In this document: piece by piece, positions 1-64,000 of the stretch | Position numbering within the stretch: position 1 is the stretch's first letter | Layout: the number at the start of each line of letters is the position of its first letter | From: Crenothrix polyspora | GTDB lineage: Bacteria; Pseudomonadota; Gammaproteobacteria; Methylococcales; Methylomonadaceae | Assembly (NCBI GenBank): GCA_945877505.1 | Contig: CAMDWT010000004.1 | Span: 1-64,000, forward strand | Reading direction: 5' to 3' | DNA: 64,000 bases | The notes under the pieces: model-generated | Databases searched by the model: none | The model's input: the letters and a program-made list of their open reading frames with translations, nothing else | Told to the model about the DNA's origin: nothing | Position numbers and translations under genes: made by a program

Positions 1-405
1 TTCTGGTGCAGTTTTAAGTGGGGTTCTAGTTGCTTCAGTGGGTAAGTGTGATGATAACGTCTGAATATGACCACTCCATGATTCTCCTGGTGTAAAGCTA
101 TTCATAATCGTTAAGCCAATCAGCATAGCCACACATAAATTAACACTACAAATGGCTAATAATCGAGCACCATGACGAAAGTTGATGTCGGAGCTAATTA
201 TGGAATCTAAAATTGCCAGAAAAATAAGGGGTGTTGCCAGCATTTTCAATAAGCGAATAACCAGCATGCCTAATTGACCTAAGATGTCATTGGTTAACAA
301 GCCACCTAAGTAAGGTTCTTGCCCGAATAGCACTCCCAGTGTTGTTCCAATAGCCGCGCCAATAACTACTTGAAAATAAAGTGGGAGCTTAGATTTTATT
401 AGCAT
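1..405 (-). CDS. Dicarboxylate/amino acid:cation symporter, N-terminal part (runs off window start)
   Basis: Reverse-strand reading from ATG at 405: MLIKSKLPLYFQVVIGAAIGTTLGVLFGQEPYLGGLLTNDILGQLGMLVIRLLKMLATPLIFLAILDSI..., typical of the DAACS/GltP-DctA family N-terminus. Confidence 0.8.
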   Translation of the reverse strand, partial: MLIKSKLPLYFQVVIGAAIGTTLGVLFGQEPYLGGLLTNDILGQLGMLVIRLLKMLATPLIFLAILDSIISSDINFRHGARLLAICSVNLCVAMLIGLTIMNSFTPGESWSGHIQTLSSHLPTEATRTPLKTAPE

Positions 406-461
406 AAGTAATGGGTTTAAAAATAATAGATTTAGAGTATATGAAAAATTATGGGCAATAA

Positions 462-494
462 AAAAGCCCTTGCCATAAGACAAGGGCTTTATTT
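462..494 (-). terminator. Rho-independent terminator hairpin
   Basis: aaaagcccttg-ccataaga-caagggcttta inverted repeat flanked by A/T runs, downstream of the 555..2459 CDS. Confidence 0.75.
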
Positions 495-554
495 ACCCCT
501 CAGGTATCAAAATGATTCCAAAGGGGGCCGACATTAAAATGTCTATTTTAACGG

Positions 555-2459
555 TTAAACTTTTAAAAGTTCTTTTGTTTTGGCCATGATGCCTGCTGGA
601 TCAATGCCTTGATGTGGGAATTGTTCCCATAGACCACCACAACCTTCTTTATGGGTAGCAATGTGTGCGTATTTTGGTGTCAGGCCACGCTCTAGCAACC
701 AAGAGCCAAAACGACTACCTAATCCCGTCTTTTTATTATAAGACTCAACGATTAAGACCATTGGTGAATTACCAATTTTGGTCATCATATCTTCATCAAT
801 AACATTTAATGTAGGTTTGTTGATTAAGCCAACATCAATACCTTCTTGTTTGAGACGTTCTACGGCGTCTAATGCACGATATAATGATTCACCGAAACTA
901 ACAATATAACCTTGTGTACCTTCGCGGATAACTTCATCTTTGCCAGAGACAAATTTGTAGTCTCCACCAAAGTAATCTTCACCATCAGTATTTAAAATAG
1001 TCGGTACTTTAGAGCGGGTTGAAAAGACAAAACGTAAACCAGGATTAAAGAAGATAGTTTCTAAACACGCTTTCATTTGCAGCGGATCTGCTGGAAAGTA
1101 AAGATTGGTTGCAAAGCCATCACTTAAACCGTTGTCGGCAAACATATTGTTTAGACCGAAATGGCATGTGTTGTCCGCCATGTCATCAATGCCAGAATGT
1201 GAGAAATGACTCAGTACGTTTGAGTTATTTAAACGTGCCATGGTGATTTCTGAAAGCAACATTTCTAGGAAAGCACTAAAAGTACCAAAAATACCTTGTT
1301 TTCCAGCTTCCATACCAAAGCCGGCCGCTGCTGAAAAGTTACCACGCTCCATAATACCGGATGAAATAAAGACTTCAGGGAAGGCGGCGTGAATTTTGAA
1401 TAGGCCACAAGAGCCTTCAAGATCGCTGTCGATAACTCTTACTTTTTCATAGCGCTCAGCTTCACTTAGGCGGCCTAGAATTTCAACAGCCGCATCACCA
1501 AACACGTTGCGGTTGGCGTCCCATTTATCACTTGATCCCAAGAATATAGCATCATTTTTGGGTGCTTTAATTTCTTTAAGGTGATCAGCTGCTGCTTGTT
1601 GACCGCGAGATTCTAAGTATTCAACCGCTACTTTTACAGAAATGACGTCATGGCCGTGGGTTGAGCCTTCTAAGCCAACAATACCAGGACACATAGGACG
1701 ATGATTAATCACAGCAACAGGGCCGTCAGTGTTGATAGCTAGGCAGATACGTTTATATAAATCGTCAAGATCTTCGCCATCGCCTTCCAATACGGTTACG
1801 CCTTGACCCGCTAATGTTTTAGCGGTAGTGCAACCAGTTAGATATTTAGAGGGATGGCCGGCAATAGTTACATCATTGTCATCGATGATCAGTTTAACAT
1901 TGAGGCCTTGAGCAACCGCTAAACGTGCAGCTTCTGCATCATTTCCTTCTTGTTGCGATCCATCAGAGCCTAGGCAAAATACAACTTTACGTGGGTTAGC
2001 AATAGCTACACCATTGACATAAGGCCACATGTGACCTAAACGTCCTGAACTAAATTTTACACCAGGTGTAAAGCCTAGTTCAGGGTGGCCTGGTAAATGG
2101 GAATGGGCTGCGCGGTATTCCATTAAGCGTTCAGCTGGCAAATCGCCATTAAGCGTAGACATCAGGTATTGAGTGGCTACACGGTGTCCAGCTTCATCAA
2201 AAAATATAGGTACAAACCCATTAGCAGAGCCACGAAATAAAGCGTCCATAATCATAACTTCTGGCACTGTATCGTAGGGACCGCCCGTATGTCCGCCAAC
2301 GCCTCTCGCTGCACCCGTAGCAGTAAAGAATACAATTGCGTCGCGACACAGTTGGATATTAGCTTTAAGGCTATCTCTTTGTTGGGTGGTCAGGGTATTA
2401 ATGCTGGGATCTAAAGTTATGCGCTGATAGGCGCCAAGATCAATCGGAAAATTAGACAT
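555..2459 (-). CDS. Transketolase-family protein (divergent, 634 aa)
   Basis: TPP-binding-like GSDGSQQEGNDAEAARLA...LIIDDNDVTIAG; transketolase N- and C-terminal regions; clearly different from the tkt at 42422..44416. Confidence 0.85.
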   Translation of the reverse strand: MSNFPIDLGAYQRITLDPSINTLTTQQRDSLKANIQLCRDAIVFFTATGAARGVGGHTGGPYDTVPEVMIMDALFRGSANGFVPIFFDEAGHRVATQYLMSTLNGDLPAERLMEYRAAHSHLPGHPELGFTPGVKFSSGRLGHMWPYVNGVAIANPRKVVFCLGSDGSQQEGNDAEAARLAVAQGLNVKLIIDDNDVTIAGHPSKYLTGCTTAKTLAGQGVTVLEGDGEDLDDLYKRICLAINTDGPVAVINHRPMCPGIVGLEGSTHGHDVISVKVAVEYLESRGQQAAADHLKEIKAPKNDAIFLGSSDKWDANRNVFGDAAVEILGRLSEAERYEKVRVIDSDLEGSCGLFKIHAAFPEVFISSGIMERGNFSAAAGFGMEAGKQGIFGTFSAFLEMLLSEITMARLNNSNVLSHFSHSGIDDMADNTCHFGLNNMFADNGLSDGFATNLYFPADPLQMKACLETIFFNPGLRFVFSTRSKVPTILNTDGEDYFGGDYKFVSGKDEVIREGTQGYIVSFGESLYRALDAVERLKQEGIDVGLINKPTLNVIDEDMMTKIGNSPMVLIVESYNKKTGLGSRFGSWLLERGLTPKYAHIATHKEGCGGLWEQFPHQGIDPAGIMAKTKELLKV

Positions 2460-2904
2460 AGTTGACTTCTCATAGTTAAGGATTGTTTATTGCTTTGTAT
2501 ATTATACATGTCAATAAATATAACTGAAAAAGAGGTTTATTAATAAGCCTCTATCAGCCATTTTTTGGTTATATTTGTTTATACTTTTTTAGGCACTGCC
2601 TTCTCTGTGATTGGGTAATACTTAAACAGTGTCAGTAGAACATTTAAGAATAGTTTAGGTGATTTTTATTATTTTTTCTAAGCTATCCAAGGTTCAGGGT
2701 ACACCCTGTCGTTTATTGCCTGCAAGATATATTAATGAGCCAGTAACATAAAAAAATAAAGTTAAAGCGGGATTATGATTATGCAGGGTAAAGTAATTTA
2801 TTATCAGGTAGTCAGCGCTTTACTGTGCAAGGAAAAGTGCGACAATACCCACTGTTAGCTAATGTTTGGTAATACCCGTTTATTAAAGGAGTGCTGATAA
2901 ATGG

Positions 2905-4230
2905 GTGTCGGCGTTGCTTAAATTACTTTATAAAAATAGTAGGTTAAAAGTGTCTAAAGTTATCACTGCTTCTTCGGTTACTCGTATTGCTTTGGCAAGT
3001 TTTATTGGAACAGCCATTGAATTCTATGATTTCTATATTTATGGAATGGCGACTGCCCTGGTAATTGGGCCTGTATTTTTCCCTGATGGTAGTCAAGCAA
3101 CGCAAATGCTTAATGCTTTTCTTACTTTTTCGGTCGCTTTTTTAACGCGTCCGTTGGGCGCGATGTTGTTTGGACATTTCGGTGATCGAATTGGACGAAA
3201 AACAACCTTGGTCGTCTCATTAATAGTAATGGGCGTGTCTACAACATTAATTGGCTGTTTGCCTGGATATAGTGATATTGGTGTATGGGCGTCTATATTG
3301 TTATGTTGTTGCCGTTTTGGTCAGGGCATAGGGTTGGGGGGTGAGTGGGGTGGCGCCGCGTTGCTGGCAACTGAAAACGCACCGGCAGGTAAACGTGGCT
3401 TATATGGAATGTTTCCTCAATTAGGGCCGCCCGTTGGCTTTCTTTTGGCAACAGGTAGTTTTTTTCTGCTGGCGCACTTTTTGACCGAGCAAGCCTTTAA
3501 AGATTGGGGTTGGCGGCTTCCGTTTCTTGCAAGCTCAATTTTAGTTATGATTGGTTTGTATGCTCGTCTGGCGCTGTTAGAGACGCCCGTGTTTGTTAAA
3601 GTGTTACAGCAGGATCAACTGGTTGTTTTGCCGATCAAAGAAGTTGTTAAGTTTCATTGGGGGGCATTGATTTTAGGCGCTTTGGCAATGGTAGTCTGTT
3701 ATGCTTTATTTTATATTTCAACGGTTTTTTCTCTGAGCTATGGGACGACTACCTTAAATATACCGCGACAGTATTTTCTTGGGATTTTAAGCGTGGCTGT
3801 TATTTTCATGGCAGCAGCTACCCCATTATCTGCTTGGGCAGCTGATCACTTTGGTCGGCGCCCTGTTTTGCTTGTGGCTTGCAGTGGCGCCTTTTTGTCA
3901 GGATTTGCCTTGGAACCCATGCTTAACTCAGGGTCGCCATTGATAATTACGATTTTTTTGTCGCTGGAGTTGTTTTTAATGGGGGCGATATTTGCGCCGA
4001 TGGGCGCCTTGTTGCCTGAGTTGTTCCCACCTCATCTTCGTTATACAGGCTCTGGAACAGCCTATAATCTAGGGGGAATTCTTGGTGCTTCGTTTGCGCC
4101 TTATCTGGCTCAACGTTTGGTGGCTTATGGTGGGTTGGATTGGGTAGGGGGTTATGTTTCGTTAGCCGCAGCAATTAGCTGGCTTGCTGTGTATTTAATG
4201 AGGGAGACTCGAGACAATCAGTGGATATAA
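2905..4230 (+). CDS. MFS transporter, metabolite:H+ symporter (MHS)-like
   Basis: FIGTAIEFYDFYIYG and GHFGDRIGRKTTLV motifs, multiple TM segments; real start may be GTG near 2950 (MSKVITASS...). Confidence 0.85.
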   Translation: MSALLKLLYKNSRLKVSKVITASSVTRIALASFIGTAIEFYDFYIYGMATALVIGPVFFPDGSQATQMLNAFLTFSVAFLTRPLGAMLFGHFGDRIGRKTTLVVSLIVMGVSTTLIGCLPGYSDIGVWASILLCCCRFGQGIGLGGEWGGAALLATENAPAGKRGLYGMFPQLGPPVGFLLATGSFFLLAHFLTEQAFKDWGWRLPFLASSILVMIGLYARLALLETPVFVKVLQQDQLVVLPIKEVVKFHWGALILGALAMVVCYALFYISTVFSLSYGTTTLNIPRQYFLGILSVAVIFMAAATPLSAWAADHFGRRPVLLVACSGAFLSGFALEPMLNSGSPLIITIFLSLELFLMGAIFAPMGALLPELFPPHLRYTGSGTAYNLGGILGASFAPYLAQRLVAYGGLDWVGGYVSLAAAISWLAVYLMRETRDNQWI

Positions 4231-4348
4231 AGTCAGTTTTTTAGAGGACTTTATAATTGAAGGGTTGTGGGACTAAAAGATACGTTCGATTACCAGAATA
4301 TATTGTTGAAATATATAAGCGTTAATTGGGGGGTGTGTAGCAAAGCCA

Positions 4349-4380
4349 GATAACTACGGCTAAAATTTAGTGTAGTTATC
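4349..4380. other. Intergenic stem-loop between MFS gene and rpmG
   Basis: GATAACTAC (4349-4357) / GTAGTTATC (4372-4380), perfect 9 bp, with inner CTAA/TTAG. Confidence 0.55.
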
Positions 4381-4417
4381 CTGAGCACCTTGCAAGAAGT
4401 TTATCAAAGTCTGGTGA

Positions 4418-4573
4418 CTATTTGATTTTAGCTTCTTTATAAATAACGTGTTTGCGAACAACAGGGTCAAATTTTTTGACCTCCATTTTTTCAGGCATAG
4501 TACGTTTGTTTTTTGTAGTAGTGTAAAAGTGACCTGTTCCTTCGGTAGAGATCAGTTTGATTTTATCGCGCAT
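4418..4573 (-). CDS. rpmG: 50S ribosomal protein L33 (51 aa)
   Basis: Reverse translation [51 protein letters not shown]; too short for the ORF track. Confidence 0.95.
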
Positions 4574-4584
4574 TTTTTATCTCC

Positions 4585-4821
4585 TTAAACTTTTGTGCCA
4601 TTTTTACGTAAATCGGCTAAAACTGCATCGATGCCGTTTTTATCGATAATACGCATTGCTTTTGTTGATATTCTAAGACGAACCCAACGATTTTCGCTTT
4701 CTACCCAAAATCTGTGATGTTGCAGATTGGGAAGGAAACGTCTTTTCGTTCTGTTGTTTGCGTGTGAAACGTTGTTACCTGTAACGGGTTGTTTGCCTGT
4801 TACTTGACATACTCTAGACAT
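4585..4821 (-). CDS. rpmB: 50S ribosomal protein L28
   Basis: [42 protein letters not shown]. Confidence 0.97.
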
Positions 4822-4950
4822 AATTAACCTCTTGGTGCGCCTAAATTTAAAAGTTAGCCCGTCTTTATACCAAAAAATCTTTTCAAGGTAAATAACAATC
4901 TATAAAATAAGACCAATACACTTCTTCTTAAGTTATTAAACAGGACAAAA

Positions 4951-5898
4951 ATGCCAATTAAACTCGGTATGGTCATGGACTCCATTGATCACATCAACAT
5001 TAAAAAAGACACCAGTTTTGCTATATTACTCGAGGCTCAGGCTAGGGGGTGGGAGTTGCATTACATGGAGCTTAATGATTTGTTTTTAAGGAATGGCAGG
5101 GCCTTTGCCAGAACTAGAACAATAACCGTGCAACGTGATACCCAGAAATGGTATCAGTTTGATACTGAGCAAGACATTCCATTAGATGAGTTGAATGTCA
5201 TTATGATGCGCAAGGATCCTCCTTTTGATCAGGAGTATATTTATGCGACTTATTTGCTAGAACAAGCTGAAAGTAGGGGTGTTTATGTCGTTAATAAACC
5301 GCAATCGTTGCGGGATGCTAATGAAAAGCTTTTTACTGCGTGGTTTCCGCAATGTTGCGCAGAAACATTAGTGACTAGAGAGCCCTCTAGAATTAGAAGT
5401 TTTTTGCACGAGCAGGGAGAAATTATTTTAAAGCCCCTTGATGGTATGGGGGGGACGTCAATTTTTCATTTGCGTAAAGATGATCCCAATCTTAGTGTTA
5501 TTCTTGAAACGATGACGCAGTACAATAGTCGTTATGTTATGGCTCAAAAGTACTTGCCGGAAATTAAAGAGGGGGATAAGCGTATTTTATTGATTAATGG
5601 AGAAGCTGTCCCCTATGCGCTGGCTCGTATTCCTTCACAGGGCGAAACACGTGGCAATCTGGCAGCTGGAGGGCGTGCGGAAGGTCGTGAATTAACGGAA
5701 CAAGATCGGTGGATCGCCAATCAGGTGGGGCCAACGTTACGAGAAAAGGGTTTGATATTTGTAGGGATAGATGTCATTGGTGATAAATTGACCGAAATTA
5801 ATGTGACCAGTCCAACTTGTGTTCAGGAGTTAGATCAGCAATTTGGTCTTAATATAGCGGGATTGTTGATGGATCATATAGAAAAAAATCTTCAATAA
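4951..5898 (+). CDS. gshB: Glutathione synthetase
   Basis: MRKDPPFDQEYIYATYLLE, ATP-grasp KPLDGMGGTSIF, NVTSPTCVQEL. Confidence 0.96.
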   Translation: MPIKLGMVMDSIDHINIKKDTSFAILLEAQARGWELHYMELNDLFLRNGRAFARTRTITVQRDTQKWYQFDTEQDIPLDELNVIMMRKDPPFDQEYIYATYLLEQAESRGVYVVNKPQSLRDANEKLFTAWFPQCCAETLVTREPSRIRSFLHEQGEIILKPLDGMGGTSIFHLRKDDPNLSVILETMTQYNSRYVMAQKYLPEIKEGDKRILLINGEAVPYALARIPSQGETRGNLAAGGRAEGRELTEQDRWIANQVGPTLREKGLIFVGIDVIGDKLTEINVTSPTCVQELDQQFGLNIAGLLMDHIEKNLQ

Positions 5899-5899
5899 T

Positions 5900-6778
5900 A
5901 TGGAAAATAAGGCGATTGTCGCTCCTCCTTCGGACTTACCCAATAGTAATAATTTATTGTTGATAGCTATATTGGTAGCGGTTGTTGCTCACATTATTTT
6001 TATAATGGGGGTTAATTTTTCCGGCATTCAACCTGTAACAACTAACAAAGCAATAGAAATTACGCTGGTTAATCCGAGTGTAAAAGAGGAGCCGGAAAAA
6101 GCGGATTTTTTAGCGCCGGACAATCAGTTGGGCGCTGGTGAGGAAGCTAAAAAATCAGAACCACCGCCGCAAAAACTTCCGAGTAAGGAAAGTCGTCAAG
6201 AAAAACAAATTAACAAGATGGCGCCTGAAGTGAGTAAACCTAAAGCGTTAAAAAAGGTAATTACTCATCAAGATGTTAAAAAGTCTGATATGAGCGCTAG
6301 TAAAGATGACGTCGTTAGTGAGGTTAAAGAAAGACCACAATTGACGCCGGAATTGTTACAGCAACAATTAGCGCAATTAGGAACAGAAATAAGACAAAGC
6401 CAGCCTAGTGCCGATCAAACCAAAATAAAATTTGTTGATTCGGTGAGTGCCCATAAATATGTGGCCGCACAATATATGAAAGATTGGGAAAGCAAGGTTG
6501 AGCGAACAGGAAATCTTAATTATCCTGAAGCAGCGGCTAAGAAAAATTTTTCTGGCACCTTAACTATGGACGTTGGTATTAAGGCAGATGGAACTATTTA
6601 TAGTATTCGTATCAATAAATCCTCAGGAAGTCTTGAACTTGATGACGCGGCTATAAAAATTGTGCGTATGAGTGCGCCTTTCCCACCTTTACCTTTAGAA
6701 TTAATGAAAGAACTTGATGTTTTGGTGATTACTCGTGTTTGGAAATTCTCCGATGAATCAGGTCTGGTCACACGATAA
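5900..6778 (+). CDS. Energy transducer TonB-family protein
   Basis: Single N-terminal TM, P/K/E-rich linker, C-terminal TonB domain (NYPEAAAKKNFSGTLTMDVGI...). Confidence 0.88.
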   Translation: MENKAIVAPPSDLPNSNNLLLIAILVAVVAHIIFIMGVNFSGIQPVTTNKAIEITLVNPSVKEEPEKADFLAPDNQLGAGEEAKKSEPPPQKLPSKESRQEKQINKMAPEVSKPKALKKVITHQDVKKSDMSASKDDVVSEVKERPQLTPELLQQQLAQLGTEIRQSQPSADQTKIKFVDSVSAHKYVAAQYMKDWESKVERTGNLNYPEAAAKKNFSGTLTMDVGIKADGTIYSIRINKSSGSLELDDAAIKIVRMSAPFPPLPLELMKELDVLVITRVWKFSDESGLVTR

Positions 6779-6820
6779 TATAGTTGCGTAACTGGCCATA
6801 ACCTTTGATACTAGGACCCT

Positions 6821-7384
6821 ATGAATATAGCTACTTACCTCAACAATCAGTTTGTCATTGCAATGCCTGGCTTGTCTGACCCTAACTTTTTTCACTCCGT
6901 TACCTACATGTGCCAGCACAATGAAGCAGGCGCTTTAGGTTTAGTGGTCAATAGGTTAACGGATATGAAGTTAGGTGAAATTTTTAGGCAAATGAACATA
7001 GCGGTTACCGCACACGACGCATCCGAAGTTTTTGTTTATGCGGGCGGGCCAGTACAACAAGAGCGTGGATTTGTTCTCCATACTCCTTGTGGATCATGGG
7101 ATAACACGCTGGCTATTTCTGAAGCCGTGTCTTTAACGACGTCGCGTGATGTTATTGAAGCAATTGCTGATGGCAAAGGACCTGAGCAGTATTTAGTGGC
7201 TTTAGGTTATGCAGGTTGGGGTGAGGGGCAATTGGAACAGGAAATGTTAGCGAATGCTTGGTTAAACACCCCTTATAATAAAAGCGTTTTGTTTGATACG
7301 CCTATTGATCTGCGGTGGCAAAAAGCAGGCGAGCAAATTGGCATTGATATTAATCAGTTAACAATTCAAGCGGGACATGGCTAA
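6821..7384 (+). CDS. YqgE/AlgH family protein
   Basis: FVIAMPGLSDPNFFHSVTYMCQHNEAGALGLVVNR signature. Confidence 0.95.
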   Translation: MNIATYLNNQFVIAMPGLSDPNFFHSVTYMCQHNEAGALGLVVNRLTDMKLGEIFRQMNIAVTAHDASEVFVYAGGPVQQERGFVLHTPCGSWDNTLAISEAVSLTTSRDVIEAIADGKGPEQYLVALGYAGWGEGQLEQEMLANAWLNTPYNKSVLFDTPIDLRWQKAGEQIGIDINQLTIQAGHG

Positions 7385-7500
7385 GATTCATTTAAGCGTT
7401 AAGTAAGTGTTTAGTCTATAAAGAGGGTGTGCTTTTAAAGTGCTCCCAATAAATTGTTTGTTATCTTTCTTTGAATTTTTCATTAAATATCATCCTAGTT

Positions 7501-7956
7501 ATGCAAGATCCATTATTGACAAAAACCAGTGCAGATACCTATTTGGGTTTCGATTTCGGTTATAAAAAAATAGGCGTTGCAGTAGGACAAACTGTTACAG
7601 CTTCAGCGAGTCCGTTACAAACTATTCGATCTATTAATCAAAGTCCAGATTGGCAAATCATTACCAAACTCATAGCCGAATGGCGTCCGATCGGCTTAGT
7701 CGTTGGTATTTCTAGGCAGGCAGATGGTTCTGATAACCCCGTTACGCCGCGCATTATAAAATTCTGTAACCAATTGGAAGGCCGTTATCAACTGCCTGTT
7801 CATAAGCAAGATGAGGCTCTATCAACATTTGAGGCTAAACAAATGTTATTTGATGAAGTTAGTGTTAATGCGGCTAAGCTTTGGGAGGTTCAGGATCAGT
7901 TGGCCGCCCAACTTATCTTGCAGTCTTGGCTAAATGATTTTAAAAATAAGGATTAG
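7501..7956 (+). CDS. ruvX: Holliday junction resolvase RuvX/YqgF (ORF opens at 7471; start likely 7501)
   Basis: YLGFDFGYKKIGVAVGQ; DEALSTFEAKQ. Confidence 0.92.
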   Translation: MQDPLLTKTSADTYLGFDFGYKKIGVAVGQTVTASASPLQTIRSINQSPDWQIITKLIAEWRPIGLVVGISRQADGSDNPVTPRIIKFCNQLEGRYQLPVHKQDEALSTFEAKQMLFDEVSVNAAKLWEVQDQLAAQLILQSWLNDFKNKD

Positions 7957-7959
7957 TAA

Positions 7960-8466
7960 GTGCTAGAAATACACGATTTACTCAATAAACTAGAAGTCCA
8001 GTTAAAGCGTACGATCAGCGAAAGGCAATTAATTGACCCTGTTATGATCGGAATTCGCACAGGGGGCGTTTGGGTTGCTGAGCAAATGTACCAGCGGCTG
8101 AAACTAACTGAGCCATTGGGCTTACTCGATATATCTTTTTATCGTGACGATTTTTCGCAAATTGGTGTTAATCCCAATGTTAAACCTAGTCAGTTACCGC
8201 CTCATATTGAGGGTCGTGACATTATCTTGATAGACGATGTTTTTTATACAGGAAGAACCATTAGAGCGGCGCTTAACGAGATTTTTGATTACGGCCGGCC
8301 TAATCAAATTATTCTGGCGGTGTTAATAGAGCGTGACGGTAGGCAGATACCTTTATCCCCTGATTGTGTTGGGACGAGTATAAAATTGAAGAAGGGGCAG
8401 CGGATTAAATTAATTGGCCCTGAACCATTGGCTATTGAGTTACAAACCTTAGATTCGGCAGCATAA
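7960..8466 (+). CDS. pyrR: Bifunctional pyr operon regulator / uracil phosphoribosyltransferase
   Basis: [16 protein letters not shown] motif [19 protein letters not shown]. Confidence 0.95.
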
Positions 8467-8467
8467 C

Positions 8468-9430
8468 ATGAGTGAAAATATTCAGTTAAATTCGGAAGGC
8501 AAACTTAAGCATTTCTTGACCATTGACGGTCTGCCAAAAAGCTTGTTGACAGAAATTCTGGATGTGGCAGAGTCCTTTATTGGTATCGGAGATCATCAAA
8601 TTAAAAAAGTACCTCTTTTACGAGGTAAGACTATTGTTAATCTATTTTTTGAAAATAGCACGCGGACGAGAACGACTTTTGAGCTTGCGGCTAATCGCTT
8701 ATCTGCGGATGTTTTAAGCATGAGTATTTCGACGTCTTCGACGTCTAAAGGCGAAAGCTTGCTTGATACTATTCGAAATTTGGAAGCAATGTTTGTTGAT
8801 ATGTTCATTGTTCGGCATTCAATCAGTGGCGCAGCCCATTTTATTGCGCAACAAACCGCTCCTCATATTAGCGTTATCAATGCAGGAGATGGACAGCATG
8901 CGCATCCCACTCAAGCCATGCTGGATATGTTTACTATTAGGCAAATTAAAAAGGACTTCTCGCCTTTAAGGGTGGCTATTATTGGTGATATTTTACATTC
9001 AAGGGTTGCTAGATCGCAGATCCAAGCCCTAAATACCTTGGGTGTAGCAGAGGTTAGAGTGATTGCCCCAAAAACTTTATTGCCAGCTCATGTTGAAAGT
9101 TTGGGAGTTAATGTTTTTCATAATTTGACGGCAGGACTTAAAGATATTGATGTCGTTATCATGTTGCGTTTACAGAAAGAGCGCATGACTTCGGCATTAT
9201 TGCCTAGTGAGAGTGAGTATTTTAAATGTTTTGGCTTAACTGAAGAAAAACTAAAAATAGCTAAACCTGATGCTATTGTTATGCACCCAGGCCCTATCAA
9301 TCGTGGCGTGGAGATTGATTCAAAAGTAGCGGATGGCCCACAATCAGTGATACTTAAGCAAGTAAGTAATGGCATCGCTATTCGTATGGCGATTATGGCG
9401 ATGGCGATGCAAAAACAGGGAGTTATGTGA
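8468..9430 (+). CDS. pyrB: Aspartate carbamoyltransferase catalytic subunit
   Basis: [42 protein letters not shown]. Confidence 0.97.
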
Positions 9431-10722
9431 TGAGTCAAATACATATCAAACAGGGTCAGATTATTGATCCAGTCAATAAAATAAATCGTGTTGGTTCTGT
9501 CTATATAGCGGATGGAAAAATAATTTCAGTTAATGAGGAGCCGCCCGGATTTAAGGCGGATCAAATTATTAATGCCCAAAATAAAATAGTCTGTCCCGGT
9601 TTTATTGATTTAAGTACGCGTTTACGTGAGCCTGGACAAAGCCGTAAAGCGACGTTTAAAAGTGAAACGGTGGCGGCTGCAAGTGCGGGCGTTACGACCT
9701 TATGTCTACAGCCAGATACGAGTCCAGTAGTTGATACCCCCGCTGTCGCCGAACTCATTAAAGAGTTGGCGAAGAAAGCCAATTTTCCACAAATCTATCC
9801 AATTGCCGCACTTACTCGTAAGTTAGAGGGGACTGAGCTAACCTCCATGTTAACGCTTAAGCAGGCAGGATGTATTGCCGTTGGTAATGCAAATCAGCCG
9901 GTGGGAAACTTATTGATCTTAAGACGGGCGCTGGAATATGCCGCTAGTCATGATTTATTGGTCATGTTTCGCCCCAATGATTATTGGTTGAGTAATAATG
10001 GTTGCGCGCATGAAGGCGCGTTTGCCACGCGCTATGGCTTGCCTAGCATTCCAGAAGCGGCAGAAACAATTGCTTTGGCTCAATGTTTAGAATTGGTCGA
10101 ACTCACCGGCTGTCGAGTACATTTTGGCCAATTAAGTTGTAAGAGTTCAGTGATTAAAATTCATCAAGCTAAAAAATATGGTTTGCAGGTAAGTGCTGAT
10201 GTGGCCATTCATCAATTGCATTTAACTGAAAATGACATTATTCCTTTCGATAGTAATTACCATGTTTTACCGCCTTTACGGACTGATTCGGATCGCCAGT
10301 ATCTGAGGCAAGCTTTGGCTAGTGGGACGATTAACAGTATTTGCTCCGATCATCAGCCGCATGATTTAGATGCCAAATTGGGCGCATTTCCTGAGACAGA
10401 GCCAGGTGTAGCGTCTTTAGAAACGTTGTTGCCATTAATGCTCAAATTAGTCACTGAAGGTGTTATAAGTTTGGAGCAGGGCATTGCGTCCTTGAGTGGA
10501 AATCCAGCGCGTGTTTTGGGAATTAATAGCGGTGCATTAACAGTAGGCTTTGCCGCAGATGTGTGTGTGTTTGATGCTCTGCTAGCGTGGCAAGTTAATT
10601 CAGACAACTGGAAAAGTCAGGGCATAAATACACCCTTTTGGGGGCAGACTTTTAAAGGTCGAGTTACCCATACAATTCAAGCGGGTAACCTTATTCATTG
10701 TCTAGAAAGCCCCGAGGTTTAG
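9427..10722 (+). CDS. pyrC': Dihydroorotase-like protein, probably non-catalytic PyrC' (PyrX)
   Basis: Amidohydrolase-family sequence overlapping pyrB by 4 nt; HxH metal motif replaced ([15 protein letters not shown]). Confidence 0.9.
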
Positions 10723-10728
10723 TAATAA

Positions 10729-11589
10729 CTACGGTAAAGTATTGCCGATATGTTCGCCCAATTTCACTATTTTGTCCGCGGTAAAGTCTGGGTTCCATTG
10801 CGCTTGGTCTTTGGCAAATAAAACAATAATAGTAGATCCCATATTAAAGCGGCCCATTTCTTCGCCAATTTTTAGCACAGGTGCATTTTCTTGATACAGC
10901 CAGCGTCGCACGGAGGTAATGCTGGGCGGCGTAACGACACCATGCCAGACGGTTTCAATACTGGACACAAATATAGCGCCGACCAATATTAAAGCCATTG
11001 GGCCTGCATCGGTGTCGAATATTGCAGCTACGCGTTCATTTCTGGCAAATAATCCGGGGACGGAATTTGTAGTAGCCGTATTTACACTGAATAATCGACC
11101 GGGAATATGCACCATTTCTCTTAACGTACCCGTCAAAGGCATGTGCAGGCGGTGATAATCTTTAGGTGACAGATAAATAGTGGTAAACACGCCATTATTA
11201 AAGGGTTCGGCACGTTCGGCATCGCCACCTAACAAGTCAGTCGCCGTAAAGCTTTTACCTTTGGCTTGAAAGATTTTGCCATTGGTAATATTGCCGGCCT
11301 GACTGACCACACCATCAGCAGGACTCGCGATGGCATTTCGCTCAGTCGCCAAAGGTCTGACGTCGGGATTAAGTTCTCGGGTAAAAAAGTGATTAAAACT
11401 TTTAAAGGCATTAATGTCTGGTTCAAGTGCCTCATCCATGTTGACACCGTAATGTCTAATGATTTGTCTGATAAACAGATTTTTCCAGGTTTTATTTTCA
11501 CAATGGGTAAGCTTACTCATCAACTTAGATAAGGCATGATGAGGTAAAATGTATTGGGGCAACGTGGTAAATGCTTCTTTAATAGTCAT
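10729..11589 (-). CDS. psd: Phosphatidylserine decarboxylase
   Basis: PADGVVSQAG; SPKDYHRLHMPLTG; GST self-processing site (GRFNMGSTIIVLF). Confidence 0.96.
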   Translation of the reverse strand: MTIKEAFTTLPQYILPHHALSKLMSKLTHCENKTWKNLFIRQIIRHYGVNMDEALEPDINAFKSFNHFFTRELNPDVRPLATERNAIASPADGVVSQAGNITNGKIFQAKGKSFTATDLLGGDAERAEPFNNGVFTTIYLSPKDYHRLHMPLTGTLREMVHIPGRLFSVNTATTNSVPGLFARNERVAAIFDTDAGPMALILVGAIFVSSIETVWHGVVTPPSITSVRRWLYQENAPVLKIGEEMGRFNMGSTIIVLFAKDQAQWNPDFTADKIVKLGEHIGNTLP

Positions 11590-11700
11590 GAATAATCTTT
11601 ATTTTTTTTAAGTCGAGTAACCGCTTTTCTTAATGGTTAATGCTTGCAGTAATAAGTCACTTGATTAACACAGTTCGGTCTATTTTTAGTGATACGTAGA

Positions 11701-12090
11701 TTAAGGCAGGTTTACTAATTCTGGCGCTTGCCAGTTCTCGTTTCTATGTTCAACAACAACCGTTGTATAAATACCGCCGCGTACATTAAATTCAGCACGA
11801 ATTCGCATAAAGTTAGGCGCTATGGCTTTGACAATGTCATTAAGAATTTCATTGGTAATAGCTTCATGAAAGGCACCTTGCTCGCGAAAAGACCACATAT
11901 AAAGTTTAAGGCCTTTTAATTCAACACACAGTGCAGCAGGCACATATTCGATTTGGATAGTTGCGAAGTCTGGTTGACCTGTCATTGGACAAAGACAAGT
12001 GAACTCAGGAATATCAATGCGTATTGTATAATCACGTTCTTGTTGTGGATTGGCGAAAGTAGCTAAGTCTTTAGTGGGTTGTGTTGTCAT
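11701..12090 (-). CDS. queF: NADPH-dependent 7-cyano-7-deazaguanine reductase QueF
   Basis: [23 protein letters not shown]; short type I QueF. Confidence 0.96.
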
Positions 12091-12177
12091 TGTTTTGGTG
12101 GGTTATGGTCAGATTAATAGTGTCGCCTCTGTTCAGGCAATTACAGGGCACATAATGTTTTATTTTAACAGCTTTAC

Positions 12178-12239
12178 GTTAGCGTAGGATATTTACATCA
12201 GACCTATTGAAAGGGTCTGATGTAAATAGTTAGCGTGGG
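12178..12239. repeat. Perfect 14-bp inverted repeat flanked by imperfect 11-bp direct repeats
   Basis: ATTTACATCAGACC (12191-12204) / GGTCTGATGTAAAT (12214-12227); flanks gttagcgtagg (12178-12188) and gttagcgtggg (12229-12239). Confidence 0.75.
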
Positions 12240-12276
12240 CTTTATCTCTGGTAATAGTTAGTGAAATTTATAAGGG

Positions 12277-13029
12277 CTAATTTAGGAATTTTCGATAGTT
12301 GATAGAGACTTTAAGGCCCGCAAATCGACCGCTCATTCGAACGAGTTCTTGTGTTTTTTTATCAAAACTGATTTGTACTTCACTTAAAGCGCGATCTTCA
12401 TAACCTTCTTCGATACGAGGAGTTTCTAAGAGAAAGTGATAAACATACACTTCTGTTTCGCCCTCATCTTTAATCTCTAGTGGCTCACCTAACTGAGCGA
12501 TAACGGTCTGTTTTTTGGGTAAATCAGCAGAAATTTTATCCAAAAATTGACTGCTAGCGCGGAGTTGTCTTTTTTCCTCATCAATTTCAGCGCCACCAAT
12601 TGAGCGTAAAGAAATTTCAAGAAATTTTGGCGGGGCAATTTGTAAGAATAATGAAGAAAATGACCATGCAATGATTCGATTTTCTTTATTAAATTTTAAT
12701 TCAGAATAAAATTTAATCTCCGGAACAATTAATTTATTGCTAGCATCAACTTTATGGAACCAGTATCGCCATCGTCTGCCTTCTGGAGTAGGAAGGTCTT
12801 CAGTAGGATAGAGCTTTGATAAAGAGACGAAGTCTTTGCTATATAAAATAGGTTCTTTAAATTGTAGTGTAAATTCATCAGTTGTGACCGTGCTAAAGTA
12901 ATGGTCAAATTCACCCATCTGTAAATAGGTTTGATAAGCTCTTATCCAATAAATACAGCCTGATAAACTACAAGCTAGGACTATAAGAAAAAGGCTGCGA
13001 AAAATACGCTTTATGGGTGCTTTGTTCAT
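12277..13029 (-). CDS. Uncharacterised lipoprotein
   Basis: Lipobox CSLSGC after hydrophobic N-terminus; no recognised domain. Confidence 0.75.
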   Translation of the reverse strand: MNKAPIKRIFRSLFLIVLACSLSGCIYWIRAYQTYLQMGEFDHYFSTVTTDEFTLQFKEPILYSKDFVSLSKLYPTEDLPTPEGRRWRYWFHKVDASNKLIVPEIKFYSELKFNKENRIIAWSFSSLFLQIAPPKFLEISLRSIGGAEIDEEKRQLRASSQFLDKISADLPKKQTVIAQLGEPLEIKDEGETEVYVYHFLLETPRIEEGYEDRALSEVQISFDKKTQELVRMSGRFAGLKVSINYRKFLN

Positions 13030-13196
13030 TTTATTTTTTAGCTTAGTAAGGATTGAATGGTTTTTTGTTTTTCGAATGAACTTATTATAGGGTTTACATT
13101 ATTAATGTAAAAAGCAATTAAGAGATGGTTTAGCTGGATCAGTCATTTGTGTGTTGTAGCACATGGGTAATTTGGAATATTAAAGGAAAATTAACT

Positions 13197-14114
13197 ATGC
13201 GCTCAATAAGGTTGCCTTTAAAAAAGGGTGTTGGAGTTTTAAATATAGCGCATCGTGGGGCTAGGGCTTTTGCGCCAGAAAATACGTTGGTTGCCTTTGA
13301 AAAAGCTAAATGTTTGGGTTCTCAGATGTTTGAGATAGATGTTCGTTTATCAAAAGATGGCGCTTTAGTGGTTCACCATGATGAGACGTTAAGTCGATGT
13401 ACGGATGTCCAAACTAAATTTCCTCGTCGAGACAGTTATGATGTTTGGGATTTTACCGTTGATGAGTTGATGCAGTTAGATGCAGGTAGTTGGTACATCA
13501 AGCAATTAATGTTGCCCAGTTTACAGCGGCAAGCATTTTTACAAACTCTGACCGAGGAAGAGGCAAGAGAGTTTGTCACTATACAAGCTCGAGATGTTTT
13601 CGCATCAGGAAATATAAAAATTCCAACCTTAAAGCAGACGCTGGAATTTGCCGTTGCTGCAGATATGATGGTTAATATTGAGCTTAAACCACAACCAGGA
13701 AAACAAGAAGACCTTGTGGCTGAAGTTGTTAAGTTGGTTGAATGGATGAGAATGGAGCATAAAATCTTGATATCATCATTTGATCATCATCTCTTAAGAG
13801 AATTACGGCAGTTGAACAAAACGATTGCAATAGGTGTGTTGACAAGTCAGTCGATAATGAATTTGAATGAATATCTGGAATCACTGGATGCAGATGCTTA
13901 TCATCCTGCTGGGTATAGTGATGGTGATGTGAAGGGTCTGCAAAAATTAAAATTAAATGAGTTTGCTGTGACGCTTGAGGCTGGCTGGCCTGTAAATGTA
14001 TGGACGTGTAACAACAAAGAAGATATCCGACAGTTGGTAACTTGTGGTGTTAGCGGTGTGATATCAGACTTTCCCAATCGAGTAAAAGAAGTCATTGACG
14101 AATTTATTAGTTAA
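13197..14114 (+). CDS. Glycerophosphodiester phosphodiesterase family protein (ORF opens 13149)
   Basis: NIAHRGARAFAPENTLVAFEKA...FEIDVRLSKDG; IELKPQPG; GVSGVISDFPNR. Confidence 0.93.
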   Translation: MRSIRLPLKKGVGVLNIAHRGARAFAPENTLVAFEKAKCLGSQMFEIDVRLSKDGALVVHHDETLSRCTDVQTKFPRRDSYDVWDFTVDELMQLDAGSWYIKQLMLPSLQRQAFLQTLTEEEAREFVTIQARDVFASGNIKIPTLKQTLEFAVAADMMVNIELKPQPGKQEDLVAEVVKLVEWMRMEHKILISSFDHHLLRELRQLNKTIAIGVLTSQSIMNLNEYLESLDADAYHPAGYSDGDVKGLQKLKLNEFAVTLEAGWPVNVWTCNNKEDIRQLVTCGVSGVISDFPNRVKEVIDEFIS

Positions 14115-14217
14115 TAAATTTAATGCCTGTTTTTATCAAGACTGTAATCCGGTACACTTAAACCATTTTTAGTCGCAGATGTTTTTAAGGCGGCCTATAT
14201 TCTATAGAGATTTAGAC

Positions 14218-14718
14218 ATGGTATTCAAGAAGACGTTTTTTAGCGCATTTATTCTGTTTTTCGTTTTATTGACTAATTTTGCCAGAGCGGATCAAGCTGA
14301 GTTAAAACCTTTTGGCGCGGGAAGTTATCAAAAAATACTGGCGAGTAATAGTCATAAGCCCTTTTTGCTTATTGTTTGGTCGATTACGTGTTCTTCTTGT
14401 TTAAAAGAGATGCCATTAATAAGTGATATACATCAAAAAAATCCAGCGCTAACCATTGTTATGTTGGCGGCAGATGACATTTCAGAAGCCGATCAAATCC
14501 AAATGATATTAAGAAAAAATAAGCTTTCCGATGTCGAAAATTGGAGCTATGCGGATGAAAATACGCAGAAACTTCAATTTGAAATTGATCCTAAATGGTA
14601 TGGTGAGTTACCAAGAACTTATTTTTTTGATAAAGAGCATCAGCGAGAAGGAATAAGTGGGGTTTTATCCGAAGCGGATTATGGCAATAGAATAACCAAG
14701 ATTTTAAAATTCAGATAA
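14218..14718 (+). CDS. Thioredoxin-fold (TlpA-like) periplasmic protein (ORF opens 14179)
   Basis: Signal peptide MVFKKTFFSAFILFFVLLTNFARA; SITCSSCLKEMPLI redox CxxC. Confidence 0.8.
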   Translation: MVFKKTFFSAFILFFVLLTNFARADQAELKPFGAGSYQKILASNSHKPFLLIVWSITCSSCLKEMPLISDIHQKNPALTIVMLAADDISEADQIQMILRKNKLSDVENWSYADENTQKLQFEIDPKWYGELPRTYFFDKEHQREGISGVLSEADYGNRITKILKFR

Positions 14719-14768
14719 AACTTACGTTAAAATAACCCTCGTTTTTAGAAGCACTAAGGAAATCATTA

Positions 14769-15551
14769 ATGTTTAAAAATATCGCTACTGTTTTGCTAGC
14801 GTCGTCTTTTTTAGCGGGCTGTATTAATAGCCCTACAGGACGAAGCCAATTTATTTTTATGCCCGATGCTCAAGTTAATCAAATGGGCTTAGAGGCATTT
14901 GATACCTTAAAGAAACAAAAACAAATCAGTGCTAATGCTCAATATAAGCAATTGGTAAGTTGCATTTCTCAGGCTATTGTTAGTGATCAGCAGGGAAGTT
15001 GGGAAGTTGTCGTTTTTGAAGATAAATCACCTAATGCATTTGCTTTGCCAGGAAATAAGCTGGGCATCCATACTGGAATGCTAACCCTAGTTGATAATCA
15101 AGATCAATTAGCCGCAGTTATGGGGCATGAAGTCGGGCATGTACTTGCTAAGCATAGTAATGAAAGAGCATCACAAGAAATGGCCGTTAATCAAGGCATG
15201 GCGATGATTCAAGCAATGGGCGCCCCTCAATCACCTTTAGGTCAGACTGCTTTTGGCTTGCTGGGTGTTGGGGCAGAATATGGGATACTGATGCCTTACA
15301 GCAGAATACAGGAAAGTGAAGCTGATATTATTGGTGTCGATTTAATGGCAAAAGCAGGCTTTGATCCAAGACAAAGCATTGGTTTATGGCAAAAAATGGA
15401 ACAGGCAACTAAGGGTCAACAACCCTCAGAGTTTTTATCAACCCATCCTGCACATGCAACACGCATACAAAACTTGGAGCAGCATATGCCACAAGCTATG
15501 GCGTTATATGAGCATGCTAAAACCCTAGGTAAACAACCGCGATGTAATTAA
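14769..15551 (+). CDS. M48 family metallopeptidase lipoprotein
   Basis: Lipobox LAGC; AAVMGHEVGHVLAKHSNER (HExxH); ESEADIIGVDLMAKAGFDP. Confidence 0.93.
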   Translation: MFKNIATVLLASSFLAGCINSPTGRSQFIFMPDAQVNQMGLEAFDTLKKQKQISANAQYKQLVSCISQAIVSDQQGSWEVVVFEDKSPNAFALPGNKLGIHTGMLTLVDNQDQLAAVMGHEVGHVLAKHSNERASQEMAVNQGMAMIQAMGAPQSPLGQTAFGLLGVGAEYGILMPYSRIQESEADIIGVDLMAKAGFDPRQSIGLWQKMEQATKGQQPSEFLSTHPAHATRIQNLEQHMPQAMALYEHAKTLGKQPRCN

Positions 15552-15687
15552 ACCATCTACGTTGGCAATTAATGTCTGCTCATTGTTATAAAAAAGATGG
15601 GTAAACGTTTTTATTAGAATGGATTGCCTGCATTTTCTATTTCATGACGCAAGACGTGGGTTTTTCTAAACTCTGGGCCGCATAGCA

Positions 15688-16884
15688 ATGACACCTAACT
15701 TAAAAAATTTACACCCGTACCCCTTTGAGAAGTTAGCGCAACTTAAGCAGGGTATTACACCACCCGCAAATAAGTCGCCTATAGTTTTATCGATAGGCGA
15801 GCCAACACATGAGACGCCTGCATTTATTGGGGAGGCCTTGTTAAAGCAACTAGCGGGGCTATCTAATTATCCAACAACAAAAGGTATATTGGAGTTACGG
15901 CGTGTTATTTCAGAATGGCTGGGAAAGCGCTTTCAAATTCCAAACGAATTTATTAATCCTGAAGCCCATGTTTTACCTGTTAGCGGTACCCGTGAAGCAC
16001 TATTTTCCTTCGCACAGTGCATCATTGACCCGACTACGCGTCCTGTGGTTATTATGCCTAACCCGTTTTATCAGATATACGAAGGCGCAGCACTATTAGC
16101 GGGCGCTGAGCCGTATTTTTTAAATACGCACAAAGAGACCGATTATTTACCTGATTTTGATGCGGTGCCTGAAGCCATTTGGCAGCGCTGCCAATTAATT
16201 TATATCTGCTCGCCGGGCAATCCCAGTGGTGCTGTTATGAGTAAAAGTAGCCATGAAAAACTCATTAATTTGGCGGAAAAATATGATTTTATCATTGCTT
16301 CCGACGAGTGCTATAGTGAGCTTTATGATGACGAAACTAAGCCGCCACTAGGTTTACTGCAAACCGCTTACAGTATGGGCAACCTTACATTTAAGCGATG
16401 TGTTGTTTTTCATAGCTTATCTAAACGGTCCAATGCGCCTGGCTTAAGGTCTGGTTTTGTAGCGGGCGATGCGGATATCTTGCATCAGTATTTTCAATAT
16501 AGAACCTATCAGGGCTGTGCTATGCCTTTGCCCACGCAACATGCCAGTATTAAAGCATGGCAGGACGAGCAGCATGTGATCGAAAATCGCCGCTTATACC
16601 GTGAAAAATTTGCTGCATTTATAGCTATTCTTGCCGATGTTTGCACACTTCAAAAGCCACCTGCTGGTTTTTATATATGGTTGACTACGCCGATTGCTGA
16701 TACAGCCTTTGCGCAACGGCTTTTTGCCGAAGAAAACGTTACCGTATTACCCGGTAGTTTTTTATCCAGAGAGTTTGCGGGGCAAAATCCAGGCCTCAAC
16801 CATGTTAGAATTGCACTGGTTGCTTCACTGGATGATTGTATAGAGGCAGCCCACCGAATTAAAAATATCCTTAACACTTTATAG
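15688..16884 (+). CDS. dapC: Succinyldiaminopimelate transaminase
   Basis: Class I/II aminotransferase, [18 protein letters not shown]-Lys motif; next to dapD. Confidence 0.93.
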
Positions 16885-16892
16885 ATACCACC

Positions 16893-17711
16893 ATGAATAA
16901 CACGAAAAATATTATAGAAAGCGCTTTTGAGCAACGAAACGATATTACGCCCGCTAATGTTTCAGCAGAGGTTCGTCAGGCTGTTACTGAAACGCTTAAT
17001 CATCTTGATAAGGGAACTTTAAGGGTGGCTGAAAAGATTGATGGTGATTGGGTCACGCATCAATGGTTAAAAAAAGCCGTATTACTGTCTTTTAGAATTA
17101 ACGAAAATCGAATGATGGATGGTGGTAATACCCGTTATTACGATAAAGTGGAGTGTAAATACTCAAAGTATACAGAAGAAGACTTTGCTAAGGCCGGTGT
17201 ACGTGTAGTGCCAAATGCGGTTGCTCGACATGGTTCTTATATTGCCCCTGGTGCAATATTGATGCCCTCTTACGTTAACATTGGTGCTTATGTAGATAGT
17301 GGCACTATGGTTGATACCTGGGTAACGGTTGGTTCTTGTGCACAAATTGGTAAGAATGTTCACCTTTCTGGTGGTGTCGGTATCGGTGGTGTATTAGAAC
17401 CATTACAGGCAGGTCCTACTATTATTGGTGATAACTGTTTTATTGGCGCACGTTCAGAAATTGTTGAAGGGGTTGTTGTTGAGGATGGTTGTGTTATTTC
17501 AATGGGAGTCTATATTGGTCAAAGTACCAAAATTTTCAACCGTATGACCGGTGAAATTAGTTTTGGCCGTATTCCTGCAGGATCGGTGGTGGTATCTGGT
17601 AATTTGCCTTCAGCAGATGGTAGTTATAGTTTGTACTGTGCGGTTATTATCAAGCAAGTTGATGAAAGAACACGTAGCAAGACAGGCATTAATGAGTTGT
17701 TAAGAGATTAG
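16893..17711 (+). CDS. dapD: 2,3,4,5-tetrahydropyridine-2,6-dicarboxylate N-succinyltransferase
   Basis: Left-handed beta-helix hexapeptides [48 protein letters not shown]. Confidence 0.97.
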
Positions 17712-17722
17712 TCATAAAGTAA

Positions 17723-17744
17723 GGGGCGCCAAATAAGTGGCCCC
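17723..17744 (+). terminator. Possible GC-rich stem-loop after dapD
   Basis: ggggcgcc-aaataagt-ggcccc; no clear T-tract. Confidence 0.35.
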
Positions 17745-17842
17745 CTCTATTAGCGTTGAATTAGGGGAGTAGTCTATGTGGTTTAAGAAACCCATATGGC
17801 CATTAGGAAATATAATAGCAGGATACAATCAAGAGTGAATTT

Positions 17843-18319
17843 ATGATTAACAACGATGTACTTCGTCGAGTACGGTATGCTTTGGATCTTAATGATCAAG
17901 TCATGATTGATATCTTTGCCTTAAATGACGTGTCCATAAGCCGGGATGAGTTACTTGATCTACTAAAAAAAGATAATCAAGACGGCTATGTTGAGTTGGA
18001 TAATCAACGGATGGACGTTTTTTTAAAAGGCTTAATTACGCATAGAAGAGGCAAGCTTGAAACGTCGCCTGAGCAACCCAAAAAACCAGATCAGCCATTA
18101 ACTAACAATGGCATACTGAAAAAGTTAAGAATCGCTTTAGATTTTAAAGAGGAGGACATGCTTCACACGTTAAAATTAGCTGATTTTGAGATATCCAAAG
18201 GTGAGTTAAGTGCTTTTTTTAGATTAAAAGGTCACAAAAATTACCGAGATTGCGGAGATCAAATAATTAGAAATTTTTTGCAAGGTCTTACTATTCATTT
18301 TAGAAACCCAATCGAATAA
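17843..18319 (+). CDS. DUF1456 (YehS-like) family protein
   Basis: Two repeats NNDVLRRVRYALDLNDQVMIDIFAL / NNGILKKLRIALDFKEEDMLHTLKLA. Confidence 0.9.
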   Translation: MINNDVLRRVRYALDLNDQVMIDIFALNDVSISRDELLDLLKKDNQDGYVELDNQRMDVFLKGLITHRRGKLETSPEQPKKPDQPLTNNGILKKLRIALDFKEEDMLHTLKLADFEISKGELSAFFRLKGHKNYRDCGDQIIRNFLQGLTIHFRNPIE

Positions 18320-18349
18320 CTACTTTAAAACCATAATCAGGCACCTACC

Positions 18350-18592
18350 ATGAACGATAAAATATCAAATAATGCAGTTATTTATGCCACATTAGCCCTT
18401 AATAGCGAAGTGGATTTACAGCGTGAATATTTGGAATCAGAAGACGTGCCTGACGATGAGCGCGAAAATGAAGAAGAGATTCTGGCAGATTTAGAACAAG
18501 CCTTCATGGAATTTGTTGATTTGTATAAAGGCCGTTGCAAGGCTGACAAACAATTGCCTAGTATTGACGAGTTATTAAATAGTCAATTATAA
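18350..18592 (+). CDS. Hypothetical protein, 80 aa, acidic
   Basis: Complete ORF with tight spacing to neighbours; no recognised domain. Confidence 0.7.
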   Translation: MNDKISNNAVIYATLALNSEVDLQREYLESEDVPDDERENEEEILADLEQAFMEFVDLYKGRCKADKQLPSIDELLNSQL

Positions 18593-18600
18593 GCGCAGGA

Positions 18601-18945
18601 ATGCACACGTTATACGGAATAAAAAATTGCGATACGGTTAAAAAAGCACGGCAGTGGCTGGATGAAAACAATATAGACTACCAGTTTCATGATTTTCGTG
18701 TAGATGGCTTAACACTCGCTCAGCTCAATGATCTTAGTCGTCGAGTTGAGTGGAGTGCATTGCTTAATCGTAGTAGTACTTCATGGCGACAACTCAGTAC
18801 TGAGCAACAAAATGATTTAACCGCAGAAAAAGCAAAGGCATTAATGCTAGCTAATCCAACACTAATTAAACGCCCGGTTTTAGATGCGGGAGATAAATTG
18901 ATTATTGGCTTCAAAGTCGATCATTACAAAATTGAATTATTATGA
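18601..18945 (+). CDS. ArsC/Spx-family (YffB-like) protein
   Basis: [33 protein letters not shown]. Confidence 0.93.
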
Positions 18946-20069
18946 GTGAAACCTTAGCGCTTCTTGAAGATCTTATTAGGCGAGAATCAGTAACACCAGA
19001 AGATGCGGGCTGCCAAGATCTTTTGGCGGCTCGCTTGGTTAAATTGGATTTTAAAGAAGAACGTCTTAATTTTAATGATACTCAAAATATTTGGCTTAGA
19101 CGCGGTAATACAAAGCCATTATTTACCTTTCTGGGTCACACCGATGTAGTACCGCCTGGGCCATTAGACGCGTGGTTGTCACCGCCTTTTATACCAACCC
19201 TTCGTGATGGTAAGCTCTATGGCCGAGGTGCGGCTGATATGAAAGGGGGCATCGCGTGTTTTATGACGGCTGTTGATCGTTTTATCACGAAGCATCCTGA
19301 TCATAAAGGCTCGATTGCGGTTATGTTAACCAGTGATGAGGAAGGTATAGCGACTAATGGCGTGGTTAAGGTCATGGAAGTGCTGGAGCAACGTAATGAG
19401 AAAATTGACTGGTGTTTAGTCGGCGAACCCTCCAGTGATAAAAAAATGGGTGATGTGATTCGTGTCGGTCGACGGGGTTCTTTATGCGCTAAATTAACAA
19501 TTATTGGGGTGCAAGGGCATGTCGCCTACCCAGAATTGGCAGATAATCCAATCCATAGTTTTGCACCAGCTTTAAAAGAATTAACCGAGGAAATATGGGA
19601 TCATGGAAATCGCTTTTTCCCGCCGACTAGTTTGCAGGTCTCAAATATTAATTCGGGAACGGGAGCTGAAAATATTATTCCAGGTACGGCTGAAATTCAA
19701 TTTAATCTACGCTTTTGTACCGAATTAGATGAAGTAATCATTAAGCAGCGAACAAGCGCGATCCTGGATAAATATGACTTCAAATATGATATCCAATGGC
19801 GATTATCGGGGAATCCCTTCTTAACTGAAAAAGGTGCTTTGATTGATGCAACTCACGCTGCAATTAAAGCAGTGACGGGCTTTGAGACTATTGATGACAC
19901 AGGTGGTGGTACTTCTGATGGGCGCTTTATTGCACCAACTGGAGCCCAGGTTATTGAATTAGGGCCCTTGAATGAGAGTATTCATAAAATCAATGAAAAT
20001 GTAGCTGTAGAGGATTTAGAGATTTTAACGGCTATTTATGAACAAATATTGGTCAATTTATTGGTTTAG
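18942..20069 (+). CDS. dapE: Succinyl-diaminopimelate desuccinylase
   Basis: [39 protein letters not shown]. Confidence 0.97.
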
Positions 20070-20141
20070 TTGATCACTTATAAAGGCATTAAATGGTAGA
20101 ATGTTCAGATTATTTATAATCTGAGTTTTTTAAATTTATCC

Positions 20142-22529
20142 ATGTCTACTACTTTAAAGCTTCCACTCGCGTCACTTAAGCTTAATGTCGATTTGTCTGG
20201 CATTAAGCTCCCGGAAGCGCCCAGATTGCAAACGGGAATCTTGGGGCAACCCAGAGCTCAGTCTGCACTGGAATTTGGCATTGCAATGCCAAACCCGGGA
20301 TACAATATTTTCGTGATGGGAGAAACTGGATTAGGTCGGTTGACGATGGTTACTCGTCATCTAGAAGTAATCTCTCAGACCCTTCCCGCCCCCTCTTCCT
20401 ATGCGTATGTAGATAATTTTGATAATAGCAGGGAACCTGTTGCTATTGAGCTGCCTGCGGAATATGGACAAGTGTTGTGCAAGGATATTGAAAAATTACT
20501 GGATAATTTATTAGCCACGTTTCCAGCTGCTTTTGAAAGTCCCACTTATCAACAAAAAAAGTCTGCTATCGAACGCCAGTTTAGTCAGCGTTATAACGCC
20601 GCTATTGATCTTGTTGATAAGAAGGCACAAGCCAATACAATTGCTCTATTCCGTGAAAGTGAGTCGATTACTTTTGCGCCTATTCGGGATAATAAATCTT
20701 TAAACGAAGAGCAATTTACTCAATTGCCCCAAGCTGAACGTGAAGCTTTTCATGCGCATGTTGAAAATCTAGAAGAATTTCTAAGTGATGTGTTACTGGA
20801 ATTACCTCAGTGGCGCAGAACGATGGTTGAAAAAATAAAGCAGCTGGATTCGGATACGATTAGCCAAGCAATAGATCCTTTATTCTTCGAATTGAATGAT
20901 AAGTATCAAAATATTGATGATGTCATTACTTATCTGGCCGAGATCAAAAAAAACTTGAGTCAGACCATTGCTGATTATTTAATACCTGGGCGCAGCCTAG
21001 AACTGAGAGAATCGACAGCAAAACGGTCAGCGCTGAATGAATTGTACGCCCCTAATATTCTGGTTGATAACAAACAGGAAAATGGCGCGCCGGTCATTTA
21101 TGAACCTCATCCTATTTATCAAAATTTGTTTGGGCGCATTGAGTATGTTAGCGACCAAGGAACATTAGTCACTAATTATCAAAAAATATGTGCAGGCTCA
21201 TTGCATAAAGCCAATGGCGGTTATTTAATTCTCGATGCTGAAAAGCTGTTGACCTATCCCTTTGTCTGGGAAGGGCTTAAGCGTGCTTTACAATCGGGTC
21301 GTATTGAAATTGAATCCCCCTATTCAGAATTAGGTATTAATACCATCACTTTAAAGCCTGAAGTGATACCGTTGAATGTTAAAGTCATCCTGGTAGGTTC
21401 ACGGGATATTTATTATTTATTGGAAGAAATGGATAGTGAATTCAATGAAATGTTTAGAATTCTTGCCGATTTTGATAACTACATTCCGCTAACGGATGAA
21501 TCTATACAAGGGTTTGCCCAAGTAATGGTTCGACAAGCTTCTGATTCTGGAGCTAAGCCTTTAACTCGATCAGCTATTGAAGGTCTAATTGAGCATAGTT
21601 GCCGACTCTCAGAAAACCAGCATCATTTTTCCGCTCATATTAAAGATTCACTGGATATTATTGCTGAAGCCAATTTATTTTGTAAGCAAGCACAGGCAGA
21701 TGAGATAGATCGAGTACATATAGATGAAGCTTTAGCCGCTAGAGAGCACCGTAATGGTAGATTGTCTCAGGCTATACTTGAAGAAATGCTCGATGGCACT
21801 ATTCTCATTGATACGGAAGGCGAGGCCATAGGAAAAATTAACGGTTTAACTGTTTTAGAGATAGGGGGTAGTAGTTTTGGCGCGCCAGCACGTATTACTA
21901 CGACCGTTTATCCTGGTTCTAGAGGGATAGTAGATATTGAGCGTGAAGCCGAACTTGGACAAGCAATACATTCAAAAGGCGTGATGATTTTAACGGGTTA
22001 TTTGGGGCATTCTTATGCTCAGCAATTTCCGTTAGCTATTTCTGCAAGTATTGCTATTGAACAATCTTATGGCTATATCGACGGTGATAGTGCGTCGTTG
22101 GCTGAATTGTGCTGCCTTATTTCTGCGCTTACTCGTGTTCCGATTATGCAGTCTTTTGCAGTGACGGGTTCAATTAATCAATACGGAGAAGTACAAGCGG
22201 TTGGTGGTGTAAATGAGAAGATAGAAGGCTACTTTAGGCTCTGCCAAGCTCGAGGACTTAATGGGCAGCATGCTGCTATTATTCCTGCAGCTAATAAACG
22301 TAATTTGATGTTGAAACAAGAAGTAATTGATGCGGTTGAGCAGGGCTTGTTTTCAGTTTATGCGGTTGCTAGCGTCGATGAGACATTAGAGCTATTAACC
22401 GGTTGCTTGGCAGGTGAAGCGAATGAAGAAGGTTTATATCCCGATAACAGTATTAATTTCAAAGCTATTTCTCGATTAAAAGAAATTTCTGATATGGCAA
22501 CGGATGACGATAAGGAAGAGGACGTTTAA
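20142..22529 (+). CDS. Lon-like ATP-dependent protease (AAA family)
   Basis: GETGLGRLTM Walker-A-like motif; C-terminal Lon proteolytic domain GDSASLAELCCLISALTRVPI. Confidence 0.9.
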   Translation: MSTTLKLPLASLKLNVDLSGIKLPEAPRLQTGILGQPRAQSALEFGIAMPNPGYNIFVMGETGLGRLTMVTRHLEVISQTLPAPSSYAYVDNFDNSREPVAIELPAEYGQVLCKDIEKLLDNLLATFPAAFESPTYQQKKSAIERQFSQRYNAAIDLVDKKAQANTIALFRESESITFAPIRDNKSLNEEQFTQLPQAEREAFHAHVENLEEFLSDVLLELPQWRRTMVEKIKQLDSDTISQAIDPLFFELNDKYQNIDDVITYLAEIKKNLSQTIADYLIPGRSLELRESTAKRSALNELYAPNILVDNKQENGAPVIYEPHPIYQNLFGRIEYVSDQGTLVTNYQKICAGSLHKANGGYLILDAEKLLTYPFVWEGLKRALQSGRIEIESPYSELGINTITLKPEVIPLNVKVILVGSRDIYYLLEEMDSEFNEMFRILADFDNYIPLTDESIQGFAQVMVRQASDSGAKPLTRSAIEGLIEHSCRLSENQHHFSAHIKDSLDIIAEANLFCKQAQADEIDRVHIDEALAAREHRNGRLSQAILEEMLDGTILIDTEGEAIGKINGLTVLEIGGSSFGAPARITTTVYPGSRGIVDIEREAELGQAIHSKGVMILTGYLGHSYAQQFPLAISASIAIEQSYGYIDGDSASLAELCCLISALTRVPIMQSFAVTGSINQYGEVQAVGGVNEKIEGYFRLCQARGLNGQHAAIIPAANKRNLMLKQEVIDAVEQGLFSVYAVASVDETLELLTGCLAGEANEEGLYPDNSINFKAISRLKEISDMATDDDKEEDV

Positions 22530-22536
22530 GCTTAAT

Positions 22537-22584
22537 GAGAATAGCCTTGTCGACCTGATAATTTAGGTTTCTGGGGCTGTTCTC
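22537..22584. terminator. Convergent-intergenic stem-loop
   Basis: GAGAATAGCC / GGCTGTTCTC (one GU) with inner ACCT/AGGT, between convergent CDSs. Confidence 0.5.
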
Positions 22585-22608
22585 AATAATTAGAGGACTT
22601 AAGTCTGT

Positions 22609-23211
22609 CTATTCACCTGTTTCTGTAATAATAATATCAATACCATTTTGTCGTAATCGTGCTCTGATAGTATTAACACTTTCAGTTTGCGCGAAAGGCC
22701 CCATTTCGACTCGATACCAGTTTACAATGCCCGCTTTTCCTTTTTTAACTTTAGAGTTTATGCCCATAGAGGCAAGCTTAGCTCTTAATTGATCAGCGTC
22801 TTTGAAAGTCTTAAAAGACCCTGCTTGCATAATATAATGCGTTTCTTTAGCCTTACCTACACGCTCTTCGCGCGCGCGAGTTTTAATCTCATATTCTGGC
22901 ACCACAACTTCTTTTTCGGGCAGAATGGTATAAAAATCAAATTGGGGCATTTTGGGCTCTAGTTTAATCTCCGGCTTTTGTTCTGGTTTTACGAGGGTTA
23001 CATTTTTAGGGTTTGCTTTATTCGGAATGCCTTGGCTAGTTTGTGGCTTAGCAACCAAACCCCACAAATAAACCAAGAAAACGACAAAAGAAATAATGGT
23101 TGCCGTTAATAACATCCATTTCCATAAAGAAATTCCAGGCCGGTACTCAGATTTTTGCCTGAATTGCCTCGATTTTCTATCGTCGTTTCTTGGTTTATAG
23201 TCTCTGGACAT
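22609..23211 (-). CDS. SPOR domain-containing protein
   Basis: Single TM, C-terminal YIMQAGSFKTFKDADQLRAKLASMG...WYRVEMGPF. Confidence 0.92.
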   Translation of the reverse strand: MSRDYKPRNDDRKSRQFRQKSEYRPGISLWKWMLLTATIISFVVFLVYLWGLVAKPQTSQGIPNKANPKNVTLVKPEQKPEIKLEPKMPQFDFYTILPEKEVVVPEYEIKTRAREERVGKAKETHYIMQAGSFKTFKDADQLRAKLASMGINSKVKKGKAGIVNWYRVEMGPFAQTESVNTIRARLRQNGIDIIITETGE

Positions 23212-24971
23212 TACATCGACTCAGGTGTGTTGATATTTAATAGGCCTAAGCCGTTTGCCAAGACTTGTTTTACGGCGCTTATTAAATTCAAGCGTGCATC
23301 ACGAACATCGGCATCTTCAACGAGAAACTGATGGGCATTGTAATAAGTATGAAATTCATGTGCTAAATCACGAAGATAATGAACTAATTGATGAGGCTCA
23401 TGTTGCATAGCAGCACGCTCAATAGCTTCGGGATAACGAACTAATGTGCCTAACAGTGAGGTTTCATGCTCTTGGTTTAAGCGTGAAAGATTTTCCATAC
23501 CACGTAATATATTTCTTTCAAGACCCTTTTCATCCAGTTGCCGTAATACACTACAAACTCGTGCGTGAGCGTACTGTACGTAAAATACCGGATTTTCATT
23601 AGATTTTGAGGTTGCTAGTTTCAGGTCAAAATCCATGTGCTGTTCAGAACGCCGCATGACATAAAAGAAGCGTGCAGCATCTTTACCGACTTCATTACGT
23701 AATTGTCGTAAAGTGACAAATTCACCTGAGCGGGTAGACATTTGTACTCTTTCTTCGCCACGATAAAGAACGGCAAATTGCACCAATAACACTTTTAATT
23801 TGGATTCATCTGCACCTAAAGCTTGGATTGCTGCCCTAACTCTGGGAACATAGCCATGATGGTCAGCACCCCAAATATCAATAATTTGATCGAAACCACG
23901 ATCCAACTTATTCATGTGGTAAGCAATATCTGAAGCAAAATAAGTATAGTGACCATTTTCTCTAACGACTACACGGTCTTTTTCATCCCCTAATTTACTT
24001 GATGCAAACCATGTGGCGCCATCTTTTTGGTAAAGGTGGCCACCTATTCGTAAGCGTTCAAGTGCTTTATCGACGGCACCATTGTCCATTAAATCGCGCT
24101 CTGAAAACCACTGCTGATAATTAACACCAAACTCTTCTAAGTCAATTTTAATATCATCAAGGATGCTGTCTAAGCCAATTTGAAAAAAATCTCGGTATTG
24201 CGACAAACCGAGTAACGTTTTAGTTCTGTCGATAAGAGCGTCAATATGAACATCTTTATCGCCACCTTGTGGTTCATCGGGCGGAATGTTTTCTATGACT
24301 AATTCGATGGGTCTGCGGTAGTCATTGTTAGTATTTTTATAAATAGCTTGGGCAATTTCGCGCACATAGTCGCCGCGATAAGCATTACTTGGAAAATTTA
24401 CAAGCTCACCACAAGCCTCTAGATAACGAAGCCAGACACTAGTGGCAAGTATATCCATTTGTCGGCCGGCATCATTAACGTAATATTCGCGATGCACCTC
24501 AAAACCGACGGCTTGAAGTAAATCAGCGACTACGGAACCATAAGCAGCACCGCGGCCATGACCCACATGAAGCGGCCCTGTTGGATTGGCGGAAACAAAT
24601 TCTACCTGCACCTTTTTTCCGGCACCGATAGTACTCAAGCCAAATTCTCGTCCTTGGTCATGAATTTGATTGATAATTTGAAATTGTGAGTTGGGATTAA
24701 TAAAGAAATTGATAAAACCGGGGCCAGCTAGCTCAACTTTTAAGATAGCTTCGCTCTCAGGTAATGCCGCAATAATTTTTATCGCCAATTCACGAGGGTT
24801 TATTTTTGCTGGCTTTGCCAGAATTAAAGCTAAATTTGAAGCGAAATCGCCATGTTGTGGATCACGGGTGCGTTCTATTGCTATGTGTGGGGTTGTTTCC
24901 AGGCCAAGAACTTCCTCTGCTTTGAGGGTTTCAAGGGCTTGCAGGATCAGTTCCTCTATTTTTTGTTTCAT
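23211..24971 (-). CDS. argS: Arginine--tRNA ligase
   Basis: [22 protein letters not shown] (HIGH); [14 protein letters not shown]. Confidence 0.98.
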
Positions 24972-25003
24972 TGCTTCACTGCGAGTTAGATCAGATAAAT
25001 AGT

Positions 25004-25039
25004 AGCTTATTATCCATTAAAATAAGCTTATTATCCATT
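25004..25039. repeat. Two perfect 15-bp direct repeats at 21-bp period upstream of argS
   Basis: agcttattatccatt at 25004-25018 and 25025-25039. Confidence 0.8.
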
Positions 25040-25048
25040 CAAACAATA

Positions 25049-27286
25049 TCAATATAAATCTACAGGGTCAACATCCAGAGACCAGCGTACCTTTTTGGCT
25101 TGTTTGAGTTTTGCAATTTCAGGAATTAAGCTATTTAGTAAAATATGGAGTTCTTGGCGTTTGTTGCTTTGAAACAATAATTGATATCGATAAAGACCGG
25201 CACGTCTAGCCATGGGCGCAGATACAGGCCCTAATACTTGGGTTTGGCCAGTATTTAGTTTTTGCACTAAGATCGCTACTGCTTGGAAAAAAAAAGTGGA
25301 ATTATTATTGTCTGAAGTTTGTACGCGCATTAAGGCCTGATAACTAAAGGGAGGTAACGACGCTGCTTTGCGTTCAGCTAGGACAGTTTTAGCGAAGCTG
25401 CGATAGCCTTCTCTGATTAAAGTGGTTAATAAAGGATGTTCAGGTTGCCGAGTTTGCATAATAACGTTACCTGGTTTTTCTGCTCTTCCTGCTCGACCCG
25501 ACACTTGAACAATCATTTGGGCCATTTTTTCTGAGGCATGAAAGTCAATGCTAAATAAGCCACTATCAACATCAATAATCGCTACAAGCGTCACATTAGG
25601 AAAATGATGTCCTTTAGATAGCATTTGCGTACCAAGAATAATATCGACGTTACCTTGATTGATTTGTTGTAAATAATCTTCGAGTGAACCTTTGCGCTGA
25701 GTGGAATCTCTATCTAAGCGAACAATAACTTTATCGTTAAAGCGTTCATTGAGTACTTTTTCGATGCGTTCTGTGCCAAGCCCCAATGGCATTAGCTCGT
25801 CTACTTTACAGGCGGGACAGGTTTTAATAAGGATTTGTTCTTGTCCGCAATGATGGCAGCGTAGAGATTGCTTGTCAAAATGGATCACTAAATTAGCATC
25901 GCACCGTTGGCATCGTGCTACCCATCCACAACTATAGCAGATTAGTGTGGGTGCGAAACCTCGTCGATTCAGAAAAAGTAAAACCTGCTCATTCTTGGCT
26001 AGCGTTTTCTGTATTTCTTGAATCAGTGTTTCAGATAAGCCTTCTTGGACTCTTTTATTTCGTATGTCCATTAATTGCAGCGTGGGGGCGACTGCAATCC
26101 CTGCTCGATCCGGTAAATGCAACAACTGGTAACGTTGTTTATCGACATTATGTAAGCTTTCCAAAGAAGGGGTCGCTGAACCTAATAACACGGGGATATG
26201 TAGGAGTTTGCCACGGACAACCGCAATATCTCTGGCCGAAAAACGAAAGCCTTCTTGTTGCTTGAAGGATGAATCATGCTCCTCGTCAAGAATAATGAGC
26301 CCTGGATTTTGTAATGGCGTAAATAAAGCAGAGCGGGTGCCTAGCAAGATTGAGCAATCCCCCCGTTGCATGTCTAGCCATGCGTTTTGACGTTGATTAT
26401 CAGTTAATTTTGAATGAAATAAGCCTACGTTTACGGCAAAGCGCTGTTTAAAGCGCTCTTCAAGTTGTGGAGTCAAGGTGATTTCTGGCACCAGTACCAA
26501 GACCTGTTGACCCCGTTTTAGTACAGCATTAATAATTTGTAAATAGACCTCTGTTTTGCCACTACCTGTAACACCTTCAAGTAAAAAAACGCCAAATTGC
26601 CCAAGGTTAGTAGAGACAGTATCTATCGCTAATTGTTGCGCGGGGTTGCAGTGTAAGGCTGGATTTCTAAGAAGGGTTGTGGGTGCTGTCTGTTTGAGAG
26701 GTTTAAGGTCGAGTTGTAATAATTGCTTAGACACTAACTGCTTGACTGCGGGTCGCCAGTTATCATTCCAAGCACTTAAGTCAGCTTCTGAAAGGTAAGT
26801 AGGGTGGGCTTGAAATTTTTCTAGGGTATTTTTTTGTTTGGGGCTTCGTTGCAGTTCAGCACTGTCCAAGCCTTTTCCTAAGTCAGTCAGTGAGTAGCAT
26901 TTTTCAGTTGTGAGGGCAATAGGTTTGCCTTGTCGCAAATCAGCAGGAAAAGCGGTGCTGAAAACTTCTCCTAAAGGATGATGGTAGTAGCGACTGGACC
27001 AGTGTAATAAGCGGATATCTTTTGCTGATAATAAGGGCTTATCATCAAGAATTCTGAGTACTTGTTTTAATTTACTTGTTTCTAGTTCACTGTGTTGGGT
27101 GACTTCAAGTAGAAAGGCGATTTTTCGTCCTTTTCCAAAAGGCACCTCTAAACGAACACCCGGTTTACAATCTTCTAGGGTAATATTGCTGGGAGCTAGA
27201 TAGTCAAATAAACGGTAAACAGGTACTGAGATAGCAACTCTGAAAATCAATCTATCGGGTGTGAGGGTGTGGGCCATAGAAATCAA
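25049..27286 (-). CDS. priA: Primosomal protein N' (replication restart helicase)
   Basis: LLEGVTGSGKTEVYL; DEEHDSSFKQ; zinc cysteine clusters CYSCGWVARCQRC...CHHCG. Confidence 0.97.
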   Translation of the reverse strand: MISMAHTLTPDRLIFRVAISVPVYRLFDYLAPSNITLEDCKPGVRLEVPFGKGRKIAFLLEVTQHSELETSKLKQVLRILDDKPLLSAKDIRLLHWSSRYYHHPLGEVFSTAFPADLRQGKPIALTTEKCYSLTDLGKGLDSAELQRSPKQKNTLEKFQAHPTYLSEADLSAWNDNWRPAVKQLVSKQLLQLDLKPLKQTAPTTLLRNPALHCNPAQQLAIDTVSTNLGQFGVFLLEGVTGSGKTEVYLQIINAVLKRGQQVLVLVPEITLTPQLEERFKQRFAVNVGLFHSKLTDNQRQNAWLDMQRGDCSILLGTRSALFTPLQNPGLIILDEEHDSSFKQQEGFRFSARDIAVVRGKLLHIPVLLGSATPSLESLHNVDKQRYQLLHLPDRAGIAVAPTLQLMDIRNKRVQEGLSETLIQEIQKTLAKNEQVLLFLNRRGFAPTLICYSCGWVARCQRCDANLVIHFDKQSLRCHHCGQEQILIKTCPACKVDELMPLGLGTERIEKVLNERFNDKVIVRLDRDSTQRKGSLEDYLQQINQGNVDIILGTQMLSKGHHFPNVTLVAIIDVDSGLFSIDFHASEKMAQMIVQVSGRAGRAEKPGNVIMQTRQPEHPLLTTLIREGYRSFAKTVLAERKAASLPPFSYQALMRVQTSDNNNSTFFFQAVAILVQKLNTGQTQVLGPVSAPMARRAGLYRYQLLFQSNKRQELHILLNSLIPEIAKLKQAKKVRWSLDVDPVDLY

Positions 27287-27364
27287 ATTAACAGTATGGT
27301 TTTATGGCATAAGTGACGAAGTTAGTTAAAATTATCCGTGTTAACCACGGATAGTAAAACAACA

Positions 27365-27871
27365 TCACTTTTTTGTAGTATTCCAAATTTGCATAAGGCT
27401 CAATGTCGCTAGGCTTAAAAAAGCGAATAAAGTCCATACAGGCATACTAAGGCCTAATAACGTCCAATCTATTTTGGCGCAATCACCGGTGCCACTTAAC
27501 ATTAACTTCAGGGTGTCAAACAAAGGGAAGTATTGAAACATATAGGCCAGTTCAGGGCCGCATTCAGGCACTTTTTCAGGTGGTAAGTGTTGTAGCCAGA
27601 TATGTCGTGATGAAATAGAAGCACCCAAAAGTGCGGTAACCGTACCCAGTACAGCATAACGAGTCACACCAATGTGACCTGGGTTGTGTAGTCCTGCGGT
27701 TAAAAAAACCAACCCTGTCAATAAAATGGCCAGACGTTGTGAAATACATAAGGGGCAAGGTTCTAAGCCCTCAACAAGTTGAAAATAAGCACCCATAGCC
27801 AATAAACTTATACACGCTAAGAAGCCTAATAAGAACCAGATTTTTGCTTTAAACTGCAGTATGTTAAACAT
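27365..27871 (-). CDS. dsbB: Disulfide bond formation protein B
   Basis: EPCPLCISQRLAI, four TM topology. Confidence 0.94.
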   Translation of the reverse strand: MFNILQFKAKIWFLLGFLACISLLAMGAYFQLVEGLEPCPLCISQRLAILLTGLVFLTAGLHNPGHIGVTRYAVLGTVTALLGASISSRHIWLQHLPPEKVPECGPELAYMFQYFPLFDTLKLMLSGTGDCAKIDWTLLGLSMPVWTLFAFLSLATLSLMQIWNTTKK

Positions 27872-28267
27872 ATTAAATTTCTTGTTAAGTGAGTGAATTT
27901 AGCTATGAAAGGCAACGCCAGTTATTAGTAAGCGTCACAACATCATCGATTATATTCTCAAAACTAAGGCCTTTCGTAAAGTATTCACTGAATGTTATGT
28001 CAAATTGCTTATGAGCGGAGGTTTTTGTTGTTAAATATCTGTGTTGCAGAACCACAGTCAGGCTGGTTTATTGCGTTACAATAGCGAAGTGGCTGTTGTG
28101 ACTTATTTGCCGATTAACGTGAGGATAGCCATTAAATGGGGATCACAAGTAAAGGTCGAAAAGTATAAGAGTGCAATGAAAACAACACTGATAACTAATA
28201 GGGTTTGGTTCATTACTTTAAGCTGTTAAAGATCACCTTTTATTATTTAAATTTCAAAGGAAATACA

Positions 28268-28711
28268 ATGCGATTATATTCAGGCTATTTAAAACAAGGG
28301 GCAATTTGTTCGGCACTCTTAGGAATAACGGTTGTTATCAATGGCTGTTCTTTTTCAGAAAGCTCAGAAAGTCTATCAGATTCAACCAGTTCTATTATAA
28401 GCAGTCCTTCCTCACTCTCTGGAAAAAATAAAAAGTTCCAAAATGAGATTGCTGATTATACCGTTGCTTATATTAAATCTTCGCAGTCATCAGTGGGTTA
28501 CGATACCTTTTTTAAAGGGATAAGTGAGATTGCGGCTAAAGAAGGTATTACCAATTGGGAGCAAGATTCTTCAACTTATAAGGGTATTGGCAAGGGGTTG
28601 AAAAAAGCGGAGGTCGAGGGTGTCGCTTATGAAACGTATAAAAAGAATTTTACCGAGGGTGATGCCGATAAGATGGGCGATGTTCAAAGTGGTTATGATG
28701 CTGAAAAGTAG
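28268..28711 (+). CDS. Uncharacterised lipoprotein (ORF opens 28205)
   Basis: MRLYSGYLKQGAICSALLGITVVINGCSFSESS lipobox. Confidence 0.75.
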   Translation: MRLYSGYLKQGAICSALLGITVVINGCSFSESSESLSDSTSSIISSPSSLSGKNKKFQNEIADYTVAYIKSSQSSVGYDTFFKGISEIAAKEGITNWEQDSSTYKGIGKGLKKAEVEGVAYETYKKNFTEGDADKMGDVQSGYDAEK

Positions 28712-28773
28712 TCTTTTTTTCTCTTAGATTATTTATTCTTTATAAAAGATTTCAGCACGTTGATGTGTTAACC

Positions 28774-30687
28774 ATGCATTTTAAGCGGAAATCTTTTTTT
28801 ATAGGGCTTGTCTGGATAGTATTATGCCCCAGCTTGGTTTTTGCGGCGTCTTTTGAGTATCTTTATGTGGAGGCGAGCGAGGGTAACTCAAGTGGCGGGC
28901 ATAGTGCGATAGAATTTGGCGATGAAGTCTATCATTTTCAGCACCATGATTCGGGTTTAATTCGTTTGCTCAAGCAGGATAAGCCTGCTTTTCATTTTCA
29001 GTATCGTTTTTTGCAAAATCGCCGTATTCATCTAAATCAAGTTGAGGTTTCTGAAGAGACTTTTAATCAACTTAGAGCCCATTTCAAATTGCAGTTTTTA
29101 GCGCAGAGCCAACAGTTTAATCAACTTGATCAGTTGCATAAAGACGCTCTTTTGTTGCGACGCTTATTATACAAGGCGAGCCAAAAGGAAACGTTTTTTG
29201 ACGCTGACTTTTCAGAAGCGTTACAAATCAATGGTGCAGGGCTTTTTTATACTGAGGAACAATTAAACGCTCAAACTAAAGAGCCAGCCACTCAATACGC
29301 ACCTATTATTAATATGATGCGTAAGAAGATTGAGCAACGTTACGGTAACGATTACCTTAATATTCGGCGCGAGCAAATCATTGCAAGTATTAAATTATTA
29401 ACACCCAGCCATTGGCCAATAGTTGGGGACATTCTATCAAAAGATAATTTTCCTGCGACAGTTAATTCATTCGCTGATACTTATAGGGATTATATAACAG
29501 GACTGATTGCCCTAAAAACACTGGAAAAAGAACAAAACTTACGTGAGGATGCTTTCTTTATAAGCGATGAGTTAGTCACTAAAAAAGATAGGGTGGTGTT
29601 AGCGCGATTAAGGGATCAACTGATGTTAAATTTACTGGCTTCTGTTAATTCGAAGCGACCTGATTGGGGATATGCGACGTTGATTAACGTGGCCAGATTG
29701 ATGACACTGGATCGTTCATTACAATTGGGACGCTGGGTTTTTCTTGATGATTATTCAAACGATAGTGAATGGTTAAATGTCGAGCAATTTACCCATTATG
29801 AAAAACACATGCAAAGACAAATTAATGATGCAAAGATTAATTTGACACGGGCACATAAAGCCTTGTTAAGTGTTGATGGTTTGAGTGAGGCAAGATACAG
29901 TCAAGTAGAAATGTCGGCTAACCGATATGCTGAGCTACTTAAAGTTGGTCAGCATAAAAAAATTCGTTACATCGGTGAAAAAGCATTACCTACGAAAAGT
30001 ATTGGTTTGCCTGATATGCAATTGCCTGAGTTGACGCAACAAAAATTATTGATGTCTTTAAATGAGTTAGACGCTTATGAAGGTCAGTTATTAGCGACAC
30101 TGAAAGATCGTTATCGTTATGACTTGGTCACTCGAAACTGTGTAACTGAGTTGTTTAAAACAATGGATCAAGCGTTATTAGCCCCCATAAAAGTTGAGGG
30201 TCTTAAAGACGAATGGATAAGGAATGACTCGGAAAATAGTTTGGGAGGTCGTATTTCAGGGGCATTTAATTTTATTCCTTTTATATCTTTTCAGGCAGTA
30301 CAGGAAAGCTATAGAGTAAGCCATAGCCAGTTGTTAGCGTCGTATCGGGATCAGCAATTAGCTAAAATTGATGACCCTATGTTTTCGTTACGCGAAGCAA
30401 ATACATTGACCAGCACACTTTATAAATATAATTCGGATGACGCTTTTTTTATTTTTTTTACCGACAATAGCCCGATGTTAAGGCCTATTTTTGGGTTATT
30501 TAATACGGTCGCAGGAATGGGTCAAAGTGTATTTGGCTTGGTAAGTTGGCCGTATGATTCAGGAAAAAATCTTAAAGCGGGGGCAACCGGTATTTTAATG
30601 AGTCTGCCTGAATTACTTTTTTTTAACATGCGTAAAGGCAGTTACCCGTATTTATCTTACAATCAATTTGTGGATGAAGGTCAGTAA
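28774..30687 (+). CDS. DUF4105 (Lnb N-terminal periplasmic domain-like) protein (ORF opens 28765)
   Basis: Signal peptide then FEYLYVEASEGNSSGGHSAIEFGDEVYHFQ and YDLVTRNCVTELFKTMD (His/Cys pair typical of this NlpC/P60-like fold). Confidence 0.78.
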   Translation: MHFKRKSFFIGLVWIVLCPSLVFAASFEYLYVEASEGNSSGGHSAIEFGDEVYHFQHHDSGLIRLLKQDKPAFHFQYRFLQNRRIHLNQVEVSEETFNQLRAHFKLQFLAQSQQFNQLDQLHKDALLLRRLLYKASQKETFFDADFSEALQINGAGLFYTEEQLNAQTKEPATQYAPIINMMRKKIEQRYGNDYLNIRREQIIASIKLLTPSHWPIVGDILSKDNFPATVNSFADTYRDYITGLIALKTLEKEQNLREDAFFISDELVTKKDRVVLARLRDQLMLNLLASVNSKRPDWGYATLINVARLMTLDRSLQLGRWVFLDDYSNDSEWLNVEQFTHYEKHMQRQINDAKINLTRAHKALLSVDGLSEARYSQVEMSANRYAELLKVGQHKKIRYIGEKALPTKSIGLPDMQLPELTQQKLLMSLNELDAYEGQLLATLKDRYRYDLVTRNCVTELFKTMDQALLAPIKVEGLKDEWIRNDSENSLGGRISGAFNFIPFISFQAVQESYRVSHSQLLASYRDQQLAKIDDPMFSLREANTLTSTLYKYNSDDAFFIFFTDNSPMLRPIFGLFNTVAGMGQSVFGLVSWPYDSGKNLKAGATGILMSLPELLFFNMRKGSYPYLSYNQFVDEGQ

Positions 30688-30782
30688 TAGGTTGTCCTTG
30701 TTAGGGTTTAACTTGGTGCTTAGCGCGCATTTTGAATGAACAATAATTATAAAAATAAGAAATTATGAAAGGTAAATATAGA

Positions 30783-32051
30783 ATGTTGTCGAGAATAAAA
30801 AAGCGTTTTTTTCTGGTAAGTTTGGCAATTCTTTTATCAGGGTGCGCCAGTTTTGGTAAGGGCATCGCGGAAGCGGTTTTAGAAAAATCTGATACAGAAG
30901 ATGCGCGTGTTTGTCGCGTTCTTGGAAAACCTTTTTTAGGTATAACTGCTGGTCTTGCTAAGCCAAAAGGCAGAACTAAAGTATTAATGGTGCACGGTGT
31001 CGGTGATCGTTTGCCGGGTTACTCCTCAGAGTTTCTGGAAAAATTGTCAAAGGAATTAAAATTAACAGCTAAAGCCAGTTCTTATAAAGATATAGAACTA
31101 ATGTCTTTTAGTAATGCTGAAAAAAAATTGGGTAATTTACGGGTTTTTAGGCAGCAGAATGAGAACAGTAGTGAGGAGATGTGGTTTTATGAATTAACCT
31201 GGTCAGAAATAACGCGAGATCAAAAAGCACTGTTAGCGTTTGATAATTCAGGTGAATATTCATATCGCAGGGCGGAAGTTAATGATATGTTAAAAAAATT
31301 CAGTAATGATACCGGCCCTGACCCCATCATTTATTTGGGGGAAAGTAGAGATTTAATACTGAGGTCTTTTGCTCAAGCGGTATGTTGGATGAGTAAAGAT
31401 AAGTGGGAGCAAATTCCCACAGAAGGCCGACATGGTTGTGATTTTACCAATGCACTAAACGACGATTTTAGTCAGGATGAGCTTGTTTTTATCTCTCATA
31501 GCTTAGGCAGTCGTATAACGATTGATGGTTTAACGCGTATGGCTTCTATGCTTGATAAACCAGATAAAAAATCGATTTTAAATACGCTAAATAACGAAAA
31601 AAGAATAGCCTTGCAAAAAAAACAAGTGCAAATTTTTATGTTATCTAATCAGTTGCCTATGCTGCAGTTAGGTAGGGAACTTCCAGAGGTGCGCGGGCAA
31701 AAAGGCGACTATTGCAGTTCAAGCAGCGCTAGATATAACTCTCGGATGTTTGAGAAAACATCAATTATTGCTTTTAGCGATCCAAATGATTTACTAAGTT
31801 ATGCGATCCCTCACGATTTTAGTGAGAAATATCTTGATTCAAGGTTGTGCATAAATGTCACTAATGTCGATATTAATATTGCAAAGGTGTTTGATGTCTT
31901 TGGCATGGGTAGCGTTGCTAATCCTATGGAGGCTCATGTGGGTTACACTAAAGATGATAGGGTTGTCGCATTGATTGCTGGAGGCATTGGGAATGGACAT
32001 ACGGCGCCATTGATAAAAGATAAATGCCAGTGGACAGAAATCATCGATTAG
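30783..32051 (+). CDS. Lipoprotein with alpha/beta-hydrolase signature (ORF opens 30765)
   Basis: Lipobox LLSGCASF; KVLMVHGVGDRLPGY; nucleophile elbow FISHSLGSRIT. Confidence 0.7.
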   Translation: MLSRIKKRFFLVSLAILLSGCASFGKGIAEAVLEKSDTEDARVCRVLGKPFLGITAGLAKPKGRTKVLMVHGVGDRLPGYSSEFLEKLSKELKLTAKASSYKDIELMSFSNAEKKLGNLRVFRQQNENSSEEMWFYELTWSEITRDQKALLAFDNSGEYSYRRAEVNDMLKKFSNDTGPDPIIYLGESRDLILRSFAQAVCWMSKDKWEQIPTEGRHGCDFTNALNDDFSQDELVFISHSLGSRITIDGLTRMASMLDKPDKKSILNTLNNEKRIALQKKQVQIFMLSNQLPMLQLGRELPEVRGQKGDYCSSSSARYNSRMFEKTSIIAFSDPNDLLSYAIPHDFSEKYLDSRLCINVTNVDINIAKVFDVFGMGSVANPMEAHVGYTKDDRVVALIAGGIGNGHTAPLIKDKCQWTEIID

Positions 32052-32072
32052 GCGATTAAGGTTGAAATGATA

Positions 32073-32813
32073 TTAAACTTTAATCGCAATCATACAGGCG
32101 AAGTTAAACCATTGAAAATAGGTGCCAATGCGGCCAAAACCTGCTCTTTCTAAGAGTTCGTAGTTTTCATCTAAGCGATATGGAATTAAAACATTTTCTA
32201 GTGCTTCACGTTTACGCTGATTTTCGAGGTCTGTATAGCTGCTTTGGGATATTTTAAATTGTAAGTAATGGTCAATATATAGGCGGTTTAATAGGGGATC
32301 GTTCACCAGGATTTTTTCAGATAATAATACTATCCCACCAGGTTTTAATGCTTGAAAAACGGCTTTTAGGAGTTGTTCTCTGCCCATGGGTCTTACGAAC
32401 TGGAGTGTCCAGTTGAGAATGATGATATTGCAACTGGGTAATGGAGGGAGGTCACTGAGATCGGCAGTGATTAAAGACACTTTTCCGGCATTAATTTGTT
32501 CAGATAATTTTTCACGCGCTTTATCCAACATGGATGTTGAGTTGTCATAGCCTATAAATTGTGTGCTGTTTGGGCATTTTGGATGTTGAGTAAGGTATTC
32601 TAAGGTGGTGCCGGTCGAACAACCCAAATCGCAAACGACTCCCCTATTGTCGGGTAAAAAATCCATAATAAGATCAGATTGGATGCGTTGCACTTCATTA
32701 TAAAAGGGCACGCTCCTTGAGACCATATTATCAAAAACCTTGGCGACTCGCTCATCAAAGGCAAAGTCTTCTATTCTAGCGGTTTGTTGAAATACTCTAT
32801 CTTGCTCTGTCAT
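32073..32813 (-). CDS. cmoA: Carboxy-S-adenosyl-L-methionine synthase
   Basis: FDERVAKVFDNMVSRSVPFYNEVQRI; CDLGCSTGTTL; LNWTLQFV. Confidence 0.95.
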   Translation of the reverse strand: MTEQDRVFQQTARIEDFAFDERVAKVFDNMVSRSVPFYNEVQRIQSDLIMDFLPDNRGVVCDLGCSTGTTLEYLTQHPKCPNSTQFIGYDNSTSMLDKAREKLSEQINAGKVSLITADLSDLPPLPSCNIIILNWTLQFVRPMGREQLLKAVFQALKPGGIVLLSEKILVNDPLLNRLYIDHYLQFKISQSSYTDLENQRKREALENVLIPYRLDENYELLERAGFGRIGTYFQWFNFACMIAIKV

Positions 32814-33080
32814 GGGGCGTGTTTTTTAGTTACGGTTGGAGGGTTTGGATTTTATACTGTCGTAATAAAGTAGAATGAGTTGGGCACCCAATTAAACAAT
32901 ATTTTTTATTTTACTCTGAAAATTGCCGTTTGGGCGTGTTTGATAAGAAGTTAATAAAGTGATTTTGTTATTTGTCGGAGCGTTTTAATCCCACTCAGCT
33001 TTCTATGGACTTTGTTATCTAGAACTCGTGTTGCTATAAGCGTAATATGGCGTCTATTACTACTCCTAGAACTTAAAATT

Positions 33081-33443
33081 ATGATCCTATTATTTCCCTT
33101 ACGTGGTGTGCCAGAAGATGAAGCTGATGAGGTTCGTGAGTTATTAACGGCACGAAATATTGATTTTTATGAAACGACCGCAGGGAACTGGGGCATGTCT
33201 ATGCCGGGATTGTGGCTCAGGGATGCCGCAGACTTAGAGGTAGCGAGAGACATTATTAATGCTTACCAGCAGGAGCGGGTTAGGCATTCACGCGAAGAGT
33301 ATTTGCAGCGCAAACAGAAAGGGCTACACCAGACTTTTATAAGCGCTTTTATAGGACAACCTGTACGGTATTTCACGTACATTTTTGCAATGGGGCTCGT
33401 AGTTTATGCCTCTATTAAATTAGTGTTTGAGTTAGGTCTTTAG
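33081..33443 (+). CDS. DUF6164-like small membrane protein (ORF opens 33012)
   Basis: MILLFPLRGVPEDEADEVRELLTARNIDFYETTAGNWGMSMPGLWLRD, C-terminal TM. Confidence 0.75.
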   Translation: MILLFPLRGVPEDEADEVRELLTARNIDFYETTAGNWGMSMPGLWLRDAADLEVARDIINAYQQERVRHSREEYLQRKQKGLHQTFISAFIGQPVRYFTYIFAMGLVVYASIKLVFELGL

Positions 33444-33570
33444 GTTGCTGCGTTACCATTAATCCTATTTGCTTAATTAACACGTTAATTTATTGGTGTA
33501 ATGTTAGCGAAATTAGTCTCGCATACGACCTTTTATGGTCTTGCCATTTTGTACAAAGGTATAGAAGTTC

Positions 33571-33642
33571 AAGCCCTAAGTACTTTAATTACAGCTACTT
33601 CTTTGAAGTTTCAGGAATACTTAATGCAGAAGGTAAGGGCTT
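33571..33642. other. Nested inverted repeats upstream of fhc operon
   Basis: AAGCCCT (33571-33577)/AGGGCTT (33636-33642); AAGTA (33578-33582)/TACTT (33618-33622); ACTTC (33597-33601)/GAAGT (33605-33609). Confidence 0.5.
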
Positions 33643-33747
33643 TGTTTATCGAGACAGTGCTTTGAATTAAGGTTAAAATAACAAAGATAACATCACGCTT
33701 TCTATGGATGCTTGGTGAGTGAACTAAATATAATAAAGGACAACTGA

Positions 33748-35007
33748 ATGATTGAGATAACTGAAGTACCGAGTCCTTTTTGCGGTATTGGCACGGATGA
33801 TCTGACTATCAGGATTGATGGCGTAGTGCTGAAGGTCATTGAAAATGGCTGTGCAATTAATACACCTGCTTTTGAACAACCGATTACTGATATCAGTGCC
33901 AGAGTTGGTGGCAAGGAAGTCAGTCTGGAATTTGCCATTGCCAAAGCCGCAGAATTATTGAAGGAGACTAAGTTGCCCATTATTGGTGGTTGTGCAACGG
34001 ATGTAAACGGGATGCGCGGATTGTTGGCCTTAGCGGATCGGTGCGGTGCGGTTGTTGATAATATGAATTTTACGGGTGCGCGTAATAACTTTTTGGCGCT
34101 ACAAGATTCGGGCTGGATGAATACGACACTGGCCGAAGTAAAAAATCGCTGTGATTTGTTATTGGTTGTCGGTACTGATTTGGAAGCGTTTGCGCCACGG
34201 TTTTTTGAGCGCTATTTGTGGAATAAGGACTCCATGTTTCTGGATGATACTAGCCAACGCCAGGTTATTTATTTGGGTAAAGCTCCTAGTGGTCATGCAT
34301 CAACGTCACCTAATGGTCAAAAACCACAAGTTGTAGAATGTGCATCTGAGGATCTACCCGAAGTGATAGCCGTATTGAGGGCTTTGGTTAAAAGCCAAGA
34401 AATACGTGCGAACACAGTGTGCGGTTTAGCGATGGACGATTTACAAATGATTGCCAATCAATTAAAAGAGGCAAAATATGGCGTAGTCACTTGGGCGGCG
34501 GGGGCTTTAGCCTATGCGCATGCCGAGTTGACCGTTCAGAAACTTTCAGAAATGATCAAAGATATTAATAACTTAAATACCCGTTGCTCTGGTTTACCTT
34601 TAGCAGGTAAAGAGGGTGATCAAACGGCTAATCAGGTTTGTGGCTGGACGACAGGTTATCCTGCGCGTACTCGTTTTTCCAGGGGTTATCCAGAATATGA
34701 TCCTTTTCTAAATGAGACAGCGACTTTGCTGGCGAGTGGCGAAGCAGATGCTTTGGTGTGGGTGCAGGCTTTTAATGTAAATGCGGTTCCACCTGAAAGC
34801 ACCATTCCGACGATTGTTGTAGGTCGTTCGGGCATGACGTTTACTAAAGAACCGGATGTTTATATCCCTGTGGGCACACCGGGCATCGACCATGCTGGGC
34901 ATGCTTATCGCATGGATAATGTCGTTGCCATTCGGTTAAAAAAATTACGCGATTCCGGTTTGCCAAGTACCGCACAGGTATTGCATGCCCTTGAACAAGC
35001 TTTGTAG
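33748..35007 (+). CDS. fhcB: Formyltransferase/hydrolase complex subunit B (formylmethanofuran dehydrogenase B homologue)
   Basis: FmdB/FwdB-like sequence (CGIGTDDLTIRIDG, GGCATDVNGMRGLLALAD) at the head of a four-gene fhc operon. Confidence 0.93.
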   Translation: MIEITEVPSPFCGIGTDDLTIRIDGVVLKVIENGCAINTPAFEQPITDISARVGGKEVSLEFAIAKAAELLKETKLPIIGGCATDVNGMRGLLALADRCGAVVDNMNFTGARNNFLALQDSGWMNTTLAEVKNRCDLLLVVGTDLEAFAPRFFERYLWNKDSMFLDDTSQRQVIYLGKAPSGHASTSPNGQKPQVVECASEDLPEVIAVLRALVKSQEIRANTVCGLAMDDLQMIANQLKEAKYGVVTWAAGALAYAHAELTVQKLSEMIKDINNLNTRCSGLPLAGKEGDQTANQVCGWTTGYPARTRFSRGYPEYDPFLNETATLLASGEADALVWVQAFNVNAVPPESTIPTIVVGRSGMTFTKEPDVYIPVGTPGIDHAGHAYRMDNVVAIRLKKLRDSGLPSTAQVLHALEQAL

Positions 35008-35015
35008 GTAAGATA

Positions 35016-36680
35016 ATGTTGATAAAATTAACCGGTGGAACTGTTTATGATCCTGCCAGCGGGATTGATGGAAAGCTACAAGATATTTATATTCAAGACG
35101 GACGTATCATAACAAAACCGATTGAAGCGGTCGTTGACAAAGAATACGATTTAACAGGCAAGGTTGTTATGTCAGGGGCCATTGATATGCATACGCATAT
35201 CGGTGGTGGTAAAGGAAATATTGCCAGAACATTATTACCAGAGGATCATCGGCAAGATCCAGTTCATCGGAGCGATATTACAAGATCCGGTTGTGGACAT
35301 GCCATGCCCAGTACTTTTGTAACCGGTTATCGTTATGCAGAAATGGGCTACACCGCTGGCTTTGAACCTGCAGTGTTGCCAGTTAATGCACGTCAAGCCC
35401 ATATGGAAATGGCTGATATCCCTATTTTGGATAAAGGCGGTTATGTGATGTTAGGCAGTGATGATTATTTGCTGCGTATGCTCACCGCCAAAAAAGACCA
35501 GAAAGCGATTAACGATTATGTCGCATGGACAATGCATTCTGCTAAAGCCATTGGAGTTAAGGTAGTTAATCCCGGCGGAATTAATGCCTTTAAATTTAAT
35601 CAGCGCAAACTAGATCTCGATGAGAAAAATAGTCATTACGGTGTCACGCCGCGTGATATTTTGCAGGTGTTGGCAACCGCGGTTAAAGAACTCGGTGTGG
35701 TTCATCCATTGCATGTACATGGCTGTAATTTGGGTGTGCCTGGTAATGTTCAAACAACACTCGATACCATTCAGGGTATTGGTGGCTTGCCCATGCATTT
35801 AACACATATTCAGTTCCACAGTTATGGTACGGAAGGTGATTTTAAGTTCTCATCGGGTGCCGCACAGATTGCTGAAGCCATTAATAAAAATAAAAATATC
35901 ACGATAGATGTTGGTCAAATTTTGTTTGGTCAAACCGTTACGGCATCGGGTGATAATATGCGGCAACATGCGAATAATAAATTTGCCAGCCCCAATAAAT
36001 GGGTAACCATGGATATTGAATGTGATGCGGGTTGTGGCGTCGTGCCTTTTAAATACAAAGATAAAAACTTTGTAAATGCACTTCAGTGGGCAATTGGTCT
36101 TGAGACCTTTTTGCTGGTTGATGATCCTTGGCGTATTTTCTTGACGACGGATCACCCCAATGGCGCACCTTTTACCAGTTATCCTCATTTAATACGCTTG
36201 TTAATGGATAGAAGTTTCCGTAATGAAGTGTTGTCTACGATTCATCCGGAAGCTCAAAAAATGACAACACTGGCGTCTATTGAACGTGAATATACGTTAC
36301 AAGAAATTGCTATTATGACGCGTGCCGGAGCCGCTAAATTGATTGGCTTAAAAGATAGGGGCGGATTAAGTGCCGGAAATTGGGCGGATATTACGGTTTA
36401 TACAAATAATAGTGATAGACAAAAAATGTTTGAAAAGCCTGATTATGTCTTTAAAGATGGTCAGTTAGTCGTGATAAATGGCAAAGTGGTTTCTACAAAA
36501 TGGGGTACGACCCATGTCGTTAGGCCAGATTTTGATCCTTCGGTAGAAAAAGGCTTGAAAGACTATTTTGATCGTTATATGACAATGAAGTTGGGTAATT
36601 TTAAAATCAGTGATGATGAGATTACAGAAGATGGACGTGGCAGTATCACTGTGCATCCCTTGAAAGGAGATGTAGCATGA
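35016..36680 (+). CDS. fhcA: Formyltransferase/hydrolase complex subunit A
   Basis: GGTVYDPASGIDGKLQDIYIQDGRI; AIDMHTHIGGGKGNIART amidohydrolase. Confidence 0.96.
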   Translation: MLIKLTGGTVYDPASGIDGKLQDIYIQDGRIITKPIEAVVDKEYDLTGKVVMSGAIDMHTHIGGGKGNIARTLLPEDHRQDPVHRSDITRSGCGHAMPSTFVTGYRYAEMGYTAGFEPAVLPVNARQAHMEMADIPILDKGGYVMLGSDDYLLRMLTAKKDQKAINDYVAWTMHSAKAIGVKVVNPGGINAFKFNQRKLDLDEKNSHYGVTPRDILQVLATAVKELGVVHPLHVHGCNLGVPGNVQTTLDTIQGIGGLPMHLTHIQFHSYGTEGDFKFSSGAAQIAEAINKNKNITIDVGQILFGQTVTASGDNMRQHANNKFASPNKWVTMDIECDAGCGVVPFKYKDKNFVNALQWAIGLETFLLVDDPWRIFLTTDHPNGAPFTSYPHLIRLLMDRSFRNEVLSTIHPEAQKMTTLASIEREYTLQEIAIMTRAGAAKLIGLKDRGGLSAGNWADITVYTNNSDRQKMFEKPDYVFKDGQLVVINGKVVSTKWGTTHVVRPDFDPSVEKGLKDYFDRYMTMKLGNFKISDDEITEDGRGSITVHPLKGDVA

Positions 36681-37573
36681 TTATTAATGGAGTATCGATA
36701 GATGCAACGTTTGCCGAAGCATTTCCAATGAAAGCTACACGCGCAATTATTACGGCACAAAATGAAAAATGGGCGCTAATTTCTGCCCAAGCTATGACCG
36801 GCTTTGCTACTTCAGTCATCGCCTGTGGTTGCGAAGGCAGTATTGAGCGAGTGTTGGCTCCTTCAGAAACACCGGATGGTCGTCCAGGCGTATCAGTTAT
36901 GATATTTGCTATGGGCGGTAAAGGTTTGGCTAAACAGTTAGAAACTAGAGCAGGGCAGTGTGTATTGACCTCGCCAACCGCGGCATTATTTGCGGGTATT
37001 GATGGAGGGATTAGAATTCCGTTGGGTAAAAATCTACGTTATTTCGGTGATGGTTTTCAAGTCTCTAAACAAATTAGCGGCAAGCGATATTGGCGTATTC
37101 CAGTGATGGATGGTGAGTTTCTGGCTGAAGCCACTACAGGTCAAGTTGATGCAATTGGGGGGGGTAATTTTTTAGTGCTGGCGGAATCACAGCCGCAGGC
37201 TCTTGCTGCTTGCGAGGCCGCGATTGAAGAGATGCGAAAAATTCCTAATGTTATTATGCCTTTCCCCGGTGGCGTTGTTCGTTCAGGTTCTAAAGTAGGT
37301 TCAAAATACAAAACACTTGGTGCTTCAACCAATGATGCATTTTGTCCTACATTAAAAGGAATGACTAAGACAGAGTTATCACCTGAAATTGAATCGGTTA
37401 TGGAAATTGTTATTGATGGCTTAAGCAAAGAGGACATCGAAAAGGCTATGCGGGTAGGCATACAGGCGGTTTGTGATTTGGGCGCTCAGAATGGTATTAA
37501 ACGTATTAGTGCTGGAAATTACGGTGGAAAGTTAGGGCCTTTCCATTTTCATCTACAGGAGATTATGGCATGA
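36677..37573 (+). CDS. fhcD: Formylmethanofuran--tetrahydromethanopterin N-formyltransferase
   Basis: INGVSIDATFAEAFPMKATRAIITA; TSVIACGCEGSIE; overlaps fhcA and fhcC. Confidence 0.97.
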   Translation: MIINGVSIDATFAEAFPMKATRAIITAQNEKWALISAQAMTGFATSVIACGCEGSIERVLAPSETPDGRPGVSVMIFAMGGKGLAKQLETRAGQCVLTSPTAALFAGIDGGIRIPLGKNLRYFGDGFQVSKQISGKRYWRIPVMDGEFLAEATTGQVDAIGGGNFLVLAESQPQALAACEAAIEEMRKIPNVIMPFPGGVVRSGSKVGSKYKTLGASTNDAFCPTLKGMTKTELSPEIESVMEIVIDGLSKEDIEKAMRVGIQAVCDLGAQNGIKRISAGNYGGKLGPFHFHLQEIMA

Positions 37574-38382
37574 GCGCTTTAACTTTTACATTAAAACATA
37601 AACCTAATCAACGTGTTGATATGTCGCCCTTAGTCTGTAATCAGTTAATTGATATGGACTTGGAGGCTATAGCGTCCATTACCTTGCAAAGTGGTAAATG
37701 TAAATTGCGAGTTGATGAAATTTTTACCATTGAAGGTTCTGATACGCAAAATATCGTCATAAAAAACAGTATTGATACGCTGGATTTTATTGGTAAAGAT
37801 CTAATAGGTGGGAGTATTTCGGTTATTGGTGATGCGGGTGCCTATTTGGCATTTGGTTTGAATGCCGGCGAAATTAAAGTTACAGGTGATGTAGGCCTTT
37901 ATGCTGCCTGTGAAATGAAAAAAGGTTACTTGGAAGTATCGGGCAACGCAGGTGATTTTTTAGGTGCGGCACTACCAGGTAATAAAATGGGTATGAAAGG
38001 CGGTACCATTCTAATTAAAGGCAATGTGGGTGCACGTGCGGGTGATCACATGCGTCGCGGTAATATTTTGATTGAAGGTAATGCGGGTGAATATTGTGGT
38101 TCAAGAATGACAGCCGGAACCATTGCAGTAATGGGGGATACAGGACGTCATTTAGGCTATGCTATGCGTCGTGGAACCTTGTTATTGTGGAATAATCCGA
38201 TATTATCAGCTAGTTTTAATGATTGTGGTGCGCATACTTTGGCATTTCTACCGATATTGTTCGCATCATTTAAGTCATTAAATTCGCGATTTTCTGATTC
38301 ATCTATCAGTTTTAACCGAGTACAGCGTTATTCAGGAGATATGTCAGAAATAGGTCGTGGTGAAGTATTAGTTAAACTTTAA
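37570..38382 (+). CDS. fhcC: Formyltransferase/hydrolase complex subunit C
   Basis: Repeated G-x-x-G-x-x-x-G beta-helix units (IKGNVGARAGDHMRRGNILIEGNAGEYCGSRMTAGTI). Confidence 0.96.
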   Translation: MSALTFTLKHKPNQRVDMSPLVCNQLIDMDLEAIASITLQSGKCKLRVDEIFTIEGSDTQNIVIKNSIDTLDFIGKDLIGGSISVIGDAGAYLAFGLNAGEIKVTGDVGLYAACEMKKGYLEVSGNAGDFLGAALPGNKMGMKGGTILIKGNVGARAGDHMRRGNILIEGNAGEYCGSRMTAGTIAVMGDTGRHLGYAMRRGTLLLWNNPILSASFNDCGAHTLAFLPILFASFKSLNSRFSDSSISFNRVQRYSGDMSEIGRGEVLVKL

Positions 38383-38417
38383 GGTTTGACGCTATAAGGA
38401 AACTAAAAGGTAGAAAC

Positions 38418-38451
38418 AAAAAAGCCGATGTTAAACATCGGCTTTTTTGTT
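38418..38451. terminator. Bidirectional rho-independent terminator
   Basis: aaaaaagccgatg-ttaaa-catcggcttttttg between convergent fhcC and fba. Confidence 0.9.
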
Positions 38452-38468
38452 GAACAATACTTTAAAAC

Positions 38469-39548
38469 TTATAAAGTATTAACAGCGTTCAATTCTTGAA
38501 AGGCTTGTTCTAAACGGGTAACCATACCTTCTTCACCAGCACGTTGCCAAACCCGAGGATCGTAGTATTTTTTGTTAGGCTTGTCGTCTCCATCAGGATT
38601 TCCGATTTGACCTTGCAAATAGCCTTCATTTTTCTTGTAAAAACTCATAATACCTTCCCACGTTGCCCATTGGGTATCAGTATCAATGTTCATTTTCACA
38701 ACGCCATAACCAATTGATTCTTTAATTTCTTCAGCAGAAGAACCTGAACCACCGTGGAAAACAAAGTTTAATGTATTAGCTGGTATACCATATTTTTCAG
38801 ACACATATTTTTGTGAATTATCTAAAATGGTTGGCGTTAATTTAACGTTACCTGGTTTATAAACACCATGTACATTACCAAATGAAGCGGCGATAGTGAA
38901 ACGATGACTGATTTTGCTTAATTCTTCATAAGCATAAGCAACATCTTCAGGTTGCGTATAAAGTAATGAATGATCTAAATTACTATTATCAACGCCGTCT
39001 TCTTCTCCACCGGTCACACCTAATTCAATTTCAAGCGTCATGTCCATTTTAGACATACGTGCTAAATATTGACCGCAAATTTCGATGTTTTCTACCAAAC
39101 TTTCTTCAGATAAGTCCAACATGTGTGAGCTGAACAAAGGTTTTCCAGTTGCAGCGAAATGTTTTTCCCCTGCATCTAATAAGCCATCAATCCAAGGCAA
39201 AAGTTTTTTTGCTGCGTGGTCAGTATGCAAAATAACGGGTACGCCATAAGCTTCTGCCATTAAATGTACATGTTGTGCACCTGAAATAGCACCTAAAACA
39301 GCAGTTTCTTGTCCTTGTAACTTTAGGCCTTTACCAGCGACAAATTGAGCTCCACCATTTGAAAATTGGATAACAACGGGTGACTTGACTTTTGCAGCAG
39401 CTTCTAATACAGCGTTGATTGAATCTGTATTAATAACATTAACAGCCGGCATTGCAAATTTGTTTTCTTTGCAAATTGCAAAGATTTTTTGAACATCTTC
39501 ACCGGTTACGACGCCGGGTTTAACTACGTCTAAAATTTTTTGTGACAT
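38469..39548 (-). CDS. fba: Class II fructose-bisphosphate aldolase
   Basis: VILHTDHAAKKLLPWIDGLL; FVFHGGSGSSAEEI; NIDTDTQWA. Confidence 0.96.
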   Translation of the reverse strand: MSQKILDVVKPGVVTGEDVQKIFAICKENKFAMPAVNVINTDSINAVLEAAAKVKSPVVIQFSNGGAQFVAGKGLKLQGQETAVLGAISGAQHVHLMAEAYGVPVILHTDHAAKKLLPWIDGLLDAGEKHFAATGKPLFSSHMLDLSEESLVENIEICGQYLARMSKMDMTLEIELGVTGGEEDGVDNSNLDHSLLYTQPEDVAYAYEELSKISHRFTIAASFGNVHGVYKPGNVKLTPTILDNSQKYVSEKYGIPANTLNFVFHGGSGSSAEEIKESIGYGVVKMNIDTDTQWATWEGIMSFYKKNEGYLQGQIGNPDGDDKPNKKYYDPRVWQRAGEEGMVTRLEQAFQELNAVNTL

Positions 39549-39599
39549 TTTGGATCCTGTATCGGTTTATTTCGTTGAAGATTAAAGGTATAACATTTA

Positions 39600-39626
39600 G
39601 AAAGTTGTTAAAGATCAACAACTTTC
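39600..39626. other. tal-fba intergenic stem-loop
   Basis: GAAAGTTGTT-aaagatc-AACAACTTTC perfect 10 bp. Confidence 0.65.
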
Positions 39627-39643
39627 AATTGATGGTATAGGGA

Positions 39644-40630
39644 TTAACCTTCAAGGCTTGCTAAGCGAGCTGCAAGTAATTGTTCTAGTGCTTCTAAGGC
39701 AGTTGCAAAGCCACTAATGCCTTCAGCCAGTTTGTCTGTAGCCATACGGTTTTCAGCATGCATAGCTTCAAAAGTCGCTTTGTCCATTGAGATTTTTTCA
39801 ATTGACAGCATAGCTGCATTTTCTGGGTCAAGTTTACGAGGTAATTCACCTTCAGTTGCTTGTAATTCAGCCAATAGTGAAGGAGCGATCGTTAATAGAT
39901 CACTACCCGCTAATTCAGTAATTTCACCAACGTTACGGAAGCTAGCGCCCATAACTTCGGTTTTGTAACCAAATTTTTTGTAGTAGTTATAGATTTCAGT
40001 AACAGAAACTACACCTGGATCTTCAGCAGGGGCATACGAATCACGACCAGTATCTTTTTTGTACCAGTCTAGAATACGACCAACAAACGGTGAAATTAAA
40101 GTGATGCCATTTTCAGCGCAAGCAATGGCTTGGTGAAGACCAAACAAAAGGGTTAGGTTACAATGAATGCCTTCTTTTTCTAATACTGCAGCAGCTTGGA
40201 TACCTTCCCAAGTAGCTGCAATTTTAATTAATACTCTATCACGGGTTACATTGTGTGCTTCGTATTGCGCTATCAATTCACGACCTTTAGCGACGGTTGC
40301 GGTGGTGTCAAATGATAGACGAGCATCAACTTCAGTTGAAACGCGGCCAGGTATGATTTCAAGAATTTTAAGTCCGAATGAAACAGCAAGACGATCAAAC
40401 GCTAAAGAAACAACGTCTGCAGCAGATGCCGCCTGACCTAAACTTACACGTGCAGCTTTTAAAGTATCATCAACAATACCTTGGTATTGCGGCATTTGAG
40501 CGGCAGCAGTAATTAAAGAAGGATTAGTTGTAGCATCACGTGGTGTGAATGTTTCAATTGCTTGAATGTCGCCAGTATCGGCCACAACAACGGTGATTTC
40601 TTTAAGTTGTTCTAGTAAATTTTTTCCCAT
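39644..40630 (-). CDS. tal: Transaldolase
   Basis: [40 protein letters not shown]. Confidence 0.97.
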
Positions 40631-40771
40631 GATAGGTGCCTTTTATATTTTAATGAAAAATTTGTTTAATCGCTTTTTTTATAGCTATGCGATTGTTTGA
40701 GTTGAGATCTAGTGAAAAGGTTAAAATAAGAAAAACTTCTTATCTAATTTTACTCAAATTTGGGAGAAACA

Positions 40772-40814
40772 AAAACCACAGCTTTTTCAAAAATAGATAA
40801 GCTGTGGTTTTTTC
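40772..40814 (-). terminator. Rho-independent terminator of the repeat-protein transcription unit
   Basis: AAAACCACAGCTT ... AAGCTGTGGTTTT inverted repeat with A/T tracts. Confidence 0.8.
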
Positions 40815-40825
40815 TCAGTGACTTG

Positions 40826-41617
40826 TTAAGCTTGGTGACGCATGTATTTTTCAACACTTGTTACTATTGGAGCAGGTTTTTGCTTTTCAACTAAAGCCTG
40901 TCTAACCATATATTTGGCTACTCTACTGATTTGAGGCTGATTTGCTTGCTCATCAAGGTATTTAGCAACACCTGTTAAAATAGTAGGTTGTTCTGCTTTT
41001 TTAGCAGTTAGAGCAGCTATTGCCGCTTGTTTTGCCATGTACTTGGCAACTCTACTAGGTTGTGGAAGGTTTTCTTGTGTTTGCAAATATTTTGCAACGC
41101 CAGAAATTTCAACTTTAACGGGTTTAACTTGTGTAGCTGATAAGGCGGCTTGCTTTGTAAGGTATCTTGCAACATTACTGGGTTGCGGCAAACTAGCTTG
41201 ATGTTTCATATATTTTTCAACACCTGTTAGTTCAGGTGCTGGTTTTTTATTTTTCAAGTATTTCTCAACGCCCGTTACTTCAGGTTCGCCACTGAGTTGT
41301 CTTAGCTGTTTTTCTGCTATGGATTGTCTCAATACATATTTAGAAACACCACTAGTAGGGGTTTGATCAAGACTTTCAAGGTATTTAGCAACACCACTTA
41401 CTAATTGATCAGGTTCAATTAAGATGCTTTCGGATAATAATAAAGCATATTTATTGTTTAAATACCTTGAAACTCCAGTTACACCATTTGGATCTTTGGA
41501 GTAGACAGGATAAACAGGTTCATCTCTGTATATATCTTCAGATCTAGGCCGATTCATGAAAAAGAACAAACCCGCAACTGCAGGAAAAAAAAAGCCATTC
41601 GAGTTATTCTTGTTCAT
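40826..41617 (-). CDS. Repeat protein with 11 copies of [ST]xVx[KR]Y[LMV]xx[QK]; short N-terminal hydrophobic segment
   Basis: 263 aa; motif starts at residues 47, 74, 89, 115, 131, 147, 172, 188, 215, 231, 253; N-terminal GFFFPAVAGLFFFM. Confidence 0.9.
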   Translation of the reverse strand: MNKNNSNGFFFPAVAGLFFFMNRPRSEDIYRDEPVYPVYSKDPNGVTGVSRYLNNKYALLLSESILIEPDQLVSGVAKYLESLDQTPTSGVSKYVLRQSIAEKQLRQLSGEPEVTGVEKYLKNKKPAPELTGVEKYMKHQASLPQPSNVARYLTKQAALSATQVKPVKVEISGVAKYLQTQENLPQPSRVAKYMAKQAAIAALTAKKAEQPTILTGVAKYLDEQANQPQISRVAKYMVRQALVEKQKPAPIVTSVEKYMRHQA

Positions 41618-41619
41618 AA

Positions 41620-42312
41620 TTAGCCCCGGTCACGCATGTATTTATCAACACCAGTTGCAGTTTTACTTGCAGTTTCTTTCGAAGATACGGCTTGTTTTGC
41701 CATGTATTTGGCTACACCGGTTGCCAATGTTACAGATTTTACATTTGATTCTAAGTATCTTGATACGCCGGTACCTGATACTTTATTTAAGTATTTGGCA
41801 ACACCCGTATTCAGAGCATAAGATTTTCTAGCTACTACGGGAGCAGAATTTTTAACGGTAGTGCCACTGGTTTTTTTGAATAAATAAAAACCTGCTGCTG
41901 CAAGTAATAATAAGCCAATCAAGTAGCTTGACATAGAAGATGAATCTTCAGCGGCTTCACTCACAACAACACTTTGAGTTTCTGTTGAGTTTGAAGTCGA
42001 AACTTTTGATACAGTTGACTTTGATGGTTTGTAATTCGGGTCAGAATAAACAACTTCTGGCTTGAAATCAGCCGCAGGATATTTGTCATCATGAGCAGAT
42101 GCTGCTGAGGAACTCGAAGCGGCTTTAGCGGCGGGAGCTGCCTTAGATGCAGTTGCTGTATTACTCTTAGCCACTATATCGCTATTTTGGTAAAGTACTT
42201 CAGGTTGAAAGTCTGCAGCTGGATACTGTTGATCAGCGCTTACTACCGCACTGGATATCAGAAGTATCGCAAACGCTCCTTTTGTCAAATTTTTCTTTTT
42301 CACGTTGTTCAC
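41620..42312 (-). CDS. Bipartite membrane protein: signal peptide, two YPAADF[QK]PEV[LV]Y repeats, one TM, four TGVxKYL repeats
   Basis: 230 aa; SAVVSA-DQQ cleavage-like site; TM SSYLIGLLLLAAAGFYLFKK; motifs at residues 169, 181, 198, 220; 2-nt gap to the next gene. A start at the second GTG (42303) fits the SD-like AGGTG better. Confidence 0.87.
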   Translation of the reverse strand: MNNVKKKNLTKGAFAILLISSAVVSADQQYPAADFQPEVLYQNSDIVAKSNTATASKAAPAAKAASSSSAASAHDDKYPAADFKPEVVYSDPNYKPSKSTVSKVSTSNSTETQSVVVSEAAEDSSSMSSYLIGLLLLAAAGFYLFKKTSGTTVKNSAPVVARKSYALNTGVAKYLNKVSGTGVSRYLESNVKSVTLATGVAKYMAKQAVSSKETASKTATGVDKYMRDRG

Positions 42313-42335
42313 CTAAAAGTCGGAAGAAGTGGTTT

Positions 42336-42381
42336 GAGAGCCCGAGATGCTAAATTGTCTTAGCAGAAAGAAAGGGCTCTC
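42336..42381. other. Nested stem-loop between tkt and the repeat-protein genes
   Basis: GAGAGCCC (42336-42343)/GGGCTCTC (42374-42381) enclosing GCTAA/TTAGC. Confidence 0.65.
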
Positions 42382-42421
42382 TCTCCAAATTTAATGTGTA
42401 AAACTATTCTATATTTTTAAA

Positions 42422-44416
42422 TTAAAGTACTGCTTCAACGTTCTTAACTACGTTTTCAACGGTAAAGCCAAACTCTTTGAAAAGTTGACCCGCTGGAGCA
42501 GACTCGCCAAATCGGTCGAGGCCTACAATTTTACCGTTGGTTCCTACATATTTCCACCAACCATCAGTTACACCCGCTTCAACGGCTACACGTTTGGTTA
42601 CCGCAGAAGGTAATACTGATTCGCGATAGGCTGCATCTTGAGCATCAAAGATATTAGTTGATGGCATCGATACAACACGAATATTTTTACCAGTAGTTCT
42701 AATTTGCTCCGCTGCTTTAAGAGCAAGTTCAACTTCAGAACCAGTAGCAATAATAATTGCATCAGGCTGACCTTCACTGTCACTAAGAATGTATCCACCG
42801 CGCGAAATCGCCTCAATTTGTTGCTGAGTGCGAGGTACATGAGGAAGATTTTGACGTGAAAAAACAAGTATAGAAGGTCCGCTTTGCCTTTCGAAAGCTG
42901 CTTTCCAAGAAATAGTTGTTTCAACTGCATCACACGGACGCCAAACTTGAATTCCTGGTATTAATCTAAGTGTTGCAGTTTGTTCAACGGGTTGATGAGT
43001 CGGACCATCTTCACCAAGACCTATTGAGTCATGTGTGTATACGAAGATTGATCTGATTTTCATCAATGATGCCATGCGTAGCGCATTTCGAGCATATTCT
43101 GAGAACATGAGAAAGGTAGCGCCAAATGGAATTAATCCACCATGAAGAGCAATACCATTCATAATTGCAGACATACCAAATTCACGTACACCATAATTGA
43201 TGTAGTTTGCATCGGGCTTATCAGCACGCATTGGTTTGTAACCCGTCCATTCAGTCATATTTGAGCAGCCTAAATCAGCTGATCCACCGAATATTTCTGG
43301 TAAAATTTTTGCAAAGCCTTCAATTGCAGCTAATGAAGAAAGACGCGTTGCTGTTGTTTTTGCTTCTGCATTGATTGAATTTACAAATTCATTTGCTTTA
43401 TTTTCCCAATTAGAAGGTAGTTCGCCCGCCATTCTACGTTGGTATTCTGAGGCTAGTTCAGGATGTGCAGCTTGGTAAGCGGAAAATTTTTCATTCCATT
43501 CTTTTTCAGCTTTTGATCCTTTGTTTTTAGCATCCCATCCAGCATAGACTTCTGATGGTATTACAAAGGCTTCATGATCCCAACCTAGCGCAGCTTTAGT
43601 TAGATTAATCTCGTCTTGACCTAGAGCAGCGCCATGACAAGCATGACTACCTGCTTTATTAGGCGAACCAAACCCAATGGTTGTTTTGCAACAAATCATG
43701 GTAGGTTTATCTGTCATGGCTTTTGCCATTTGGATTGCTTTAGTTAGTGCCACATGATCGTGACCATCTACATCAGCAATAACATGCCATCCATAAGCTT
43801 CGAAACGCAGTGGTGTATTATCGGTAAACCAGCCATCAACATGTCCGTCAATGGAAATGCCGTTGTCGTCCCAAAATGCTATTAAATTACCGAGGCCTAG
43901 TGTTCCGGCTAGCGAGCATGCTTCATGAGAAATACCTTCCATCAAGCAACCATCACCTAAGAAAGTATAGGTGTGATGATCTACTATTTTATGGCCGTCT
44001 CTATTGAACTGAGCCGCAAGTGCTTTTTCTGCAATTGCCATGCCGACTGCATTAGTAATACCTTGTCCTAAAGGACCCGTTGTTGTCTCAACGCCTGGGG
44101 CGTAACCATACTCTGGGTGTCCAGGTGTTTTAGAGTGAAGTTGACGAAAATTCATCAGTTCTTCAATAGGGAGATCATATCCAGTCAAGTGCAATAGTGA
44201 ATAAATCAACATCGAACCGTGGCCATTAGACAGCACGAAACGGTCCCGATTTGACCATTGAGGATTGGACGGATTGTGTTTCATGAAATCATTCCACAAA
44301 ACTTCGGCAATATCTGCCATTCCCATTGGTGCCCCTGGATGTCCAGAATTTGCTTTTTGAACGGCGTCCATGCTCAAAGCGCGTATGGCGTTCGCTAATT
44401 CTCGGCGCGAAGTCAT
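42422..44416 (-). CDS. tkt: Transketolase
   Basis: [61 protein letters not shown]. Confidence 0.98.
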
Positions 44417-44521
44417 ATTATTCTCCTTTATTATTTTTATAAATTACGTGTAGTGACATTTATCTTTATTGCGATCTTGCCACGAAAAATTCTTATATTT
44501 TAGTTAGTACGGCAAAGTTAG

Positions 44522-44544
44522 AACGAGTGGGTATTCCACTCGTT
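44522..44544. other. phi-tkt intergenic stem-loop
   Basis: AACGAGTGG-gtatt-CCACTCGTT perfect 9 bp, no long T-tract. Confidence 0.65.
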
Positions 44545-44553
44545 CGTCTGCCG

Positions 44554-45087
44554 CTATTCTAAATTAGCGTGCCTTTCTCTCATTATTTCTTCAGGAATTC
44601 CTTTTTCGTGAATAATATGAGAAATAGTTGCTTCCAAAAATAACAAGGTTGAAAGTTCAAATACAGTACCCATAGGCATTCCTAAAACCTTACCGTATTG
44701 TTCTTGCTTGCCAATTTGAAATACACCATCAGCTAGATCACCAATAGTTGATTCTCCTTTCGCAGAAATCAAAACTATATTTGCACCCATTTTCTTTGCA
44801 CTTTTAGTGAATGCTATTAATTGTTCAGTCTCTCCAGATCCGGAAATAATGATCAATAAGTCACCGTTTTTAATACTTGGCGTTACAATTTCTCCTACGA
44901 CACTGACATCGTAACCACCATGTACAAGCCTCATTGCAAAGAAATTGCCAACCAACTTGGATCGCCCAGCTCCCGCAATGAAAATACGTTTGGCGTTATC
45001 AAGTAACTGGGTTAGCTTTGCATCATACGTATCATCTGTAGCTTCAAGTACACCTGAAATCTTTTCTATGATAAGTTGCTGATGCAT
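44554..45087 (-). CDS. hxlB: 6-phospho-3-hexuloisomerase
   Basis: SIS domain IFIAGAGRSKLVGNFFAMRLVHGGYDVSVVGE; directly follows HPS. Confidence 0.96.
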   Translation of the reverse strand: MHQQLIIEKISGVLEATDDTYDAKLTQLLDNAKRIFIAGAGRSKLVGNFFAMRLVHGGYDVSVVGEIVTPSIKNGDLLIIISGSGETEQLIAFTKSAKKMGANIVLISAKGESTIGDLADGVFQIGKQEQYGKVLGMPMGTVFELSTLLFLEATISHIIHEKGIPEEIMRERHANLE

Positions 45088-45089
45088 AA

Positions 45090-45731
45090 TTAAACCGCGT
45101 CAACCAATTCGCGAATTTCACGAGCTGCATCTGCAGGAGAAGCTGCGCCATAAATAGCTGCGCCAACAACGATAATGTTTGCGCCTGCTCTAACAACGTC
45201 TTGTACAGTAGATGCTTTGATGCCGCCAGCAACTGAAATTCTAACTGGCAAGCCTAATCCTGCGATTAAGTTTAAGTCAGCAAATGGAGTGTGGCCAGCT
45301 GCTTGTGCATCAAGACCTGTGTGAATACCCATTACTTGCGCGCCTGCTTCACAAGTTGCTCTTGCACAAGCTGCTTTATCATCAACATTGATTAAGTCAA
45401 TTTGAGCTTCTGCACCATGTGCGTTTGCTGCTTTGATAACGCCTTGGCAAGTAGCTAAACCTGATACGCCAAGAACAGTAACAATATCTGCACCAGCTGC
45501 ATAGAAAGGCGTTGCTTCATATTCGCCAGCATCCATTGTTTTAAGATCAACTAACAACAGTTTTTCTGGGAATCTTGCTCTCAATTCTTTAACTAAATTG
45601 ATACCATTGTGTTTGATGCAAGGAGTTCCAATTTCAAAAATGTCAACATAAGGTGCTACTAAGGTAGCAAGACCTACAGTTGCGTCAAAATCCAGTGAAT
45701 CTAATGCCATTTGTATTAATGGTTTTGCCAT
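45090..45731 (-). CDS. hxlA: 3-hexulose-6-phosphate synthase
   Basis: QMALDSLDFDATVGLATLVAPYVDIFEIGTPCIKHNGINLV; LLVDLKTMDAGEYEA. Confidence 0.97.
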   Translation of the reverse strand: MAKPLIQMALDSLDFDATVGLATLVAPYVDIFEIGTPCIKHNGINLVKELRARFPEKLLLVDLKTMDAGEYEATPFYAAGADIVTVLGVSGLATCQGVIKAANAHGAEAQIDLINVDDKAACARATCEAGAQVMGIHTGLDAQAAGHTPFADLNLIAGLGLPVRISVAGGIKASTVQDVVRAGANIIVVGAAIYGAASPADAAREIRELVDAV

Positions 45732-46013
45732 GATATGTGCTCCGAAGGGTTATATTAATAGTTATAGTTGGTTACATACTTGTTTTGCGGACATAACTGT
45801 AAAGTAGAAAGGGCAGGCATGTCAATGCTAAATGATTAAAGAACATTATCCCGCCTAATTTTAATGCAGAATTTATGGCTTTTGGTCATATAAAAACAAT
45901 TAGTTATTTGCTGTTTATCTTTTTTTTATCGGCTTACGTTATTACTTAATTTTATTGTTTGCCCTTATTCTACTCACGGCGATCTATTTATTTCGCATTC
46001 AAGCCGTAATCTA

Positions 46014-46784
46014 TTATAACCTAAACAAATCATAAAAGTTCTTAGATGAAATTTCAGCAGTTTTGGCGCTTGATATTCCACGTAATTCAGCGACTTGATC
46101 TGCTACATAGCGGACATAAGTTGGATAGTTTGGTCTGCCACGAAAAGGAACGGGTGCTAAGTAAGGTGAGTCTGTTTCAATTAGAAATTTATCGACGGGT
46201 ACTTTCTTTGCGACTTCTCTTATGGCCGAAGCATTTTTAAAGGTAACAATGCCAGAAAAGGAAATATAAAAATTTAGGTCCATTGCTTTTTGTGCAAACT
46301 CCCAGTCTTCTGTGAAACAGTGTATAACACCACCTACTTCACCAGCATTTTCTTCCTTTAGGATACGAAGAGTGTCTTCTTTTGCTTCACGCGTGTGAAT
46401 AATTAAAGGTTTTTTTAGTTTTTTGGCCGCTTGTATATGATTTTTGAATCGATTATGTTGCCATTCTAGATTGCCTTCGCTGCGAAAATAATCTAGTCCA
46501 GTTTCACCTATACCGATAACCTTATCCGCTTGCCCTAGATTGATTAGATCATTAACACTTGGATCTATACATTCTTGTACGTTTGGGTGTACACCAACTG
46601 TTACTGATATTTGTTGATAAGTGCTTACCAAGTCTAACATAGCGGGATATGACTCTAGGTCTATCGCAATACATAATAGGTGCTCAATTTGATTATTTTT
46701 TGCTTCATCCATAAAACAAGAAAAATCATTTTGATAGGGTGCAAGATCAATTCGATCTAGATGGCAATGAGAGTCTATTAACAT
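46014..46784 (-). CDS. tatD: TatD family hydrolase
   Basis: MLIDSHCHLDRIDL; GIGETGLDYF; LIETDSPYLAP. Confidence 0.96.
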   Translation of the reverse strand: MLIDSHCHLDRIDLAPYQNDFSCFMDEAKNNQIEHLLCIAIDLESYPAMLDLVSTYQQISVTVGVHPNVQECIDPSVNDLINLGQADKVIGIGETGLDYFRSEGNLEWQHNRFKNHIQAAKKLKKPLIIHTREAKEDTLRILKEENAGEVGGVIHCFTEDWEFAQKAMDLNFYISFSGIVTFKNASAIREVAKKVPVDKFLIETDSPYLAPVPFRGRPNYPTYVRYVADQVAELRGISSAKTAEISSKNFYDLFRL

Positions 46785-46791
46785 AGTTGAA

Positions 46792-47148
46792 TTACATGGT
46801 ATAAGTTGATCGGTCAGATGTTAGGCCGCCTGCTAAATAAGTTTCTATTTTATTGCGGACCATGATGGCATCTTGATCAATAAATTGTACACCAATGCCA
46901 CTTGCTCTATAACTACCTGAGCGAGGTGGAGTAATCCATATTACTTTACCTGCAATGGGTAAGCGCTCAACTTCCTCCATTAAATTTAGCAAAATAAAAA
47001 CTTCCTGCCCCATTTCATGGTCTCGATTGGTTGGGATAAATAACCCACCATTTATAACAAAAGGCATATAAGCTGCATATAAAGCACTTTTTTCTTTAAT
47101 AGTGATGGTTAATATACCTTGCCTAGCTGTTGTTGTTTCAGTCATCAA
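46792..47148 (-). CDS. PilZ domain-containing protein
   Basis: Short protein after holB: GGLFIPTNRDHEMGQEVFILLNLMEE..PIAGKVIWITPP..GIGVQF. Confidence 0.9.
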   Translation of the reverse strand: MMTETTTARQGILTITIKEKSALYAAYMPFVINGGLFIPTNRDHEMGQEVFILLNLMEEVERLPIAGKVIWITPPRSGSYRASGIGVQFIDQDAIMVRNKIETYLAGGLTSDRSTYTM

Positions 47149-48137
47149 ATTTTATCCGCGTTGAGTTCAAACCAATTTATTAAAATTTCTTCGAACATAT
47201 TTTGCTTATTTATTTGTGTATTAAGTTGCTGGCGACTTAATAGAATTAAATCATAAAATTGGTATAACTTCTTTATTTTAATATGAAGTGCTATCGCTTG
47301 CAGAGGCTCTTTTAAGTCTGGATTATATAGCCAGTCGGGTTTTATTTGGTAATAACATTTAATAATGTCGATAACCCAGGTTGTTATCCAGAATAGTAGC
47401 AGTGTCGCAGATTGTTTATGCCAGTGTTCTGCAATTATTATGGGGTGTTGGTTCATTTTTGCTATATTTAGCCATGAATTGAAGCATTCATTTCGTAGAG
47501 CCATTGTGTTGTTGCTTACATAATCTAAGGCTAATAAAGGCGACCCTTGTGTTAAATTGTATAATTCGTCATTGCTGTTGTAGGCTACATTTGTATTTTG
47601 TTCTGCTAGCCAGGTTAAAAATATTTTTTTACTGGGAATGCTGATAGCTAGTTTTTGACAGCGACTGAGTATAGTGGCTGGTAACTGCCCCATCTTTTCT
47701 GTAATCAAAATGATAACCGTGCGCGCTGTTGGTTCTTCGAGACATTTTAAAAAGGCGTTAGCGGCTGATTTATTCATCCTATCTGCAGGATAAACAATAA
47801 TGACACGGTAAGAGTCTAGTTGAGGTTTTAACGTTAGGCGAGTGATTAGATGGCGCACTTGATCAATAACAATTGCTTTCCCTAACTCTTCAGGGTTTAG
47901 TTGGATAAAATCAGGGTGTGTTTCTGCTTTTAGCAAGAAACACGCGTGACAATGTCCGCAATATAAGCCGTTGTTTTGGGGTTCATGGCACAGCAATGAA
48001 AATGCAAATTGATTGGCTAAGTGACGTTTGCCTAGACCAGCATTTCCAGTAATCAATAAGGCCTGGGGGACACGATCTTGGCGCCTGTAATCGGACAAGA
48101 GGTCCCAGTTTCTGTGTTGCCAGGGTAAAATGCTCAT
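47145..48137 (-). CDS. holB: DNA polymerase III subunit delta'
   Basis: PQALLITGNAGLGKRHLANQFA; CGHCHACFLLKAETHPDF; NKSAANAFLKCLEEP. Confidence 0.95.
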   Translation of the reverse strand: MSILPWQHRNWDLLSDYRRQDRVPQALLITGNAGLGKRHLANQFAFSLLCHEPQNNGLYCGHCHACFLLKAETHPDFIQLNPEELGKAIVIDQVRHLITRLTLKPQLDSYRVIIVYPADRMNKSAANAFLKCLEEPTARTVIILITEKMGQLPATILSRCQKLAISIPSKKIFLTWLAEQNTNVAYNSNDELYNLTQGSPLLALDYVSNNTMALRNECFNSWLNIAKMNQHPIIIAEHWHKQSATLLLFWITTWVIDIIKCYYQIKPDWLYNPDLKEPLQAIALHIKIKKLYQFYDLILLSRQQLNTQINKQNMFEEILINWFELNADKI

Positions 48138-48756
48138 CGTAAAAAAGCACTTATAATTTCAATGAGTCCACATTGTACATCGACTAAGGGTTGATTAGCC
48201 TTAATGAGTTTAATGCGATTTGGATGTAAGTCTGCTTGTAATAAATAGGCGCGTCTTACCTGCTCAAAAAAAATTATTTTTTCTGACTCAAAGCGGTCAA
48301 ATGTCGCTCTTGCCTTCGCACGTTGCATGCCAATTTCAACAGGGGCATCTAGTAGCACTGTCAAATCCGGTTTTAAATGACCTTGTACCATTTTTTCTAG
48401 CCATTCAATGGTACTTATACACATATTTCTTCCTCCGCCTTGATAGGCAAAAGTGGCATCTGTAAAGCGATCACATAACACCCATTGTCCTTTTGCTAAA
48501 GCGGGTTCAATAACGTGCTTAATGTGTTGTGCTCTTGCAGCAAATATCATCAATAATTCAGCATGTTCAGATATTGTCTCGCTATCATCCGCAAGTAATA
48601 ATTGTCGTAACTTTTCAGCTAAAGGTGTGCCGCCTGGTTCGCGTGTTACGACAACAGAAATATTGTGTTGCTGTAAGTATTTTTGTATGAAGGTTAAATT
48701 AGTGGTTTTACCAACACCTTCACCACCTTCAAGTGTAATAAATTTACCTCGGGTCA
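48134..48756 (-). CDS. tmk: Thymidylate kinase (ORF opens 48799)
   Basis: MTRGKFITLEGGEGVGKTTN; VTREPGGTPLAEKLR; DRFTDATFAYQGGGR. Confidence 0.96.
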
Positions 48757-49814
48757 TTTTTTTTCCTTTGGAAGTTATCAACGGCTTGGTTATGGTCATT
48801 AAGATTAGCGGAAAACTGATGGGTACCGTCTCCCCGTGCTACAAAATATAAATTGTTTGTAGTATCAGGGTGTAGGACCGCATTAATTGCATCACGTCCT
48901 GGCATAGCAATTGGAGTTGGGGGCAAGCCCTTAATGACATAAGTATTGTAAGGCGTTGTTGTTTTTAAATCTTTATAACTAATATTTCCTTGGTAACTTT
49001 CCCCCATGCCATAAATTACGGTGGGGTCGGTTTGTAGTAGCATGCCCGCTTCTAGCCTTCTTATAAATACACCTGCAATTAGCGGTCTTTCAGTGGGTTG
49101 TGCGGTTTCTTTTTCAACAATTGAAGCCAGTATTAATGCTTCATAAGCTGTGTTGAACGGTAAGTTGTCCGTTTTTTCCGCCCATTCTTGTTTTAGAATG
49201 GCTTGCATTTTTTTGTGGGCTCTTTTTAAAATAGAAATATCAGTAGTATGCTTTTCAAAAAAATAGGTATCAGGAAAAAAAGCTCCTTCTGGAGATTGTA
49301 ATACTTTAGGAAAGTGTTCTGTGCTTATTTCTGGGTATAAGGGCTCTGGATCAGATTCAAGCTGTGTCATTAGCTTTTCATGATTTATATTATTGACGGT
49401 GTGTTCAAGATTGGGATTGTTTTCAATTTCTTTGAGAACTTCTTTAAAATTCCAACCTTCTGGGAAGGTGATCGTATATTGTTTGGTTTTTCCTTGCACA
49501 AATAAGGCTAATATTTCAGGCATAGTTAAACCATGGGAAAGCTCATATTCACCAGTCTTGAGTTTTTTGAAGGCATTGTTTTGAACAGCGATAACCTTAA
49601 ACCAGAAAGATTCAATTTTTACGTTTTGCGAGAGTAGCTTCTCTATGATTTGGTTAAAAGAGTCGCCTTTATCTATTTGAATTAATAGTGGGCCCTCAGT
49701 AATTACTTCAGCGTTTAGGGCGCTTTGAAAGTCTCGCCATACCCAGGTGCTAGCAGCAATAAATAGTATTAAAACAAAAACGATGACTTTAAAGATCAAC
49801 CTTGATGTCCTCAT
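48744..49814 (-). CDS. mltG: Endolytic transglycosylase MltG
   Basis: SIVEKETAQPTERPLIAGVFIRRLEAGMLLQTDPTVIYG; YNTYVIKGLPPTPIAMPG. Confidence 0.96.
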   Translation of the reverse strand: MRTSRLIFKVIVFVLILFIAASTWVWRDFQSALNAEVITEGPLLIQIDKGDSFNQIIEKLLSQNVKIESFWFKVIAVQNNAFKKLKTGEYELSHGLTMPEILALFVQGKTKQYTITFPEGWNFKEVLKEIENNPNLEHTVNNINHEKLMTQLESDPEPLYPEISTEHFPKVLQSPEGAFFPDTYFFEKHTTDISILKRAHKKMQAILKQEWAEKTDNLPFNTAYEALILASIVEKETAQPTERPLIAGVFIRRLEAGMLLQTDPTVIYGMGESYQGNISYKDLKTTTPYNTYVIKGLPPTPIAMPGRDAINAVLHPDTTNNLYFVARGDGTHQFSANLNDHNQAVDNFQRKKNDPR

Positions 49815-50622
49815 TCCTCAACTTAATGAGTTTATCCTGTAAGAGCTGTGTTTCCTCACCTACTGTAAAATGTACCTTGCCGATTTGTTTGACGGGCCAT
49901 ATTCCGATAATGGAATTACAAACAAATACTTCATTAGCAGATAAAAGCTCGTCCTGGGTAAAGTTGTGCTCTATTGTCGTAAGTCCTAACTTGGCAGCTA
50001 CTGATATAATAAGTCCACGCATAATACCTGCAACTCCAGAGGCTTCAATTGATGAAGTATAGAGCTGTTTATTCTTAAGGTAAAAAAGATTGGTCATGGT
50101 TCCTTCAATTACATGTCCATTTATATCCAGCATTATACCTTCTTGAATGGCAGGATTATTCCATTCAGATCTAGCCATAATTTGCTCTAGTCTATTTAGG
50201 TGCTTGATGCCAGCTAGTCTCGGATTTAATCCTAAAGGCGTGTCACAAAAACGGGCAACTATACCTTGTTCTTTATAGTTGTCTGGATAGTCTGGGAATG
50301 GATGTAGGCTTAAGACGCGAGTGGTTTTTATTTCATCGGGTTGGCGATAGCCTCTGCCACCTGTACCACGAGTTAGTATGATTTTAAGAACAGCGGCTTC
50401 TGTATGTGCACACAGTTTTTTAGCTTCAGTGGTAAGAAGTTCTGATCCTGGAAAAGGAATATGTAGTCGTGAACAGCCTTCTGATAGTCGTTTGAGATGC
50501 TGGTTGAAGAAAATAGGCTGACCTTTTGCCACAGCTATTGTTTCAAATAATCCATCACCGTATTGAAAGCCACGATCTGATACTTCAATGTGTGCTTTAA
50601 ATTCACCATTAATGAGAATCAT
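49789..50622 (-). CDS. pabC: Aminodeoxychorismate lyase
   Basis: DRGFQYGDGLFETIAV; class IV PLP fold; between fabF and mltG. Confidence 0.94.
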   Translation of the reverse strand: MILINGEFKAHIEVSDRGFQYGDGLFETIAVAKGQPIFFNQHLKRLSEGCSRLHIPFPGSELLTTEAKKLCAHTEAAVLKIILTRGTGGRGYRQPDEIKTTRVLSLHPFPDYPDNYKEQGIVARFCDTPLGLNPRLAGIKHLNRLEQIMARSEWNNPAIQEGIMLDINGHVIEGTMTNLFYLKNKQLYTSSIEASGVAGIMRGLIISVAAKLGLTTIEHNFTQDELLSANEVFVCNSIIGIWPVKQIGKVHFTVGEETQLLQDKLIKLRNEDIKVDL

Positions 50623-50765
50623 AAAGAATGGTAATAAATTAAATAAAAATTATGCGTAGTCATAATTTTAGTGGAGCTCACTAATTTCCGCAAGTTTGTC
50701 GCGACCGTAGAAATGTGAGAAAAAAATTGGGTAGATAAAAAAATAAGTCTGAAAGTGCAGAGTTT

Positions 50766-50800
50766 ATCAGTGCTATTCCATAAGGATGTATAGCACTGAT
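50766..50800. other. fabF-pabC intergenic stem-loop
   Basis: ATCAGTGCTAT (50766-50776)/ATAGCACTGAT (50790-50800), perfect 11 bp. Confidence 0.7.
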
Positions 50801-50809
50801 ATTTTTGCA

Positions 50810-52054
50810 TTACTGGTAACGTTTAAAAACCAAGCTTCCATTAGTGCCGCCAAATCCGAATGAGTTTGACATGGCGACGTCAATTTTCATGTTTCTTGCG
50901 GTATTTGGGACAAAATCAAGGTCACATTCTGGATCTGGATTTTCTAGGTTAATAGTTGGTGGAGCAATTTGATCTCTAATACTTAAGGCAGTTATTACTG
51001 CTTCAATACCACCAGCAGCCCCTAGCATATGCCCTAGCATTGATTTAGTTGAGCTTATTGCCACTTTATATGAGTGCTCGCCTAATGCGGCTTTCATGGC
51101 ATGTGTTTCACCTATGTCGCCTGCAGGGGTCGAAGTTCCATGCGCATTGATGTAATCAACGTCATCGATATTTAGGCCAGCATCACGAATGGCATTTTTC
51201 ATGCAGCGTGCAGCACCTTCACCGCCCGCCGATGGGGTTGTAATGTGATAAGCGTCTCCGCTCATTCCATAACCGATTAATTCAGCATAAATTTTTGCGC
51301 CACGTGCTTTAGCATGTTCTAGTTCTTCAAGAACAACAACACCTGCACCGTCACTTAATACAAAGCCGTCACGGTCTTTATCCCAAGGCCGACTTGCACT
51401 TTGGGGATCGTCATTACGGCGAGACAAGGCTTTGGCAGAGGCAAACCCACCCATTGCAGTGGGTGATGTCGTGCAGCGTTCTGCTCCACCAGCAATCATA
51501 ACGTCAGCGTCCCCATAGGCAATTAATCGAGCCGCATCACCAATATTATGGGTGCCCGTTGCGCATGCTGTGACGATAGCAAAATTAGGGCCCTTAAGAC
51601 CATATTTGATTGATAGATTGCCTGATATCATGTTGATGATATTACCAGGTACAAAAAATGGAGAGATTCTGCGAGGTCCACCTTTATCATAGGTTGCATA
51701 GCATTCTTCAATGCCAGTAATGCCGCCTATTCCGGCCCCTACTGCAACGCCTATGCGCTCTGCATTGGCTTCGGTTACTTCAATTCCAGAATCTTCAAAG
51801 GCTTGACAGCCAGCAGCAATGCCGTAATGGACAAAACCGTCCATCCGTTTTGCATCTTTATCTGATATGTATTGGGATATATCGAAATTTCTTATTACGC
51901 CGCCAAAAGTACTGGCAAAAGCGGAAATATCAAAAGAATCAATTGGAGTTATGCCGCTTTTAGCATTAATAATACCATTCCAGGTTTCTGCGACGGTGTT
52001 GGCTAAGCATGTAACCGCACCTAATCCAGTTATTACAACTCGACGTTTGCTCAA
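50810..52054 (-). CDS. fabF: Beta-ketoacyl-ACP synthase II
   Basis: MSKRRVVITGLGAVTCLANT; TACATGTHNIGDA; NAHGTSTPAGDIGE. Confidence 0.98.
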   Translation of the reverse strand: MSKRRVVITGLGAVTCLANTVAETWNGIINAKSGITPIDSFDISAFASTFGGVIRNFDISQYISDKDAKRMDGFVHYGIAAGCQAFEDSGIEVTEANAERIGVAVGAGIGGITGIEECYATYDKGGPRRISPFFVPGNIINMISGNLSIKYGLKGPNFAIVTACATGTHNIGDAARLIAYGDADVMIAGGAERCTTSPTAMGGFASAKALSRRNDDPQSASRPWDKDRDGFVLSDGAGVVVLEELEHAKARGAKIYAELIGYGMSGDAYHITTPSAGGEGAARCMKNAIRDAGLNIDDVDYINAHGTSTPAGDIGETHAMKAALGEHSYKVAISSTKSMLGHMLGAAGGIEAVITALSIRDQIAPPTINLENPDPECDLDFVPNTARNMKIDVAMSNSFGFGGTNGSLVFKRYQ

Positions 52055-52196
52055 TGTGATGTACCGTAAGAAAGGTGAAGAGAAGTTCAGCGAGGTAGAG
52101 TAGCAGTCTTAATAAATGTCAATTTCAAAAAATAGCCCCTAAATTTTATGGGTATTTTTATTGTATTTGTTCAAATCATTTAGAAAGTAACTGCTT

Positions 52197-52222
52197 AGTG
52201 GATGAACCTAGGCTCATCCACT
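52197..52222. other. acpP-fabF intergenic stem-loop
   Basis: AGTGGATGA-acctaggc-TCATCCACT. Confidence 0.7.
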
Positions 52223-52233
52223 TAAAATCAGTT

Positions 52234-52464
52234 TTACGCGTTTTTTCCCACGTAATCGATAGCTTGCTGAACGGTTGTAATTTTTTCAGCTTCATCATCT
52301 GGAATTTCGCATTCGAATTCTTCTTCAAGAGCCATAACGAGTTCAACTGTATCCAAAGAATCAGCGCCAAGATCATCCACGAATGAAGCATCATTAGCGA
52401 TATCTTCTTTAACACCTAATTGCTCTGCAACAATCTTTTTTACTCGTTCTTCAATGTTACTCAT
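52234..52464 (-). CDS. acpP: Acyl carrier protein (ORF opens 52497)
   Basis: [50 protein letters not shown]. Confidence 0.98.
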
Positions 52465-52539
52465 AATTATTTTCCTCAAACAATGTAAGCTTTTCAATTT
52501 TGAAACTTAAATTGGTATTGTTATTAGTTTTTACTGAAA

Positions 52540-52569
52540 CCGCGTCACTGGAAAATCCAGTCGGCGTGG
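52540..52569. other. fabG-acpP intergenic stem-loop
   Basis: ccgcgtcactgga-aaa-tccagtcggcgtgg, ~13 bp with GU pairs and one bulge. Confidence 0.65.
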
Positions 52570-52603
52570 CAATTATACTTAATATTACAACAATGTCATC
52601 ATA

Positions 52604-53332
52604 TTAAGGCATAAACATCCCACCATTAACGTGAAGTGTTTCACCTGTTATATAGCCAGCACCAGCAGAAGCAAGAAATGCAACGGCATGAGCAACTTCT
52701 TCTGCTTCGCCTAAACGATTCAACGGAATCGCTCCTAACAGGGTATTTTTAATATCATCATTTAATTCCCTAGTCATATCAGTATCGATAAATCCAGGTG
52801 CAACAGTATTAATAGTAATGTTGCGCGAACCTACTTCTTTTGCCATTGATTTGGCAAAACCAATCATGCCGGCTTTTGCGGCAGCATAATTTGCTTGGCC
52901 AGCATTACCGGTAAATCCAACGACAGATGAAATATTAATGATACGACCGGTTTTAACTTTCATCATGCCTCGCAGAACGGCTTTACTCATTCTGAAAATC
53001 GACGTAAGGTTGGTATTAATAATATCATCCCATTCTTCATCTTTCATTCGCATTAGTAAGTTATCCTTAGTAATGCCAGCGTTATTAACTAATACAGTTG
53101 GTGTTCCAAAATCATCGGTAATTTTTTTTATAACTTCTGCAATGGAGTCAGAATTGGCAACATCAAGTTTAATGCCTTTGCCATTCCCCCCTAAATAGGC
53201 GGAAATTAATTCAGCGCCTGTGTCAGACGTTGCCGTGCCGATCACAAAAAAACCATCTTGAGTTAGTTTTTCAGCGATTGCTTTTCCAATACCCCGACTT
53301 GCACCTGTTACTAAGGCTATTTGCTTAGTCAT
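52604..53332 (-). CDS. fabG: 3-oxoacyl-ACP reductase
   Basis: ALVTGASRGIGKAIAE; NNAGITKDNLLMRM; YAAAKAG. Confidence 0.98.
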   Translation of the reverse strand: MTKQIALVTGASRGIGKAIAEKLTQDGFFVIGTATSDTGAELISAYLGGNGKGIKLDVANSDSIAEVIKKITDDFGTPTVLVNNAGITKDNLLMRMKDEEWDDIINTNLTSIFRMSKAVLRGMMKVKTGRIINISSVVGFTGNAGQANYAAAKAGMIGFAKSMAKEVGSRNITINTVAPGFIDTDMTRELNDDIKNTLLGAIPLNRLGEAEEVAHAVAFLASAGAGYITGETLHVNGGMFMP

Positions 53333-54275
53333 TGAATTGCTCCAATACTGTATTTAATGTTTCAGAATTATAGATTGAAAAATGCTCAGCATCTTTAGCT
53401 ATACGTTTATTTAAGCCAATCAATACCTTGCCAGGGCCACATTCAACAAACTGAGTAATACCTTGATCGCTCATAAGCTTAATGGTGTCAACCCAGCGGA
53501 CAGGTCTATAAAGTTGTTCTTTTAAAATAGCTCGAATAGCGTCTGGTGAGTTATGCGAGGCTACGTCAACATTATGTATTAATGCTGTTTCGGGTTTGTC
53601 GAAAATCGTAGAAATTAAATAATCATCCAATTTTTGTGCTGCGGATTGCATTAAGTCGCAATGGGACGGAACACTAACGGGTAATAACAGAGCTCTTTTA
53701 GCCCCTGCTTCTTTTGCGGCTAACATTGCTCGTTCAACGGCAGCTACATTTCCTGCAATAACGACTTGACCTGGCGCATTAAAGTTGACGGCAGAAACAA
53801 TTTCATTTTCAGCAACTTGACTGCAGATAGTAACAACTTGATCATCTTCAAGCCCTAAAATGGCTGCCATGGCTCCAATTCCTGGAGGGACGGCCTCTTG
53901 CATTAATTGCCCCCTAACAGAGACTAATTTTATGCCATCTTCGAAAGATAGAGCGCCTGAGCAGACTAGTGCCGTATATTCGCCAAGGCTGTGACCGGCC
54001 ATTAAATGCGGTCTATTGGCGCTATGTTTGCACCAAACATTCCATACGGCGACTCCAGCAGCGAGCATAGCGGGCTGAGTGTTTTGTGTTTGATTAAGTT
54101 CTTCGTCAGGTCCTTGAGTAATTAGGGACCATAGGTTTTTGCCTAGCGCATCTGATGCCTGTTCAAAGGTTTGTTTGACTTCTTTATGGCTACTGGCCAG
54201 ATCTGATAACATGCCCAAGGATTGGGAGCCTTGCCCTGGAAAAACAAAGGCTAGATTGTAGATTTCTTTACTCAT
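53325..54275 (-). CDS. fabD: Malonyl CoA-ACP transacylase
   Basis: AFVFPGQGSQSLGML; AGHSLGEYTALVCSGAL. Confidence 0.98.
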   Translation of the reverse strand: MSKEIYNLAFVFPGQGSQSLGMLSDLASSHKEVKQTFEQASDALGKNLWSLITQGPDEELNQTQNTQPAMLAAGVAVWNVWCKHSANRPHLMAGHSLGEYTALVCSGALSFEDGIKLVSVRGQLMQEAVPPGIGAMAAILGLEDDQVVTICSQVAENEIVSAVNFNAPGQVVIAGNVAAVERAMLAAKEAGAKRALLLPVSVPSHCDLMQSAAQKLDDYLISTIFDKPETALIHNVDVASHNSPDAIRAILKEQLYRPVRWVDTIKLMSDQGITQFVECGPGKVLIGLNKRIAKDAEHFSIYNSETLNTVLEQFND

Positions 54276-54291
54276 CTTATTAATGCTTGAT

Positions 54292-55260
54292 TTAATATTT
54301 AATTAGTGCGGATCCCCAAGTGAACCCTGCGCCAAAGGCTTCGAGCAGGACCACTTGTCCGCGTTTGATCCTGCCGTCGCGAACTGCCTCATTAAAAGCA
54401 AGAAGCACTGAAGCGGAGGAGGTGTTGCCTTGGTTTTCAAGCGTCACTACAACTTGATCCATGGACATCTTCAATTTTTTAGCGGTAGCCATAATGATTC
54501 TTATGTTCGCTTGATGTGGAACCAGCCAGTCAATATCAGCTTTATCCATATGATTTGCTTCAAGCGTTTCATCTACAATTCGGCCAAGGGTATTAACGGC
54601 AACTTTAAATACTTCATTGCCGCGCATATTGATGTATCCAGCCTCATGCTTATTGCTATCTGTGGCAACTTGAGGGTTTGGACAATAAAGTAAATCTTTG
54701 TATTCCCCATCAGAATGAATGTGCGTAGATAAAACCCCTGCTTCATCAGATGCGCCTAATAATAAGGCGCCAGCGCCATCACCAAAGAGTATGCAAGTGC
54801 CTCGATCAGACCAATCAACAATGCGTGAGCAAATTTCAGAGCCAACAATGAGTACTTTTTTTGCTGCGCCGGATTTTATGTATTGATCAGCAATACTAAG
54901 TGCAAAAATGGAGCCAGAGCAAGCAGCTTGTACATCAAATGCGGCAGCATTTTTTATGCCTAAGCGTTGCTGAAGTAAACAAGCAGTGCTCGGATAAACA
55001 TGGTCAGGCGTGCCTGTTGCAACAATGATTAAATCAATACTTTCTGGGTCACAGTTTGCAGTGTCTATTGCTTGTCTGGCTGCAATTTCAGCCATGCTTG
55101 CTGCGGACTCGTTTGGGCCAGCAATGCGACGACTTTTAATGCCTGTTCGTTCGTAAATCCAACTGTCAGACGTGTCAACAGTTTCAGATATTTTCTCATT
55201 AGTGCGAATTTCTTCTGGTAAATAACCACCAGTACCGATCACTTTTGAATAATGAATCAT
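54292..55260 (-). CDS. fabH: Beta-ketoacyl-ACP synthase III
   Basis: [38 protein letters not shown]. Confidence 0.98.
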
Positions 55261-56297
55261 GAGGTTTCTCTTATAGCCAAGATTTTTTCAACTTGCTCAC
55301 TTATTTTTCTGATGACACCTTTTTTGACTTCAACTTCAGCAAGTTTAATGGCTGTTTTAAAAGCAAGAACATCGGCGCCACCATGACTTTTAATAACGAG
55401 ACCACGAAGACCTAAAAAGCTAGCGCCATTATATAGGCGAGGATCTATGCGTTGCTTGAATAATTTAAGAACCGGATAGGCAATTAAGCCGACTATTTTC
55501 GTTAAGATGTTCTTTCCGAAGGCTTCTTTTAATGCTGTGCCGATCATTTTGGCGGCACCTTCAATCGATTTGAGTGCTACGTTACCAACAAAGCCATCGG
55601 TAACAATCAGGTCAACTTTAATTTGTCCTGCGTTTAACGAGTTACCTTCCACATAACCGATATAATTTAATAATGAGTTCTCTAATAACTTAGCGGCAGC
55701 TTTGACTTGTTCATTGCCTTTTGTGTCTTCTTCGCCAATGTTTAATAAGCCTACTTTGGGGCTGTCAATTCCTTCAACGGCTTTAACTAATTCATTGCCC
55801 ATGATGGCAAATTGAAAAAGATGTTCAGCGGTACAGTCTACATTTGCGCCTAAATCAAGCACATGGGTGTGACCATAAATTGATGGAAGCGTTGATATGA
55901 TGGCGGGACGATCTATCCCTGGAATCATTTTTAAAACGAAGCGTGCTGTGGCCATTAATGCGCCAGTATTGCCAGCGCTCACGCAGGCATCCGCCTGACC
56001 ATCGCGAACCAAATTAATGGCTACACGCATAGAGGAGTCTTTTTTATTTTTTAAGGCTTTGGAGGGTGACTCATCCATTTCGACGCATTGGGAAGCGTGA
56101 TGGATTCTGAGTCTATCTTGATAAGCGTCTAATTGTTTCGGCAGCAATTGTTTAATAACAGATTGATCACCTACTAAGATTAGCTTTAAGTCTGGATTGT
56201 TTTTTAAGCAATCCAATGATGCCGGAATAGTGACATCGGGACCATAATCTCCGCCCATTGCATCAATTGAAATTGTTAAACTCACGCTGATGAACAA
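55257..56297 (-). CDS. plsX: Phosphate acyltransferase
   Basis: [30 protein letters not shown]. Confidence 0.98.
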
Positions 56298-56317
56298 CTC
56301 CGCAGTTATTGAAGGAA

Positions 56318-56339
56318 GCCGAACCTAGGAAGGTTCGGC
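56318..56339. other. rpmF-plsX intergenic stem-loop
   Basis: GCCGAACCT-agga-AGGTTCGGC perfect 9 bp. Confidence 0.7.
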
Positions 56340-56367
56340 ATGGCATCATTCCGGATGCGGAAAGCTA

Positions 56368-56550
56368 TTAATCTTCGTCGCTTGTACTTACTATTTGACG
56401 ACCTTTAAAATAACCTTCTGGTGTTACATGATGACGTAAATGCATTTCTCCAGTAATAGGATCCTGAGACAGTGCTTTAGCTGTTAGTGCGTCATGTGAA
56501 CGACGTTGACCGCGTCTTGAGCGCGATACTTTACTTTTTTGTACGGCCAT
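56368..56550 (-). CDS. rpmF: 50S ribosomal protein L32
   Basis: [22 protein letters not shown]. Confidence 0.98.
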
Positions 56551-57086
56551 TATAAATCTCCAGTGTTTTTTAGTTTGGCTAAAATCGAAAAAGGGTTTCT
56601 AGTAGGTGACGGTTCGTCATTTACTACTGTATTTAAATTGTCATTGTCGGTTTTCGAGACAAAACAGGTGTGTTCGTGCTTTGGAAAAGCCGGTAAATTA
56701 AGTAATATTTCATCTTCAATGATGTTTTTAAGAAGGATTTTCTCTTCTTCGATCATTAAGGGTTCATATTCTTCAGGCAACCTATTAGCTTGGTCAATTG
56801 AAGTCACAATGCCTAGTTTGATATTGCAATCAACGGGCCACTTAACAGCTTCCAAACAGTTTTGGCATTCTAGTTCCAAAATGGCTTCTATGTGACCTTC
56901 AACCTTTGCTAATCTACCCTCACGACCAAAAAAAAGATCGACACTAATCGTCCCGGAGTCGTTAACTAGCATTCTTGCTAAACGATCCAGACTTTTTAAG
57001 GGCAATTTACCTTTTAATTCACCACGCTTATCAGCAAGGTGCAAGGGTTCTATATATTCGGGTAATCGATCTAACATAACTGACAA
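56550..57086 (-). CDS. YceD family (DUF177) protein
   Basis: [15 protein letters not shown]; precedes rpmF. Confidence 0.94.
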
Positions 57087-57317
57087 ATAATATAGATAAA
57101 TAATAAATGCGTCAAATCCTAAATGGAATTATATCTAAGGATGTCTATAAATTCTTGCTAAAAGTCTCGAATAGTAGCGCTAAAAGTAATTGATTCGAGG
57201 GTAGTCACTTATTTAATTTAAGTAGCCTTATACTTTGTCCGACAAGAGATAACTATTTATTATTGTTTGGTCCTCATTGATAATAAGTTACGGACATCGT
57301 TTTTTGGCAATTAATTT

Positions 57318-58202
57318 ATGACAGATAAAAACCCCATTCTTGGTTTTATAGGTATCGGCTTAATGGGTGAGCCTATGGTGCAACGGCTTTTAAACGCTGG
57401 TTTTAGAGTCAATGTATGGAACCGCAGTAGTGAAAAACTCACAAATGTAATTGATGCGGGTGCTGTACCCTGCACGTTAATTGCGGATTTAGTTAAAGCA
57501 TCGGATGTTATTTTATTATGTGTTTCCGATACGTTGGCTGTTAAATCAATTGTCTGTGACGAGATTTTAAGTAATGGTTCGGAGGGTAAATTATTAATTG
57601 ATTTGTCTAGCATTGACCCAGAAAGTACTCGTCAATTAGCGGCCATATTATATGATAGCTGTGGTATGTCGTGGGTAGATGCGCCGGTCTCTGGAGGGGT
57701 TTCAGGGGCTGAGTTAGGTGAGTTAGCGATTATGGCGGGTGGTAGTTTGGTGGACATCGATAGAGCTCGCCTTGTTTTAGCCCCTCTTTATAAACAACTT
57801 ACTCACATGGGTGATGTGGGTAGTGGGCAGGTCGCTAAGATATGCAATCAAATGATTGTTAGTTGTAATGTCTTAGTTATTGCAGAAATGATGGCGCTTG
57901 CAAAAAAAGCAGGCGTTAGTGCGGAAAAAATACCGGAAGCGTTGTTCGGTGGTTTTGCTGACTCAAAGCCTTTGCAAATTGTGGGTCCAGCCATGGCGAC
58001 AGAAACCTTTGAGCCAGTAAAATGGCGCGTTAAGACTTTATTAAAAGATCTGAATATGGCTTTAGATTTGGCTAATAAGGAAGGTAATGCTATTCCTATG
58101 TCGGCTTTAGCCGCCCAACTATACCAACTGCACAGTAGTCAGGGTTATTTAGAACAGGATCCTACGACCCTAATTAAATTATTTACTAAAAAAGATGCTT
58201 AA
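57318..58202 (+). CDS. garR: NAD(P)-dependent beta-hydroxyacid dehydrogenase, probable tartronate semialdehyde reductase
   Basis: LGFIGIGLMGEPMVQRLLNAGF; DAPVSGGVSGAELGELAIMAGG; coupled to hyi. Confidence 0.85.
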   Translation: MTDKNPILGFIGIGLMGEPMVQRLLNAGFRVNVWNRSSEKLTNVIDAGAVPCTLIADLVKASDVILLCVSDTLAVKSIVCDEILSNGSEGKLLIDLSSIDPESTRQLAAILYDSCGMSWVDAPVSGGVSGAELGELAIMAGGSLVDIDRARLVLAPLYKQLTHMGDVGSGQVAKICNQMIVSCNVLVIAEMMALAKKAGVSAEKIPEALFGGFADSKPLQIVGPAMATETFEPVKWRVKTLLKDLNMALDLANKEGNAIPMSALAAQLYQLHSSQGYLEQDPTTLIKLFTKKDA

Positions 58203-58977
58203 GTTTTCAGCAAATTTGAGTTTATTGTTTTCTGAACTAGCGCTGGTTGAGCGCTTCAAAGCAGCTAAGGATCGCGGTTTTGATGCTGTAGAAATACAAT
58301 TTCCTTATTGTTTTTCCGCAGAATTGCTTAAAAATATTCTGGATGATCAGCAATTAAAACTAGTGCAATTTAATGTGGCTGCCGATGATCTTTTGCTTGG
58401 TGGGGAAGGCCTTGCTTGTGTCCCTGAAAAGCGAGACCAATTTCGTGCAGCTATTTCCCAAGCACTTGAATATTCGAGTCTATTAAAGCCTGAGGTTATC
58501 AATGTGTTGCCAGGGCGTTGTCTTACTGAAAAGCGAAAGCCAGAATATTTGAGTGTATTTAAAGAAAACTTATGCTTTGCGGCGGAGGCGTTTGCAGCAA
58601 GCAATATTAAAATAGTTTTTGAAGCGATTAATAGTCATGATATGCCTGGCTTTATTGTTGATGATGGTCAGCAAATGCTGGACATATGGCAAGAACTTGC
58701 CTTGCCCAATTTATTTATGCAATACGATATTTACCATATGCAAATGATGGGGGGAGATGTGCCTGCATTTATTACTAAGCATGCTCATAAAATTGGACAT
58801 ATTCAATTTGCTGATTGCCCTGGGCGTGCCCAGCCAGGTACTGGAGCGCTTAATTTCGATCGAATTTTTTCAGTTATCGAGGACTCGCGTTACGAGGGTT
58901 GGGTTGGCGCTGAATATAATTCAGTCGGTCCAACTGCTGAAAGTTTAAGCTGGTTTTCTGCTTTTCATCCAATTTAA
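58195..58977 (+). CDS. hyi: Hydroxypyruvate isomerase-like TIM-barrel protein
   Basis: FSANLSLLFSELALVERFKAAKDRGFDAVEIQFPY; QYDIYHMQMMGGDV; GAEYNSVGPT. Confidence 0.9.
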   Translation: MLKFSANLSLLFSELALVERFKAAKDRGFDAVEIQFPYCFSAELLKNILDDQQLKLVQFNVAADDLLLGGEGLACVPEKRDQFRAAISQALEYSSLLKPEVINVLPGRCLTEKRKPEYLSVFKENLCFAAEAFAASNIKIVFEAINSHDMPGFIVDDGQQMLDIWQELALPNLFMQYDIYHMQMMGGDVPAFITKHAHKIGHIQFADCPGRAQPGTGALNFDRIFSVIEDSRYEGWVGAEYNSVGPTAESLSWFSAFHPI

Positions 58978-59172
58978 GGTGCGCTTAAGACTTGTCACGT
59001 TAAAATCATTCCAACGCAAAATAATAAGCGTTGAATTACGCTAGTAAAACAATTGCGTTAGTGTTGAAAAGTAAGGTTCAAGTGAGTTTGGATATGATCC
59101 AGCTTGGTGAAACTTTAGTTATGGTTATGTATTGATCTAGCCATAGATTTTAATTTACAAAGGCTTATTCTT

Positions 59173-59604
59173 ATGAAAAAACTGATATCAGCAGTTATTT
59201 TTGTTGCTACATGCAGTTATTTTTCCAGTCCAATTGAACTAGCAGAAGCGTCAGTTCGACCTTCAGCTCATGCCCCAAAGGCGCATGGGAGTAAGCATCA
59301 GATAATTAATAAAAAAACGACTGTTTCTTGGTATGGCGCTCAATTTCATGGCAAAAAAACCGCTAACGGTGAGAAATTTAATATGTTTGCCATGACAGCC
59401 GCTCACAGAACATTGCCACTTTCGTCTTACGTTGAGGTGACTAATTTAAAAAATAATAGATCCGTTATTGTGCGCATAAATGATAGAGGTCCTTTTCATT
59501 CTAAAAGAGCAATGGATTTATCCTATGCCGCGGCTAAGGAGCTAGGCATTAATGGAACCGCTTCGGTACAAATCAAGCCAATAGCCGTGTCCAAAGAACT
59601 GTAA
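59173..59604 (+). CDS. RlpA-like (double-psi beta-barrel) septal ring lytic transglycosylase family, no SPOR domain
   Basis: TVSWYGAQFHGKKTANGEKFNMFAMTAAHRTLPLSSYVEVTNL; RINDRGPFHSKRAMDLS. Confidence 0.92.
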   Translation: MKKLISAVIFVATCSYFSSPIELAEASVRPSAHAPKAHGSKHQIINKKTTVSWYGAQFHGKKTANGEKFNMFAMTAAHRTLPLSSYVEVTNLKNNRSVIVRINDRGPFHSKRAMDLSYAAAKELGINGTASVQIKPIAVSKEL

Positions 59605-59989
59605 TTGTTATATTAAGACCGCTCTGATAAATTTTATTAGCGCAAGATATCTTAAAAAATACCCTCGACTAATCCCCCCTGCATTTTGTTAAGTGCAAAG
59701 CTAGAATAAGCTTACTTTTTCGTCGTAGTAATCCTGATTTATAAACTAATTAAGTTTACTAGCCGGCTGTTGTTTATTCAGAACATTCCTCCTTCGTAAT
59801 TTATTTTCTTTAGCTTAATAGTTGTAGCATTTGAGTGTATTAATCGACTGAATCACTAGTTTTACATCGCTTTATTTTAGATTTCAGTGCTTGTACTCAA
59901 ATCGAATAAAGACTAACAATTTTTTAAATTAGTGTTAATTAACTGTTATAGTATTGAGTTTTTTAATCAGATAAAACATAAGGTTAGCT

Positions 59990-60802
59990 TTGATGAGTTT
60001 GGCATATACAATTTCTGGATTTGCGGTAGGATTATTAGTTGGTATTACTGGAGTTGGTGGTGGCTCTTTGATGACACCTTTACTGGTATTTCTCTTCGGA
60101 TTTAATCCTGCGGTTGCCGTGGGGACTGATCTTTTATTTGCTGCAATCACTAAAACGGGTGGCGTTTGGGTGCACCATGGTAAGCATGGTTCGGTAGATT
60201 GGAGAATTGTAAGATGGATGGCGCTAGGTAGTATCCCTTTTGCCTTGATTACCTTGTTTGTTCTTAAGCATTTTATGGCTATAGGAAAGGAAACTACGGG
60301 GGTCATAACTTTTACGCTGGGAATTGCTCTGATATTAACGGCTGTTGCGTTGTTTGTGAGAAGCTTTTTATTAAATAGGGCGTCTAAACTAAAGCCAATA
60401 GATGATCAGCACAGTAACGCCAGCAATACGGCTCGGTTTAAACACTTTCAAATACCAGCAACAGTCCTTATTGGTGCCATATTAGGTGTGCTAGTAACAC
60501 TTTCATCGGTAGGCGCAGGCGCGTTGGGTACTGTTGCATTATTGTTTCTTTATCCTAAGATGACCACACTTAAAATTGTGGGTACTGATCTAGCTCATGC
60601 TATTCCACTAACCGCTGTTGCTGGGATTGGACATTTAAGTTTAGGTAATGTTGATTTGATTTTATTAGGTAGTTTATTAATAGGGTCTTTACCTGGTATT
60701 TGGCTCGGCAGTCACCTAAGCGCAAAGATTCCTGAACGATTTTTGAGGCCCGTTTTGGCTTCTATTTTATTGTTAATTGGGCTTAAGTTTGTTTTACAGT
60801 AA
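59990..60802 (+). CDS. TauE/SafE family sulfite exporter-like permease
   Basis: VGITGVGGGSLMTPLLVFLFGFNPAVAVGTDLLFAAITK. Confidence 0.92.
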   Translation: MMSLAYTISGFAVGLLVGITGVGGGSLMTPLLVFLFGFNPAVAVGTDLLFAAITKTGGVWVHHGKHGSVDWRIVRWMALGSIPFALITLFVLKHFMAIGKETTGVITFTLGIALILTAVALFVRSFLLNRASKLKPIDDQHSNASNTARFKHFQIPATVLIGAILGVLVTLSSVGAGALGTVALLFLYPKMTTLKIVGTDLAHAIPLTAVAGIGHLSLGNVDLILLGSLLIGSLPGIWLGSHLSAKIPERFLRPVLASILLLIGLKFVLQ

Positions 60803-60848
60803 AGAGCGCTAATTTTCTTATAGAAGTTTCACTGGTTGGAAACGGATC

Positions 60849-62282
60849 ATGAAAAAAATACTGTTTGTAACTAGTGAGGTATTCCCTCTGATTAAAACAG
60901 GTGGATTAGCCGATGTTTCAGCGAGTTTGCCGATTGCATTAAACGGGCTTAATGCGGATGTGCGCCTTCTAATACCCTATTATAAGGATCTTAATAAGAC
61001 CGAGGAAACGTACTATAAAAGTACAGTACACGTTAATAAGCGTAGCGTAAATATTTTAGAAACCTTTTTGCCAGAGACTCAGGTACTGGTTTGGTTAGTG
61101 GATTGCCCAGCACTCTTTGATTATCCAGGCAATCCTTATGTGGATGAGCAAGGTAATGATTGGTTGAATAATGCAGAGCGGTTTGCTTTGTTTTGTCGTG
61201 TTGCGGTTGAATTGGCAATGAATAGGGCTTACTTAGACTGGATGCCTGATGTTGTTCACTGTAATGATTGGCAAAGTGGACTAGTGCCTGCCTTACTGTC
61301 TACAGAAGTAGACCGACCTTCGACAGTATTTACGATTCATAATCTGGCTTACCAAGGCCTATTTCCAAAAAAGACTCACGCGTTATTGAATTTACCAAGA
61401 CAGTTTTGGCACCCTAATGGCATTGAATTTAATGGGATGCTGTCTTTTATGAAGGGTGGTTTGGCGTATGCCGATCGTATTACAACGGTAAGTCCTACTT
61501 ACGCTCAAGAAATACAAACAGCTGAGTTCGGTTATGGACTTGAAGGTTTATTAAGGCATCGAAATAAAGACCTTGTTGGTATTCTTAATGGTATAGATAT
61601 AGACCATTGGAATCCAGAAACGGATGTCTATCTTAATCAACATTACGGAATTTCAACATTAGATAAAAAACAGCTTAATAAAACGGCGTTACAAGCAAAA
61701 TATGGTTTATTTATTGATGCTAATGTTCCTGTTTTTGCACTGATTAGTCGCTTAGTAGAGCAAAAAGGTTTAGGTTTGATAGTAGACGCGCTACCTGAGA
61801 TGCTAAAGTTACCGTTACAATTTGTTTTACTCGGTAAGGGCGAAAAATATTTTGAACAACAGTTAGCCTTTTTTGCTAAGAAACATCCGCAACAAGTTGT
61901 CATTATTTTGGATTATGATGAAGCGCTGGCGCATCAATTTGAGGCAGCAGCGGATATTTTTTTAATGCCGTCATTATTTGAGCCCTGTGGCTTAAATCAG
62001 TTATATAGTCAGCGCTATGGAACAGTTCCTATTGTTAGAAAAACGGGTGGCCTAGCTGATACCGTTGTTGATGCCTTACCTGCAACTTTTAATGATAAAA
62101 CGGCCACTGGATTTGTGTTCAATGGGGCGTCATCAGGGGCATTACTGGAAGCTATTAAGCGTTCAATTATTGTTTATAGTGATTCGGAAAGATGGAAGGA
62201 GTTACAGCTTAACGGGATGCAAAAAAACGATTCTTGGCACAGTAGTGCGCAACGATACCTTGAATTGTATGAAGCATTATAG
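60849..62282 (+). CDS. glgA: Glycogen synthase (ADP-glucose)
   Basis: ILFVTSEVFPLIKTGGLADVSASLPIAL; HCNDWQSGLVPALL; MPSLFEPCGLNQLY. Confidence 0.97.
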   Translation: MKKILFVTSEVFPLIKTGGLADVSASLPIALNGLNADVRLLIPYYKDLNKTEETYYKSTVHVNKRSVNILETFLPETQVLVWLVDCPALFDYPGNPYVDEQGNDWLNNAERFALFCRVAVELAMNRAYLDWMPDVVHCNDWQSGLVPALLSTEVDRPSTVFTIHNLAYQGLFPKKTHALLNLPRQFWHPNGIEFNGMLSFMKGGLAYADRITTVSPTYAQEIQTAEFGYGLEGLLRHRNKDLVGILNGIDIDHWNPETDVYLNQHYGISTLDKKQLNKTALQAKYGLFIDANVPVFALISRLVEQKGLGLIVDALPEMLKLPLQFVLLGKGEKYFEQQLAFFAKKHPQQVVIILDYDEALAHQFEAAADIFLMPSLFEPCGLNQLYSQRYGTVPIVRKTGGLADTVVDALPATFNDKTATGFVFNGASSGALLEAIKRSIIVYSDSERWKELQLNGMQKNDSWHSSAQRYLELYEAL

Positions 62283-62418
62283 TTGATGCGGCGTTTCAAA
62301 ATTAAAGGCCGTTCACTTACGCATCTAGACTGATAATTTATTCTATTTAAGAATAATGAAGAAGCTGATATTCAACTGTTACAATACACTCATTTAAACT
62401 CGAACAAGAAGTCAAGAA

Positions 62419-64000
62419 ATGGATGTGATCCAACGTATTGCCGAAGAATTAGCTGTTAACATTAAACAGGTCAGTGCTGCAGTAACCTTGCTGGATGAGG
62501 GCGCAACAGTGCCTTTTATTTCTCGTTATCGAAAAGAAATAACGGGAGGCTTAGACGATACTCAATTAAGGCAATTGGAAGAACGTTTGGGTTATTTGCG
62601 TGAACTCAATGAGCGACGTAAAACCATTTTAGATAGTATTAGTTCACAAGATAAATTAACACCAGAACTAGCAAAAGCTATTAAAGATGCTGATACCAAA
62701 ACGTTGCTAGAAGATTTGTACTTACCCTATAAGCCTAAGCGACGCACCAAAGCACAGATTGCCCGTGAGGCGGGATTAGAACCGCTGGCTGATGCGCTGT
62801 TAAAGGATCGCGAATTGTTCCCTGAAAAAATTGCGATGAGTTATATAGATCTAGAAAAAGGCGTGCCAGATGTAGCTGCTGCTCTAGACGGAGCGCGACA
62901 AATTATTATGGAACGTATTTCAGAAAATGCAGAGTTGTTGGCTGAATTACGCGAGCGTGTTTGGAAAAATGGTTTTATTCACGCTACCGTTATTACCGAA
63001 AAAGAACAAGCCGCCGAAAAATTTAAGGATTATTTTGATTACCAAGAGGCGATTAATAAAATCCCATCGCATCGAGCATTAGCTTTATTTCGAGGTCGAA
63101 ATGAAGATTTGTTGTCTTTAACATTAAAGCCGGGTTTAGAAGAAAAAGACGAGCATGCACTTTGCGCTCAATTTGTCGCTAAACATCTTGATATAAAAGA
63201 ACCTATAGGTCCAGCGGATGCTTGGTTGGTTGAAACAGCTCGTTATGCTTGGAAAATTAAGTTATTTACGCGAATTGATTTGGACTTAAAACTCAGGCTG
63301 AGAGAAGCCGCTGAGATTGAAGCCATACGCGTTTTTGCAAGTAATTTACGAGACTTATTATTGGCGGCACCGGCAGGTCCCAAAGCGACAATGGGATTAG
63401 ATCCTGGGATCCGTACGGGTGTTAAAATTGCAATTGTCGATCCCACTGGAAAAGTGTTAGCAACCGATACGATCTATCCACATCCGCCACGCAAACAGTG
63501 GGATGAATCAATGGCGACCTTGGCAAAATTGATACAAAAGTACAAGGTTGATTTGGTAAGCATTGGTAATGGTACGGCATCGCGAGAAACTGACCAGTTA
63601 GTTGCGGATGTTATTAAACAATACAGCGAGCTTAAATTTACAAAAATAACGGTTTCAGAAGCGGGGGCATCTGTTTATTCGGCGTCTGAGCTCGCCGCTA
63701 AAGAATTTCCTGATTTAGATGTTTCATTGCGAGGCGCTGTTTCTATTGCGAGGCGTTTACAAGATCCTCTGGCAGAGTTGGTTAAAATTGATCCAAAATC
63801 TATAGGCGTTGGACAGTATCAACATGACGTCAATCAGTTTCAATTAGCCAAAGGACTGGATGTTGTTGTAGAGGATTGTGTAAACGCCGTTGGTGTCGAT
63901 GTTAATACGGCCTCCGTGTCTTTGTTAAAACAAGTTTCTGGGCTGTCAACCAGTGTCAGTGAAAATATTGTGGCTTTCCGTGATGAGAATGGCCCCTTTA
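62419..64000 (+). CDS. tex: Tex-family RNA-binding transcriptional accessory protein (truncated by window end)
   Basis: [73 protein letters not shown]. Confidence 0.95.

Follow-up and report, generated by a model that had tools for sequence, protein, structure and literature searches.

How organisms that use the RuMP pathway hold toxic formaldehyde low at high flux is an open question. In the carboxysome, the scaffold CsoS2 gathers the carbon-fixing enzyme by means of multivalent repeats. EPYC1 and CsLinker are largely flexible chains bearing repeated short helical stickers, and structured elements spaced 20-120 residues apart have been used as a criterion for EPYC1-like linkers (PMC11570498). 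For formaldehyde fixation, engineers turned to artificial enzyme fusions, namely HPS-PHI and MDH-HPS-PHI (PMC8879981).

In this work, we analyzed two adjacent genes, A and B, which lie within a RuMP gene cluster on a stretch of 64,000 nucleotides (the window). As in EPYC1-like linkers, repeated short structured elements are present in both products, with one predicted helix per motif, and the two proteins would cross-link a carbon-fixing enzyme as EPYC1 and CsLinker do. They differ from these linkers in pathway and enzyme, in their tighter spacing (a median of 18 residues across all motif proteins, against 20-120) and in the presence of a transmembrane member, and their binding is putative. 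The likeness to CsoS2 lies in the multivalent repeats, but A and B have no Pfam or NCBIfam match to CsoS2 and no shell genes were seen in the RuMP cluster. The engineered fusions likewise unite formaldehyde-fixing enzymes, although covalently, whereas the docking proposed here is multivalent; unlinked natural hps-phi fusion genes also occur in some of the genomes surveyed. Searches of Pfam, NCBIfam and the PDB returned no fitting family for A or B and no sequence relation indicating descent from EPYC1 or CsoS2, in line with the first-pass annotation of this DNA, which had recognized no named family; matches to DPC2, U1snRNP70_N and MltA were treated as low-complexity. No description of these proteins was found in the literature searched, and the pair appears to be undescribed. 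By analogy, the two proteins would work like EPYC1-type linkers.

Architecture of the locus and of the two repeat proteins

The genes of the cluster run on the minus strand in the order hps-phi-tkt-A-B-tal-fba, with 2 nt between A and B; the re-checked coordinates agree with the order, shared strand and gap given earlier. The conserved neighbors phi, tkt, tal and fba are reading frames whose identity was read from their sequence. The features are as follows:

45090-45731, minus strand: hps, 3-hexulose-6-phosphate synthase, candidate partner (TIGR03128 match; PDB matches)
44554-45087, minus strand: phi, 6-phospho-3-hexuloisomerase
42422-44416, minus strand: tkt, transketolase
41620-42312, minus strand: gene A, 230-aa bitopic membrane protein, GTG start, four C-terminal TGVxKYL motifs
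42235-42312, minus strand: A residues 1-26, signal-peptide-like (Sec-type) N-terminus (hydropathy; predicted helix 9-20)
42184-42225, minus strand: A residues 30-43, first YPAADFxPEVxYxN motif
42040-42081, minus strand: A residues 78-91, second YPAADFxPEVxYxD motif
41878-41934, minus strand: A residues 127-145, transmembrane helix (hydropathy and predicted structure)
41629-41808, minus strand: A residues 169-228, four TGVxKYL motifs, one predicted short helix each
40826-41617, minus strand: gene B, 263-aa repeat protein, 11 motifs
41555-41596, minus strand: B residues 8-21, short hydrophobic N-terminal segment (from the sequence)
40832-41479, minus strand: B residues 47-262, eleven motifs, one predicted helix each
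40767-40816, minus strand: terminator-like hairpin with a U-rich end, directly 3' of B (fold z-score -5.6)
39644-40630, minus strand: tal, transaldolase
38469-39548, minus strand: fba, fructose-bisphosphate aldolase

The hairpin after B, which was not reported by a consensus terminator scan with a loop limit of 8, suggests that hps-phi-tkt-A-B may terminate together, ahead of tal. Convergent with the RuMP cluster, the plus-strand genes at 35016-38382 resemble formylmethanofuran dehydrogenase subunits and a formyltransferase and, going by their sequences only, read like genes of formaldehyde oxidation.

The expression [ST]-x-V-x-[KR]-Y-[LMV] is found in 4 copies in A and 11 in B, as the first-pass annotation had reported, far above the chance level given by 5000 shuffles per protein (mean about 0.005 copies, maximum 1). 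In both proteins the motif takes the form [ST]-G-V-x-[KR]-Y-[LMI], with a spacing of 12-22 residues in A and 15-27 in B; elsewhere, proteins carry from 2 to about 20 copies at variable spacing. The consensus of 720 copies from 124 proteins is about [TS]-[GSR]-V-[AE]-[KR]-Y-[LI]-x-[KN]-Q, where the search expression itself left little or no freedom at V and Y. Multi-copy arrays occur in the organism's own genome only in A and B: DNA-form matches outside the two genes were about as many as those of a control pattern, for a pattern that leaves out CGN arginine codons, and two isolated matches on another contig (C113) formed no array.

The TGVxKYL motif is under strong purifying selection. Nonsynonymous over synonymous codon differences, counted among 28-29 homologues of the same genus, gave a ratio of 0.22 for the whole motif in A and 0.31 for the motif core positions in B, against 1.8-2.7 in the linkers, which drift; this contrast indicates that A and B are real genes and that the motif is their selected part. 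The same strong purifying selection acts on a second repeat of A, YPAADF[QK]PEV[LV]Y[QS][ND] (YPxxDF for short), whose two copies are constrained as strongly as TGVxKYL.

Single-chain AlphaFold2 models, whose overall confidence is low, predicted no overall fold for A or B (pTM 0.16-0.18) but placed one helix on every motif, 11 of 11 in B and 4 of 4 in A. For B (23 aligned sequences; mean pLDDT 69.5, pTM 0.18), the 11 predicted helices span residues 49-64, 75-84, 90-108, 116-122, 132-142, 148-162, 173-182, 189-206, 217-225, 232-245 and 254-262, each starting 1-2 residues past the S/T of its motif. For A (19 sequences; mean pLDDT 54.6, pTM 0.16), the motif tail has predicted helices at 170-178, 182-193, 199-215 and 221-228, and those outside it lie at 9-20, 47-50 and 125-148. 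In these models the motif reads as a short helix N-capped by S/T, with V3, Y6 and L7 on one face, and the chain may be flexible and largely disordered, as judged from the pTM values and the unconstrained linkers.

The two proteins differ in their hydrophobic segments and linkers, which modifies the earlier description of a single hydrophobic segment ahead of the repeats and of linkers rich in K/A/P/E/Q. Both statements hold for B, with its K/A/P/Q/E-rich linkers and one segment, GFFFPAVAGLFFFM, short for a standard transmembrane helix, but not for A, whose linkers are rich in S/A/T and which has two such segments by hydropathy and predicted helices, one signal-peptide-like (9-27) and one transmembrane (127-145). 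The signal peptide, the YPAADFxPEVxYxD motifs and the separate transmembrane helix of A had been overlooked. In the predicted topology the YPxxDF module should face the periplasm; in most A homologues the final TGVxKYL motif is the C-terminal end of the protein.

Linkage to hps and distribution across genomes

The TGVxKYL proteins are linked to the RuMP pathway, and this association is well supported. Among 46 fetched loci with RuMP genes, the neighbors of the motif gene included hps in 45, phi in 42, tal in 39, tkt in 17 and fba in 10, the sole locus lacking hps being one that stops at a contig edge. Among the matches listed for the A profile, 65 of 80 places lie no more than 6 kb from hps and always share its strand; the remainder are mostly YPxxDF-only genes or lie in genomes with no hps among the listed matches. 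Gene order differs between loci without loss of the link to hps: A-hps-phi in family f4, hps-tkt-YPxxDF-B in the second clusters of genus g17, hps-B-hps-phi-tkt-A-tal at locus L068, only hps and tkt, with tal and phi missing, at L101 and L103, and, at L031 and L070, several copies of an hps-phi-tkt unit with a repeat gene behind each. The latter locus (L070:2165-17000) has three such units in tandem; behind the first and the second lies a gene for the same 457-aa repeat protein, identical in both places, and behind the third an A-type gene. In Methylophaga and its relatives, which belong to another order, the same association between motif and hps recurs in a different gene order, hps-motif-tal-hps-phi, in 23 of 23 cluster loci (M. 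sulfidovorans, M. aminisulfidivorans and MAGs; two of the loci are truncated, one ahead of the first hps and the other ahead of phi).

One genome, G039, has a double RuMP cluster matching that of Methylococcus capsulatus, with an A gene ahead of each hps. A CRISPRi screen on methane showed depletion of the M. capsulatus RuMP operons MCA3040-45 and MCA3046-50, MCA3051 being phosphoribulokinase (PMC13108547). Owing to CRISPRi polarity, this depletion says nothing specific on the motif genes, which by gene order would be MCA3042 and MCA3048. An A-like gene in G046 has purD as its neighbor and is separated by about 110 kb from the closest hps among the matches listed; as purD borders the RuMP cluster in G040, this gene may be a relict. 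At L149:7610-8311, where there are no RuMP genes, an A-like gene adjoins purD and may be such a relict, purD bordering the RuMP cluster in another genome (L071).

Within the window's order, the A profile matched in 131 of 151 genomes, with hps over the cut-off in 132 and a PF02461 (AMO/pmoA) gene in 130. Families f1-f8 were assigned to groups by gene content, Methylophaga from the names in the sequence records. Every sampled genome of family f1 had an A-profile match, including three scored as hps-negative (G135, G174, G177), in which the cluster is cut at a contig end, and proteins with several motif copies are present in almost every genome of the window's family and in many of a sister family. 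Nine genomes with PF02461 lack both hps and an A-profile match (G042, G043, G048, G056, G059, G071, G075, G079, G083), and seven have hps with the A profile unmatched (G057, G069, G087, G092, G108, G114, G118), G092 having a clustered set of RuMP genes yet lacking the motif. Outside the order, hps was over the cut-off in 5 of 232 genomes of the class sample and the same 5 have motif proteins; in a class sample of 369 genomes, hps was found in 6, all of them with motif proteins, although these counts of co-occurrence stand for only two independent groups. In the sixth of these genomes (G915), the motif gene lies between hps and tal. A further class-level match (G185) was spurious, with no motif, and a cluster contig in G052, carrying the same motif proteins as a G038 contig, is probably contamination. 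No motif proteins appeared beyond the order in a phylum sample of 398 genomes, and no RuMP bacteria were seen in the samples outside the window's order and the Methylophaga group. The Methylophaga motif protein, whose N-terminus is only short hydrophobic or amphipathic, occurs without A and without pMMO, PF02461 being absent from 56 of the 57 genomes of the family.

The association with the RuMP pathway proposed by the first-pass annotation is thus borne out, since motif genes and hps keep company in two different orders; a distribution mainly in non-RuMP organisms, a lack of any proximity to these genes, or membership of a known family, which that annotation had named as contrary findings, were not encountered. 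The proposal nonetheless needs amending, in that some methanotrophs with hps lack the motif and Methylophaga has the motif protein without A and without pMMO.

The proposed scaffold and its alternatives

Multivalent short helices on flexible linkers, together with a transmembrane member, fit a tether or scaffold. We infer, with a probability of roughly 0.6, that A and B are a scaffold on which RuMP enzymes, most likely HPS, dock at multiple sites, A being its membrane-spanning anchor. Judged by gene order, HPS is the best candidate partner, as hps is the most constant neighbor. In favor of the scaffold are the one helix per motif, the conserved motifs on free linkers, the linkage to hps, its recurrence in Methylophaga, the coincidence in the class sample, the absence of the motif from AMO-positive, hps-negative genomes and the duplicated hps-phi-tkt units carrying their own repeat gene. 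Against it are the hps-positive genomes without the motif (G092 included), the A-like gene of G046 far from hps, the few motif proteins found apart from RuMP genes (L033, L034, L038 and a ChpA-like kinase in L136) and the restriction to two independent groups. The membrane tether proposed earlier agrees with the multivalent helices and the transmembrane member but has to be amended for the signal peptide and second module of A.

In the mechanism that we envisage, the short helix, N-capped by S/T, would expose its V-Y-L face, which would dock on a RuMP enzyme, most likely HPS and possibly PHI or TAL. The 11 motifs of B (elsewhere 3 to about 20) on their flexible chain would cross-link or concentrate the enzyme. 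In A, the signal peptide and the YPxxDF motifs would lie outside and the motif tail inside, and this protein would hold the enzyme to the (intra)cytoplasmic membrane from the cytoplasmic side, across from a partner in the periplasm, so that formaldehyde from the periplasmic methanol dehydrogenase would be captured upon entry. The fuller version, a widespread metabolon of type I methanotrophs in which HPS is concentrated by B and is linked by A, through docking of the outer YPxxDF motif, across the (intra)cytoplasmic membrane to the methane- or methanol-oxidizing machinery, with formaldehyde captured at its point of entry, is tentative and, in our estimation, has appreciably less than an even chance of being right. 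In the 1970s, HPS of M. capsulatus was reportedly largely particulate, which would fit a membrane tether. When HPS, PHI and TAL were compared between motif-positive and motif-negative organisms for a docking site on HPS, four HPS positions stood out as tentative candidates (E70, K100, E108 and V163) against few motif-negative sequences; of these, E70 is shared by the solved HPS 3ajx. If true, a natural scaffold kept in most type I methanotrophs and in Methylophaga would offer a mechanism open to testing and a part that synthetic methylotrophy could adopt, and would extend multivalent-linker organization in carbon assimilation to a case other than Rubisco.

The same genomic evidence could be read differently. 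The partner of the motif might be an enzyme other than HPS, such as TAL, PHI or TKT, or a hub such as a general localization factor, given that tal is the immediate neighbor in Methylophaga and in the window's family and that the motif occurs inside a ChpA-like kinase (one MAG) and in proteins elsewhere in some genomes; we consider this rather unlikely, because tal and phi are missing at L101 and L103, hps is missing only where a contig ends, and multi-copy arrays in the own genome are confined to A and B. That A and B act on HPS as inhibitor, chaperone or stabilizer would rest on the very linkage that favors the scaffold and on the tight control that formaldehyde flux requires, but copy numbers that range between 2 and about 20, an irregular spacing and linkers that drift suit avidity over a stoichiometric regulator and make such a role very improbable.

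Alternatively, A and B could organize the intracytoplasmic membrane or pMMO, their proximity to RuMP genes reflecting co-expression of methanotrophy genes. In favor of this, A is membrane-spanning with a constrained motif on its outer side, and YPxxDF without the motif tail persists in pMMO-bearing genomes where hps is unlinked or was not found; nevertheless, motif proteins occur in Methylophaga, whose family all but lacks PF02461, and are absent from the nine AMO-positive, hps-negative genomes, and for the pair as a whole this explanation is improbable. We exclude it for TGVxKYL, which tracks hps and not AMO/pMMO, but it may apply to the YPxxDF module alone. As this module follows the pMMO-bearing members of the order rather than hps, its distribution suggests a partner in the periplasm or in the lumen of the intracytoplasmic membrane, which for the scaffold would lie on the side of A opposite to the docked enzyme.

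Variants of the two repeats

The YPxxDF membrane module occurs without the TGVxKYL tail in genus g8 (family f6), where hps is unlinked to it, and in G044 (family f2), where a profile search found no hps; as the sole repeat gene, the tailless module was not found near hps. The tailless proteins of g8 (L083, L084, L085, L087, L089, L090) have a basic NRQRANKTRRSRRR-like C-terminal tail, and several of their genes are near a mutS-like gene. Between tkt and A, two loci (L037:7386-7721 and L036:10280-10609) encode additional small YPEDF proteins that look secreted and lack the motif tail, one of them with a CSCPC stretch.

As to TGVxKYL proteins away from RuMP genes, the ChpA-like chemosensory kinase of one Methylophagaceae-like MAG (L136:4297-9975; Hpt, HATPase_c, CheW and response-regulator domains) has four motif copies in its linker, and a short motif protein at L038:8269-8913 stands beside a SulP-like transporter gene with no RuMP neighbor. 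Two others (L033:6267-7046 and L034:7424-8269), one of which adjoins an Hsp20-like gene, end in a CQAxTxxGTQC...C..H stretch that looks like a metal-binding domain, and their N-terminus, MAKNLFEQ, resembles the MAKNLLEQ of the cluster transaldolase.
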